DNA of 37,459 nt from Gammaproteobacteria bacterium (GTDB taxonomy: Bacteria > Pseudomonadota > Gammaproteobacteria > PS1 > Pseudothioglobaceae), in the NCBI GenBank assembly GCA_030611725.1, contig JAUWPG010000007.1, positions 1 through 37,459 of the forward strand, given 5' to 3'. Under the pieces are notes generated by a model, which was not told the origin of the DNA, did no database searches, and saw only the letters and a list, made by a program, of their open reading frames with translations. The position numbers were made by a program, and so were the translations under genes. Numbering within the stretch: position 1 is the first letter of the stretch; each line of letters opens with the position of its first letter. Shown piece after piece: positions 1 through 37,459 of the stretch.

Positions 1-2
1 GC

Positions 3-584
3 CTAATACAAGCTTACGCCGAAGTGCCAGAGTTGGTTTCACATTTGCACTTACCAATTCAAAGTGGCTCTGATAAGATTTTGACATTAATGAAGCGTGG
101 CCATACTGCGCTTGAATATAAATCAAAAATTAGAAAATTACGTGAAATTCGCCCTGATATTTCTATCTCTAGTGATTTTATTATTGGTTTTCCTGGCGAA
201 ACTGATCAAGATTTTAACAACACCATGAAACTCATCACCGACATCGGTTTTGACAAATCATTTAGCTTTATATATTCTCAACGCCCTGGTACACCTGCGG
301 CAAGTTACCCGGATGATGTAGACATGCAAGTCAAGAAAGATCGACTGAGCTTAGTACAAAAAACCATCGATGAATCCACTCAGGTGATTTCAAAATCAAT
401 GATTGGCAGTGTGCAAAAAGTCTTGGTTGAAAACAAAGCCAGAAAAGATGACAATATGTTTGGCAAAACTGAAAATATGCGCAACACACACTTTAAAGGT
501 GATGAATCTCTAATTGGACAAATTATAGATGTGAAAATTACCGGTGCACGTGGCAACTCTCTGATGGGAGAGTTGGTACTGTAA
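3..584 (+). CDS. miaB: MiaB, tRNA-2-methylthio-N6-isopentenyladenosine synthase (5' truncated by window)
   Basis: Radical-SAM methylthiotransferase that adds a methylthio group to i6A37 of tRNAs. The reading frame is open to the left edge and reads [20 protein letters not shown] from position 3, so the gene starts outside the window. The visible part holds the end of the radical-SAM barrel ([11 protein letters not shown], then [12 protein letters not shown]) and a C-terminal TRAM RNA-binding domain over about the last 65 residues, ending GNSLMGEL. The iron-sulfur cysteine motifs lie upstream of the window. Its stop is two bases before the ybeZ start, so the two are co-transcribed, as in many Gammaproteobacteria. 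The i6A substrate is made by MiaA, encoded at 15886-16812. Confidence 0.95.
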
Positions 585-586
585 TT

Positions 587-1510
587 ATGACAAAACTAAC
601 GCTAAATATAGACAACTTAGAGCAACTGGCTAATATTTGCGGTTCGCTGGATAAACATATCGAAGTCATTGCCAAAAGTCTTGATGTTGTTATTAACAAT
701 AAAGGCGCTGACTTTACCATTAACGGTGACAACGCTCAACTCGCTATACAAGTATTAAAAGATTTGCTGGAACTGTCTGACAAGCAAACCATTGGCCTTC
801 ACGATCTAGAAATGTGTATCAAGGCTCGCACTCATGATGATCTACCAAGTCAAATTGTCAATATTAAAACGCGCCGTAAAATGATTCACGTTCGTAGTGC
901 CAATCAACAACATTATGTAAAGTCTATTACCGATAAAGATTGCACGTTTGGTATTGGCCCCGCTGGCACTGGAAAAACTTACCTTGCCGTTGCATGTGCT
1001 GTAGAAGCCTTAGAGCACTCAGATGTGCGTCGAATCGTATTAGTACGTCCTGCAGTAGAAGCTGGGGAAAAACTAGGTTTTTTACCCGGCGACCTTACTG
1101 AAAAAGTTGACCCTTACTTACGCCCTATTTATGATGCTTTGTACGAGATGATCGGTTTTGATAAAGTCACTAAATTATTAGATAAAAACGTTATTGAAGT
1201 TGCACCACTCGCTTTTATGCGTGGTCGAACCTTAAACGAATCCTTTATTATTTTGGATGAAGCCCAAAACACCACCATCGAACAAATGAAAATGTTTTTA
1301 ACGCGCATGGGTTTTGGCTCAAAAATGGTTATTACTGGCGATATTACTCAAATCGACTTAGCCAGATCCAGCCAATCTGGCCTGATACAAGTTATGAAAG
1401 TGCTGTCAGATGAAAAGCAGATCTCATTTTGTCACTTCGAGTCAAAGGATGTGGTTCGGCACAAATTAGTACAACGCATTGTCTTGGCTTATGAAAAATT
1501 TGAGGCCTAA
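587..1510 (+). CDS. ybeZ: PhoH-family ATPase YbeZ
   Basis: PhoH-like P-loop ATPase of 307 residues, linked in other bacteria to ribosome and rRNA maturation together with the endoribonuclease YbeY. A Walker A motif GPAGTGKT lies near residue 125 and a Walker B-type segment FIILDEAQN near residue 220. An arginine-rich stretch ([11 protein letters not shown]) links the N-terminal region to the ATPase core. The ATG is two bases after the miaB stop. The 3' end overlaps the mnmA start. The usual partner ybeY does not follow; mnmA takes that place. Confidence 0.93.
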
Positions 1511-2588
1511 TAAAAATACCAAAATTATTGTTGGTCTTTCTGGTGGTGTTGACTCCTCTGTTGCTACCCTGCTACTTTTAGAACAAGGTTATGAAGTCGA
1601 AGCCTTGTTTATGAAAAACTGGGAAGAGGACGATACTGATGGTGTTTGCAGTGCAGAACAAGACTTATCTGATGCACAGAAAGTTGCTGACAAACTGGGC
1701 GTAAAACTACACACAATTAACTTTTCTGCTGACTATTGGGATGATGTATTTGATCATTTTCTCAAGGAGTACAAAAAAGGTCGCACGCCTAATCCTGACG
1801 TTCTGTGCAATCAAAAAATTAAATTTAAAGTTTTTTTAGACTATGCACTTTCACTCGGCGCTGATAAAATCGCCACTGGTCATTATGCGAGAATCCATGA
1901 AGACAATGGTATTTACCAACTACAAACTGGGCTTGACGATAACAAAGATCAAAGTTATTTTTTAAACTTACTTAACCAACAACAACTCTCAAAAAGTCTA
2001 TTTCCACTAGGCGAAATCAACAAAGATGAGGTGCGTAAAATTGCCGCAGAAAATGGCTTTGTCACTGCAGATAAAAAAGACTCGACTGGTATTTGCTTTA
2101 TTGGTGAGCGTAATTTTTCAGAATTTCTACAAACTTATCTACCCAAACAACAAGGTGATATTGTTGATCAAGATGGACAGTTCATCAAACATCACGAGGG
2201 CTTGGCTTTCTATACCATCGGCCAGCGAAAAGGCTTAAAAATTGGTGGTGGCTTTAGCACATCAGGCGAGCCTTGGTTTGTTGCCGATAAACGCATTAAT
2301 AATAATGAATTAGTGGTTGTGCAAGGTGACCACCCATTACTATATCACAAAACTCTCAACGCCTCTAATCCACATTGGATCGCCAATCCCCCAATATTAC
2401 CATTGAAATGTACAGCTAAAATACGGTATCGTCAACACTCACAACCTTGCACTATTGAAAAAGGTGATGACGGGCAGATTAATGTGATTTTCGAGCAAAC
2501 TCAACGCGCAATCACGCCAGGTCAATCAGTCGTTTTTTATAATCAAGATATTTGTCTTGGTGGTGCGATTATTGAAAGCAGAAATTAA
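1491..2588 (+). CDS. mnmA: MnmA, tRNA-specific 2-thiouridylase
   Basis: ATP-dependent thiolase that makes the 2-thio group of U34 in tRNA-Lys, -Glu and -Gln with sulfur from the persulfide relay. The PP-loop SGGVDSS is at residues 17-23 when the ATG at 1491 is used. The catalytic cysteine pair is visible in [12 protein letters not shown] and [11 protein letters not shown]. About 365 residues, against 368 in E. coli. A TTG at 1479 would add four residues, but the ATG at 1491 is preferred. The start lies inside the last codons of ybeZ, so translational coupling is likely. hflD follows, as in E. coli. Confidence 0.95.
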
Positions 2589-2601
2589 CATTTAATGAAT
2601 A

Positions 2602-3207
2602 ATGAATAAATTAAGACAACAAACGCTGGCCTTGGCCTCACTTCTTCAAACCACAACATTGGTTGATCAATTAGCCTCCACAGGTACTTGTGATTCTAAA
2701 GGCAATGAAGCCAGTTTAAAAAGTATTACAAGCAACAGTACCAAGATTGATGAGGTATTCACCTCTCCAAAAGATTTATCCATTGGATTGAACGCTCTTA
2801 AAGTCGCCTTTGGCAAAAAATCTAAAAGCATGCAAAGCATTATTTTTTATTCTTTAGCGCTGATCAGTCTTGAAAAAAAACTAATGAAAGATCAGAAATT
2901 TTTGTCAAAAATATCCGGTGAAATTGATTTAATCAAAAAACAAGATTTTTTTGAAATTGGACATTCAAATTCATTGGCACGCTTGGCTGAACTATATAAA
3001 ACCACTTTGGGTGAACTTAATCCAAGAATTATGGTTAGTGGTGAACAGATTTACTTATCTAATCAACATACTGCTAACCACATTAGAGCGCTACTGTTAG
3101 CTGGTATTCGAGCGGTTTCATTATGGAAATCACAAGGTGGTAGAACTTGGCAATTGCTACTGAATAAGAAAAAGACACTTAAATTAGTAAACACTATGGA
3201 CTTTTAA
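2602..3207 (+). CDS. hflD: HflD-like high frequency lysogenization protein
   Basis: Helical, membrane-peripheral protein of 201 residues. HflD was named for its effect on lambda CII in E. coli; its normal cellular role is unsettled. It is recognised from the N-terminal pattern of the family (QQTLALASLLQTTTLVDQLA) and from its place directly after mnmA. The middle has the family-typical alternation of helices and carries no enzyme motif. The start is 13 bases after the mnmA stop. The rpsT promoter lies over its 3' end. Confidence 0.85.
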   Translation: MNKLRQQTLALASLLQTTTLVDQLASTGTCDSKGNEASLKSITSNSTKIDEVFTSPKDLSIGLNALKVAFGKKSKSMQSIIFYSLALISLEKKLMKDQKFLSKISGEIDLIKKQDFFEIGHSNSLARLAELYKTTLGELNPRIMVSGEQIYLSNQHTANHIRALLLAGIRAVSLWKSQGGRTWQLLLNKKKTLKLVNTMDF

Positions 3208-3225
3208 TGCTTATGACTTTATAAT
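3197..3225 (+). promoter_or_regulatory. Candidate sigma-70 promoter for rpsT
   Basis: A perfect -10 TATAAT at 3220-3225 is preceded by TGGACT at 3197-3202 (four of six matches to TTGACA) with a 17-base spacer. The -35 lies in the last codons of hflD. Initiation near 3232 would leave a leader of about 28 bases before the rpsT ATG at 3260. No strong Shine-Dalgarno is seen in that leader, which is often true of rpsT because S20 controls its own translation. Confidence 0.6.
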
Positions 3226-3259
3226 TACGCGTTTTACTAATTCCAATTTTTTAAATACG

Positions 3260-3520
3260 ATGGCTAATTCAGCAGGCTCTAAAAAACGCGCAAGACAAGC
3301 AGTTAAACGCAACAAACACAATTCACAAATTCGCGCCAAAGTTCGCACATTCGTCAAGAAAGTAGCTTACGCATTAGAAGCTGGTAATAAGGAAGATGCT
3401 CAGAGCGGTTTTGGTGCTATGCAAAAGATGATTGACCAGTCAGTTAGCAAAGGTTTAATGAATAAAAACCAGGCTGCTAGAAAGAAATCTCGCTTTAACG
3501 CACAGATTAAAGCACTATAA
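3260..3520 (+). CDS. rpsT: 30S ribosomal protein S20
   Basis: Small basic protein of 86 residues that binds 16S rRNA in the body of the 30S subunit. The N-terminus MANSAGSKKRARQAVKRN and the C-terminal alanine/lysine helix (NKNQAARKKSRFNAQIKAL) are typical of S20, and the length matches the family. It appears to be a single-gene unit, with its own promoter at 3197-3225 and a terminator at 3546-3571. It keeps the usual ATG rather than the TTG used for S20 in E. coli. Confidence 0.98.
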   Translation: MANSAGSKKRARQAVKRNKHNSQIRAKVRTFVKKVAYALEAGNKEDAQSGFGAMQKMIDQSVSKGLMNKNQAARKKSRFNAQIKAL

Positions 3521-3545
3521 ACTAAAACGTTTACATTGCTATAAT

Positions 3546-3571
3546 AAAGCCCTCAACTGAGGGCTTTTTTT
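3546..3571 (+). terminator. Rho-independent terminator of rpsT
   Basis: Perfect inverted repeat AAAGCCCTCA / TGAGGGCTTT (3546-3555 and 3558-3567) followed directly by more T. It is a GC-rich stem with a U-tract, 25 bases after the rpsT stop. Confidence 0.93.
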
Positions 3572-3579
3572 ATGCGTAT

Positions 3580-4068
3580 ATGAAACAAATTAATGAAGAA
3601 GATAAGCAACTATTTAGATCAACAGTCGACGCTAACGCACCGACTGATAAAGATAGCGCCCGCAAGAGTAATGCATTAAAAAAATCAGCATTTACCTCGT
3701 ACAGCTACATTGTTGATGCCAACCTAGATGGTTCAGAAGTTATCAGTTATTCAAAGAGTGGTGTTTCAACAAAAGTCATTAAAAAAATGAAGCAAGGCAA
3801 TATTGACGCTATGCCTGTATTAGATTTACATGGCCAAACGGTTGTTGAAGCCTGTGAGTCATTATCAGTCTTTATGTGCCACCATCAATTCGAACCCTTT
3901 GTTCAAATAATTCATGGAAAAGGATACCATTCTGAAAATGGCATGAGTATTTTAAAAACTCAAGTGGTGAGCTTCCTAAAACAACACCCTCAAGTATTGG
4001 CGTTTAACTCTTGTCCTGATAAAGATGGTGGTACGGGTGCAGTTTTTGCACTTTTAAAGCAAAATTAG
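3580..4068 (+). CDS. Smr-domain protein (SmrA-like putative nuclease)
   Basis: Protein of 162 residues. The Smr domain occupies about residues 78-160, with the signature LDLHG near residue 81 and HGKG near residue 111, both typical of the small MutS-related nuclease fold. The N-terminal half is polar, lysine-rich and without a recognised domain. Stand-alone Smr proteins have DNA or RNA endonuclease activity in studied cases; the target here is unknown. The ATG lies only nine bases after the rpsT terminator and has no clear Shine-Dalgarno, so expression may depend on read-through or on a leaderless start. xseA begins one base after its stop. Confidence 0.85.
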   Translation: MKQINEEDKQLFRSTVDANAPTDKDSARKSNALKKSAFTSYSYIVDANLDGSEVISYSKSGVSTKVIKKMKQGNIDAMPVLDLHGQTVVEACESLSVFMCHHQFEPFVQIIHGKGYHSENGMSILKTQVVSFLKQHPQVLAFNSCPDKDGGTGAVFALLKQN

Positions 4069-4069
4069 T

Positions 4070-5470
4070 ATGTTTAATATTGATGAAATCTACACAGTGT
4101 CTGACTTTTTGTCATTGTGTAATAAGACCATTGAAAACAACATTCCTACTTGTTGGCTACAAGGGGAAATTTCTAATTTATCTCGCCCAGCCTCTGGACA
4201 TTGGTATTTTTCTCTAAAAGACAATCGTGGACAAATTCGTTGCGCGCTATTTAGACTCAATCAACGCAACATTAAATTCAATCCAGAAAATGGCATGGAA
4301 GTATTGGTACGTGCTGCACCTACGTTGTATGAGGCACGAGGTGATTTTCAACTGATCATTCAACATGTAGAGCCTGTCGGTGTCGGCAACTTACAGTTGG
4401 CCTTTGATCAGTTAAAAAATAAGCTGAAAGACGAAGGTTTGTTTGATGTTATTAACAAAAAACCACTCCCAGTTGCGGTTGCCAGCATTGGTGTTATTTC
4501 TTCATCAAATGGCGCGGTGATTCAAGACATTATCAAAGTTTTGAACAAGCGTTATCCATTTGCCGATATATTATTGTTCGATACTGTCGTGCAAGGCGAA
4601 GGTTCGGCAGAAAAGATCGCATACGCAATCGAAGCTGCTGACCAATCTAAACAATGTGATGTACTCATTGTTGCGCGTGGTGGTGGCTCTTTAGAAGACT
4701 TGTGGGCTTTTAATGAGGAAGTACTCGCTAGAGCTATATTTGCCGCTAAAACGCCAATTATCAGTGCTGTTGGTCATGAAACCGACACCACGATTGCAGA
4801 TTTCGTGGCTGACTTACGTGCACCAACACCAAGTGCTGCCGCCATGTTAGCAACGCCTGATCGTTTAGAACTACTGAACAAGTTAAACAAACTAAACACC
4901 AACTTAAACCAACTTAGCCAGCAAGTACTGGAACGATACCAATCTCAACTCCAGCGATTAAGATTAAGCACGCCAAACTTAGCTCGACAACTTAATTTAT
5001 TCGCACAAAGACTCGATGGATTAAACACGCATCTGAATTATCAGATGAATACATTGGTGAGTTTAAATCAAAGTAAGTTCAGCACTTTGTTTGAGCAATT
5101 AAAACAACACTCTCCTGGTGCTAAAATTAGCCATAACCAGCAGCTGAATCATTTAGCCAAAATACAACTTAAGCAAAGCATTCAACGGCTTGTTGTTCAG
5201 TATAAAAATACACAGAGCAGCTTGCATGAACGATTAGAAAAATCCATCAATAATACGTTAGAATGGGAAAAAAATAAACTCGCTCAACATGTGTTAGGAC
5301 TTAACCACCTATCGCCACTAAATACCTTATCACGTGGCTATAGCATTTCTACCATTCAAGATAATAAAGTCTTACATTCGACCACTAACGTTAAAATAGG
5401 TGAGACAATAACCACACTACTTAGTGACGGTAAAATTTATTCTCAGGTTAAAAAAATTGAAAAAACTTAG
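4070..5470 (+). CDS. xseA: Exodeoxyribonuclease VII large subunit
   Basis: Catalytic large subunit of the single-strand-specific exonuclease VII, which degrades ssDNA from both ends with the small subunit XseB. Length 466 residues, close to the usual 450. There is an N-terminal OB-fold (about residues 10-100, CWLQGEISNLSRPASGHWYF), then the nuclease domain with the conserved VARGGGSLEDLWAFN and SAVGHETDTTIADFVADLRA segments. A long glutamine-rich coiled coil (about 265-400) precedes a short C-terminal strand region (LSRGYSI). xseB is not in this window. The gene overlaps the start region of the M23 peptidase gene. Confidence 0.96.
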   Translation: MFNIDEIYTVSDFLSLCNKTIENNIPTCWLQGEISNLSRPASGHWYFSLKDNRGQIRCALFRLNQRNIKFNPENGMEVLVRAAPTLYEARGDFQLIIQHVEPVGVGNLQLAFDQLKNKLKDEGLFDVINKKPLPVAVASIGVISSSNGAVIQDIIKVLNKRYPFADILLFDTVVQGEGSAEKIAYAIEAADQSKQCDVLIVARGGGSLEDLWAFNEEVLARAIFAAKTPIISAVGHETDTTIADFVADLRAPTPSAAAMLATPDRLELLNKLNKLNTNLNQLSQQVLERYQSQLQRLRLSTPNLARQLNLFAQRLDGLNTHLNYQMNTLVSLNQSKFSTLFEQLKQHSPGAKISHNQQLNHLAKIQLKQSIQRLVVQYKNTQSSLHERLEKSINNTLEWEKNKLAQHVLGLNHLSPLNTLSRGYSISTIQDNKVLHSTTNVKIGETITTLLSDGKIYSQVKKIEKT

Positions 5471-6272
5471 TTTTTTATTATTACTACTGCCCAGTATTGT
5501 ATTGGCGAGCATACCAGTTAAAAACACACCGATTCCTGGTGGCATTGTGGTGATTGATTTTAAAACCAATGACACAGCGCCAACAGCGTTTTACAACAAT
5601 ATACCTTTATACGTACAGCATATTAAAGATCAGCACTGGCAAGTATTGGTTGGCATTCCATTAATGGAAAAATTCGGTAAAAAAAGTATTGAAGTTCATG
5701 ACGCCTCCACTCGATCGTTTGATTTTGATGTGACAGAGCACAACTATACCGAGCAATACATTACCCTTAAAGGTAAAAATAAAAAATACGTCAACCCTAA
5801 CTTGGCACACATGGATCGCATCAAAAAAGAGCGGCCTATTTTATCGAGTGCTCGAAAAGTATTTTCCAATATCGCTTTGTCTGATGGTTTTTTTATCCGT
5901 CCAGTTAACGGTGTAACTACCAGCCCTTTCGGGCTCAAACGTTTTTATAACAAACAACCGCGTCGACCACATACCGGACTCGACTATGCAGGTGATACAG
6001 GTACACCGATTAAAGCACCGGCTGATGGAAAAGTCATTCTTTCGGGTAAATACTTCTTTAATGGTAACGCTGTATTTTTAGATCACGGACAAGGATTGAT
6101 CAGTGTCTATATTCATATGAACGAGCGTTTAGTCAAACAAGGACAACATATTAAACAAGGAGATTTGATCGGCACCATTGGACAAACCGGTCGTGCCACT
6201 GGCCCACACTTACATTGGGGAATTTATCTCAATCAAACTGTGATTAATCCTAATTTATTAATGGGTAAGTAA
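5457..6272 (+). CDS. Exported M23-family (LytM-type) metallopeptidase
   Basis: Zinc peptidase expected to cut peptidoglycan cross-bridges in the periplasm. Starting at the TTG at 5457 gives a clean Sec signal peptide (MKKLSFLLLLLPSIVLA). A GTG at 5424 would add eleven basic residues and is less likely. The C-terminal M23 domain has the first zinc motif HTGLDYAGDTG, the structural GNAVFLDHG segment and the final HLHWGIYLN motif, so all expected ligands are present. The N-terminal part (about residues 20-130) resembles the extra beta domain of this peptidase group. The start overlaps the xseA end by 14 bases. It may act as a cell-separation hydrolase; that role is inferred. Confidence 0.88.
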   Translation: MKKLSFLLLLLPSIVLASIPVKNTPIPGGIVVIDFKTNDTAPTAFYNNIPLYVQHIKDQHWQVLVGIPLMEKFGKKSIEVHDASTRSFDFDVTEHNYTEQYITLKGKNKKYVNPNLAHMDRIKKERPILSSARKVFSNIALSDGFFIRPVNGVTTSPFGLKRFYNKQPRRPHTGLDYAGDTGTPIKAPADGKVILSGKYFFNGNAVFLDHGQGLISVYIHMNERLVKQGQHIKQGDLIGTIGQTGRATGPHLHWGIYLNQTVINPNLLMGK

Positions 6273-6274
6273 CG

Positions 6275-6667
6275 ATGAAATCAGATGTGTCTTTATTACG
6301 CAGACTAGGGGCCATCGCCTATGATGTTTTTTTAGCCTTCTCATTGGCATTTTTTATTGTTGGTGCAGTACTCATTGCATTTTTTGATAAACAAGCACAA
6401 ACTGATTTACTTATATTTGGTATTTATTTAATCACTGTTTATTTTTACTTTACTTGGTCATGGGTTAAAGGTGGACAAACGCTGGGCATGAAAACTTGGA
6501 AATTTAAAATTAAACAAATCAACGGTGAAAATATCACTCAAAAGCAAGCCTTTATTCGCTTTGTATTCGCAATGCTTGGACTTGGATTTATTTATCAATT
6601 ATTCAATAAAGACCATCTAGCTTTACACGATAAGCTCTCCAATACTCGACTAATAAAAAATGATTAG
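6275..6667 (+). CDS. RDD-family membrane protein
   Basis: Protein of 130 residues with three hydrophobic helices (about 15-40, 48-66 and 92-110). The family signature is visible: RRLGAIAYDVFLAF at the N-terminus carries the Arg and Asp, and GQTLGMKTWKFKI follows helix 2. RDD proteins are small integral membrane proteins, some with proposed transport roles, but the function is not settled. The start is two bases after the M23 peptidase stop, so the two genes form an operon. Confidence 0.85.
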   Translation: MKSDVSLLRRLGAIAYDVFLAFSLAFFIVGAVLIAFFDKQAQTDLLIFGIYLITVYFYFTWSWVKGGQTLGMKTWKFKIKQINGENITQKQAFIRFVFAMLGLGFIYQLFNKDHLALHDKLSNTRLIKND

Positions 6668-6671
6668 GATC

Positions 6672-6718
6672 AATTGGGCCAATAAGTGCCTGTGCTATAA
6701 TTCAAGCACTGCTCAATT
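6672..6718 (+). promoter_or_regulatory. Extended -10 promoter inside a nested palindrome, upstream of the 30-residue ORF and ftsB
   Basis: TGCTATAAT at 6693-6701 is a perfect extended -10 element. TTGGGC at 6674-6679 is a weak -35 at 16 bases. The -10 sits in the centre of a nested inverted repeat: outer arms AATTGGGC (6672-6679) and GCTCAATT (6711-6718) with one G-T mismatch, inner arms AGTGC (6685-6689) and GCACT (6706-6710). It probably drives the ftsB-ispD-ispF-mur run. The palindrome could be an operator or a hairpin in read-through RNA. Confidence 0.55.
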
Positions 6719-6736
6719 AAACCAAGAGGTAAAGAA

Positions 6737-6829
6737 ATGAATTCAACCATTGGCAATGGCGCTAAAAAAGGCCATATTTTATTATTAAGTACCCTGGTCG
6801 TACCATTGGCTTTAATTTTTCTTTCCTAA
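6737..6829 (+). CDS. Candidate 30-residue membrane microprotein
   Basis: ATG at 6737 preceded by AAGAGGTAAAGAA, a good Shine-Dalgarno at normal spacing. It encodes 30 residues: a polar start (MNSTIGNGAKKGH), then about 17 hydrophobic residues (ILLLSTLVVPLALIFLS) to the stop. That is enough for one membrane helix. It lies between the extended -10 promoter and ftsB, whose TTG start follows two bases after its stop, so the small ORF may couple or carry ribosomes into ftsB. I do not recognise the family. It could be a real small membrane protein or only a translated leader. Confidence 0.5.
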   Translation: MNSTIGNGAKKGHILLLSTLVVPLALIFLS

Positions 6830-6831
6830 AA

Positions 6832-7176
6832 TTGAAAAAGCATACGACCAACAAAAAGTCAGACCTATTATTTGGATTTTTTTACAAATACTGGGCTACT
6901 GCTATACTTACAGTAGTATTAATTATACTAATTCGTCAGAATCTCTTTATTAATCAATTCCCTTTTTCTTTGTCTGAAAAACAACAAATCATCGATGAAG
7001 AGATAGATTTTAACCAGGCACTTGATAAAAAAAACAACATTAAAATGATTGAATTAAAGATGGCTACAGAGCCCAATATGGAAGTTCTAGAGTCTCAAGC
7101 TCGCTATCGATTTGGTTTGATTAAAGCTGGTGAAACTTACTATCAAATTAATGAATTAGTACCGAACTCGCCATAG
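6832..7176 (+). CDS. ftsB: Cell division protein FtsB
   Basis: Bitopic division protein that forms the FtsQLB complex and helps activate septal peptidoglycan synthesis. It has 114 residues from a TTG start, a cytoplasmic lysine-rich tail, one membrane helix (about 18-36) and a short periplasmic helical region. The conserved C-terminal FtsB motif is clear (MEVLESQARYRFGLIKAGETYYQI). Position directly before ispD-ispF is the E. coli arrangement. Its partner FtsQ is encoded in the same run at 11497-12261. The TTG start two bases after the preceding 30-residue ORF suggests coupled translation. Confidence 0.88.
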   Translation: MKKHTTNKKSDLLFGFFYKYWATAILTVVLIILIRQNLFINQFPFSLSEKQQIIDEEIDFNQALDKKNNIKMIELKMATEPNMEVLESQARYRFGLIKAGETYYQINELVPNSP

Positions 7177-7197
7177 AATGCTTCATCATAGCTTGGG

Positions 7198-7203
7198 TAT
7201 AAT
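7198..7203 (+). promoter_or_regulatory. Candidate -10 element upstream of ispD
   Basis: A perfect TATAAT at 7198-7203 lies 30 bases before the ispD ATG. No good -35 is found at 16-18 bases, so this would be a weak or factor-dependent start within the ftsB-ispD spacer. Confidence 0.35.
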
Positions 7204-7232
7204 AAAACCATATTTTTATTATTTGTTTTTTG

Positions 7233-7931
7233 ATGTCGTCTAACCAATACTTTTTGATTGTCCCTGCTAGCGGAACTGGCGTGCGTATGGAAACTGATGT
7301 TCCTAAGCAGTACCTTAAATTAAACAACGGTCTAAGTGTATTGGATCAAACTCTTAAAACCTTGTTTGAAATTGAAAAAATCAAAGGCTGTGTGGTGGCT
7401 ATTGCTGAGCAAGATACAATGTTTGCAAAATCAAAATTTATCAATCATCCAAAATTATTGGCCACAGCGATTGGTGGCAAAGAGCGATTTCATTCAGTCA
7501 TTTCTGCATTGCAAACATTAAAACCTTTCGCCAAAGATAATGACTGGGTGTTGGTACATGATGCCGCTAGACCTTGCGTTAAAACCACAGAGATACACAA
7601 CCTTATCAATCAACTTAAAGATCACCCTACCGGTGGACTGTTGGCCACCCGAGTGGTTGATACCATTAAAAAAGCCAATGGCCATATTGTTGAAACAACC
7701 TTAGATAGGTCTGTACTTTGGCAAGCGCAAACTCCCCAAATGTATCGTTTTGGTGTATTATCAAAAGCCTTAGAAAACGTTATAAATAATAACTTAGTGA
7801 TTACCGATGAAGCCAGTGCAGTTGAGCATATGGGGCTCGAGTCCATACTGGTTTCTGCCAGCAACAGCAACCTTAAAATCACCACACCAGAAGATTTAAA
7901 ATTGGCTAATTTTTACTTAAATCATGATTAA
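7233..7931 (+). CDS. ispD: IspD, 2-C-methyl-D-erythritol 4-phosphate cytidylyltransferase
   Basis: Third step of the MEP isoprenoid pathway: CTP plus MEP gives CDP-ME. Length 232 residues from the ATG at 7233 (a TTG one codon upstream is less likely). The nucleotide-binding loop reads PASGTGVRMETDVPKQY. The conserved VHDAARPCV and TPEDL segments and the WQAQTPQMYRF stretch are all present. The stop overlaps the ispF start by eight bases. Confidence 0.96.
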   Translation: MSSNQYFLIVPASGTGVRMETDVPKQYLKLNNGLSVLDQTLKTLFEIEKIKGCVVAIAEQDTMFAKSKFINHPKLLATAIGGKERFHSVISALQTLKPFAKDNDWVLVHDAARPCVKTTEIHNLINQLKDHPTGGLLATRVVDTIKKANGHIVETTLDRSVLWQAQTPQMYRFGVLSKALENVINNNLVITDEASAVEHMGLESILVSASNSNLKITTPEDLKLANFYLNHD

Positions 7932-8397
7932 AACAGGACTTGGACAAGATTCACACGCATTTGATGCTGATAACTCTAAACCACTTTTTTTAGGCGGTAT
8001 TGAATTCGACCATTCTCAAGGTTTACGGGGTAACAGTGATGCTGATGTGATCTTACATTCACTGACCAATGCCATTTCATCCATTACTGGTAAAAATATC
8101 TTGGGCGCTAAAGCAGATGAACTGTGCCAACAAGGCATTACCAATAGTGCTGAATACCTGAAGCTGGCCTTAGCCGACCTTAATGAATGGAACATCGATC
8201 ATATTGCGATTGCGATTGAATGCCTAGTGCCAAAAATTTCACCAAAAATTGCAGCGCTTAAATCTAATATTGCCAGTTTAATGGGCACAAGCATTATCAA
8301 TATTGGTATCACTGCTACAACAGGCGAGGGTTTGACTGCCTTTGGCAAAGGCGAAGGTATTCAAGTCTTTAGTATTATTACTGTTTCAAAAATGTGA
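7924..8397 (+). CDS. ispF: IspF, 2-C-methyl-D-erythritol 2,4-cyclodiphosphate synthase, variant type
   Basis: Fifth MEP-pathway step, cyclising CDP-ME 2-phosphate. The 157 residues keep the metal ligands in DSH (D9, H11) and the SDADVILH histidine, and the CDP-binding ATTGEGLTAFGKGEG loop. The segment after the third ligand is unlike the E. coli type: instead of the GDIG...FPDTD stretch it reads ITGKNILGAKADELCQQG. This appears to be a divergent IspF clade rather than a broken gene, because the frame is intact and it sits between ispD and murC. It overlaps murC by four bases (GTGA). Confidence 0.9.
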   Translation: MIKTGLGQDSHAFDADNSKPLFLGGIEFDHSQGLRGNSDADVILHSLTNAISSITGKNILGAKADELCQQGITNSAEYLKLALADLNEWNIDHIAIAIECLVPKISPKIAALKSNIASLMGTSIINIGITATTGEGLTAFGKGEGIQVFSIITVSKM

Positions 8398-9809
8398 ATA
8401 ACTTACGCTCTACTTATAATTCTAGAATTCAAAATATCCACTTTATTGGCATTGGCGGCTCCGGCATGAGTGGCATCGCTGAAGTGCTACATAATCTTGG
8501 TTATCAAATTTCAGGTTCAGATATTAATTCAAATTCTGCCACGCAGAGGCTTCATGACTTAGGCTGTAAAATCAACAATGGGCATCATAGCAATCACGTT
8601 ATTCATGCGCATGCCGTTGTTACTTCTAGTGCAATTGATGAAAATAATCCAGAGTTAGTTAAGGCTCATGAGCTTAATATCCCCACAATGCCTAGAGCTG
8701 AAATGCTGGCTGAAATTATGCGTTTTCGATTTGGTATTGCGGTAGCTGGAACCCATGGAAAAACCACAACGACCAGTCTAATTACTCACATATTGAATGT
8801 TGCCAAACTAGACCCAACCTATATCATTGGTGGAATATTAAATTCAAACGGTATCAATGCAAAGCTTGGTGGGAGTGATTATCTCGTTGCTGAGGCTGAT
8901 GAATCTGATGCTTCTTTCTTACATTTACAACCGATGCTTAGTGTCATTACCAATATTGACCATGACCATATGGCAACCTATGACCATGATTATCAAAAAT
9001 TAACCGATGCTTTTATCAGTTTTACCTCCAACCTGCCTTTTTATGGCGCTTGTGTACTGTGTGCAGATGATGCCGGTGTAGTAGACATACTAAATGACAT
9101 TCATCGCCCTTTAGTCACTTATGGGTTTAGTCATGGTGTTGACATACAAGCCATTAACATTACTCAACAAGATCGAAAAATGCATTTTGAAGTCGTGTGT
9201 GAAAGATACGCTCAATCGTTTCTAGTTGAACTTAATTTAATTGGAAAACACAATATTTTGAACACTTTAGCTGCGATTGGAGTGTCATGTGAATTAGGTG
9301 TTAAAGTAGATGTTATTCAAAGCGCACTGAAGAACTTTTCTGGTGTTTCTAGACGACTTGATTATCATGGACTGCTAAATATTGACAATAAAAAACTACC
9401 CTTATTTGATGATTATGGCCACCATCCAAACGAAATCAACGCGGTTTTCCAGGGATTACAAGACACCTATCCTGGTCAACGTCTAGTCGTTATTTTTCAG
9501 CCACATCGTTATACACGTACACGTGATTTATTTAATGATTTTGCACGCGCCTTATCAGCAGCAGATGTTCTAATTTTATTAGATATTTACCCTGCCAGTG
9601 AAAAACCAATTGCACACATTAATTCTTCCACACTGGCTGACGCCATCCGTCAACGCTCATCGCTAGATCCAATTGTTGTCAAAGAGGTGCGGGAGATTTT
9701 CAAAATATTGCCTAATATCATCCAACAAAAAGATGTGTTACTCACTCTAGGTGCGGGAGATATTAGCACCCTGCCAAATTCATTGATGAATCAATATGCT
9801 CTATCATAA
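8394..9809 (+). CDS. murC: MurC, UDP-N-acetylmuramate-L-alanine ligase
   Basis: Adds the first amino acid (L-Ala) to UDP-MurNAc in the cytoplasm. Length 471 residues from a GTG that overlaps the ispF stop. The N-terminal Rossmann motif GIGGSGMSGIAEVL, the ATP loop GTHGKTTTTSL near residue 122, the Mur-ligase segment VAEADESDASFL and the C-terminal FQPHRYTRTRDL all fit MurC. MurB overlaps its end by 14 bases. Confidence 0.97.
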   Translation: MNNLRSTYNSRIQNIHFIGIGGSGMSGIAEVLHNLGYQISGSDINSNSATQRLHDLGCKINNGHHSNHVIHAHAVVTSSAIDENNPELVKAHELNIPTMPRAEMLAEIMRFRFGIAVAGTHGKTTTTSLITHILNVAKLDPTYIIGGILNSNGINAKLGGSDYLVAEADESDASFLHLQPMLSVITNIDHDHMATYDHDYQKLTDAFISFTSNLPFYGACVLCADDAGVVDILNDIHRPLVTYGFSHGVDIQAINITQQDRKMHFEVVCERYAQSFLVELNLIGKHNILNTLAAIGVSCELGVKVDVIQSALKNFSGVSRRLDYHGLLNIDNKKLPLFDDYGHHPNEINAVFQGLQDTYPGQRLVVIFQPHRYTRTRDLFNDFARALSAADVLILLDIYPASEKPIAHINSSTLADAIRQRSSLDPIVVKEVREIFKILPNIIQQKDVLLTLGAGDISTLPNSLMNQYALS

Positions 9810-10629
9810 TGTACCGATGGATAAACATTGTTCATTTAGAACTGGTGGTATCGCGCAAAATTTCTTTGTTCCGCAGGCACTTAACGATTTATCTAAATTT
9901 CTAAAAAATAACCAAAAGCCTATTTTAATGTTGGGATTAGGTAGTAATTTACTGATACGTGACCAAGGATTTGACGGTGTCGTCATCCAATTAAAGCATT
10001 TTTCTAAAATTGACATTGATGAATCTATTGTGCATGCAGATTCAGGTGTGACACTGGCAAAACTTTCAAGATTCTGTGAATCTAAAAATTTACACGGTGC
10101 CGAATTTTTAAGCGCAATTCCAGGCACTGTTGGCGGTGCATTAAAGATGAATGCGGGCGCCTTTGGTAGTGAAATTTGGCAATTTGTCGAATCAGTCACC
10201 ACCATTAATGCCTCAGGTCTTATACATGAAAGAAATAAAACAGAATTTGAAATTACTTACCGTCAGGTATTGTCCAAAAACAAAAACGAATATTTTATAA
10301 GTGCCAGTTTTATATTTAACCAAGATAAAAAACAACAAGACATTAAGGCCTTATTGAAAAAACGAAATGATTCTCAGCCAATTGGGAAAGCAAATTGTGG
10401 CAGTGTTTTTAAGAACCCAAAAGATAATTTTGCTGCTAGACTCATTGAAAATAGCGGACTTAAAGGCTTTTGTATCGGTGATGCGTGCGTCTCTGATAAG
10501 CATGCAAATTTTATTATTAATCAAGGAAAGGCGAGTGCTGGCGATATCGAAAAATTAATTATTCATATCCAATTAGCCGTGAAAACTAAATTTAACATTG
10601 ATTTGAAAACCGAGGTAACCATCGTATGA
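9796..10629 (+). CDS. murB: MurB, UDP-N-acetylenolpyruvoylglucosamine reductase
   Basis: FAD enzyme that reduces enolpyruvyl-UDP-GlcNAc to UDP-MurNAc with NADPH. Length 277 residues. Visible are the substrate-entry segment CSFRTGGIA, the FAD loop LGLGSNLLIRD, AIPGTVGGALKMNAGAFG, the catalytic serine in NCGSVFKNP and the late catalytic glutamate in DLKTEVTIV. The size and missing extra loop indicate the short MurB class rather than the longer E. coli class. Starts inside the murC end and overlaps ddlB by four bases (ATGA). Confidence 0.96.
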   Translation: MLYHNVPMDKHCSFRTGGIAQNFFVPQALNDLSKFLKNNQKPILMLGLGSNLLIRDQGFDGVVIQLKHFSKIDIDESIVHADSGVTLAKLSRFCESKNLHGAEFLSAIPGTVGGALKMNAGAFGSEIWQFVESVTTINASGLIHERNKTEFEITYRQVLSKNKNEYFISASFIFNQDKKQQDIKALLKKRNDSQPIGKANCGSVFKNPKDNFAARLIENSGLKGFCIGDACVSDKHANFIINQGKASAGDIEKLIIHIQLAVKTKFNIDLKTEVTIV

Positions 10630-11507
10630 TCGCTGTACTAATGGGTGGAAATTCAGCTGAAAGATCAGTTTCTTTAGATGGCGGGGAGGCAGTCTACAAT
10701 GCTTTAAAAAGACAGGGTGTTGAATGCTTTAAATTTGATTGGCAAGGTGGTAATCTTGATAAACTCTGGTCACAAAATTTTGATAAAGCTTTTATTGTAT
10801 TGCATGGTCGTGGCGGTGAAGATGGTTATATTCAACAACAACTTGAAAATCGGGGCATACCCTACACCGGTTCAGAATCTAGCGCCTCTGAAAAATGCAT
10901 GAATAAAGCAATAACCAAAAACATTTGGGCGCAGCATAACTTACCGTTGTCCCCTTCTGTTTTGGCTGAGTATGATCAAAAAATACCCGATATTGATTTC
11001 CCGCTGCCTTGGGCAATAAAGCCGGCTTCAGAAGGTTCTAGTATTGGGATTAGTAAGGTGCTCAATACTGCAGAGTTAGATGAAGCACTTGCTTTGGCCT
11101 GGCAATATGACAATCAAGTGCTCATCGAACAATGGATTGAAGGTAATGAATATACTGTTTCAATCTTAAATGGTAATGCACTACCAGTGATTCAAATTAA
11201 AGTGATTGATGGATTTTACGATTATGCATCTAAATACCATTCAGACGAAACTCAATATATTTGCCCTTGTGGACTTTCAGATATTGACGAGCAACACTTA
11301 CAAAAAATTGCCTTGGCTGCTTTCAACATTATGGACGCCAAAACTTGGGGACGCGTTGATTTTATTCTTGATCAAAACAATTCGCCTTACTTATTAGAAA
11401 TTAACACGGTACCCGGCATGACCTCACATTCTTTAATGCCCATGGCGACACAAGCATCTGGAATAAATTTTGACAGTCTTGTCATAAAAATTTTAAATGG
11501 AAAATAA
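10626..11507 (+). CDS. ddlB: D-alanine-D-alanine ligase
   Basis: ATP-grasp ligase that makes D-Ala-D-Ala for the muropeptide. Length 293 residues. The N-terminal MGGNSAERSVSLDGG is the Ddl signature, followed by HGRGGEDGYIQQQLE, the ATP-grasp core AIKPASEGSSIGI and the metal/dipeptide-binding LEINTVPGMTSHSL. It overlaps murB by four bases and ftsQ by eleven, so it is translationally coupled on both sides. Confidence 0.97.
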   Translation: MIAVLMGGNSAERSVSLDGGEAVYNALKRQGVECFKFDWQGGNLDKLWSQNFDKAFIVLHGRGGEDGYIQQQLENRGIPYTGSESSASEKCMNKAITKNIWAQHNLPLSPSVLAEYDQKIPDIDFPLPWAIKPASEGSSIGISKVLNTAELDEALALAWQYDNQVLIEQWIEGNEYTVSILNGNALPVIQIKVIDGFYDYASKYHSDETQYICPCGLSDIDEQHLQKIALAAFNIMDAKTWGRVDFILDQNNSPYLLEINTVPGMTSHSLMPMATQASGINFDSLVIKILNGK

Positions 11508-12261
11508 ACGCACAAGAGAAAGCAATAAACGGCAAAAAACGTCTACTCAATTATTCGCCCCTATGGCTAAAATATTGCTCTTTTTATTTATATTTGGGCT
11601 GATTGTTTGGAGCATTCTAAAGACTGATCCAACACAATTTTTAGAAGCAGAAGTCAGTTGGAATATTGACGAAAAATTACCCATTAATCGTACAGTTTTA
11701 GTCGATAAAATTCAACCTTTAATTCAAGATAAATATCAACTTGATTTACTGCAAATTAAACAAGTTTTAGAGAAAGATCCATGGATTGAAAATGCATATA
11801 TAAAGCGCTTATTTTGGAATTCAATCCAGATTAACATTAAATCTAAAGAAATTATGATGCGCTGGGAAAATATCACTTGTCATTCTGAAAATGAAAAGAA
11901 TTGTATGGGCTACATATCAACCAATGGAGAATTATTTATTCCTAAAAAAATGATAGAGTCCACTGCTGTTTTGGCGCGCTCAAAACCAAATAAAGAGATC
12001 ATTTTTAAACTATACCAAGACTATAAAGAGTATCAGCAGCAAGTTAGTCCAATGGTGATCAGATCATTCTCCAAAACCCATATCGACCGACTCATACTTG
12101 AGCCGAATGTTGAAGTGATCTTAGGGTATCAGAATCAAAAAGATCGGTTAAACAAGTTTATAAAAGCTTACCAAAAACTCACAAAGGAAACCTCAAAGGT
12201 TAAAAAGGCAGTTTTTGATATGCGCTACCCTAAGGGGTTTTCGTTGCGTTATTTGCATTAA
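11497..12261 (+). CDS. ftsQ: Cell division protein FtsQ
   Basis: Bitopic scaffold protein of the division site. Length 254 residues: a basic cytoplasmic tail, one membrane helix (about 24-44, ILLFLFIFGLIVWSIL), a POTRA domain with the conserved EKDPWIENAYIKRLFWNSIQI segment, then the FtsQ beta domain. The C-terminus KKAVFDMRYPKGFSLRY matches the family's DLRYxxGxxxxW region, with Leu-Arg-Tyr in place of the tryptophan. It is the last gene of the division cluster here; ftsA and ftsZ do not follow. Its 3' end overlaps the convergent membrane-protein gene by 32 bases. Confidence 0.9.
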   Translation: MENKRTRESNKRQKTSTQLFAPMAKILLFLFIFGLIVWSILKTDPTQFLEAEVSWNIDEKLPINRTVLVDKIQPLIQDKYQLDLLQIKQVLEKDPWIENAYIKRLFWNSIQINIKSKEIMMRWENITCHSENEKNCMGYISTNGELFIPKKMIESTAVLARSKPNKEIIFKLYQDYKEYQQQVSPMVIRSFSKTHIDRLILEPNVEVILGYQNQKDRLNKFIKAYQKLTKETSKVKKAVFDMRYPKGFSLRYLH

Positions 12262-12928
12262 TTAACTGATAACAAAGTGCCAAGGTTACTAGTGTCCAAT
12301 AAAAAACTATCACTTTAACCACCCATTCTAATGTAGACCCCATTCCAATTATATCGACCAATGTGGAAAATAATATCGTCACTAAAGCCGGTAAAACCGC
12401 TTGCAAGAAAAACAAATTTATGTGTGTAGGAAATGACAAATTCCACTTATATTTAGAGGGCTGGTCAATGGCAATACTAACAAAGTTAAGTGTAATCGGA
12501 ACGATTAAAAAATATATGATCAAATGTAATAATGGCATACCCGTAATCATCACTGGCACTACTGTCACCAAACCTACAAATAGTATTAAACCCACAAATC
12601 GAATAATCTTGTTTGCCCCAAAAACTGGCATTAAGCCATTAACTGATTGCTCACCCTGCATCACCAAGCGATACATATTAATTGATAAGGTAATGTAACC
12701 ATAAAAAAATAAGAGAAAGTAAATCATCATATTTTCTGGCAAAGAGACTTCGATTAACTTACCACTGCTAAATATTTGCTCCATTTGTCCTAGTAATTCC
12801 GGTACCAGCATTAAAAATGGCAAAGAAATTAACACTGGAAGAATCGAGATTTCGATAATTTTTTTCCAATGCGTCAGTGCAAACGCAAAGCCTGCTAAAA
12901 AAATTTTATTGATGGGAAGTGCATTCAT
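12230..12928 (-). CDS. Multi-pass membrane protein of unknown function
   Basis: Protein of 232 residues with about five to six hydrophobic helices (roughly 25-45, 68-88, 108-132, 134-155, 172-194 and 202-222) and few charged residues. No motif that I recognise; it loosely resembles small uncharacterised transport-like proteins. It starts four bases after the mltD stop on the same strand and is probably co-transcribed with it. The C-terminal codons overlap the ftsQ end on the opposite strand. Confidence 0.75.
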   Translation of the reverse strand: MNALPINKIFLAGFAFALTHWKKIIEISILPVLISLPFLMLVPELLGQMEQIFSSGKLIEVSLPENMMIYFLLFFYGYITLSINMYRLVMQGEQSVNGLMPVFGANKIIRFVGLILFVGLVTVVPVMITGMPLLHLIIYFLIVPITLNFVSIAIDQPSKYKWNLSFPTHINLFFLQAVLPALVTILFSTLVDIIGMGSTLEWVVKVIVFYWTLVTLALCYQLINANNATKTP

Positions 12929-12932
12929 ATTT

Positions 12933-14483
12933 TTACTTCATTTTAGAATTAATAACGTTGACAATAACTTTAAGCTTTTGCCCTGGCTGTAGTGGTTTTT
13001 TACTGTCTAATTGGTTCCATGCTTTAAGGTCATTAACTTTGACTTTAAACTTTTTAGCAATGGTGGATAAATTATCACCGTTTTTAACTTGATAAGTCAC
13101 CTTTCGATCAATATCAAGACCAGTGCGGGTAATTCTAGACAAATTATTTGAATGAGATTTTTTAGGCTGCCAAATGGCCAGCCTCTTTCCAACTTGAAGA
13201 GGTTTGTTTCGATCTAGATGATTCCACTTAACAATATTGTCAATTTGAGTGTCATATTTTTTGGCAATTTTCCACAAACTATCGCCACTAACGACCGCAT
13301 GAATGATTTTTTTTCCGGTTCTTTTAATGCCCAATCTACGTTTTTCTCGCTGATCTTCAGAAAGTGTATAGTTATCCTGTCCTGTCTGTGCAACCGGAAC
13401 GATTAAATATTCACCCACTTTGATTTTATTACTACTTAAATCATTCACTTGTTTAATTTGCTTTGAAGTAGTTTTAAACTTATGCGCCAAATAACTCAAA
13501 CTCTCACCTAATTTGATCTTATGGCGCAACCAACCAACTCTTGCATTTCTTGGATTTTCACGTAGATTTTTCTTAAAAATTGACACCTTATCAATCGGCA
13601 ACAAAATCGTATAAGGAGGAGTGCTCGGTGTTGCCCAGCGTTTAAGCCCAGGATTTAGCGAGTACACTTCATCCAAAGTAATATCTGCCCATTGTGCAAT
13701 CATGGCTAAGTCAAATTGGGAATCTAATTTAATCGCTTGAACTTGTGGTTTGTTAACTACAGGTGTGATATCTTGGCCATAACGTTCAGGATATTTTATT
13801 AACTCAGCAACGGCCAACAGTCGCGGAACATATCCTCTGGTTTCAGCTGGTAGATCTAGGTTCCAAAAATCTGCTTTTCTACCCAGGCTTTTATTTTTAC
13901 GTACCGCTTTTTGCACTCGCCCAGGACCAGAATTATAAGCAGCAATTGAAAGTAGCCAATCTCCTTTAAAGAGTTTATTAAGGTTCTTTAAATACTGGAC
14001 AGCCGCCTTAGTCGATGCCAATACATCACGCCTGCCATCATACCACCAGTTGTCTTTTAAGCCGTATAATTTACCCGTAGAAGGGATAAACTGCCAAAGC
14101 CCTGAGGCTGTACCGTGTGAAAAAGAAAATGGATAATAAGCCGATTCAACAATAGGTAAAAGTGCAATTTCCAGCGGCAATCCTGCTTTTTCCACTTCTT
14201 TGGTAATCAAATACAGATAAGGTTTGGCACGCTTGGTAACACGCGTTAGATAATCAGGATTTTTCTTAAACCAGTCAATGTGCCAAAATAAGTCTTTTTG
14301 ACTGCGTGCGCTCAATGTATGGCGATTAGAAATATATTGCCACAGGTCTTTTTCAATAATTGGCTCGATTGCTTTTTTAATCTCAACAGATTCTGTAATT
14401 TTTACAACAGTAGTTGTACCAGCTGTTGTACCCTCACAAGCACTCAGAAAAAATAACGATAGATATAAGAGTCGTTTGAACAA
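12933..14483 (-). CDS. mltD: Membrane-bound lytic murein transglycosylase D with three LysM repeats
   Basis: Lipoprotein that cleaves the MurNAc-GlcNAc bond to form anhydro-muropeptides. Length 516 residues. The signal peptide ends in a lipobox (LYLSLFFLSAC, lipid-bearing Cys16). The SLT domain (about 85-230) has the catalytic glutamate in PIVESAYYPF, then GTASGLWQFIP and SIAAYNSGPGRV. Three LysM domains follow in the C-terminal third, seen as KIKLGESLSYLAHKF, AVVSGDSLWKIAKKY and QVKNGDNLSTIAKKF. E. coli MltD has two LysM repeats. bolA is directly upstream by two bases. Confidence 0.95.
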   Translation of the reverse strand: MFKRLLYLSLFFLSACEGTTAGTTTVVKITESVEIKKAIEPIIEKDLWQYISNRHTLSARSQKDLFWHIDWFKKNPDYLTRVTKRAKPYLYLITKEVEKAGLPLEIALLPIVESAYYPFSFSHGTASGLWQFIPSTGKLYGLKDNWWYDGRRDVLASTKAAVQYLKNLNKLFKGDWLLSIAAYNSGPGRVQKAVRKNKSLGRKADFWNLDLPAETRGYVPRLLAVAELIKYPERYGQDITPVVNKPQVQAIKLDSQFDLAMIAQWADITLDEVYSLNPGLKRWATPSTPPYTILLPIDKVSIFKKNLRENPRNARVGWLRHKIKLGESLSYLAHKFKTTSKQIKQVNDLSSNKIKVGEYLIVPVAQTGQDNYTLSEDQREKRRLGIKRTGKKIIHAVVSGDSLWKIAKKYDTQIDNIVKWNHLDRNKPLQVGKRLAIWQPKKSHSNNLSRITRTGLDIDRKVTYQVKNGDNLSTIAKKFKVKVNDLKAWNQLDSKKPLQPGQKLKVIVNVINSKMK

Positions 14484-14485
14484 GA

Positions 14486-14794
14486 CTAATGTTTTGTCTT
14501 ACTTGAGCATTGAGGAGAATGAGGTGCACCGTTTTTCATCAGCCATTCATCAGGTGTATACGTGTGCATTGCCATGGCATGAATATGATTAAGTTCTTCT
14601 TTAAACAATTGATTGATAAAACGATGGCGATCGATTAACTTAAGATCAACAAAATAATTACTAACCACTACCAATTTAAAATGCGACTGTGTTGCAGGGC
14701 CAGAATGGTTAGCAGATTCATTAATCACTTCCAAATGCGTAGGACTTAGTGCAGTTGTTAACTGTTCAGTCAAATGTTGTTGCATATCATTCAT
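14486..14794 (-). CDS. bolA: BolA-family protein
   Basis: Small protein of 102 residues with the BolA class II KH-like fold. Family marks are SHFKLVVVSNYF, RHRFINQLF and HAMAMHTYTPDEW, with the helix-strand order of the family. BolA proteins work with monothiol glutaredoxins in [2Fe-2S] handling and, in E. coli, affect morphology genes. Its start overlaps by one base the stop of the upstream 2Fe-2S flavin reductase gene, so it is co-transcribed with an iron-sulfur enzyme, which supports a cluster-related role by context. Confidence 0.9.
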   Translation of the reverse strand: MNDMQQHLTEQLTTALSPTHLEVINESANHSGPATQSHFKLVVVSNYFVDLKLIDRHRFINQLFKEELNHIHAMAMHTYTPDEWLMKNGAPHSPQCSSKTKH

Positions 14795-15804
14795 TATTTT
14801 TTTCCAGTAAAGGCAAACACAAAAGCATCTGAAAAGAAGTTGTCTTTAATCATACCCTGTTCTACAAAAGTAGAGGCAGCAGACTTAACCATCGCCGGCG
14901 GTCCGCAAGCATAAATTTCATAACCCGTAAGATCGTCAAAATCTGCCAATACACTTTCGTGCACAAACCCTGTTCTACCTTGCCACGCTTCGTTAGGCTC
15001 GGATAAAACTGGCACAAAATGAATATTATCATGTTCATTTACCCACTGCTGCGGTAAGTCCATATACAAATCAACTTCGTCTCTCACGCCCCAATATAAG
15101 TAAATTTGACGGTTTAACTTGGTGGCAATTGCATGCTCAATAATTGACTTAACTGGGCCAAAACCCGTACCTCCAGCAACCAAAATCACTGGTTTTTTAC
15201 TTTCTTCTCTAAAGAAAAAATCACCTTTTGGGCCTTCGAGCCTTAATAATGACTTCTCTCTCAATTCATTAAAGACAAAGTTTGTAAATTTACCGTCTTC
15301 TATTTGACGTACATGCAATTCAATCAAGCTAGAATTGGTTGGTGCATTAGCAATAGAAAAAGCCCTAGGCTCAAAATTAGGGTGAACTAAATCAATATAT
15401 TGCCCTGCCAAATACTGCAATGATTCAGCACCAGGAATTTTTAGAAAGACTTGTACCACATCATGATTAAGGTGCTTAATACTCTCTACTTTACAAGGCA
15501 AACTTCTAACTTCAATATCGGCAACACTGTCTAGCTCATCAACCACGAGCGAAACATCTGATTTTGCCCGACATTGGCACAATAGAGCCATGCCGTCCGC
15601 CACTTCTTCTGGCGTGATGCCATTTGGTATATCGCCTTCATAGCCAACTTCACCCTCAACGATAGTAGCCTTGCACTTACCGCAAAAACCTTTTTGACAA
15701 CCGTAAGGGAAATTCAATCCATGAATGAGTGCATCATCCAAAATAGCGTTATCACCATCGGTTCTGAAGATTTTTCCAGTGGCCTGATTTTCAATTGTAA
15801 ACAT
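14794..15804 (-). CDS. 2Fe-2S/FAD oxidoreductase (ferredoxin-NAD(P)H reductase type, AscD-like)
   Basis: Three-domain electron-transfer protein of 336 residues. Residues 1-90 form a plant-type 2Fe-2S ferredoxin domain with ligands Cys36, Cys41, Cys44 (CQKGFCGKC) and Cys76. An FAD-binding barrel follows with the RAFSIANAP motif, then an NAD(P) domain (GGTGFGPVKSII, ending with ACGPPAMV). This layout is shared by AscD-type reductases and by reductase components of oxygenases. No oxygenase lies nearby, so the partner is unknown. Divergent from miaA with an 81-base gap; bolA is the next gene in its transcript. Confidence 0.88.
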   Translation of the reverse strand: MFTIENQATGKIFRTDGDNAILDDALIHGLNFPYGCQKGFCGKCKATIVEGEVGYEGDIPNGITPEEVADGMALLCQCRAKSDVSLVVDELDSVADIEVRSLPCKVESIKHLNHDVVQVFLKIPGAESLQYLAGQYIDLVHPNFEPRAFSIANAPTNSSLIELHVRQIEDGKFTNFVFNELREKSLLRLEGPKGDFFFREESKKPVILVAGGTGFGPVKSIIEHAIATKLNRQIYLYWGVRDEVDLYMDLPQQWVNEHDNIHFVPVLSEPNEAWQGRTGFVHESVLADFDDLTGYEIYACGPPAMVKSAASTFVEQGMIKDNFFSDAFVFAFTGKK

Positions 15805-15838
15805 GCGTTTATATCTAATAAATTTGAGTAGTCGACAT

Positions 15839-15844
15839 TATAAT
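15839..15844 (+). promoter_or_regulatory. Candidate -10 element for miaA
   Basis: TATAAT at 15839-15844, 42 bases before the miaA GTG, in the divergent gap. No convincing -35 at 16-18 bases. The miaA Shine-Dalgarno AAAGGA is at 15875-15880. Confidence 0.35.
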
Positions 15845-15885
15845 GTAGGTTATATCAATAAATGCCTACTAATTAAAGGATCTTT

Positions 15886-16812
15886 GTGTCAAGTAATCTT
15901 TGCAAAACTGTTGTATTTTTAATGGGCCCTACCGCCTCAGGAAAAACGGCTTTGGCCATTAAGCTTGCCCAACAATTCAAAACAAGAATTATTAGTGTTG
16001 ATTCTGCACTTATCTACAAAGGCATGAGTATTGGTACTGCTAAGCACGATGCTCAAACTTTAAAAAATTACCCACATCATTTAATCAATATTTGCGAACC
16101 ACAAGAGGCTTACTCAGCCTATGACTTTTCACGTGATGCTAAAACTCAAATTCAATTGGCTTTTGATAATAATGAGGTACCTATCTTAGTTGGTGGCACT
16201 TCGTTTTACTTTAACGCACTCGAACATGGCTTGTCTAATTTACCAGAATCCACCGCTGAATCAAGACAAAAATACAACCAACTGTTAAAGGAAAAAGGCG
16301 CTGCTGTATTGCATAAAGAACTTGAGAAAATTGACAAAAAATCTGCCGAACGCATTCACCCAAATGATGCACAAAGAGTTACGCGTGCACTCGAAGTGTT
16401 TGATTTAAGTGGAAAAAGACTTAGCGAATTACAAGGCAACAAAAAACCAGGTATCAACCATTCAATCAAAAAAATTATTCTCATGCCTGAGCGTAGTGAA
16501 TTACATCAACGCATCGAGGCGCGCTTTTTATCAATGATGGACGAGGGATTTTTGACAGAAGTTGAAATACTCAAACAAAATCCTAATTTACATGAAGATT
16601 TACCCTCGATTCGTTGTGTGGGTTATCGACAAGCTTGGCAATATTTAAAAGGTGAGATCGACAAGGCAACCATGATTGAAAGGGCTATTATTGCCACACG
16701 CCAATTGTGTAAACGTCAAAGCACGTGGCTAAATAGTGAAACCAATGCACTTATTTTAAAAGACATTGATGTGGAAACAGCAACGAAATTTATCCAGCAA
16801 TCGCCTTCTTAA
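15886..16812 (+). CDS. miaA: MiaA, tRNA dimethylallyltransferase
   Basis: Transfers the dimethylallyl group from DMAPP to A37 of tRNAs reading UNN codons; MiaB (start of the window) then methylthiolates the product. Length 308 residues from GTG 15886, chosen because AAAGGA lies five bases upstream. The P-loop is GPTASGKTALA, followed by ISVDSALIYKGMSIGTAK, VGGTSFYFNAL and the late RCVGYRQAW and TRQLCKRQSTW segments. Its isoprenyl donor derives from the MEP pathway whose IspD and IspF are encoded at 7233-8397. Its 3' end overlaps convergent murD by 23 bases. Confidence 0.96.
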   Translation: MSSNLCKTVVFLMGPTASGKTALAIKLAQQFKTRIISVDSALIYKGMSIGTAKHDAQTLKNYPHHLINICEPQEAYSAYDFSRDAKTQIQLAFDNNEVPILVGGTSFYFNALEHGLSNLPESTAESRQKYNQLLKEKGAAVLHKELEKIDKKSAERIHPNDAQRVTRALEVFDLSGKRLSELQGNKKPGINHSIKKIILMPERSELHQRIEARFLSMMDEGFLTEVEILKQNPNLHEDLPSIRCVGYRQAWQYLKGEIDKATMIERAIIATRQLCKRQSTWLNSETNALILKDIDVETATKFIQQSPS

Positions 16813-18076
16813 AGGCTTGGCCTCGGGCTTCAAAGTTATCAAACATATCAAAACTTGCACAAGCTGGCGATAACAACACCACACCATCGTTAACCATAAC
16901 ACTTGCCGAACTAACCGCTTCATCCATTGAATCAGCATAACTCACTACTGATTTCTTGATACTCTTGCCAAGGATTTGAGCACTTTGCCCAATCAACACC
17001 ACGCCAGCCACATCCCTATCAATCAAATCAAACAGCTGGGAATAATCTTCTTGTTTGGCAATGCCGCCAGCAATAAGCACAACATTTTCGTGTCGATCAA
17101 TCAATGCATTTAAGGCTTTAATAGTGGAAACCGAGTTGGTAGATTTTGAATCATTATAATAATCTACCCCTTGTTTTTTGGTTACCCATTCTAGTCGATG
17201 CTCTAAACCTTTAAAAGCTTTAATACTGTCAACCATAGAATCTGTGCTAATTCCAACTTGGTCACCTAAAGCGAATGCTGCTAATACATTGGTGATATTA
17301 TGCTCACCAATAAGCTCCATATCATCCACATGCATCAATACATCATCACCTTTTAGAAAATAACAACTGCCGTGACAAGTTACTGTACCAAAGTCAGTAG
17401 GTTGTTTTGGTATGCCTACGCCAAAATGTTTGGCCGATTCTTTTTTAGGGATCAGCATTTCGTCAATATTCACCACCAAATACTGACAGTGTTTATATAA
17501 GCTAAGTTTTGAATCGGTATATTCTTCAAAACTATTGTATCGATCAAGGTGGTCTGGGGTAATATTGAGTATCACGCCAGTGAATAAGTTCAAGTGTTGA
17601 GTATAGTCAAGCTGATAACTTGAAAGCTCTAAAACGTAATAATCAACTTTATCACTCAAACAATTAAGTGCTGGTCTACCAATATTGCCGCCGATTGCCA
17701 CTTGTTTACCGTCATTTTCAATCATCTCACCAAGCAATTGAGTGACGGTTGATTTACCATTAGTACCAGTAATACCAATAATAGGCGCTTTGGCATGTCT
17801 TGAGAATAATTCAATGTCACTGGTGACTGGAATGTTTTTTTCTCTGGCCCAAATAACAATATCTTGTGCTTGTGCAATACCTGGACTAATAAATACTTCG
17901 TCTATATCATTCAATAATTCCGGTGTCCAATCACCTAGAATAGGGTCAGAGTCTGAAAATTCACTTAATAATGGCGGTTGCATACGACTATCAGCCAATC
18001 GGTAAGCAATATTTTTTTTTGATAAGAAGCGTACAATAGACAAACCTGTGCCACCAAGACCTAAAACCAGTTTCAT
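16790..18076 (-). CDS. murD: MurD, UDP-N-acetylmuramoylalanine-D-glutamate ligase
   Basis: Adds D-glutamate to UDP-MurNAc-L-Ala. Length 428 residues. Visible are the N-terminal Rossmann loop GLGGTGLSIVRFL, the ATP loop GITGTNGKSTVTQLL, the central GNIGRPALNCL and ELSSYQLDY, the hinge HRLEW and the substrate segment YYNDSKSTNSVST. It lies apart from the mur run at 8394-11507 and on the opposite strand, so the classical division-cell-wall cluster is split here. The 3' end overlaps miaA. Confidence 0.96.
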   Translation of the reverse strand: MKLVLGLGGTGLSIVRFLSKKNIAYRLADSRMQPPLLSEFSDSDPILGDWTPELLNDIDEVFISPGIAQAQDIVIWAREKNIPVTSDIELFSRHAKAPIIGITGTNGKSTVTQLLGEMIENDGKQVAIGGNIGRPALNCLSDKVDYYVLELSSYQLDYTQHLNLFTGVILNITPDHLDRYNSFEEYTDSKLSLYKHCQYLVVNIDEMLIPKKESAKHFGVGIPKQPTDFGTVTCHGSCYFLKGDDVLMHVDDMELIGEHNITNVLAAFALGDQVGISTDSMVDSIKAFKGLEHRLEWVTKKQGVDYYNDSKSTNSVSTIKALNALIDRHENVVLIAGGIAKQEDYSQLFDLIDRDVAGVVLIGQSAQILGKSIKKSVVSYADSMDEAVSSASVMVNDGVVLLSPACASFDMFDNFEARGQAFKKAIAG

Positions 18077-18140
18077 GCTTTTATTTAATTTTCAGTATAA
18101 AATGGTAGTATTTTACACTTTTAATTTATAGGAAAAAATC

Positions 18141-18809
18141 ATGAACGCATATTCGACCGCAACTGCCATTGGCAACATCAAAGTTAAAAATAAAGTTTTA
18201 TCTAATACCATGCGACTATTGTCTTACACCTTGGTATTTGGTGGTTTGGCTTCTTGGTTTTCTGTTGTTTCTGGCGCCGGATTTGGCTCGGCAATAATAA
18301 GCTCAATTGCCGCTATTGCAGTTATATGGTTTGTCCTACCCAGAACTCAAAATAGCAATAAAGGTATATTGACAGCATTTGCAGTTGCTGGATTGTTAGG
18401 TTATTCAATTGGCCCTATGCTGACTTACTATCTGTCAATGCCAAATGGTGCGGACTTAGTACTCCAAGCACTAACAGGTACAGGCGTATCATTCTTTGCC
18501 ATTAGTTTTTATGCGCAAAACACTAAAAAAGACTTTAGCTTTTTAAATGGCATGATCTTTTTTGCCATGATTGGTATTATTGTTTTATCAATTATTAATA
18601 TGTTTTTTATTCAATCTTCAGGGTTTAGCCTACTTATGTCATTTGCCGTTGTCATGATTATGGGTGCTTATATGTTGAGCCAAATGTCAGCAATCATTAA
18701 TGGCGGTGAAACCAATTACATCTCTGCAACGGTAAGTTTGTATTTAGCCCTGCATAACATGTTTGCAAGTCTTTTACATATTCTAGGTGCGTTCTCTGGC
18801 GACGACTAG
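18141..18809 (+). CDS. yccA: BAX inhibitor-1 family membrane protein (YccA-like)
   Basis: Seven-helix membrane protein of 222 residues. The family's closing pattern is visible (GGETNYISATVSLYLALHNMFASLLHILG, split here across the last two helices). In E. coli YccA is a substrate and modulator of the FtsH protease; other family members act as pH-gated calcium leaks. The start follows AGGAAAAAATC, a fair Shine-Dalgarno. Divergent from murD with a 64-base gap, where AT-rich candidates such as TATAAA (from 18096) could serve as a -10. Confidence 0.9.
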   Translation: MNAYSTATAIGNIKVKNKVLSNTMRLLSYTLVFGGLASWFSVVSGAGFGSAIISSIAAIAVIWFVLPRTQNSNKGILTAFAVAGLLGYSIGPMLTYYLSMPNGADLVLQALTGTGVSFFAISFYAQNTKKDFSFLNGMIFFAMIGIIVLSIINMFFIQSSGFSLLMSFAVVMIMGAYMLSQMSAIINGGETNYISATVSLYLALHNMFASLLHILGAFSGDD

Positions 18810-18829
18810 ATGGACAGAAACTTAATAAA

Positions 18830-19369
18830 ATGATAGATTCTGAAGGTTACAGAGCCAATGTTGGAATCGTCATTGCCAATGATGATCAAAAGATTCTCTT
18901 GGCTAAGCGCTACCAACAAAAAGCTTGGCAGTTGCCACAAGGTGGTATTGACAATGATGAGACCGAGATAGAGGCTTTATTTCGAGAGCTTGATGAAGAA
19001 GTAGGCTTGTCCCCAGAGCATGTTGAAGTGATTGCCAAAACACCAAAATGGTTACGATACGACTTGCCTGATTGCCATATTAGACGCACACAAAAACCAA
19101 TTTGCATTGGTCAAAAACAAGTTTGGTATTTGTTGAAACTTACCACTGATGAAAGCAATATTAAGCTAGATACTCACTCAGATATCGAGTTTGATGATTG
19201 GGAATGGGTGGATTATTGGCATCCAATTGAAGAAGTGATTGATTTTAAAAAAACCGTGTATGAAGATATGCTCAAAGCTCTAGCACCGGTGCTATTTAAA
19301 AATCAACACAAAATCCCATCACAATATTCTCGCCCACTTAAATGTGTGGCCATCACTCTTAACCAATAA
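18830..19369 (+). CDS. rppH: RppH, RNA pyrophosphohydrolase (Nudix)
   Basis: Removes pyrophosphate from the 5' end of mRNA and so starts decay by RNase E. Length 179 residues (E. coli 176). The N-terminus MIDSEGYRANVGIVI is diagnostic of RppH/NudH. The Nudix box runs from GGIDNDETEIEALFRELDEE through VGL, with the catalytic REx2EE part intact, and the YDLP segment follows. The start is 20 bases after yccA. Confidence 0.96.
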   Translation: MIDSEGYRANVGIVIANDDQKILLAKRYQQKAWQLPQGGIDNDETEIEALFRELDEEVGLSPEHVEVIAKTPKWLRYDLPDCHIRRTQKPICIGQKQVWYLLKLTTDESNIKLDTHSDIEFDDWEWVDYWHPIEEVIDFKKTVYEDMLKALAPVLFKNQHKIPSQYSRPLKCVAITLNQ

Positions 19370-19380
19370 AGTCTTAAAAT

Positions 19381-19423
19381 AGATGGATAAGCCATCTTAT
19401 ATCAAGACCCTTGTTGGTATAAT
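19381..19423 (+). promoter_or_regulatory. Small hairpin and extended -10 promoter in front of hom
   Basis: TGGTATAAT at 19415-19423 is a perfect extended -10 with no good -35. Upstream, AGATGG-ATAAG-CCATCT (19381-19397) forms a 6-bp hairpin without a T-run, perhaps a weak end for the rppH message. The hom Shine-Dalgarno AGGA is at 19447-19450. No leader peptide or riboswitch-like structure was seen in the remaining leader. Confidence 0.5.
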
Positions 19424-19460
19424 TTGAATCTTTACCACTCATAGACAGGATTTAATACGC

Positions 19461-20738
19461 GTGAATATTGGAATATTAGGCTTAGGCACTGTTGGTGGTG
19501 GCGTTGTGAACGTTCTTAACAAAAATAAAAATGAGATTTATCGTCGTAGTGGGGTAAACATTAAAGTCACATACGCTGCAGTTAGGGATATTAACCAAGC
19601 GCGCATTTGTCCGACTGGTAATCTTAAGCTTACCCAAGACCCTTTTGCCATTGTTAACAATACTGATATTGATATCGTTTTAGAGCTTATGGGGGGCACT
19701 GGCCTAGCCAAAGAATTGGTTGAAGCTGCAATTGCTAACGGTAAACATGTAATTACTGCAAATAAAGCGCTGATTGCCACACACGGTAACGAACTGTTAT
19801 CGCTCGCAAAAGACAATAATGTTCATTTATTATTTGAAGCGGCAGTTGCGGGCGGTATTCCTATTTTAAAATCTTTAGAACAAGGCTTAAGTGCCAACAA
19901 AATTGAAATGGTGGCTGGCATTATTAATGGCACTGGTAATTTCATTCTGACTGAAATGCGTGATAAAGGCAGAGATTTTTCTGATGTATTAAAAGAGGCT
20001 CAAGCACTTGGCTATGCCGAATCTGACCCAACTTTTGATGTTGAAGGCATTGATGCGGCACACAAACTTGCTATTTTGGCTTCAATTGCTTTTGGCTGTG
20101 AACTACAATTTGACAAAGTATCAACCGAAGGTATTAGTAAAATCGAAGGTGAAGATGTGGCCTTTGCTACTGAGCTTGGCTATTCAATCAAGCATTTAGG
20201 TATTGCCAAACAAATAGATGGCAAAACCCAGATGCGTGTACACCCAACACTCATTCCAAAGACACACTTATTGGCAAATGTTGATGGCGTCATGAATGCT
20301 GTACTGATCAAAGGTAATGCTGTTGGTCCAACATTATACTATGGTGCAGGTGCAGGTGATGAAGCCACTGCCAGTGCGGTGATTGCGGATTTAGTCGATA
20401 TTATTAAAGACACTGTGAGTGATGATATTCTCGGTTGGCAGTCTTTTGAAACAATGCCGCATCAAGCAGAAGATGATATTGAGAGTATTTTTTACTTACG
20501 TTTACTAGCCACTGACAAGCCAGGCGTGTTGGCTGATATTACCTCAATTTTTGCTGAGCATAATATCAGCGTAGAAGCAGTGATTCAAAAGAAAATCGAC
20601 GCACAAAATAATGCACACATTGCCATTATTACCAATTCTGTGAAAACAGTTGAGATGAATACAGCGGTGAATGAAATTCAAAAAAATGATTTTATTCAAG
20701 AAACTGTTAAAATCATTCATGTGGAAACACTAGATTAA
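19461..20738 (+). CDS. hom: Homoserine dehydrogenase
   Basis: NAD(P)-dependent reduction of aspartate semialdehyde to homoserine, feeding threonine and methionine. Length 425 residues from a GTG. The N-terminal Rossmann motif GLGTVGGGVV, the catalytic core (VAGGIPILKSLEQGL, NGTGNFILTEM, AESDPTFDVEGIDAAHK) and a C-terminal ACT domain (about 345-425, LATDKPGVLADITSIF) are all present. The ACT domain points to allosteric control, usually by threonine. It is the monofunctional form, not fused to aspartokinase. thrC follows after 23 bases. Confidence 0.97.
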   Translation: MNIGILGLGTVGGGVVNVLNKNKNEIYRRSGVNIKVTYAAVRDINQARICPTGNLKLTQDPFAIVNNTDIDIVLELMGGTGLAKELVEAAIANGKHVITANKALIATHGNELLSLAKDNNVHLLFEAAVAGGIPILKSLEQGLSANKIEMVAGIINGTGNFILTEMRDKGRDFSDVLKEAQALGYAESDPTFDVEGIDAAHKLAILASIAFGCELQFDKVSTEGISKIEGEDVAFATELGYSIKHLGIAKQIDGKTQMRVHPTLIPKTHLLANVDGVMNAVLIKGNAVGPTLYYGAGAGDEATASAVIADLVDIIKDTVSDDILGWQSFETMPHQAEDDIESIFYLRLLATDKPGVLADITSIFAEHNISVEAVIQKKIDAQNNAHIAIITNSVKTVEMNTAVNEIQKNDFIQETVKIIHVETLD

Positions 20739-20761
20739 TATTAAGGAATAATAAAAATACT

Positions 20762-21826
20762 ATGAGATATACCGGCTTAATTGAAAACTATAAAGACAGA
20801 CTACCTGTTGATGATTCAACCAAATTAATCAGCCTAGGCGAGGGCAACACGCCATTAATTCGCCTAGAAAATATCCCTACCTTGCTAGGTAAAAATGTAG
20901 ACATTTATATCAAGTATGAAGGACTTAATCCAACCGGATCTTTTAAAGACCGCGGCATGACTATGGCAGTGACTAAAGCAGTAGAATCTGGCTCTAAAGC
21001 CATTATTTGTGCTTCAACAGGTAACACTTCTGCTTCAGCGGCAGCTTATGCAGCACGAGCTGGTATTAAAGCTTTTGTACTTATTCCTGAAGGAAAAATT
21101 GCCCTAGGAAAGCTGGCTCAAGCTATGATTCATGGTGCAGTTATTATTCAGATCAAAGGTAACTTTGATGATGGCATGCGTTTAGTTAAAGAAGTGGCTG
21201 ACCATGCGCCAGTATCGATTGTAAACTCAATCAATCCGTTTCGTTTACAAGGTCAAAAAACCGCGGCTTTTGAAATTATTGAGGAGCTTGGTGATGCGCC
21301 AGATTATCACTGCTTACCGGTTGGTAATGCAGGTAATATCTCAGCACATTGGATGGGCTACAAAGAATACCATGAAGATGGAAAAGCTGCCAACACCCCA
21401 AAAATGGTAGGCTATCAAGCAGCAGGTGCCGCACCATTTGTAAAAGGTGAAATGGTAGACAATCCAGAAACCATTGCCACAGCAATTCGCATTGGTCACC
21501 CACAAAGTTGGGATTTGGCACACACAGTTAAAAAAGAATCAAACGGCTGGTTCGACGCATTAAGTGATACAGAGATTCTAGCAGCACAAAAGTTACTAAC
21601 TGAACAAGAGGGTATTTTCTGTGAACCTGCATCAGCCACATCACTCGCGGGCGCAATGCGCGATATTAAAAATGGCAAGATTCCTGAAGGTTCTAAAATT
21701 GTTTGTACGCTAACAGGTCATGGACTTAAAGACCCCGATACTGCGATCGAACAATGTAGTAATGCAATGATTAATATCAACCCGGTCATGAGCGAAGTTA
21801 GAGACGCAATTTTAAATAACATGTAA
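20762..21826 (+). CDS. thrC: Threonine synthase
   Basis: PLP enzyme converting O-phosphohomoserine to threonine. Length 354 residues, which is the short class as in Bacillus rather than the long E. coli class. The PLP lysine is in NPTGSFKDRGM, the phosphate/substrate loop in STGNTSASAAAYAARAG and the phosphate cup in VGNAGNISAHW. The step between hom and thrC (homoserine kinase, thrB) is not encoded here and must lie elsewhere. cysM, a related fold-type II PLP enzyme, follows after 40 bases. Confidence 0.97.
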   Translation: MRYTGLIENYKDRLPVDDSTKLISLGEGNTPLIRLENIPTLLGKNVDIYIKYEGLNPTGSFKDRGMTMAVTKAVESGSKAIICASTGNTSASAAAYAARAGIKAFVLIPEGKIALGKLAQAMIHGAVIIQIKGNFDDGMRLVKEVADHAPVSIVNSINPFRLQGQKTAAFEIIEELGDAPDYHCLPVGNAGNISAHWMGYKEYHEDGKAANTPKMVGYQAAGAAPFVKGEMVDNPETIATAIRIGHPQSWDLAHTVKKESNGWFDALSDTEILAAQKLLTEQEGIFCEPASATSLAGAMRDIKNGKIPEGSKIVCTLTGHGLKDPDTAIEQCSNAMININPVMSEVRDAILNNM

Positions 21827-21866
21827 TCTGGACAATGCTTTTATTCAGATGTAAATAAAACACAGT

Positions 21867-22766
21867 ATGAATAAAAATAATTATCTAACCGTCGATCAAA
21901 CCATTGGAAATACGCCGCTGGTTCGATTACAACGGCTAAACCCTAATCCTAAAAACACCATTTTATTAAAGCTTGAGGGAAACAATCCCGCAGGTTCAGT
22001 TAAGGATCGTGCAGCCTTTAATATGATTACCCAAGCAGAAGTCCGTGGTGAAATCACCCCTGGGGATACGCTAATTGAAGCCACCAGTGGTAATACTGGC
22101 ATTGCACTATCGATGGTAGCCGCCATCAAAGGTTATCAGATGGTACTAATCATGCCAGACAATCTTTCACAAGAAAGGCGTGATGCGATGTCGGCTTATG
22201 GTGCAAAATTAATTCTAGTTACTGAAGATGAAGGCATGGAAGGTGCGCGTGACTTGGCAGATAAAATGGAACAAGATAGTAAAGGTAAGCAACTTGACCA
22301 ATTTGCCAACCAAGATAATCCAAACGCTCACCTGAACACCACTGCTGAAGAAATTTGGCAGGATACCAATGGTGAAATCACGCATTTTGTCTCAGCGATG
22401 GGTACCACAGGCACTATTATGGGCGTTTCTACAGTCCTTAAACAAAAAAATACCAATATTCAAATCATCGGTGTTCAGCCTGAAGATGGTGCAAAAATCG
22501 CTGGCATTCGTCGCTGGCCAGAGGCGTACTTACCCAAGATTTTTGACGCCTCTAAAGTTGATGTAATGATGGATGTTTCACAGAATATGGCTGAACAAAT
22601 CACACGTGATTTGGCAACAAAAGAAGGAATTTTTGCAGGCGTATCCAGTGGTGGCGCAGTATCAGCAGCCATCGAATTATCTAAACAAGTTGACAATGCT
22701 ATTATTGTTACGATTGTCTGCGATCGAGGAGACCGATATCTTTCTACAGGGTTGTTTAGTCAATAA
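21867..22766 (+). CDS. cysM: Cysteine synthase B
   Basis: PLP-dependent O-acetylserine sulfhydrylase, which can use sulfide and, for CysM, thiosulfate. Length 299 residues. The PLP lysine is in NNPAGSVKDRAAF, the substrate loop is EATSGNTGIAL and the phosphate cup is GTTGTIMGVS. The segment RRWPEAYLPKIFD is characteristic of CysM and absent from CysK. It is encoded with hom and thrC, so cysteine assimilation is placed in an amino-acid operon. The ClC gene starts seven bases after its stop. Confidence 0.95.
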   Translation: MNKNNYLTVDQTIGNTPLVRLQRLNPNPKNTILLKLEGNNPAGSVKDRAAFNMITQAEVRGEITPGDTLIEATSGNTGIALSMVAAIKGYQMVLIMPDNLSQERRDAMSAYGAKLILVTEDEGMEGARDLADKMEQDSKGKQLDQFANQDNPNAHLNTTAEEIWQDTNGEITHFVSAMGTTGTIMGVSTVLKQKNTNIQIIGVQPEDGAKIAGIRRWPEAYLPKIFDASKVDVMMDVSQNMAEQITRDLATKEGIFAGVSSGGAVSAAIELSKQVDNAIIVTIVCDRGDRYLSTGLFSQ

Positions 22767-22772
22767 TCATAA

Positions 22773-24044
22773 ATGCGTCGATATCTCTCTTATCATCTTC
22801 CTAATGAGACAAAAACCTATGTATCACTACTACTTGCCAGTGTATTGACCGTTATTGCGATTGATTTTTTTCTCTACTCTAGTGATTATGCACAACACAC
22901 GTTCAAACATTTAATAGCTAAAAACCCTTCTTTAAGTTTTATTATTACCCCCATTACGTTTGTCTTAATAGTTTATATAGCTAAATATTTTTGTCATCAT
23001 ATTCAAGGAAGTGGTATTCCACAACTCATCGCAGCCAATGATTCTCGTAACAAAAATATTCGTCAAAAACTACTTTCATTTAGAATAGCGGCAGGCAAGA
23101 TTGTTTTTATTTTTATAGGCATGCTGGGTGGTGCACCGATTGGCATTGAAGGTCCTAGTATCCATATTGGTGGTTCAATCTTTTTTGGGTTTAATCGTTT
23201 TATAAAACTCAAACGTAAATTACTGGTTCATGCTCTGATTGCTATCGGCGGTAGTGCTGGATTAATTGTTGCATTCAATGCACCAATTGCAGGATTTTTA
23301 TTTGCTTACGAAGAAATTGGTCGCTCACTCAAAAAACAGGCATTAATATTAATTGCTGTTATGAGTGGCATAGTCTATCTCTTAGCAACAATGTATCGTG
23401 GTAATGATAGTTATCTAACCAACCTTTCGACTTATTCTCTCGACCTGTCGCTAGTTTGGCATTTATTACCTTTGGCTATTTTGGCTGGTATATTCGGCGG
23501 ATTATTCTCAAGATCTACCCTGTTCTTTATTAACAAATTTATTACACATAGCAAACTTAGAGTCATCATTATTGCTACGGTTCTTGGATTTATTGTGGCA
23601 AGCTTTAATTACTTATCGGCTGGCCAAATTGCAGGGTCTGGCAAAGATGAGGTGTTGTTAATGCTAGCTGGTACAGACCTAGGTCCGGACTTTTTTGCCA
23701 TGAAGTACTTTGCCACCTTAACCTCGCTTGCCTCAACCATCCCGGGAGGGTTGTTTATGCCAAGCATTTCAATAGGTGCCAGTATTGGCTCAGAGGCTGC
23801 TAATTTCTATACGCAGATCGACACCCAAGTGGTTATCATTATGGCAATGATCTCTTATCTTAGTGCAGTAATTAGAGCGCCGCTAACATCAGTATTTGTT
23901 GTTTTAGAAATGACCACTACACTACACCTACTGATTCCAGGACTTTTGGTTGCTTTTATCGCTAATTGGGTATCAAAGCAAATCTTTAAACAGCCTATCT
24001 ATGAAGCTTTGGCTGATAATTATCTAAAGCTTACTGGTAAATAA
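22773..24044 (+). CDS. ClC-family chloride channel/antiporter
   Basis: Multi-helix anion transporter of 423 residues. The selectivity motifs are recognisable: GSGIPQL, GAPIGIEGPSIHIG and GGLFMPSISIGASIG. The gating glutamate is kept in GIEGP, although the usual Arg or Lys before it is isoleucine. A glutamate pair in FLFAYEEIGR sits where the internal proton-transfer glutamate of E. coli ClcA lies, so H+/Cl- exchange is plausible. There is no C-terminal CBS domain. It closes the hom-thrC-cysM run and overlaps nothing; hemJ converges on it directly. Confidence 0.92.
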   Translation: MRRYLSYHLPNETKTYVSLLLASVLTVIAIDFFLYSSDYAQHTFKHLIAKNPSLSFIITPITFVLIVYIAKYFCHHIQGSGIPQLIAANDSRNKNIRQKLLSFRIAAGKIVFIFIGMLGGAPIGIEGPSIHIGGSIFFGFNRFIKLKRKLLVHALIAIGGSAGLIVAFNAPIAGFLFAYEEIGRSLKKQALILIAVMSGIVYLLATMYRGNDSYLTNLSTYSLDLSLVWHLLPLAILAGIFGGLFSRSTLFFINKFITHSKLRVIIIATVLGFIVASFNYLSAGQIAGSGKDEVLLMLAGTDLGPDFFAMKYFATLTSLASTIPGGLFMPSISIGASIGSEAANFYTQIDTQVVIIMAMISYLSAVIRAPLTSVFVVLEMTTTLHLLIPGLLVAFIANWVSKQIFKQPIYEALADNYLKLTGK

Positions 24045-24470
24045 TTAAAAAGGCCTAACCACTACCAGAATAACTATCGCCACCAGTATTAACACTGGAA
24101 ACTCATTAAACCAACGATAGAACACATGCGAATGTGTATTTTTATCAGCCTTAAATACAGTGATTAAATGGCCACAATAAAAATGATAAGCAATCAAAAC
24201 GACCACCAATGCAAGTTTGCTATAAAGCCAATATTGTCCTGCATATGCTTGCCAAGCAAAATCTTGCAACATCCACACGCCTAAGATGGTGGCAATCACA
24301 AAACTTGGCATCATAATGCCATGATAAAGCTTGCGCTCCATTACCTTGAAACGCTCAATACTTACTTTATCCTCACTCATAGCGTGATACACAAACAAAC
24401 GCGGCAAGTAAAATAATGCTGCAAACCAAGTGATAACACTAATAATATGAAAAGCCTTTATCCACAACAT
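24045..24470 (-). CDS. hemJ: HemJ, protoporphyrinogen IX oxidase
   Basis: Membrane enzyme for the penultimate step of protoheme synthesis, using quinone-linked electron flow. Length 141 residues with four membrane helices. Family marks are LWIKAFHIISVITWFAALFY with the conserved His8, the YLPRLFVYH motif, and the C-terminal RWFNEFPVLILVAIVI. It replaces HemG/HemY in many Proteobacteria. hemC, an earlier step of the same pathway, is at the right end of the window. Its stop is one base from the ClC stop, tail to tail, and its start is divergent from the FAD/Fe-S dehydrogenase gene. Confidence 0.92.
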   Translation of the reverse strand: MLWIKAFHIISVITWFAALFYLPRLFVYHAMSEDKVSIERFKVMERKLYHGIMMPSFVIATILGVWMLQDFAWQAYAGQYWLYSKLALVVVLIAYHFYCGHLITVFKADKNTHSHVFYRWFNEFPVLILVAIVILVVVRPF

Positions 24471-24545
24471 ATAATCCCTAACAATAAATACAGTTGCTGA
24501 CCATTATAGTAAAATAAAGCGAAACTAACCACCCTCTTTAAACAC

Positions 24546-27500
24546 TTGAAGAAATATCGAGAAATCCCTTATAACTACACGTCGTTCTCAGATAAGGAAG
24601 TTGTGTGTCGTTTTTTAGGTGAAGAATCATGGGAATTACTCAATCAACTTAGACAAGATCGTAACACGGGTCGAAGTGCTAGAATGCTGTTTGAAGTGTT
24701 GGGTGATATATGGGTGGTTAACCGAAATCCCTATTTACAAGAAGATCTAATCAAAAACAAACGTCGTTGGAAAGCCCTTACTGAGGCACTTTATTCACGC
24801 CTAAATCAGATTAGGTCCCGCGCCAATGGCAATGAAAAAGTGCTTGAATTGGTATGCAGTGCTGATCAAGCAGTCAATAGCTTTAAACATTGTTTGAGTG
24901 AATTCAAAAACAATAAACAGCGCATTAAAAAAGCCTTGCTAAAAGTTACCCATAATAATAACATTCGTTTTGATGCTTTATCAAGATCATCGCATTCAAC
25001 TGATGCAACTGATTGGCGCGTTGAATATCCTGCTGTAGTCATCACCCCTGACACTGAGTTTGAAATTGCCGCCATAGTCAGAACCTGTATTGAACTCGGT
25101 TTAACCATTATTCCACGCGGTGGTGGTACGGGCTATACTGGTGGTGCGATCCCATTGGATACGAAAACTGCAGTAATTAATACGGAAAAACTTAGCCATA
25201 TTGACGCCATTCAATCCCAAGACGGCTTGCATACCGTTAATGTTGGTGCAGGTGTTATTACTAAGCGCGTTAGTGAATTAGCTGCTGCCAATAATTTAGT
25301 GTTTGCAGTTGATCCAACCTCACAAGATGCTTGTACAATTGGTGGCAATGTAGCGATGAATGCCGGTGGTAAAAAAGCCCTACGTTGGGGCACGACTATT
25401 GATAACTTACTGTCTTGGAAAATGGTAATGCCAGATGGCAACTGGCTACAAGTTAAACGCCTTGATCACAACCAAGATAAAATTCAACTACTGGATAAAG
25501 TTAGTTTTAAAATTCATCATTTAAAAAATGATGGGAAAACTCTTCTCAGAACTAAAATATTGACCATTAATTCTACCCATATGCGGAAAAGTGGTCTGGG
25601 AAAAGATGTTACTAATAAATTTTTAGACGGCCTCCCAGGTATTCAAAAAGAGGGTTGTGATGGATTTATCACCTCGGCAGAATTTATTCTGCACCAACCG
25701 CTCGAACACATTAATACTTTGTGTCTTGAATTTTTTGGCCATGATTTAGACAATGCAGTCTCTGCCATTGTCGCCGTTAAAGATAGTGTCGATGCTAATA
25801 CAGATGTTGATTTGGTTGGCATGGAGCACCTTGATGCACGCTATATTAAAGCCGTGCATTACACCACTAAAGCCAACCGATCAAAACTACCAAAAATGGT
25901 ACTATTGATTGATATTAGTGCCAATAGTCAATCTTCACTAGATAGCCAAATAGATAAAATTATTCAATTAACGCAAGATCGTGAAGGTGAATGCTTTGTT
26001 GCTAAACTGCCTGCAAAAAGACAAACTTTTTGGAAAGATCGCGCTAACACAGCTGCGATTGCAGCACACACCAATGCTTTTAAAATTAACGAAGACGTAG
26101 TAATACCACTCGATAAGCTTGGCGATTATAGTCAAGGTATTGAGCACATTAATATTCGCCTCTCGATCGAAAATAAGCTAGCAACTCTTGATGCTGTTAA
26201 AACTTATTTTCAAAGTATTAATCCAGAATCCAGTCTTATTAAAGAAAAAATTACCAATGCTCTATCTTTACTTGATGAAATAAACACAGCGTGGACAAAT
26301 GCGCTCAACAGTCTAGATCAAGTCTCTAAATTTAAAGCCATTCAAACTGGTGAGCATGTTATTTCTTATGTTAATGAGTTCGCTCAGCCTTTAAATGATT
26401 TATTGATGGGTGACCTCTTTATTAAGATTCGTAAAAAAGTTAAAACTATTCATGGTGAATACCGGGAAATACGCCTTTTTGTAGCAACACATATGCATGC
26501 AGGTGATGGCAATGTACACACTAATATCCCGGTACATTCACACAATACGGAAATGTTACATCGAGCTGAGGCAGTAGTAGATGAGATCATGATTTTGGCC
26601 GAACAACTGGGTGGCGTGATTTCAGGTGAGCACGGCATTGGTCTGACTAAATATCAATATTTGTCAGATAAATTCAAACAAGAATTTATCGATTATAAAA
26701 ATAAGATTGATCCAAATGGTCACTTTAATAAAGGCAAGCTTATGCCTGGCAGCGGATTAGAAAACGCCTTCACTCCTTCCCTACGCTTGGTTGAACAAGA
26801 GGCATTGATTTTAGAAAGTAGTGAAATTGGTGAAATTAACGACATGGTGAAATCCTGTTTACGTTGTGGTAAGTGTAAAGATGTATGCACCACTCACGTA
26901 CCTGAAGCTAACTTACTCTATTCTCCACGTGACAAAATTATTGGCACCAACTTAATCTCTGAAGCCTTCCTTTATGAGGAGCAAACTCGGCGAGGGATTT
27001 CGATCGCTCATTTTGACGAATTTAACGATATTGCTGATAATTGCACTATTTGCCATCGTTGCGAGGCGCCTTGCCCAGTCAATATTGATTTTGGCGATGT
27101 ATCAATCAAAATGAAAAATATTCTGGTTAAGAAAAATAAACGCCACACCAATATTGCCGCTCGAGTTTCCATTGCTTATTTAAATATGACCAAGCCGTGG
27201 CAAATCAACTTAACTAAAAAGCTGTTAATTGACTTTAGTTATAAAGCTCAGCACATAGCCTCAAGACTCAGCAAGCCCTTCTTAAAGAAACAACCTAATA
27301 AAACGGTCGGTAACCCGAGTGCACTCACTGAATTGGTCACTATTTTAGACAAACCATTGCCCACTGATACTGGTATGGCGCCATTGCGCAGTTTACTCAA
27401 TATCAATGATGCAGGTACCATTCCAATTATGGCGCATCCTGACAAATCTAATGCTGATTCACCGAGTGTGTTTTATTTTCCAGGCTGTGGTTCTGAGCGC

Positions 27501-28238
27501 CTGTACTCACAAATTGGCTTGGCTACTATTGCCCTGCTCTATCATCAAGGAGTGAAAGTTGTACTGCCACCAAGTTATTTATGCTGTGGTTACCCACAAA
27601 AAAGCGCCGGTAATGAAGCTAAAAGCAATGAGATTTCTACTGATAATCGTGTATTGTTCCATCGTATGGCCAATACACTCAACTACTTAGACATCAAGCA
27701 TGTATTAACTTCTTGTGGTACCTGTATTGATCAGCTAATGACATACGAGCTCGGTGATATTTTTAAAGACTCTCAACTCACTGATATTCACGAATACTTA
27801 CTAGCTAACGATGTCAAACTCGATAGTACTGATGAAAAATACCTCTACCATGCACCGTGTCATGACCCAATTAAGAATGGAAATTCTGCTGATGTAATTT
27901 CAAAAATTATGGGGTCTGAAGTAACTAGCAACGATCGCTGTTGCGGTGAAGCAGGCACCTTTGCAGTGGCGCGTCCTGACATTGCTAAACAGGTAAAGTT
28001 TAAAAAAGAAAACGAAATTCAAAAAGATTTGACAACATTGATTGGCACACCAAAAGCCAAAAAAGGCATTAAGATGCTTACCACTTGCCCCGCTTGTCGA
28101 CAAGGCTTATCACGCTATCAAGCATCTACGGGTATTGAGCCGATTTATCCAGTTGAAGTCATGGCTGAAAAAACCCTGGGTGACAACTGGCAGAAAGATT
28201 TTATCAAATCAGTAAAGATTGAAAAAATACTACTCTAA
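24546..28238 (+). CDS. DUF3683-FAD/Fe-S dehydrogenase fusion (D-2-hydroxyacid dehydrogenase type)
   Basis: Very long redox protein of 1230 residues from a TTG start. Domains in order: DUF3683-type N-terminus (about 1-130, REIPYNYTSFSDKE, SARMLFEVLGDIWVV); FAD-binding-4 domain with RGGGTGYTGGAIPL near residue 191; FAD-oxidase C-terminal domain with HAGDGNVHTNIP and SGEHGIGLTK; two 4Fe-4S motifs, CLRCGKCKDVC near 769 and CTICHRCEAPCP near 831; then two CCG repeats with CCGYPQKSAGN near 1015 and CCGEAGTFAV near 1131. The flavin part resembles D-lactate/glycolate/D-2-hydroxyglutarate dehydrogenases, and the CCG part resembles GlpC/GlcF. Electrons probably reach quinone. The true substrate is unknown. 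Monocistronic. Confidence 0.92.
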   Translation: MKKYREIPYNYTSFSDKEVVCRFLGEESWELLNQLRQDRNTGRSARMLFEVLGDIWVVNRNPYLQEDLIKNKRRWKALTEALYSRLNQIRSRANGNEKVLELVCSADQAVNSFKHCLSEFKNNKQRIKKALLKVTHNNNIRFDALSRSSHSTDATDWRVEYPAVVITPDTEFEIAAIVRTCIELGLTIIPRGGGTGYTGGAIPLDTKTAVINTEKLSHIDAIQSQDGLHTVNVGAGVITKRVSELAAANNLVFAVDPTSQDACTIGGNVAMNAGGKKALRWGTTIDNLLSWKMVMPDGNWLQVKRLDHNQDKIQLLDKVSFKIHHLKNDGKTLLRTKILTINSTHMRKSGLGKDVTNKFLDGLPGIQKEGCDGFITSAEFILHQPLEHINTLCLEFFGHDLDNAVSAIVAVKDSVDANTDVDLVGMEHLDARYIKAVHYTTKANRSKLPKMVLLIDISANSQSSLDSQIDKIIQLTQDREGECFVAKLPAKRQTFWKDRANTAAIAAHTNAFKINEDVVIPLDKLGDYSQGIEHINIRLSIENKLATLDAVKTYFQSINPESSLIKEKITNALSLLDEINTAWTNALNSLDQVSKFKAIQTGEHVISYVNEFAQPLNDLLMGDLFIKIRKKVKTIHGEYREIRLFVATHMHAGDGNVHTNIPVHSHNTEMLHRAEAVVDEIMILAEQLGGVISGEHGIGLTKYQYLSDKFKQEFIDYKNKIDPNGHFNKGKLMPGSGLENAFTPSLRLVEQEALILESSEIGEINDMVKSCLRCGKCKDVCTTHVPEANLLYSPRDKIIGTNLISEAFLYEEQTRRGISIAHFDEFNDIADNCTICHRCEAPCPVNIDFGDVSIKMKNILVKKNKRHTNIAARVSIAYLNMTKPWQINLTKKLLIDFSYKAQHIASRLSKPFLKKQPNKTVGNPSALTELVTILDKPLPTDTGMAPLRSLLNINDAGTIPIMAHPDKSNADSPSVFYFPGCGSERLYSQIGLATIALLYHQGVKVVLPPSYLCCGYPQKSAGNEAKSNEISTDNRVLFHRMANTLNYLDIKHVLTSCGTCIDQLMTYELGDIFKDSQLTDIHEYLLANDVKLDSTDEKYLYHAPCHDPIKNGNSADVISKIMGSEVTSNDRCCGEAGTFAVARPDIAKQVKFKKENEIQKDLTTLIGTPKAKKGIKMLTTCPACRQGLSRYQASTGIEPIYPVEVMAEKTLGDNWQKDFIKSVKIEKILL

Positions 28239-28322
28239 ACACATCATTAACACATCAAAATATGCGTAAAATTTATAAGTGTTTTGTTGAGAAAAAGAAA
28301 GCTTTTTTAAAACATTAGTAAC

Positions 28323-28349
28323 TTGAAAAATAACTTAAAAATATATAAT
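28323..28349 (+). promoter_or_regulatory. Candidate promoter for the small exported protein
   Basis: TATAAT at 28344-28349 with TTGAAA at 28323-28328, spacer only 15 bases (16 if CTTGAA is used). A strong Shine-Dalgarno (AAAGGGGAAAT) precedes the ATG at 28367. Confidence 0.5.
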
Positions 28350-28366
28350 TTAAAAAAAGGGGAAAT

Positions 28367-28810
28367 ATGAAAAAAATTATTACTTTATTCGTTGCATTGT
28401 TTGCATTAAATGCTTCGGCTGACTTAAAAGGCCTTGTAGATGGCATTAATAACTCTTCCACACCTGCAGAACTTGTGGCATCAGGATGGGCTTCAAACGA
28501 CGGTGGCAAGGGTTACAAAGTACTACAAATTTTTGTAAAAAACACTGATATGGTCGCCGAATTACAATTAGATAAAACTGGAAAGATTGTTTCTTCAAAA
28601 ATGGGTGCAACTTCTAAATTAGACCTTTCCGTTGACTACAAAATGACTGCAACTGCAGCCGATTGGAAAATAATGGGTACTGGAGACAATGGTCCAATGT
28701 TCCATATGTCGCCTCTAGGTGGACTGTCATTTGAAGGTCCTATGGTTGAAGCAGTAAAAAATATGGGTCCGTTTGAAAATTTCTTAATTCAAATCGGAAG
28801 CAACCTATAA
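28367..28810 (+). CDS. Small exported protein, possibly SCP2-like
   Basis: Protein of 147 residues with a clear Sec signal (MKKIITLFVALFALNASA) and a mature part of about 129 residues. The mature part has alternating strands, then helix-like segments with AADWKIMGTGDNGPMFHMSP and GGLSFEGPMVEAVKNM. This ending loosely resembles the sterol-carrier-protein-2 fold, whose members often show a DW...G...P...G.L...G pattern; that is a suggestion from pattern only. No cysteine, heme or metal motif. It has its own promoter and strong ribosome-binding site, so it may be abundant. It is followed by a convergent gene and a hairpin at 28827-28848. Confidence 0.8.
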   Translation: MKKIITLFVALFALNASADLKGLVDGINNSSTPAELVASGWASNDGGKGYKVLQIFVKNTDMVAELQLDKTGKIVSSKMGATSKLDLSVDYKMTATAADWKIMGTGDNGPMFHMSPLGGLSFEGPMVEAVKNMGPFENFLIQIGSNL

Positions 28811-28822
28811 ACGATTAAGATT

Positions 28823-29173
28823 TTATGCGCAGATATTCTTATCTGCGCTAACATAAACCCAGGCATTCTTACCTGATTTTAATCTCCCCATCACTCGTTG
28901 ATACTCATCAACTTCATACTCATCTGATTGGGCCAATTCTTCAGTAGTAATTTCAAACACCGTGCCTGATATTTCATCCGCAAGATCGCACGTAACAACG
29001 GCAATCGGATGATAACTTTCACCACTCAAAACCACCACATTTTGATCATTTATCTTAACCTTGTTAAGCTTATAACCTAACAACGCATCGTTAAAGCCCG
29101 TTAATTCTCGTCCAAACGTTTCGAATTGAACCTCTATATTTTGTAATGTTCCATATGAAAATAAAAATTCCAT
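28823..29173 (-). CDS. Gamma-glutamylcyclotransferase (AIG2-like) family protein
   Basis: Cytoplasmic protein of 116 residues. The opening FLFSYGTLQ is the nucleotide-free glycine loop of the GGCT/AIG2 fold, and DEYEVDEYQRV carries the glutamate expected to be catalytic. Members cleave or rearrange gamma-glutamyl compounds, but many are uncharacterised. The 3' end contains a perfect hairpin (28827-28848) that lies over its last codons. The DsrE-family gene is upstream on the same strand, but a terminator at 29211-29239 separates them. Confidence 0.85.
   Translation of the reverse strand: MEFLFSYGTLQNIEVQFETFGRELTGFNDALLGYKLNKVKINDQNVVVLSGESYHPIAVVTCDLADEISGTVFEITTEELAQSDEYEVDEYQRVMGRLKSGKNAWVYVSADKNICA
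28827..28848. terminator. Hairpin between converging genes
   Basis: Perfect 9-bp inverted repeat GCGCAGATA-TTCT-TATCTGCGC. It lies just after the stop of the plus-strand gene and within the last codons of the minus-strand gene. There is no real T-run on either side, so termination is plausible but weak; RNA end protection is another possibility. Confidence 0.5.
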
Positions 29174-29210
29174 TTTCTACAATCTTAAAATCCTAGTTAA
29201 ACGTTCATGC

Positions 29211-29239
29211 AAAAAAAAAGCCCTACGAATAGGACTTTT
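29211..29239 (-). terminator. Rho-independent terminator of the exported DsrE-family gene
   Basis: Read on the minus strand: AAAAGTCCTA, a TTCG tetraloop, then TAGGGCTTTT and five more T. The 10-bp stem has one G-U pair. It begins 23 bases after the stop of the 29262-29747 gene and precedes the cyclotransferase-like gene. Confidence 0.9.
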
Positions 29240-29261
29240 AACTTTAACAAAAATGAACCAA

Positions 29262-29747
29262 TTATGGTCTTAAATAAGTAAATCCTTGTTGTTGTAAAGC
29301 TGATAATTCCGCAACACCACTTGGAACAATATCAGAAGGCTCGGCATCATACAGGTGATCACTTACATTGATTTTCTTACCTTTAACAGTGTTAGCACAA
29401 ACCTTAAAAGTGACTCCTTGGTCCTTTAAGCCAGCAATTTTTGCTTGCATTACATCTGTTGCATTTCCGACAGGTAGCTTGGTATTCCCTGCCTCTTCAG
29501 GTAGTAACAATAAAGACAGCCCCTTGCCATGCATTACAACCCTAATATCCATATTTTTTGCACCTACTGCATTAATATGATTTTGAATATTTTTTAATGC
29601 ACCACCCTGTCTTTTGGCGTCATCATAATTAACGTGATAGGCAACTTTTTGAGTTCCATAATTTGCCTGAGCACTAACACTAAAACCAAACACCATACCT
29701 ACCAAAGCAAAAGCAGTGGCACAACCCTTTATAATTTTCTTTATCAT
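29262..29747 (-). CDS. Exported DsrE-family protein
   Basis: Protein of 161 residues with a Sec signal peptide ending near VSAQA (residue 29) and a mature DsrE/DsrF-like alpha/beta domain. Typical marks are QKVAYHVNYDD, a helix with LKNIQNHINAVG, IRVVMHGKGLSLLL and a single conserved cysteine near residue 115 in FKVCANTVKGK. DsrE-like proteins carry or bind sulfane sulfur on that cysteine; a periplasmic version would handle external sulfide, polysulfide or thiosulfate products. That role is inferred. It has a strong Shine-Dalgarno (AGGAG, 29757-29761 on the plus strand), an extended -10 and its own terminator. Confidence 0.88.
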   Translation of the reverse strand: MIKKIIKGCATAFALVGMVFGFSVSAQANYGTQKVAYHVNYDDAKRQGGALKNIQNHINAVGAKNMDIRVVMHGKGLSLLLLPEEAGNTKLPVGNATDVMQAKIAGLKDQGVTFKVCANTVKGKKINVSDHLYDAEPSDIVPSGVAELSALQQQGFTYLRP

Positions 29748-29771
29748 AACTTATCTCTCCTCTTAGTTAAC

Positions 29772-29800
29772 AATATAACAAACCCTAGCTAACCAGCTAG
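29772..29800 (-). promoter_or_regulatory. Promoter with inverted repeat for the exported DsrE-family gene
   Basis: On the minus strand TGTTATATT (29772-29780) is an extended -10. Immediately upstream, where a -35 would be, lies the inverted repeat CTAGCT-GGTT-AGCTAG (29785-29800). The overlap of a palindrome with the -35 region is typical of a regulator-bound promoter. Confidence 0.5.
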
Positions 29801-29827
29801 TTTTGATAATATATCATAAATAAAAAC

Positions 29828-29851
29828 TAAATATTAAATATTTAATATTTA
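29828..29851. repeat. 24-bp perfect A/T-only palindrome at the M16 peptidase 3' end
   Basis: Every base from 29828 to 29851 is A or T and the segment equals its own reverse complement. The half-site is TAAATATTAAAT. It covers the stop codon of the M16 gene and lies upstream of the DsrE-family promoter. Confidence 0.85.
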
Positions 29852-31131
29852 CGCCCAACACTCAAAACAATAAGTCTGTCCATATTAATAAGTCTTTCAT
29901 AGGCCTTTTGAATATCTTTGGCGCTAATATCCTTGATTTTATCGGTAAAACCACTCAAATAATCCAGTGGAAGGTCGTAAAAGCCAATAATGGACAGATA
30001 AGTAAGGATATTGGCATTACTCGCCGTTTCTAAAGCGAAGCCACCGATAATGTTATCCTTGCCATCTTGGAGTTTCTGAATGCTAATTTCATTATTTCTG
30101 AAATTTTTAAGCGTTTGAATGGCAATATTTTTGGCTTCATCGGTTTGTGTATTCTTGGTTTGTAGGCGCATCATAAACATACCATTCGACTGCATTTTAC
30201 TAAAGTAACTATAAGCCGAATAAGCCAAGCCTTTCTTCTCACGGATCTCGTCACTTATGACAGAGGTGAGCCCACTACCACCAAAAATATGATTACCTAA
30301 GTACAAAGGATAATAATCAGGATGCGAGCGATTAATCCCAGCTTGCCCAATTAGTAAATGGGTTTGTTTTGAGGGAAACTCAATATGAATGGTTTGTGGT
30401 TGTTCTAATGGCAATACGATTGAGTTGATTTTAGCTTTTTGTCCAACATTGAGTCCATGAGAGATTTGCCTAGCAATTTGTTTGGCCTTTACTTTACTAA
30501 TGTCACCGACTAAAGCAATGGTCAAATTTTTTGCCACATAAAACTGCTGGTAGTGCCGCCTTATATCTTTAATTGATATTTGATTAATGCTTTCTTCTGT
30601 GCCTATTTTTGCATGTGCATACGGATGGTCTGAAAATACAGCCTTATCAAAAGCCAATGAAGCCACACTAGCCGGTGACTGCTTAGCCGCTTCAATGGCG
30701 CGTAAAGTTTGGCGTTTTTCTCGTGTTAAATAAAGCTGCTCAAAGCTAGGCTGAGTAATGACTTCGGTAAAAGTGTCTAGGGATTTTTTTAAGATCGGTT
30801 GTCGTGTTAATGTGCGTAATGACACGATCGACATATCTTTAAGCGAACTGTTAGAAAACTGTGCACCAACTGATTCAAATGCATTGATAATTTGCTCTTC
30901 GTTGTGATATTTGGTAGCTGTACCGAATAGCGTACTGGTGAGTGATGCTAAACCAAATTGATCACCATCTCTTGAGGAGGCGGCATCAAAATTGAGCTGG
31001 ATATCCAGCATTGGCAAACCCTTGGTTTCTGTAAAAAATACTTTAGCGCCTTCAGGGGTTGTCCAATGTTGAATGTCAAGCTTGGCTTGTGCGCTACTAA
31101 CCAATAACATTAATAAGACTAAAACTCTCAT
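29842..31131 (-). CDS. Non-catalytic M16-family peptidase partner, exported
   Basis: Protein of 429 residues with a signal peptide (MRVLVLLMLLVSSAQA). The M16 fold is recognisable from the N-terminal FGLASLTSTLFGTAT and the C-terminal GLTSVISDEIREKKGLAYSAYS segments. The HxxEH zinc motif expected near residue 65 is absent. M16B enzymes in bacteria often form heterodimers in which one subunit supplies the zinc site and the other the glycine-rich loop and the Arg/Tyr pair; this is the second type. It overlaps the upstream active-subunit gene by four bases. Confidence 0.92.
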   Translation of the reverse strand: MRVLVLLMLLVSSAQAKLDIQHWTTPEGAKVFFTETKGLPMLDIQLNFDAASSRDGDQFGLASLTSTLFGTATKYHNEEQIINAFESVGAQFSNSSLKDMSIVSLRTLTRQPILKKSLDTFTEVITQPSFEQLYLTREKRQTLRAIEAAKQSPASVASLAFDKAVFSDHPYAHAKIGTEESINQISIKDIRRHYQQFYVAKNLTIALVGDISKVKAKQIARQISHGLNVGQKAKINSIVLPLEQPQTIHIEFPSKQTHLLIGQAGINRSHPDYYPLYLGNHIFGGSGLTSVISDEIREKKGLAYSAYSYFSKMQSNGMFMMRLQTKNTQTDEAKNIAIQTLKNFRNNEISIQKLQDGKDNIIGGFALETASNANILTYLSIIGFYDLPLDYLSGFTDKIKDISAKDIQKAYERLINMDRLIVLSVGRKY

Positions 31132-32453
31132 TTAACCCCCTGCGGAATAAGCTCAACTGAATTGGAATTTGTAAAATCTAGATACTGTTTAGCAACTTTT
31201 GACACGTCTTTTGTATTAATGGCATTCATCTTATCGACATAAGTAAACATCTTATCTACGCCCAAACCAACCGTTGATAGCATACCTAAATAATAAGATT
31301 GGGTAGATATTTGATCTTGTTCAAATACAAAATCAGCCTCGAGTTGCGCTTTAGTGCGAGACAATTCACCTTGAATTAAGTTAGGTTTATTAATGAACTC
31401 AAGCACTTGAGCTTTGATGGCGCTAAGTACAGTGTCATTACTCACACCATTGGCTGGCACAAAACTCAGAGTGAATAATGTGTCATACTTATCATACAGG
31501 CGATAACCAACACCAATGCTAGAGGCGATTTGTTGATTTCTAATCAGCGCCTTTGACAAGCTGTTATCAAGCACATAAGCCAGCATCTCTAACGCATAGG
31601 CATTGTGTTCATCTTTGATACTTTTAAGGCTTGGCACAGGAAATGACAAAGCGTAAAAAGGCAGCTCAGCTTTGAGTTTTAAGATACGTGATTTCCCCGT
31701 ATGCGCAATCGATGGATTTTGCATATTTTTGATATTCGGATTATGTGCGTATACACCAAAATATTGCTTGGCCAAAGCAATGACTTTATCAGGATCTACA
31801 TCGCCCACTACAACTAACGTGGCATTGTTTGGTGCATAGTATTTTTCATACCAAACTCGAAGATCGTTCAAACTGTATGATTCTAAATCTTGTTGAAATC
31901 CAATCACTGGTGAGTGGTAAGCGCCTTCTTTATCAAAAGAAATTAGGCGCAAATTTTCATACACTTTTGAATTGGGTTTATCCTCCACACGCATGCGACG
32001 CTCTTCGATCACCACTTGCCTTTCTTTGGTAAGTTCTCGATTAGAAAAAGTAAGGTTACGCATACGATCAGCCTCCATCTTAATGGCCAGTTCTAGTTTA
32101 GACTTGTGCATTTTTTGATAATAAGCAGTGAAATCTTTAGAAGTAAAAGCATTTTCATCACCACCATTCCTGGCAATAATTTGTGAAAATTCACCGGTTT
32201 TATAGGCAAGCGTCCCTTTAAACATCATATGTTCTAACATATGCGACACTCCTGTAGTCGGTTGTGACTCATCACTGGCACCCACTTGATACCAAAGTTG
32301 TGAAATAAACACTGGTGCACGTTTGTCGATTTTTACAACAATCTTTAAGCCATTATCTAAAGTTACCTGAGAAACGCCTTGATGAGATAAATCGATCTCA
32401 TTGGCAAATAAAGATTGAAACAAAAAAAAGGATAGTAAAATTAATACTTTCAT
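31128..32453 (-). CDS. Catalytic M16-family zinc peptidase, exported
   Basis: Protein of 441 residues with a signal peptide (MKVLILLSFFLFQSLFA). The inverted zinc motif HMLEH is intact near residue 70 (SHMLEHMMFKGT), with the third ligand glutamate in LAIKMEADRM. It is expected to work in the periplasm on peptides as a heterodimer with the product of the next gene. Pairs like this are common near ftsY in Gammaproteobacteria, but their substrates are not generally known. It is divergent from ftsY with only 26 bases between the starts, so the two promoters must overlap. Confidence 0.94.
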   Translation of the reverse strand: MKVLILLSFFLFQSLFANEIDLSHQGVSQVTLDNGLKIVVKIDKRAPVFISQLWYQVGASDESQPTTGVSHMLEHMMFKGTLAYKTGEFSQIIARNGGDENAFTSKDFTAYYQKMHKSKLELAIKMEADRMRNLTFSNRELTKERQVVIEERRMRVEDKPNSKVYENLRLISFDKEGAYHSPVIGFQQDLESYSLNDLRVWYEKYYAPNNATLVVVGDVDPDKVIALAKQYFGVYAHNPNIKNMQNPSIAHTGKSRILKLKAELPFYALSFPVPSLKSIKDEHNAYALEMLAYVLDNSLSKALIRNQQIASSIGVGYRLYDKYDTLFTLSFVPANGVSNDTVLSAIKAQVLEFINKPNLIQGELSRTKAQLEADFVFEQDQISTQSYYLGMLSTVGLGVDKMFTYVDKMNAINTKDVSKVAKQYLDFTNSNSVELIPQGVK

Positions 32454-32479
32454 AGAATGACCAATTATAGAGAAAACCG

Positions 32480-33424
32480 TTGTTTAATTTTTTAAAAAAA
32501 GATAAATCTGCACAATCAGAAAAACCTGCTTCATTAAAAGAGCGCCTGATTAAATCCAGGCAGAAACTCGGCTCTGATTTATCGGCGTTATTACTAGGTA
32601 AAAAAGAAATCAACGATAATTTACTTGATGAGCTAGAAACCTTACTTATTATTGCAGATATTGGCATCCATACAACGGATAAAATTTTAGAATCGGTACG
32701 AAAAAATGCCTCACGTAAAATACTTAGAGATTCTGACAGTCTGTATCAGTTCTTAAAAGAAGAATTAGAAAAATTGCTGATTGAGGACAGTCAACTAAAG
32801 ACCGATATTGGTGAGACTTTTGTGATTTTGGTGGTTGGTATTAATGGTGCTGGAAAAACCACCACCATTGGAAAATTAGCAAAATCTTTCCAAAACCAAG
32901 GTAAGTCAGTCATGCTTGCCGCTGGTGATACTTTCCGTGCAGCAGCAGTTGAGCAACTCAAAGTTTGGGGCGATCGTAATGATATACCTGTAGTCGCTCA
33001 AGCAACTGGCTCAGATGCTGCTTCCGTGATATATGATGCGTACGAATCCGCCAAAGCCAAAAGTATTGACATTCTTATTGCTGATACCGCAGGGCGATTA
33101 CATACTCAAGGCAATCTGATGCAAGAGCTTGAAAAAATCAAACGTGTACTTAAAAAGCACAATGAAAATGCCCCGCACGAAACCATGCTAGTGATTGATG
33201 GTGGCTCAGGACAAAATGCGATTAATCAGGCAAAGGAATTTAACAAGGCAGTTGGTCTAAGTGGTATTAGCATTACCAAACTCGATGGTACCGCCAAAGG
33301 TGGTGTGGTATTTGCTATTTCTGATGAGCTTAATTTACCACTGCGCTATATTGGCGTAGGTGAAGGCATTAATGATTTAAAGCCTTTTAACGCCAAAGAG
33401 TTTGTCAATGCTCTTTTTGAGTAG
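32480..33424 (+). CDS. ftsY: Signal recognition particle receptor FtsY
   Basis: GTPase that docks SRP-ribosome complexes at the inner membrane. Length 314 residues from a TTG. The N-domain (about 15-100) leads into the G-domain with GINGAGKTTTIGKLA, DTFRAAAVEQL, DTAGRLHTQGNLMQEL and TKLDGTAKGG. The long acidic A-domain of E. coli FtsY is missing; the protein starts with a short amphipathic stretch (MFNFLKKDK) that may bind lipid. ftsE, ftsX and rpoH, its usual followers, are not here. Confidence 0.96.
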   Translation: MFNFLKKDKSAQSEKPASLKERLIKSRQKLGSDLSALLLGKKEINDNLLDELETLLIIADIGIHTTDKILESVRKNASRKILRDSDSLYQFLKEELEKLLIEDSQLKTDIGETFVILVVGINGAGKTTTIGKLAKSFQNQGKSVMLAAGDTFRAAAVEQLKVWGDRNDIPVVAQATGSDAASVIYDAYESAKAKSIDILIADTAGRLHTQGNLMQELEKIKRVLKKHNENAPHETMLVIDGGSGQNAINQAKEFNKAVGLSGISITKLDGTAKGGVVFAISDELNLPLRYIGVGEGINDLKPFNAKEFVNALFE

Positions 33425-33450
33425 ACTCGATATCTGAGATAAATTTTCAG

Positions 33451-33492
33451 TTGTCATTCTTAATGTTCATTGGTATGATAATACCAATGAAC
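33451..33492 (+). promoter_or_regulatory. Promoter overlaid by a perfect 12-bp inverted repeat (operator-like)
   Basis: TTGTCA (33451-33456), a 17-base spacer and the extended -10 TGGTATGAT (33471-33479) form a good sigma-70 promoter. A perfect inverted repeat GTTCATTGGTAT-GATA-ATACCAATGAAC (33465-33476 and 33481-33492) covers the -10 and the expected start point. No T-run follows, so it is not a normal terminator of ftsY. A homodimeric repressor site is the simplest reading. The GAGG ribosome-binding site is at 33507-33510. Confidence 0.7.
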
Positions 33493-33517
33493 CTGCACAT
33501 CTTTTTGAGGCCACTTA

Positions 33518-34015
33518 ATGTATAAAAAACTAATCCTAATTTTAGGCCTACTTGTCGCCTTGCCGGCATTGTCAAACAGTGCGTTATTCGACCAGCATTT
33601 TAATGATTATTCGGAAAATTTAAGCGATGCCCAAGATGTTAATAAAGACGGTATTTTTATATTTTTCCATTTGGATGATTGCCCTTTTTGTCAAAAAATG
33701 GAGCGTCATGTATTAAACCAGCCAAAAGTTATTGAATACTTCAAGGCACATTTTTTAAATTACAAAATAAACACTAAATCAAACCTTGAAATGATTGATT
33801 TTAATGGTAACGATACCAATGAAAGGTTTTTTGCTAAAAGACACAATCGAATTGGTGCCACACCCGTGCTCGCTTTTTTTGACCTCAAAGGCAATCGAGT
33901 GGTCAGACGCACAGGATTTGCCAATCAACAAGATTTCCTGCTATTAGCCAAATACATGGTTGAAAAGGCTTATTTAAAAGAAAAATTTGTTCGTTATAAG
34001 CGTAAACATCGATGA
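33518..34015 (+). CDS. Exported thioredoxin-fold protein (SoxW-like)
   Basis: Protein of 165 residues with a signal peptide (MYKKLILILGLLVALPALS). The redox motif CPFC near residues 54-57 follows FIFFHLDD, as in SoxW/thioredoxin-related periplasmic proteins, and the cis-proline segment GATPVLAFFD is present. It should reduce or exchange disulfides, or carry sulfur, in the periplasm. It is the first gene of a three-gene operon under the palindromic promoter and overlaps the TolC-like gene by four bases (ATGA). The basic C-terminal tail (RYKRKHR) is unusual. SoxW identity is likely but other thioredoxin-like types are possible. Confidence 0.88.
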   Translation: MYKKLILILGLLVALPALSNSALFDQHFNDYSENLSDAQDVNKDGIFIFFHLDDCPFCQKMERHVLNQPKVIEYFKAHFLNYKINTKSNLEMIDFNGNDTNERFFAKRHNRIGATPVLAFFDLKGNRVVRRTGFANQQDFLLLAKYMVEKAYLKEKFVRYKRKHR

Positions 34016-35259
34016 AATTTTTAAGTTTTTTATTATTATTAGCTTCTAGTTTTACCCACTCAGCACAGCTACCCAATCCTCTAACTCTTGGCGACACACT
34101 AAAGCTTGCTAATGAGCACAATTACGCCGAAAAACAGCAGCTTCTTAATATTGATGCTGAACAACACCGGCTTATCGATTGGAAAAACCAATACGGCATA
34201 ACAACAAGCATTGATTTACAACTTGCTCAACGTAGTGATTATGGCTCTGCTGTTGACAATTCTCATGCATTCGTTCACCTTAAAAAAACGCTTTATAACC
34301 AAGCCATTGAAATTGGAAAAGACACTCAACAAAATACGCTCAATAACGCAACCCTGTCTTTTCAACAATTACAGCAGGATAAAACCATTGAAGTGATGCG
34401 CAGCTTCTTTGATATTATTTTGGCAGACATGTCTTACGAAACTATAATGGAAAATCTATCGATATTAGCCGTTCGAGAAGGTCGAATTAAAGATGATTAC
34501 GACATACAGCATGCATCAGAGCTGGAATTATTAGAAAAAAAAACCAGCACCCAAGCCAGCCAAATTCAACGTATTAAGGTAGAGTCTGAACAAATTAAAA
34601 CTCGAGCCAAGTTAGCACAACTGCTTAATGTTAATTATGAAAACCGCCCCGATGAAGTCATTAAGCCTGATTACAAATCTTTATTTAAAAAAGATTTGGC
34701 CGATTTTTCTGATTACCAGAAAAAACTTACAAACAACTTAAAGCTCAAACAACTTAAACAATATTTATTATCCATTGGTCGTCAAATTTCCCAGCAAAAA
34801 GATAATTTAGGCATAGTGATTAATTCAAGTGTTCGACTTGGAGAGCAGGGTTATCAGCGTGAAAAAAATGGCCAGTGGCGCGCTGGACTTCAGCTGTCTG
34901 TGCCATTTGGCGCTAATACCAAACAAGACAGTAAAATATCCCAACTAATAATTCAATCCAAGAAAAAACAACTTGAGATTGAAAAAGTCCAGCAAGATTT
35001 ACTTAGGGAGGCGTTGGATTATCACTTCAACCTTAGCGCATTGAGACAAACCCACAAAGCGCTAATCGTTGAGCTTGACTATCGAGACTTATATTTAGAA
35101 AAAGCACGTGCAGACTATGAATTGGAAATCAAAAGTGATATTGGCACTGCTATGGTCAACTATACTGATACTGAAAAAAAATTAGCTGAAAATGAATTTA
35201 ACTATATTATCACCCTTAAAAAATTACACCACCTCATTGGAGAAGAATATGAAATTTAA
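34012..35259 (+). CDS. TolC-family outer membrane channel protein
   Basis: Protein of 415 residues with a signal peptide (MKFLSFLLLLASSFTHSA). The rest is a repeated pattern of long amphipathic helices and short strands, as in outer membrane efflux proteins, with the opening LTLGDTLKLANEHNYAEK and two similar halves (for example QQLQQDKTIEVMRSFFDI and QDLLREALDYHFNLSAL). It would form a trimeric channel through the outer membrane for export. No inner-membrane pump gene lies in this operon. The stop overlaps the adaptor start by eleven bases. Confidence 0.88.
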   Translation: MKFLSFLLLLASSFTHSAQLPNPLTLGDTLKLANEHNYAEKQQLLNIDAEQHRLIDWKNQYGITTSIDLQLAQRSDYGSAVDNSHAFVHLKKTLYNQAIEIGKDTQQNTLNNATLSFQQLQQDKTIEVMRSFFDIILADMSYETIMENLSILAVREGRIKDDYDIQHASELELLEKKTSTQASQIQRIKVESEQIKTRAKLAQLLNVNYENRPDEVIKPDYKSLFKKDLADFSDYQKKLTNNLKLKQLKQYLLSIGRQISQQKDNLGIVINSSVRLGEQGYQREKNGQWRAGLQLSVPFGANTKQDSKISQLIIQSKKKQLEIEKVQQDLLREALDYHFNLSALRQTHKALIVELDYRDLYLEKARADYELEIKSDIGTAMVNYTDTEKKLAENEFNYIITLKKLHHLIGEEYEI

Positions 35260-35728
35260 CCACTGGTTGACATTGGGCTTACTTCTACCTAGTATCACTT
35301 TAGCACTAGATATTTATCCTCAAGTATCTGGCTCTATTATTGAAATAACAACACCTGGAAAGCAGGTTAATGCTGGGGATATACTGGTCAAACTGGATGA
35401 TAGACAGGCTCAGCTAAAACTGCAGCACTTGAAAATAACTGGCAGCATAAAACAACAATCCTTTGATGATGCCTTGTTGGTTTTAAATCAAACTCAAGAG
35501 TTGTATGATCGCATGGTGTCTTCTCATCGTGATTTAGACATTGCTAAAATGGAGCACGATGCCAAAAAGCGTGAGCTTGATGCACATAACGTATTGATAA
35601 AGATCCAAACAATTGAACTGGAAAAATACCAGATTAAATCCCCTATATCTGGCACAGTCGAACAAACACCTCACTTAAGAAATACTACTAATATAGCCAT
35701 ACCAAAGGTATTGGTCGTTATTGAATAA
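35249..35728 (+). CDS. Minimal HlyD/RND-type periplasmic adaptor
   Basis: Protein of 159 residues from the ATG at 35249 (a longer in-frame reading from 35192 lies inside the TolC-like gene and gives no signal peptide). It has a signal peptide (MKFNHWLTLGLLLPSITLA), a split lipoyl domain (PQVSGSIIEITTPGKQVNAGDILVKLDD, then IKSPISGTVEQTP) and a short alpha-hairpin between the halves (about 65-130). The beta-barrel and membrane-proximal domains that follow in normal adaptors (300-400 residues) are absent, so the protein ends right after the second lipoyl half (KVLVVIE). It is either a naturally minimal adaptor or a trimmed remnant. Confidence 0.8.
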   Translation: MKFNHWLTLGLLLPSITLALDIYPQVSGSIIEITTPGKQVNAGDILVKLDDRQAQLKLQHLKITGSIKQQSFDDALLVLNQTQELYDRMVSSHRDLDIAKMEHDAKKRELDAHNVLIKIQTIELEKYQIKSPISGTVEQTPHLRNTTNIAIPKVLVVIE

Positions 35729-35767
35729 TCTAGTTTGAGACAACAATCTTTTAAAACTCTCTTATTT

Positions 35768-36173
35768 GCTTATATTAAGCCGGTCAAATAAAGACTCCCA
35801 AGCGGTAAACTGGTTAAAGGTAGTGCTATGGCTTGTTCAAAATTGAGTGATTTTGGCTTACGACCCACAATGGCGCTCGTCCACGAGTTAGCGCGTTGTA
35901 TTTAAGCCGTCATGCGTCACATTACCCGCATAAAAACCTCATCACCAACTTTAAAAAGTGACACTTGTTCGCCAACTGCGCTCACAATACCTGAGGCATC
36001 ATAGCTTAGAATTTTTGGTACACTGTCTTTAACAATAGATTGCTTAACTTTGGTGTCAATTAGGTTGATAGAAATGACCTTTATTTCCACCAGTAAATCT
36101 TGACCTCTAGGATTGTTTAGGTTTTTTTTCAAACTCAATAAATTCACTACCGTTATAGCAAATATGCCTGCAT
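35768..36173 (-). pseudogene. Degraded zinc-type alcohol dehydrogenase (MDR, quinone-reductase-like)
   Basis: Family segments occur in the right order but in changing frames on the minus strand: YNGSEFIEFEKK, then QDLLVEIKVISINLIDTK and ILSYDASGIVSAVGEQVSLF with KVGDEVF (35917-36147, one open stretch), then YAGN after a lost T, LVDER, IVGRKPKSLNFEQAIALPL after an extra C, and WESLFDRLNIS after a lost base. At least four frameshifts plus stop codons are needed. The NAD-binding half is missing altogether. These members are about 330 residues when whole. The relic fills the only long gap in the window (35729-36174); the remaining bases of that gap show nothing else. Confidence 0.85.
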
Positions 36174-36174
36174 A

Positions 36175-36846
36175 TTATCTTCGTGTATTTTTCTCAATGC
36201 GCAGCATTGCTAGCATCATCACAAACATAATGAATATACCCAACATGGCAGCTGCCATATTCAATGTAACGAACCCTGCTATTTTTTGAGATTTAATAGA
36301 ATTCATTTTCAATAAATTTCTTTGTGTTTGAATACCAACCTGTGTAGAGAATTCCTTATCATGCCAATCAATAAAATCATCCACATCAATTTGATCACCA
36401 CTAACTTTAACCATTTTCTGGGTAAGTTCTGCCAATGAAGCAGCATAAGCCAATTGCAATTCCTTAGAGTAAACACTAGATTTTATTTTCACCAGCATTT
36501 CCACCCTATCTCGAAGATTATTTTTACTTACTACTTGGTCTATAAGTTGTTCTAAGCTGCTGACAATGGTATCAATATCTGCTAAAAAGGCGCTCTGATC
36601 TTGTGAATTAAAAACATCCACCGTCTTGGTGATAGATTTTTCAATATTTTGTTGTTGATCATTAACAGAGTTTTGATATTGAGAAAAATAAATCACTGGT
36701 ACACTAATTGTATCACTGGCTTTGGTGTTCAATTTTTCGTAACTCACAAACCCTAAAATAATCACTGCCACAAATGAAACTAGGGCAAACATCAATCCTA
36801 TACGTTGTACAAACCAAAAAAAAACTCTCTCAATCGATCTCAACAT
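36175..36846 (-). CDS. Two-helix membrane protein with a periplasmic helical domain, unknown function
   Basis: Protein of 223 residues: a membrane helix at about 18-35 (LMFALVSFVAVIILGFV), a helical periplasmic region of roughly 155 residues rich in Gln, Ser and Asp (VNDQQQNIEKSITKTVDVF, then STQVGIQTQRNLLKM), a second membrane helix at about 193-216 with many methionines (GIFIMFVMMLAML) and a short basic tail. The plan is that of a chemoreceptor or sensor-kinase input domain, but no HAMP or output domain follows. It is four bases after the pterin dehydratase gene, and the dehydrogenase pseudogene comes directly after its stop. I do not recognise the family. Confidence 0.75.
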   Translation of the reverse strand: MLRSIERVFFWFVQRIGLMFALVSFVAVIILGFVSYEKLNTKASDTISVPVIYFSQYQNSVNDQQQNIEKSITKTVDVFNSQDQSAFLADIDTIVSSLEQLIDQVVSKNNLRDRVEMLVKIKSSVYSKELQLAYAASLAELTQKMVKVSGDQIDVDDFIDWHDKEFSTQVGIQTQRNLLKMNSIKSQKIAGFVTLNMAAAMLGIFIMFVMMLAMLRIEKNTRR

Positions 36847-36850
36847 ATTC

Positions 36851-37123
36851 TTATCCTATTTGATTAAAAATTTTATTCATTTCTGTTGCTAGTTCAACAT
36901 CTAATTGGCTAATACATCCTTGAGAATGCGTTATTAACTCAACATTAACAGTGTTATATACATTGGACCATTCTGGATGGTGATTGATTTTTTCAGCTAT
37001 GATACCAGCTTGAGTCATAAAGCCAAAAGCCTGAATAAAGTCATTAAAAACAAACTGTCTCGATAGTTTTTGATTAACAATTGACCATTCTGGCAATTGT
37101 ATTAAAATTTCTGAATCTGTCAT
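36851..37123 (-). CDS. phhB: Pterin-4a-carbinolamine dehydratase
   Basis: Protein of 90 residues. The catalytic histidine segment EKINHHPEWSNVYNTVNVEL is diagnostic of PCD/DCoH. Usually it recycles the pterin used by aromatic amino acid hydroxylases. No hydroxylase gene (phhA) is nearby, and stand-alone PCD-like proteins are common, with roles that differ between organisms. It overlaps the hemC stop by four bases (ATGA) and so is translated with a heme-pathway gene. Confidence 0.9.
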   Translation of the reverse strand: MTDSEILIQLPEWSIVNQKLSRQFVFNDFIQAFGFMTQAGIIAEKINHHPEWSNVYNTVNVELITHSQGCISQLDVELATEMNKIFNQIG

Positions 37124-37458
37124 GATTGAATTTTCAAGATATCTTTAGCGCCCATTTTGATCAACTGATCACCTAGCATCTCACCCAATGCCACTGCCTG
37201 ATGAACATGACCAGATACCTGGTGCTTTAATATGACGCCAGACTCTACGTTACCCACTAAACCTGTCAGGCTTATTTGATCACCATCCAATGTTGCATAG
37301 CCCGCAATCGGCACAGAGCAGCCACCTTCTAGACGGGCATTCATCGCACGCTCAGCGCTCACTCTATAGGTAGAATCTTGGTCGATTAAAGGCTTGATTA
37401 AGTCTAGAATCTCTTGGTCATTTTCACGAATTTCAATACCCACCGCACCCTGTCCAAC
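37120..37458 (-). CDS. hemC: Hydroxymethylbilane synthase (5' truncated by window)
   Basis: Porphobilinogen deaminase, which joins four porphobilinogens into hydroxymethylbilane. Only the C-terminal part is seen; the frame is open to the right edge and reads VGQGAVGIEIREND. The cysteine that carries the dipyrromethane cofactor is in LEGGCSVPIAGYA, followed by the small C-terminal domain. hemD, its usual follower in Gammaproteobacteria, is replaced by phhB. hemJ of the same pathway lies at 24045-24470. Confidence 0.96.
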   Translation of the reverse strand, partial: VGQGAVGIEIRENDQEILDLIKPLIDQDSTYRVSAERAMNARLEGGCSVPIAGYATLDGDQISLTGLVGNVESGVILKHQVSGHVHQAVALGEMLGDQLIKMGAKDILKIQS

Positions 37459-37459
37459 T

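Follow-up and report, generated by a model that had tools for sequence, protein, structure and literature searches.

Tripartite efflux pumps combine a TolC-fold outer-membrane factor (OMF) with an adaptor, and in the TolC paradigm an energised inner-membrane transporter is a principal component. In the SoxV/SoxW branch electrons cross the inner membrane by a CcdA/DsbD-type protein, and Sox systems are known to require SoxVW-type thiol reduction. A major review places the transporter contacts of pump adaptors in the beta-barrel and membrane-proximal domains (PMC8277102). The movement of periplasmic sulfur into the cytoplasm is acknowledged to be unsolved, and a low-molecular-weight persulfide carrier has been proposed in Allochromatium (PMC3397948, PMC4213376). 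In Sulfurovum, another sulfur oxidiser, S0 induces genes for TolC and for HlyD-family proteins (PMC10045233). A cluster around thiocyanate dehydrogenase was considered as the same system and rejected, since its thioredoxin lacks cysteines and lies beside Cus genes (PMC6504805). A literature search, with most subscription papers outside its reach, found no published description of the three-gene module reported here, which is apparently undescribed and, from the genomes compared, widely conserved.

The module (the trio) was studied in a window of 37,459 nucleotides, the whole stretch of contig JAUWPG010000007.1 that was analysed. The closest named records carrying the trio are Candidatus Thioglobus and SUP05 cluster genomes, by which the source organism is identified as a SUP05-clade relative; its genome contains dsrA, in pieces. 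The features of the locus are collected in Table 1.

Table 1. Features of the trio locus, in window positions
Feature	Position	Strand	Description
trx	33518-34015	+	165 aa, first gene of trio, DCPFCQK motif
tolC-like gene	34012-35259	+	415 aa, second gene of trio
adaptor gene	35249-35728	+	159 aa, third gene of trio
putative sigma-70-like promoter	33451-33479	+	TTGTCA-N17-TGGTATGAT/TATGAT, TG before -10
inverted repeat	33465-33492		perfect, 12-bp arms (GTTCATTGGTAT-GATA-ATACCAATGAAC)
ftsY	32480-33424		flanks the trio
zinc-type alcohol dehydrogenase remnant	35917-36147	-	pseudogene beside the trio

All three genes point in the same direction and are flanked by ftsY and by a convergent block toward hemC. 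An earlier reading of the DNA, the sequence-only reading, had described an overlapping three-gene unit in which each product carries a signal peptide, and both points are borne out: the open reading frames are as described, trx and the tolC-like gene overlap by 4 bases (ATGA) and the tolC-like and adaptor genes by 11 bases, and the N-termini of all three proteins, judged by eye, are signal-peptide-like and have no lipobox cysteine. An alternative in-frame ATG of the adaptor at 35192 would give 178 aa; the start at 35249 is preferred, as it fits a clean signal peptide and agrees with the relatives. The trio is predicted to be driven by its own sigma-70-like promoter, which has 10 of 12 consensus matches and an extended -10. 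In the close relatives L041, L033, L028, and L044 a TATGAT-type -10 is found at the equivalent place 5' of trx, and much of the sequence around it differs. The unit had been taken to begin at 33451; this position is non-coding and belongs to the -35 hexamer of the promoter. The inverted repeat overlaps the -10 and is possibly an operator or attenuator; a conserved operator was rejected because the palindrome is missing from the relatives compared. No RNA element was found at the trio in Rfam at gathering thresholds. The alcohol dehydrogenase that survives as a remnant in the window is intact (about 330 aa) at the matching place in several relatives.

The second protein matches the Pfam family OEP (E 2.8e-15), as TolC-family channels do. 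Its AlphaFold (AF2) model has a pLDDT of 82 and a pTM of 0.75, and Foldseek gives whole-length matches of this model to TolC, OprM, and CusC with E values down to 3.5e-17. The protein is, by profile and model, a TolC-fold OMF, which upholds the TolC-like channel of the sequence-only reading. It contains zero cysteines and no lipobox.

The third protein matches RND_mfp with an E value of 3.4e-18, and the alignment covers only profile positions 28-148 of 322; the protein lies under the whole-protein cut-off of this family because it is short. In the AF2 model (pLDDT 82) helices 52-87 and 93-127, of 36 and 35 residues, stand between half-lipoyl strands, and the only other part is the signal peptide. 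Foldseek matches the model to AcrA, MacA, and MexA. The lipoyl and alpha-hairpin domains of tripartite-pump adaptors are present, whereas neither the profile match nor the model contains a beta-barrel or a membrane-proximal domain, the latter being a feature of RND and MacB types. The modelled window adaptor keeps the parts that meet TolC and is without the parts that grip a pump, so that the term minimal adaptor was well chosen. Adaptor size over the trio loci is usually 160-280 aa. The 160-190-aa form occurs in Thioglobaceae and a few other groups, whereas elsewhere, most relatives outside Thioglobaceae included, the adaptor is typically about 250-280 aa long and its C-terminus is short and barrel-type (HlyD_3). 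The window adaptor also has zero cysteines.

The first protein was predicted to be a CPFC thioredoxin-like protein, and its DCPFCQK motif and Pfam match to Thioredoxin_2 (E 1.5e-13) agree with this. The closest curated models are DsbH and the C-terminal (gamma) domain of DsbD, both far under cut-off; the DsbH score is 24.7 bits against a cut-off of 190, and the DsbH model matches 17 of 17 members of the family. The active site is CPxC at all 79 loci examined (CPFC in 68, CPYC in 7, and CPWC in 4), and an A-T-P-V loop is invariant. An exported thioredoxin fold with CPxC is the feature shared with DsbH/DsbD-type proteins, and the protein (Trx) resembles a DsbH/DsbD-gamma-like reductase in sequence. 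Among the family models there was no match of Trx to SoxW, and the trio lies outside sox clusters. Since the TolC-like protein and adaptor of the window have no cysteine, Trx is unlikely to act on disulfides of its two partners; its target is probably a third partner or a small molecule. Two other exported thioredoxin-like genes were observed. A 342-aa protein with two thioredoxin-like repeats (CPYC), a paralogue of Trx (G000:C26; L210 5838-6866), is widespread in the class sample. The other gene (G000:C63; L047 8205-8783) lies directly 5' of argH, divergent from hemC, and family members retain it about 3 kb away from the trio.

The sequence-only reading had proposed that related genomes be searched for the trio as a conserved unit. 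In a family-level sample of 83 genomes of the order, the trio is complete or nearly so in 20, and in the relatives inspected the order is trx-tolC-adaptor, nearly always between ftsY and hemC. Broken relics with stop codons or fragments occur in several host-restricted relatives (G036, G037, G039, G041, G042, and G043). The trio is decaying in place in several host-restricted Thioglobaceae symbionts (L022-L026, L045, and L046) and is intact in Bathymodiolus symbionts. A scan with Trx located the trio in genomes of Chromatiales, Thiohalomonas, Thiogranum, and Lucinoma symbionts, and a search of 369 species of the class found a matching Trx in many families; the trio, its gene order unchanged, spans 43 gammaproteobacterial families. 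Flanking DNA was available for 79 loci; the TolC partner is encoded at 72 of them and the adaptor at 69, and the missing partners mostly reflect contig ends or weaker Trx relatives. Strong Trx matches on intact contigs are accompanied by tolC and adaptor genes, with L195 as a possible exception. Chance adjacency of the genes is ruled out by the 20 Thioglobaceae genomes together with dozens of further loci.

The neighbours of the trio are ftsY/hemC, hda...proS, or dsbD, and the commonest context is hda-wrbA-arsC-LysM lipoprotein-(yihY)-(tlpA)-TRIO-acyP-slt-proS. Neither a sox gene nor a consistent metal-resistance gene was found beside the trio among the neighbourhoods examined. In a tree of the concatenated trio with a midpoint root, the hda...proS context lies on both sides of the root and the ftsY context has a single origin. 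Placement upstream of dsbD is seen at two points of the tree, split by well-supported (starred) branches: one is the Gsub genome, sister to the ftsY clade, with a gap of 16 bp, and the other is a clade of several other families with the arrangement TRIO-(cutA)-dsbD and gaps of 79 and 123 bp or cutA between. By this tree the whole trio was relocated twice, independently, to directly upstream of (cutA-)dsbD. An intact trio placed twice beside dsbD is good evidence from gene order for DsbD as a functional partner, and the linkage fits a reductase-like Trx that would receive electrons from DsbD. Inheritance of the trio appears to be largely vertical. Mirror-tree distances were rejected as a sign of interaction, since the correlation of tolC with the adaptor gene is no better than that of tolC with the housekeeping neighbours wrbA, hda, or proS. 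At 41 loci a TlpA-like redoxin is encoded close to the trio, mostly immediately 5' of it; this redoxin was rejected as a fourth component and is treated as a neighbour, as its distances correlate poorly with those of TolC and Trx (r about 0.3) and it is missing from the Thioglobaceae unit.

The distribution of the trio was compared with that of sulfur-oxidation genes, using a Trx match at E 1e-57 or better (a strong carrier) as a proxy for the trio, which the fetched loci support. Of the 369 genomes, 83 are strong carriers and 65 of these have dsrA, whereas only 53 of the other 286 have it (odds ratio 15.9, uncorrected for shared ancestry); the association persists at family level, again uncorrected for shared ancestry. 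Among carriers without dsrA, soxB is found in 15 of 18; in a sample of 62 genomes lacking both dsrA and the trio, 10 have it, a comparison likewise uncorrected for shared ancestry. One or other gene is present in 80 of 83 carriers versus roughly a third of non-carriers, without correction for phylogeny. Each of the 43 carrier families has at least one carrier with dsrA or soxB; 8 of these families have no dsrA, and in each of the 8 soxB occurs in one or more carriers. In Thioglobaceae, dsrA is present in 20 of 20 genomes with an intact trio and the trio in 0 of 33 genomes without dsrA; most of these 33 form one clade, so that the pattern there is close to one event. The 53 dsrA genomes of the class sample without the trio mean that rDsr sulfur oxidation as such does not depend on it. 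By these distributions the trio marks sulfur oxidisers, to whose sulfur oxidation it is accessory and not required. The earlier interpretation is thereby partly supported: the suggested thiol or sulfur role, with a putative substrate and direction, gains independent support from the co-occurrence with dsrA and soxB, the repeated relocation to dsbD, and the DsbH/DsbD-like Trx.

The reading preferred here, tentatively and with less than even confidence, is that the trio forms a pump-less outer-membrane conduit of sulfur-oxidising Gammaproteobacteria, in which a TolC-adaptor assembly works with a DsbD-fed periplasmic reductase on sulfane sulfur or thiols. The TolC-like protein would form a trimeric outer-membrane duct, and the hairpins of the short adaptor, from which the pump-binding domains are missing, would dock on its periplasmic mouth and hold or open it. 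DsbD would keep the exported Trx reduced with electrons from cytoplasmic thioredoxin, and Trx could then reduce or carry sulfane sulfur or thiols (polysulfide, persulfide, and mixed disulfides) that enter or leave via the duct. Reduction may thereby supply the directionality normally given by a pump. The cargo would be sulfane sulfur (polysulfide or persulfide) or a thiol, exported or taken up after reduction. Counted against the conduit are the co-occurrence uncorrected for ancestry, the vertical inheritance, the loss or decay of the trio in host-restricted symbionts, and an orphan RND gene in the source genome. The broader proposal of a widespread class of TolC conduits, in which a thiol-redox relay from DsbD to a dedicated thioredoxin replaces the pump and moves sulfane sulfur or thiols across the outer membrane, is doubtful.

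The main rival to the conduit is a conventional tripartite efflux system whose pump is encoded elsewhere, with Trx preparing the substrate. The sequence-only reading had noted that no pump is encoded with the channel and adaptor, and had proposed a search for a co-occurring pump gene in relatives. No ABC or RND pump gene belongs to the operon, either in the window or at the 79 loci with flanks; two RND ORFs, incidental and on the opposite strand, and two ABC-motif ORFs farther away lie outside the operon or at the locus edge. A family search for the pump genes of the source genome found the orphan RND pump gene (G000:C27; L205 5315-8386), with neither an adaptor nor an OMF gene adjoining, which could serve as the pump in trans, and the best profile match of the trio adaptor is the RND adaptor family. 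The genome also encodes other OMFs at C76 and C2 and, at C58, a second RND together with one complete adaptor. However, all 83 genomes of the Thioglobaceae sample contain RND genes, with or without the trio, so that these genes do not track it, the adaptor is without the domains that contact a transporter (PMC8277102), and the operon is free of pump genes in every relative. A pump in trans is considered unlikely on this evidence. A decayed pump operon was rejected, as the trio is intact in 20 relatives and the decay that is seen affects only the trio itself, in symbionts. On the two points that the sequence-only reading had named as able to overturn it, the three genes stay linked well outside the genus, and a pump operon is found at this place in none of the relatives.

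The trio could instead maintain sulfur enzymes, with a SoxW-like Trx as the reductant that reactivates SoxYZ or other sulfur carriers of the periplasm, while channel and adaptor do no more than vent by-products. The reductase-like character of Trx, the need of Sox systems for thiol reduction, and the presence of soxB or dsrA in nearly all carriers agree with such a role, but the trio has no sox neighbours, Trx has no SoxW model match, and the steady company of tolC and adaptor genes makes the channel look central; this explanation appears improbable. It is also possible that the link with sulfur oxidation is an accident of ancestry, the trio being an ancient envelope-stress or metal/thiol efflux module of Gammaproteobacteria that persists in deep lineages which by coincidence also kept sulfur oxidation. 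A single ancestral place (hda...proS) is common to most loci and inheritance is largely vertical, and in a vent bacterium Cd/Cu stress elicits a response of TolC and Trx genes (PMC10092412). This is opposed by soxB in all 8 carrier families that lack dsrA, by the losses within Thioglobaceae, where the dsr-lacking clade has no trio, and by the lack of a consistent metal-resistance neighbour. An accident of ancestry is rather unlikely, less so than enzyme maintenance.

Each part of the trio comes from a known family; what is new is the combination, the missing pump, and the distribution. It is still an open question (PMC3397948, PMC4213376) how zero-valent sulfur and thiols travel between the outside, the periplasmic globules, and the cytoplasm of sulfur oxidisers, and the trio provides a concrete genetic target for it. 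Its conservation among sulfur oxidisers points to an unrecognised route for sulfur or thiol handling at the cell surface and, if truly pump-less, it would extend the TolC paradigm.

Like AcrAB-TolC, MacAB-TolC, and MexAB-OprM, the trio encodes a TolC-fold OMF together with a lipoyl/hairpin adaptor. Unlike these pumps, the operon has no energised inner-membrane component in any relative, the window adaptor is without beta-barrel and membrane-proximal domains, and a gene for an exported thioredoxin-fold protein leads the unit. The DsbD-fed periplasmic reductases (DsbH, DsbC/TlpA-type proteins, and the DsbD gamma domain) share with Trx the export, the CPxC thioredoxin fold, and the best-matching models, DsbH and DsbD; Trx differs in sharing an operon with a channel and an adaptor and in scoring far below the DsbH and DsbD cut-offs. 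The SoxV/SoxW branch also features an exported thioredoxin in sulfur oxidisers, but Trx lies outside the sox cluster, is tied to TolC and an adaptor, and falls outside the SoxW model. The persulfide-carrier proposal likewise addresses the movement of sulfane sulfur in dsr organisms; however, it concerns the inner membrane and a small thiol, whereas the trio comprises an outer-membrane channel and a protein reductase.
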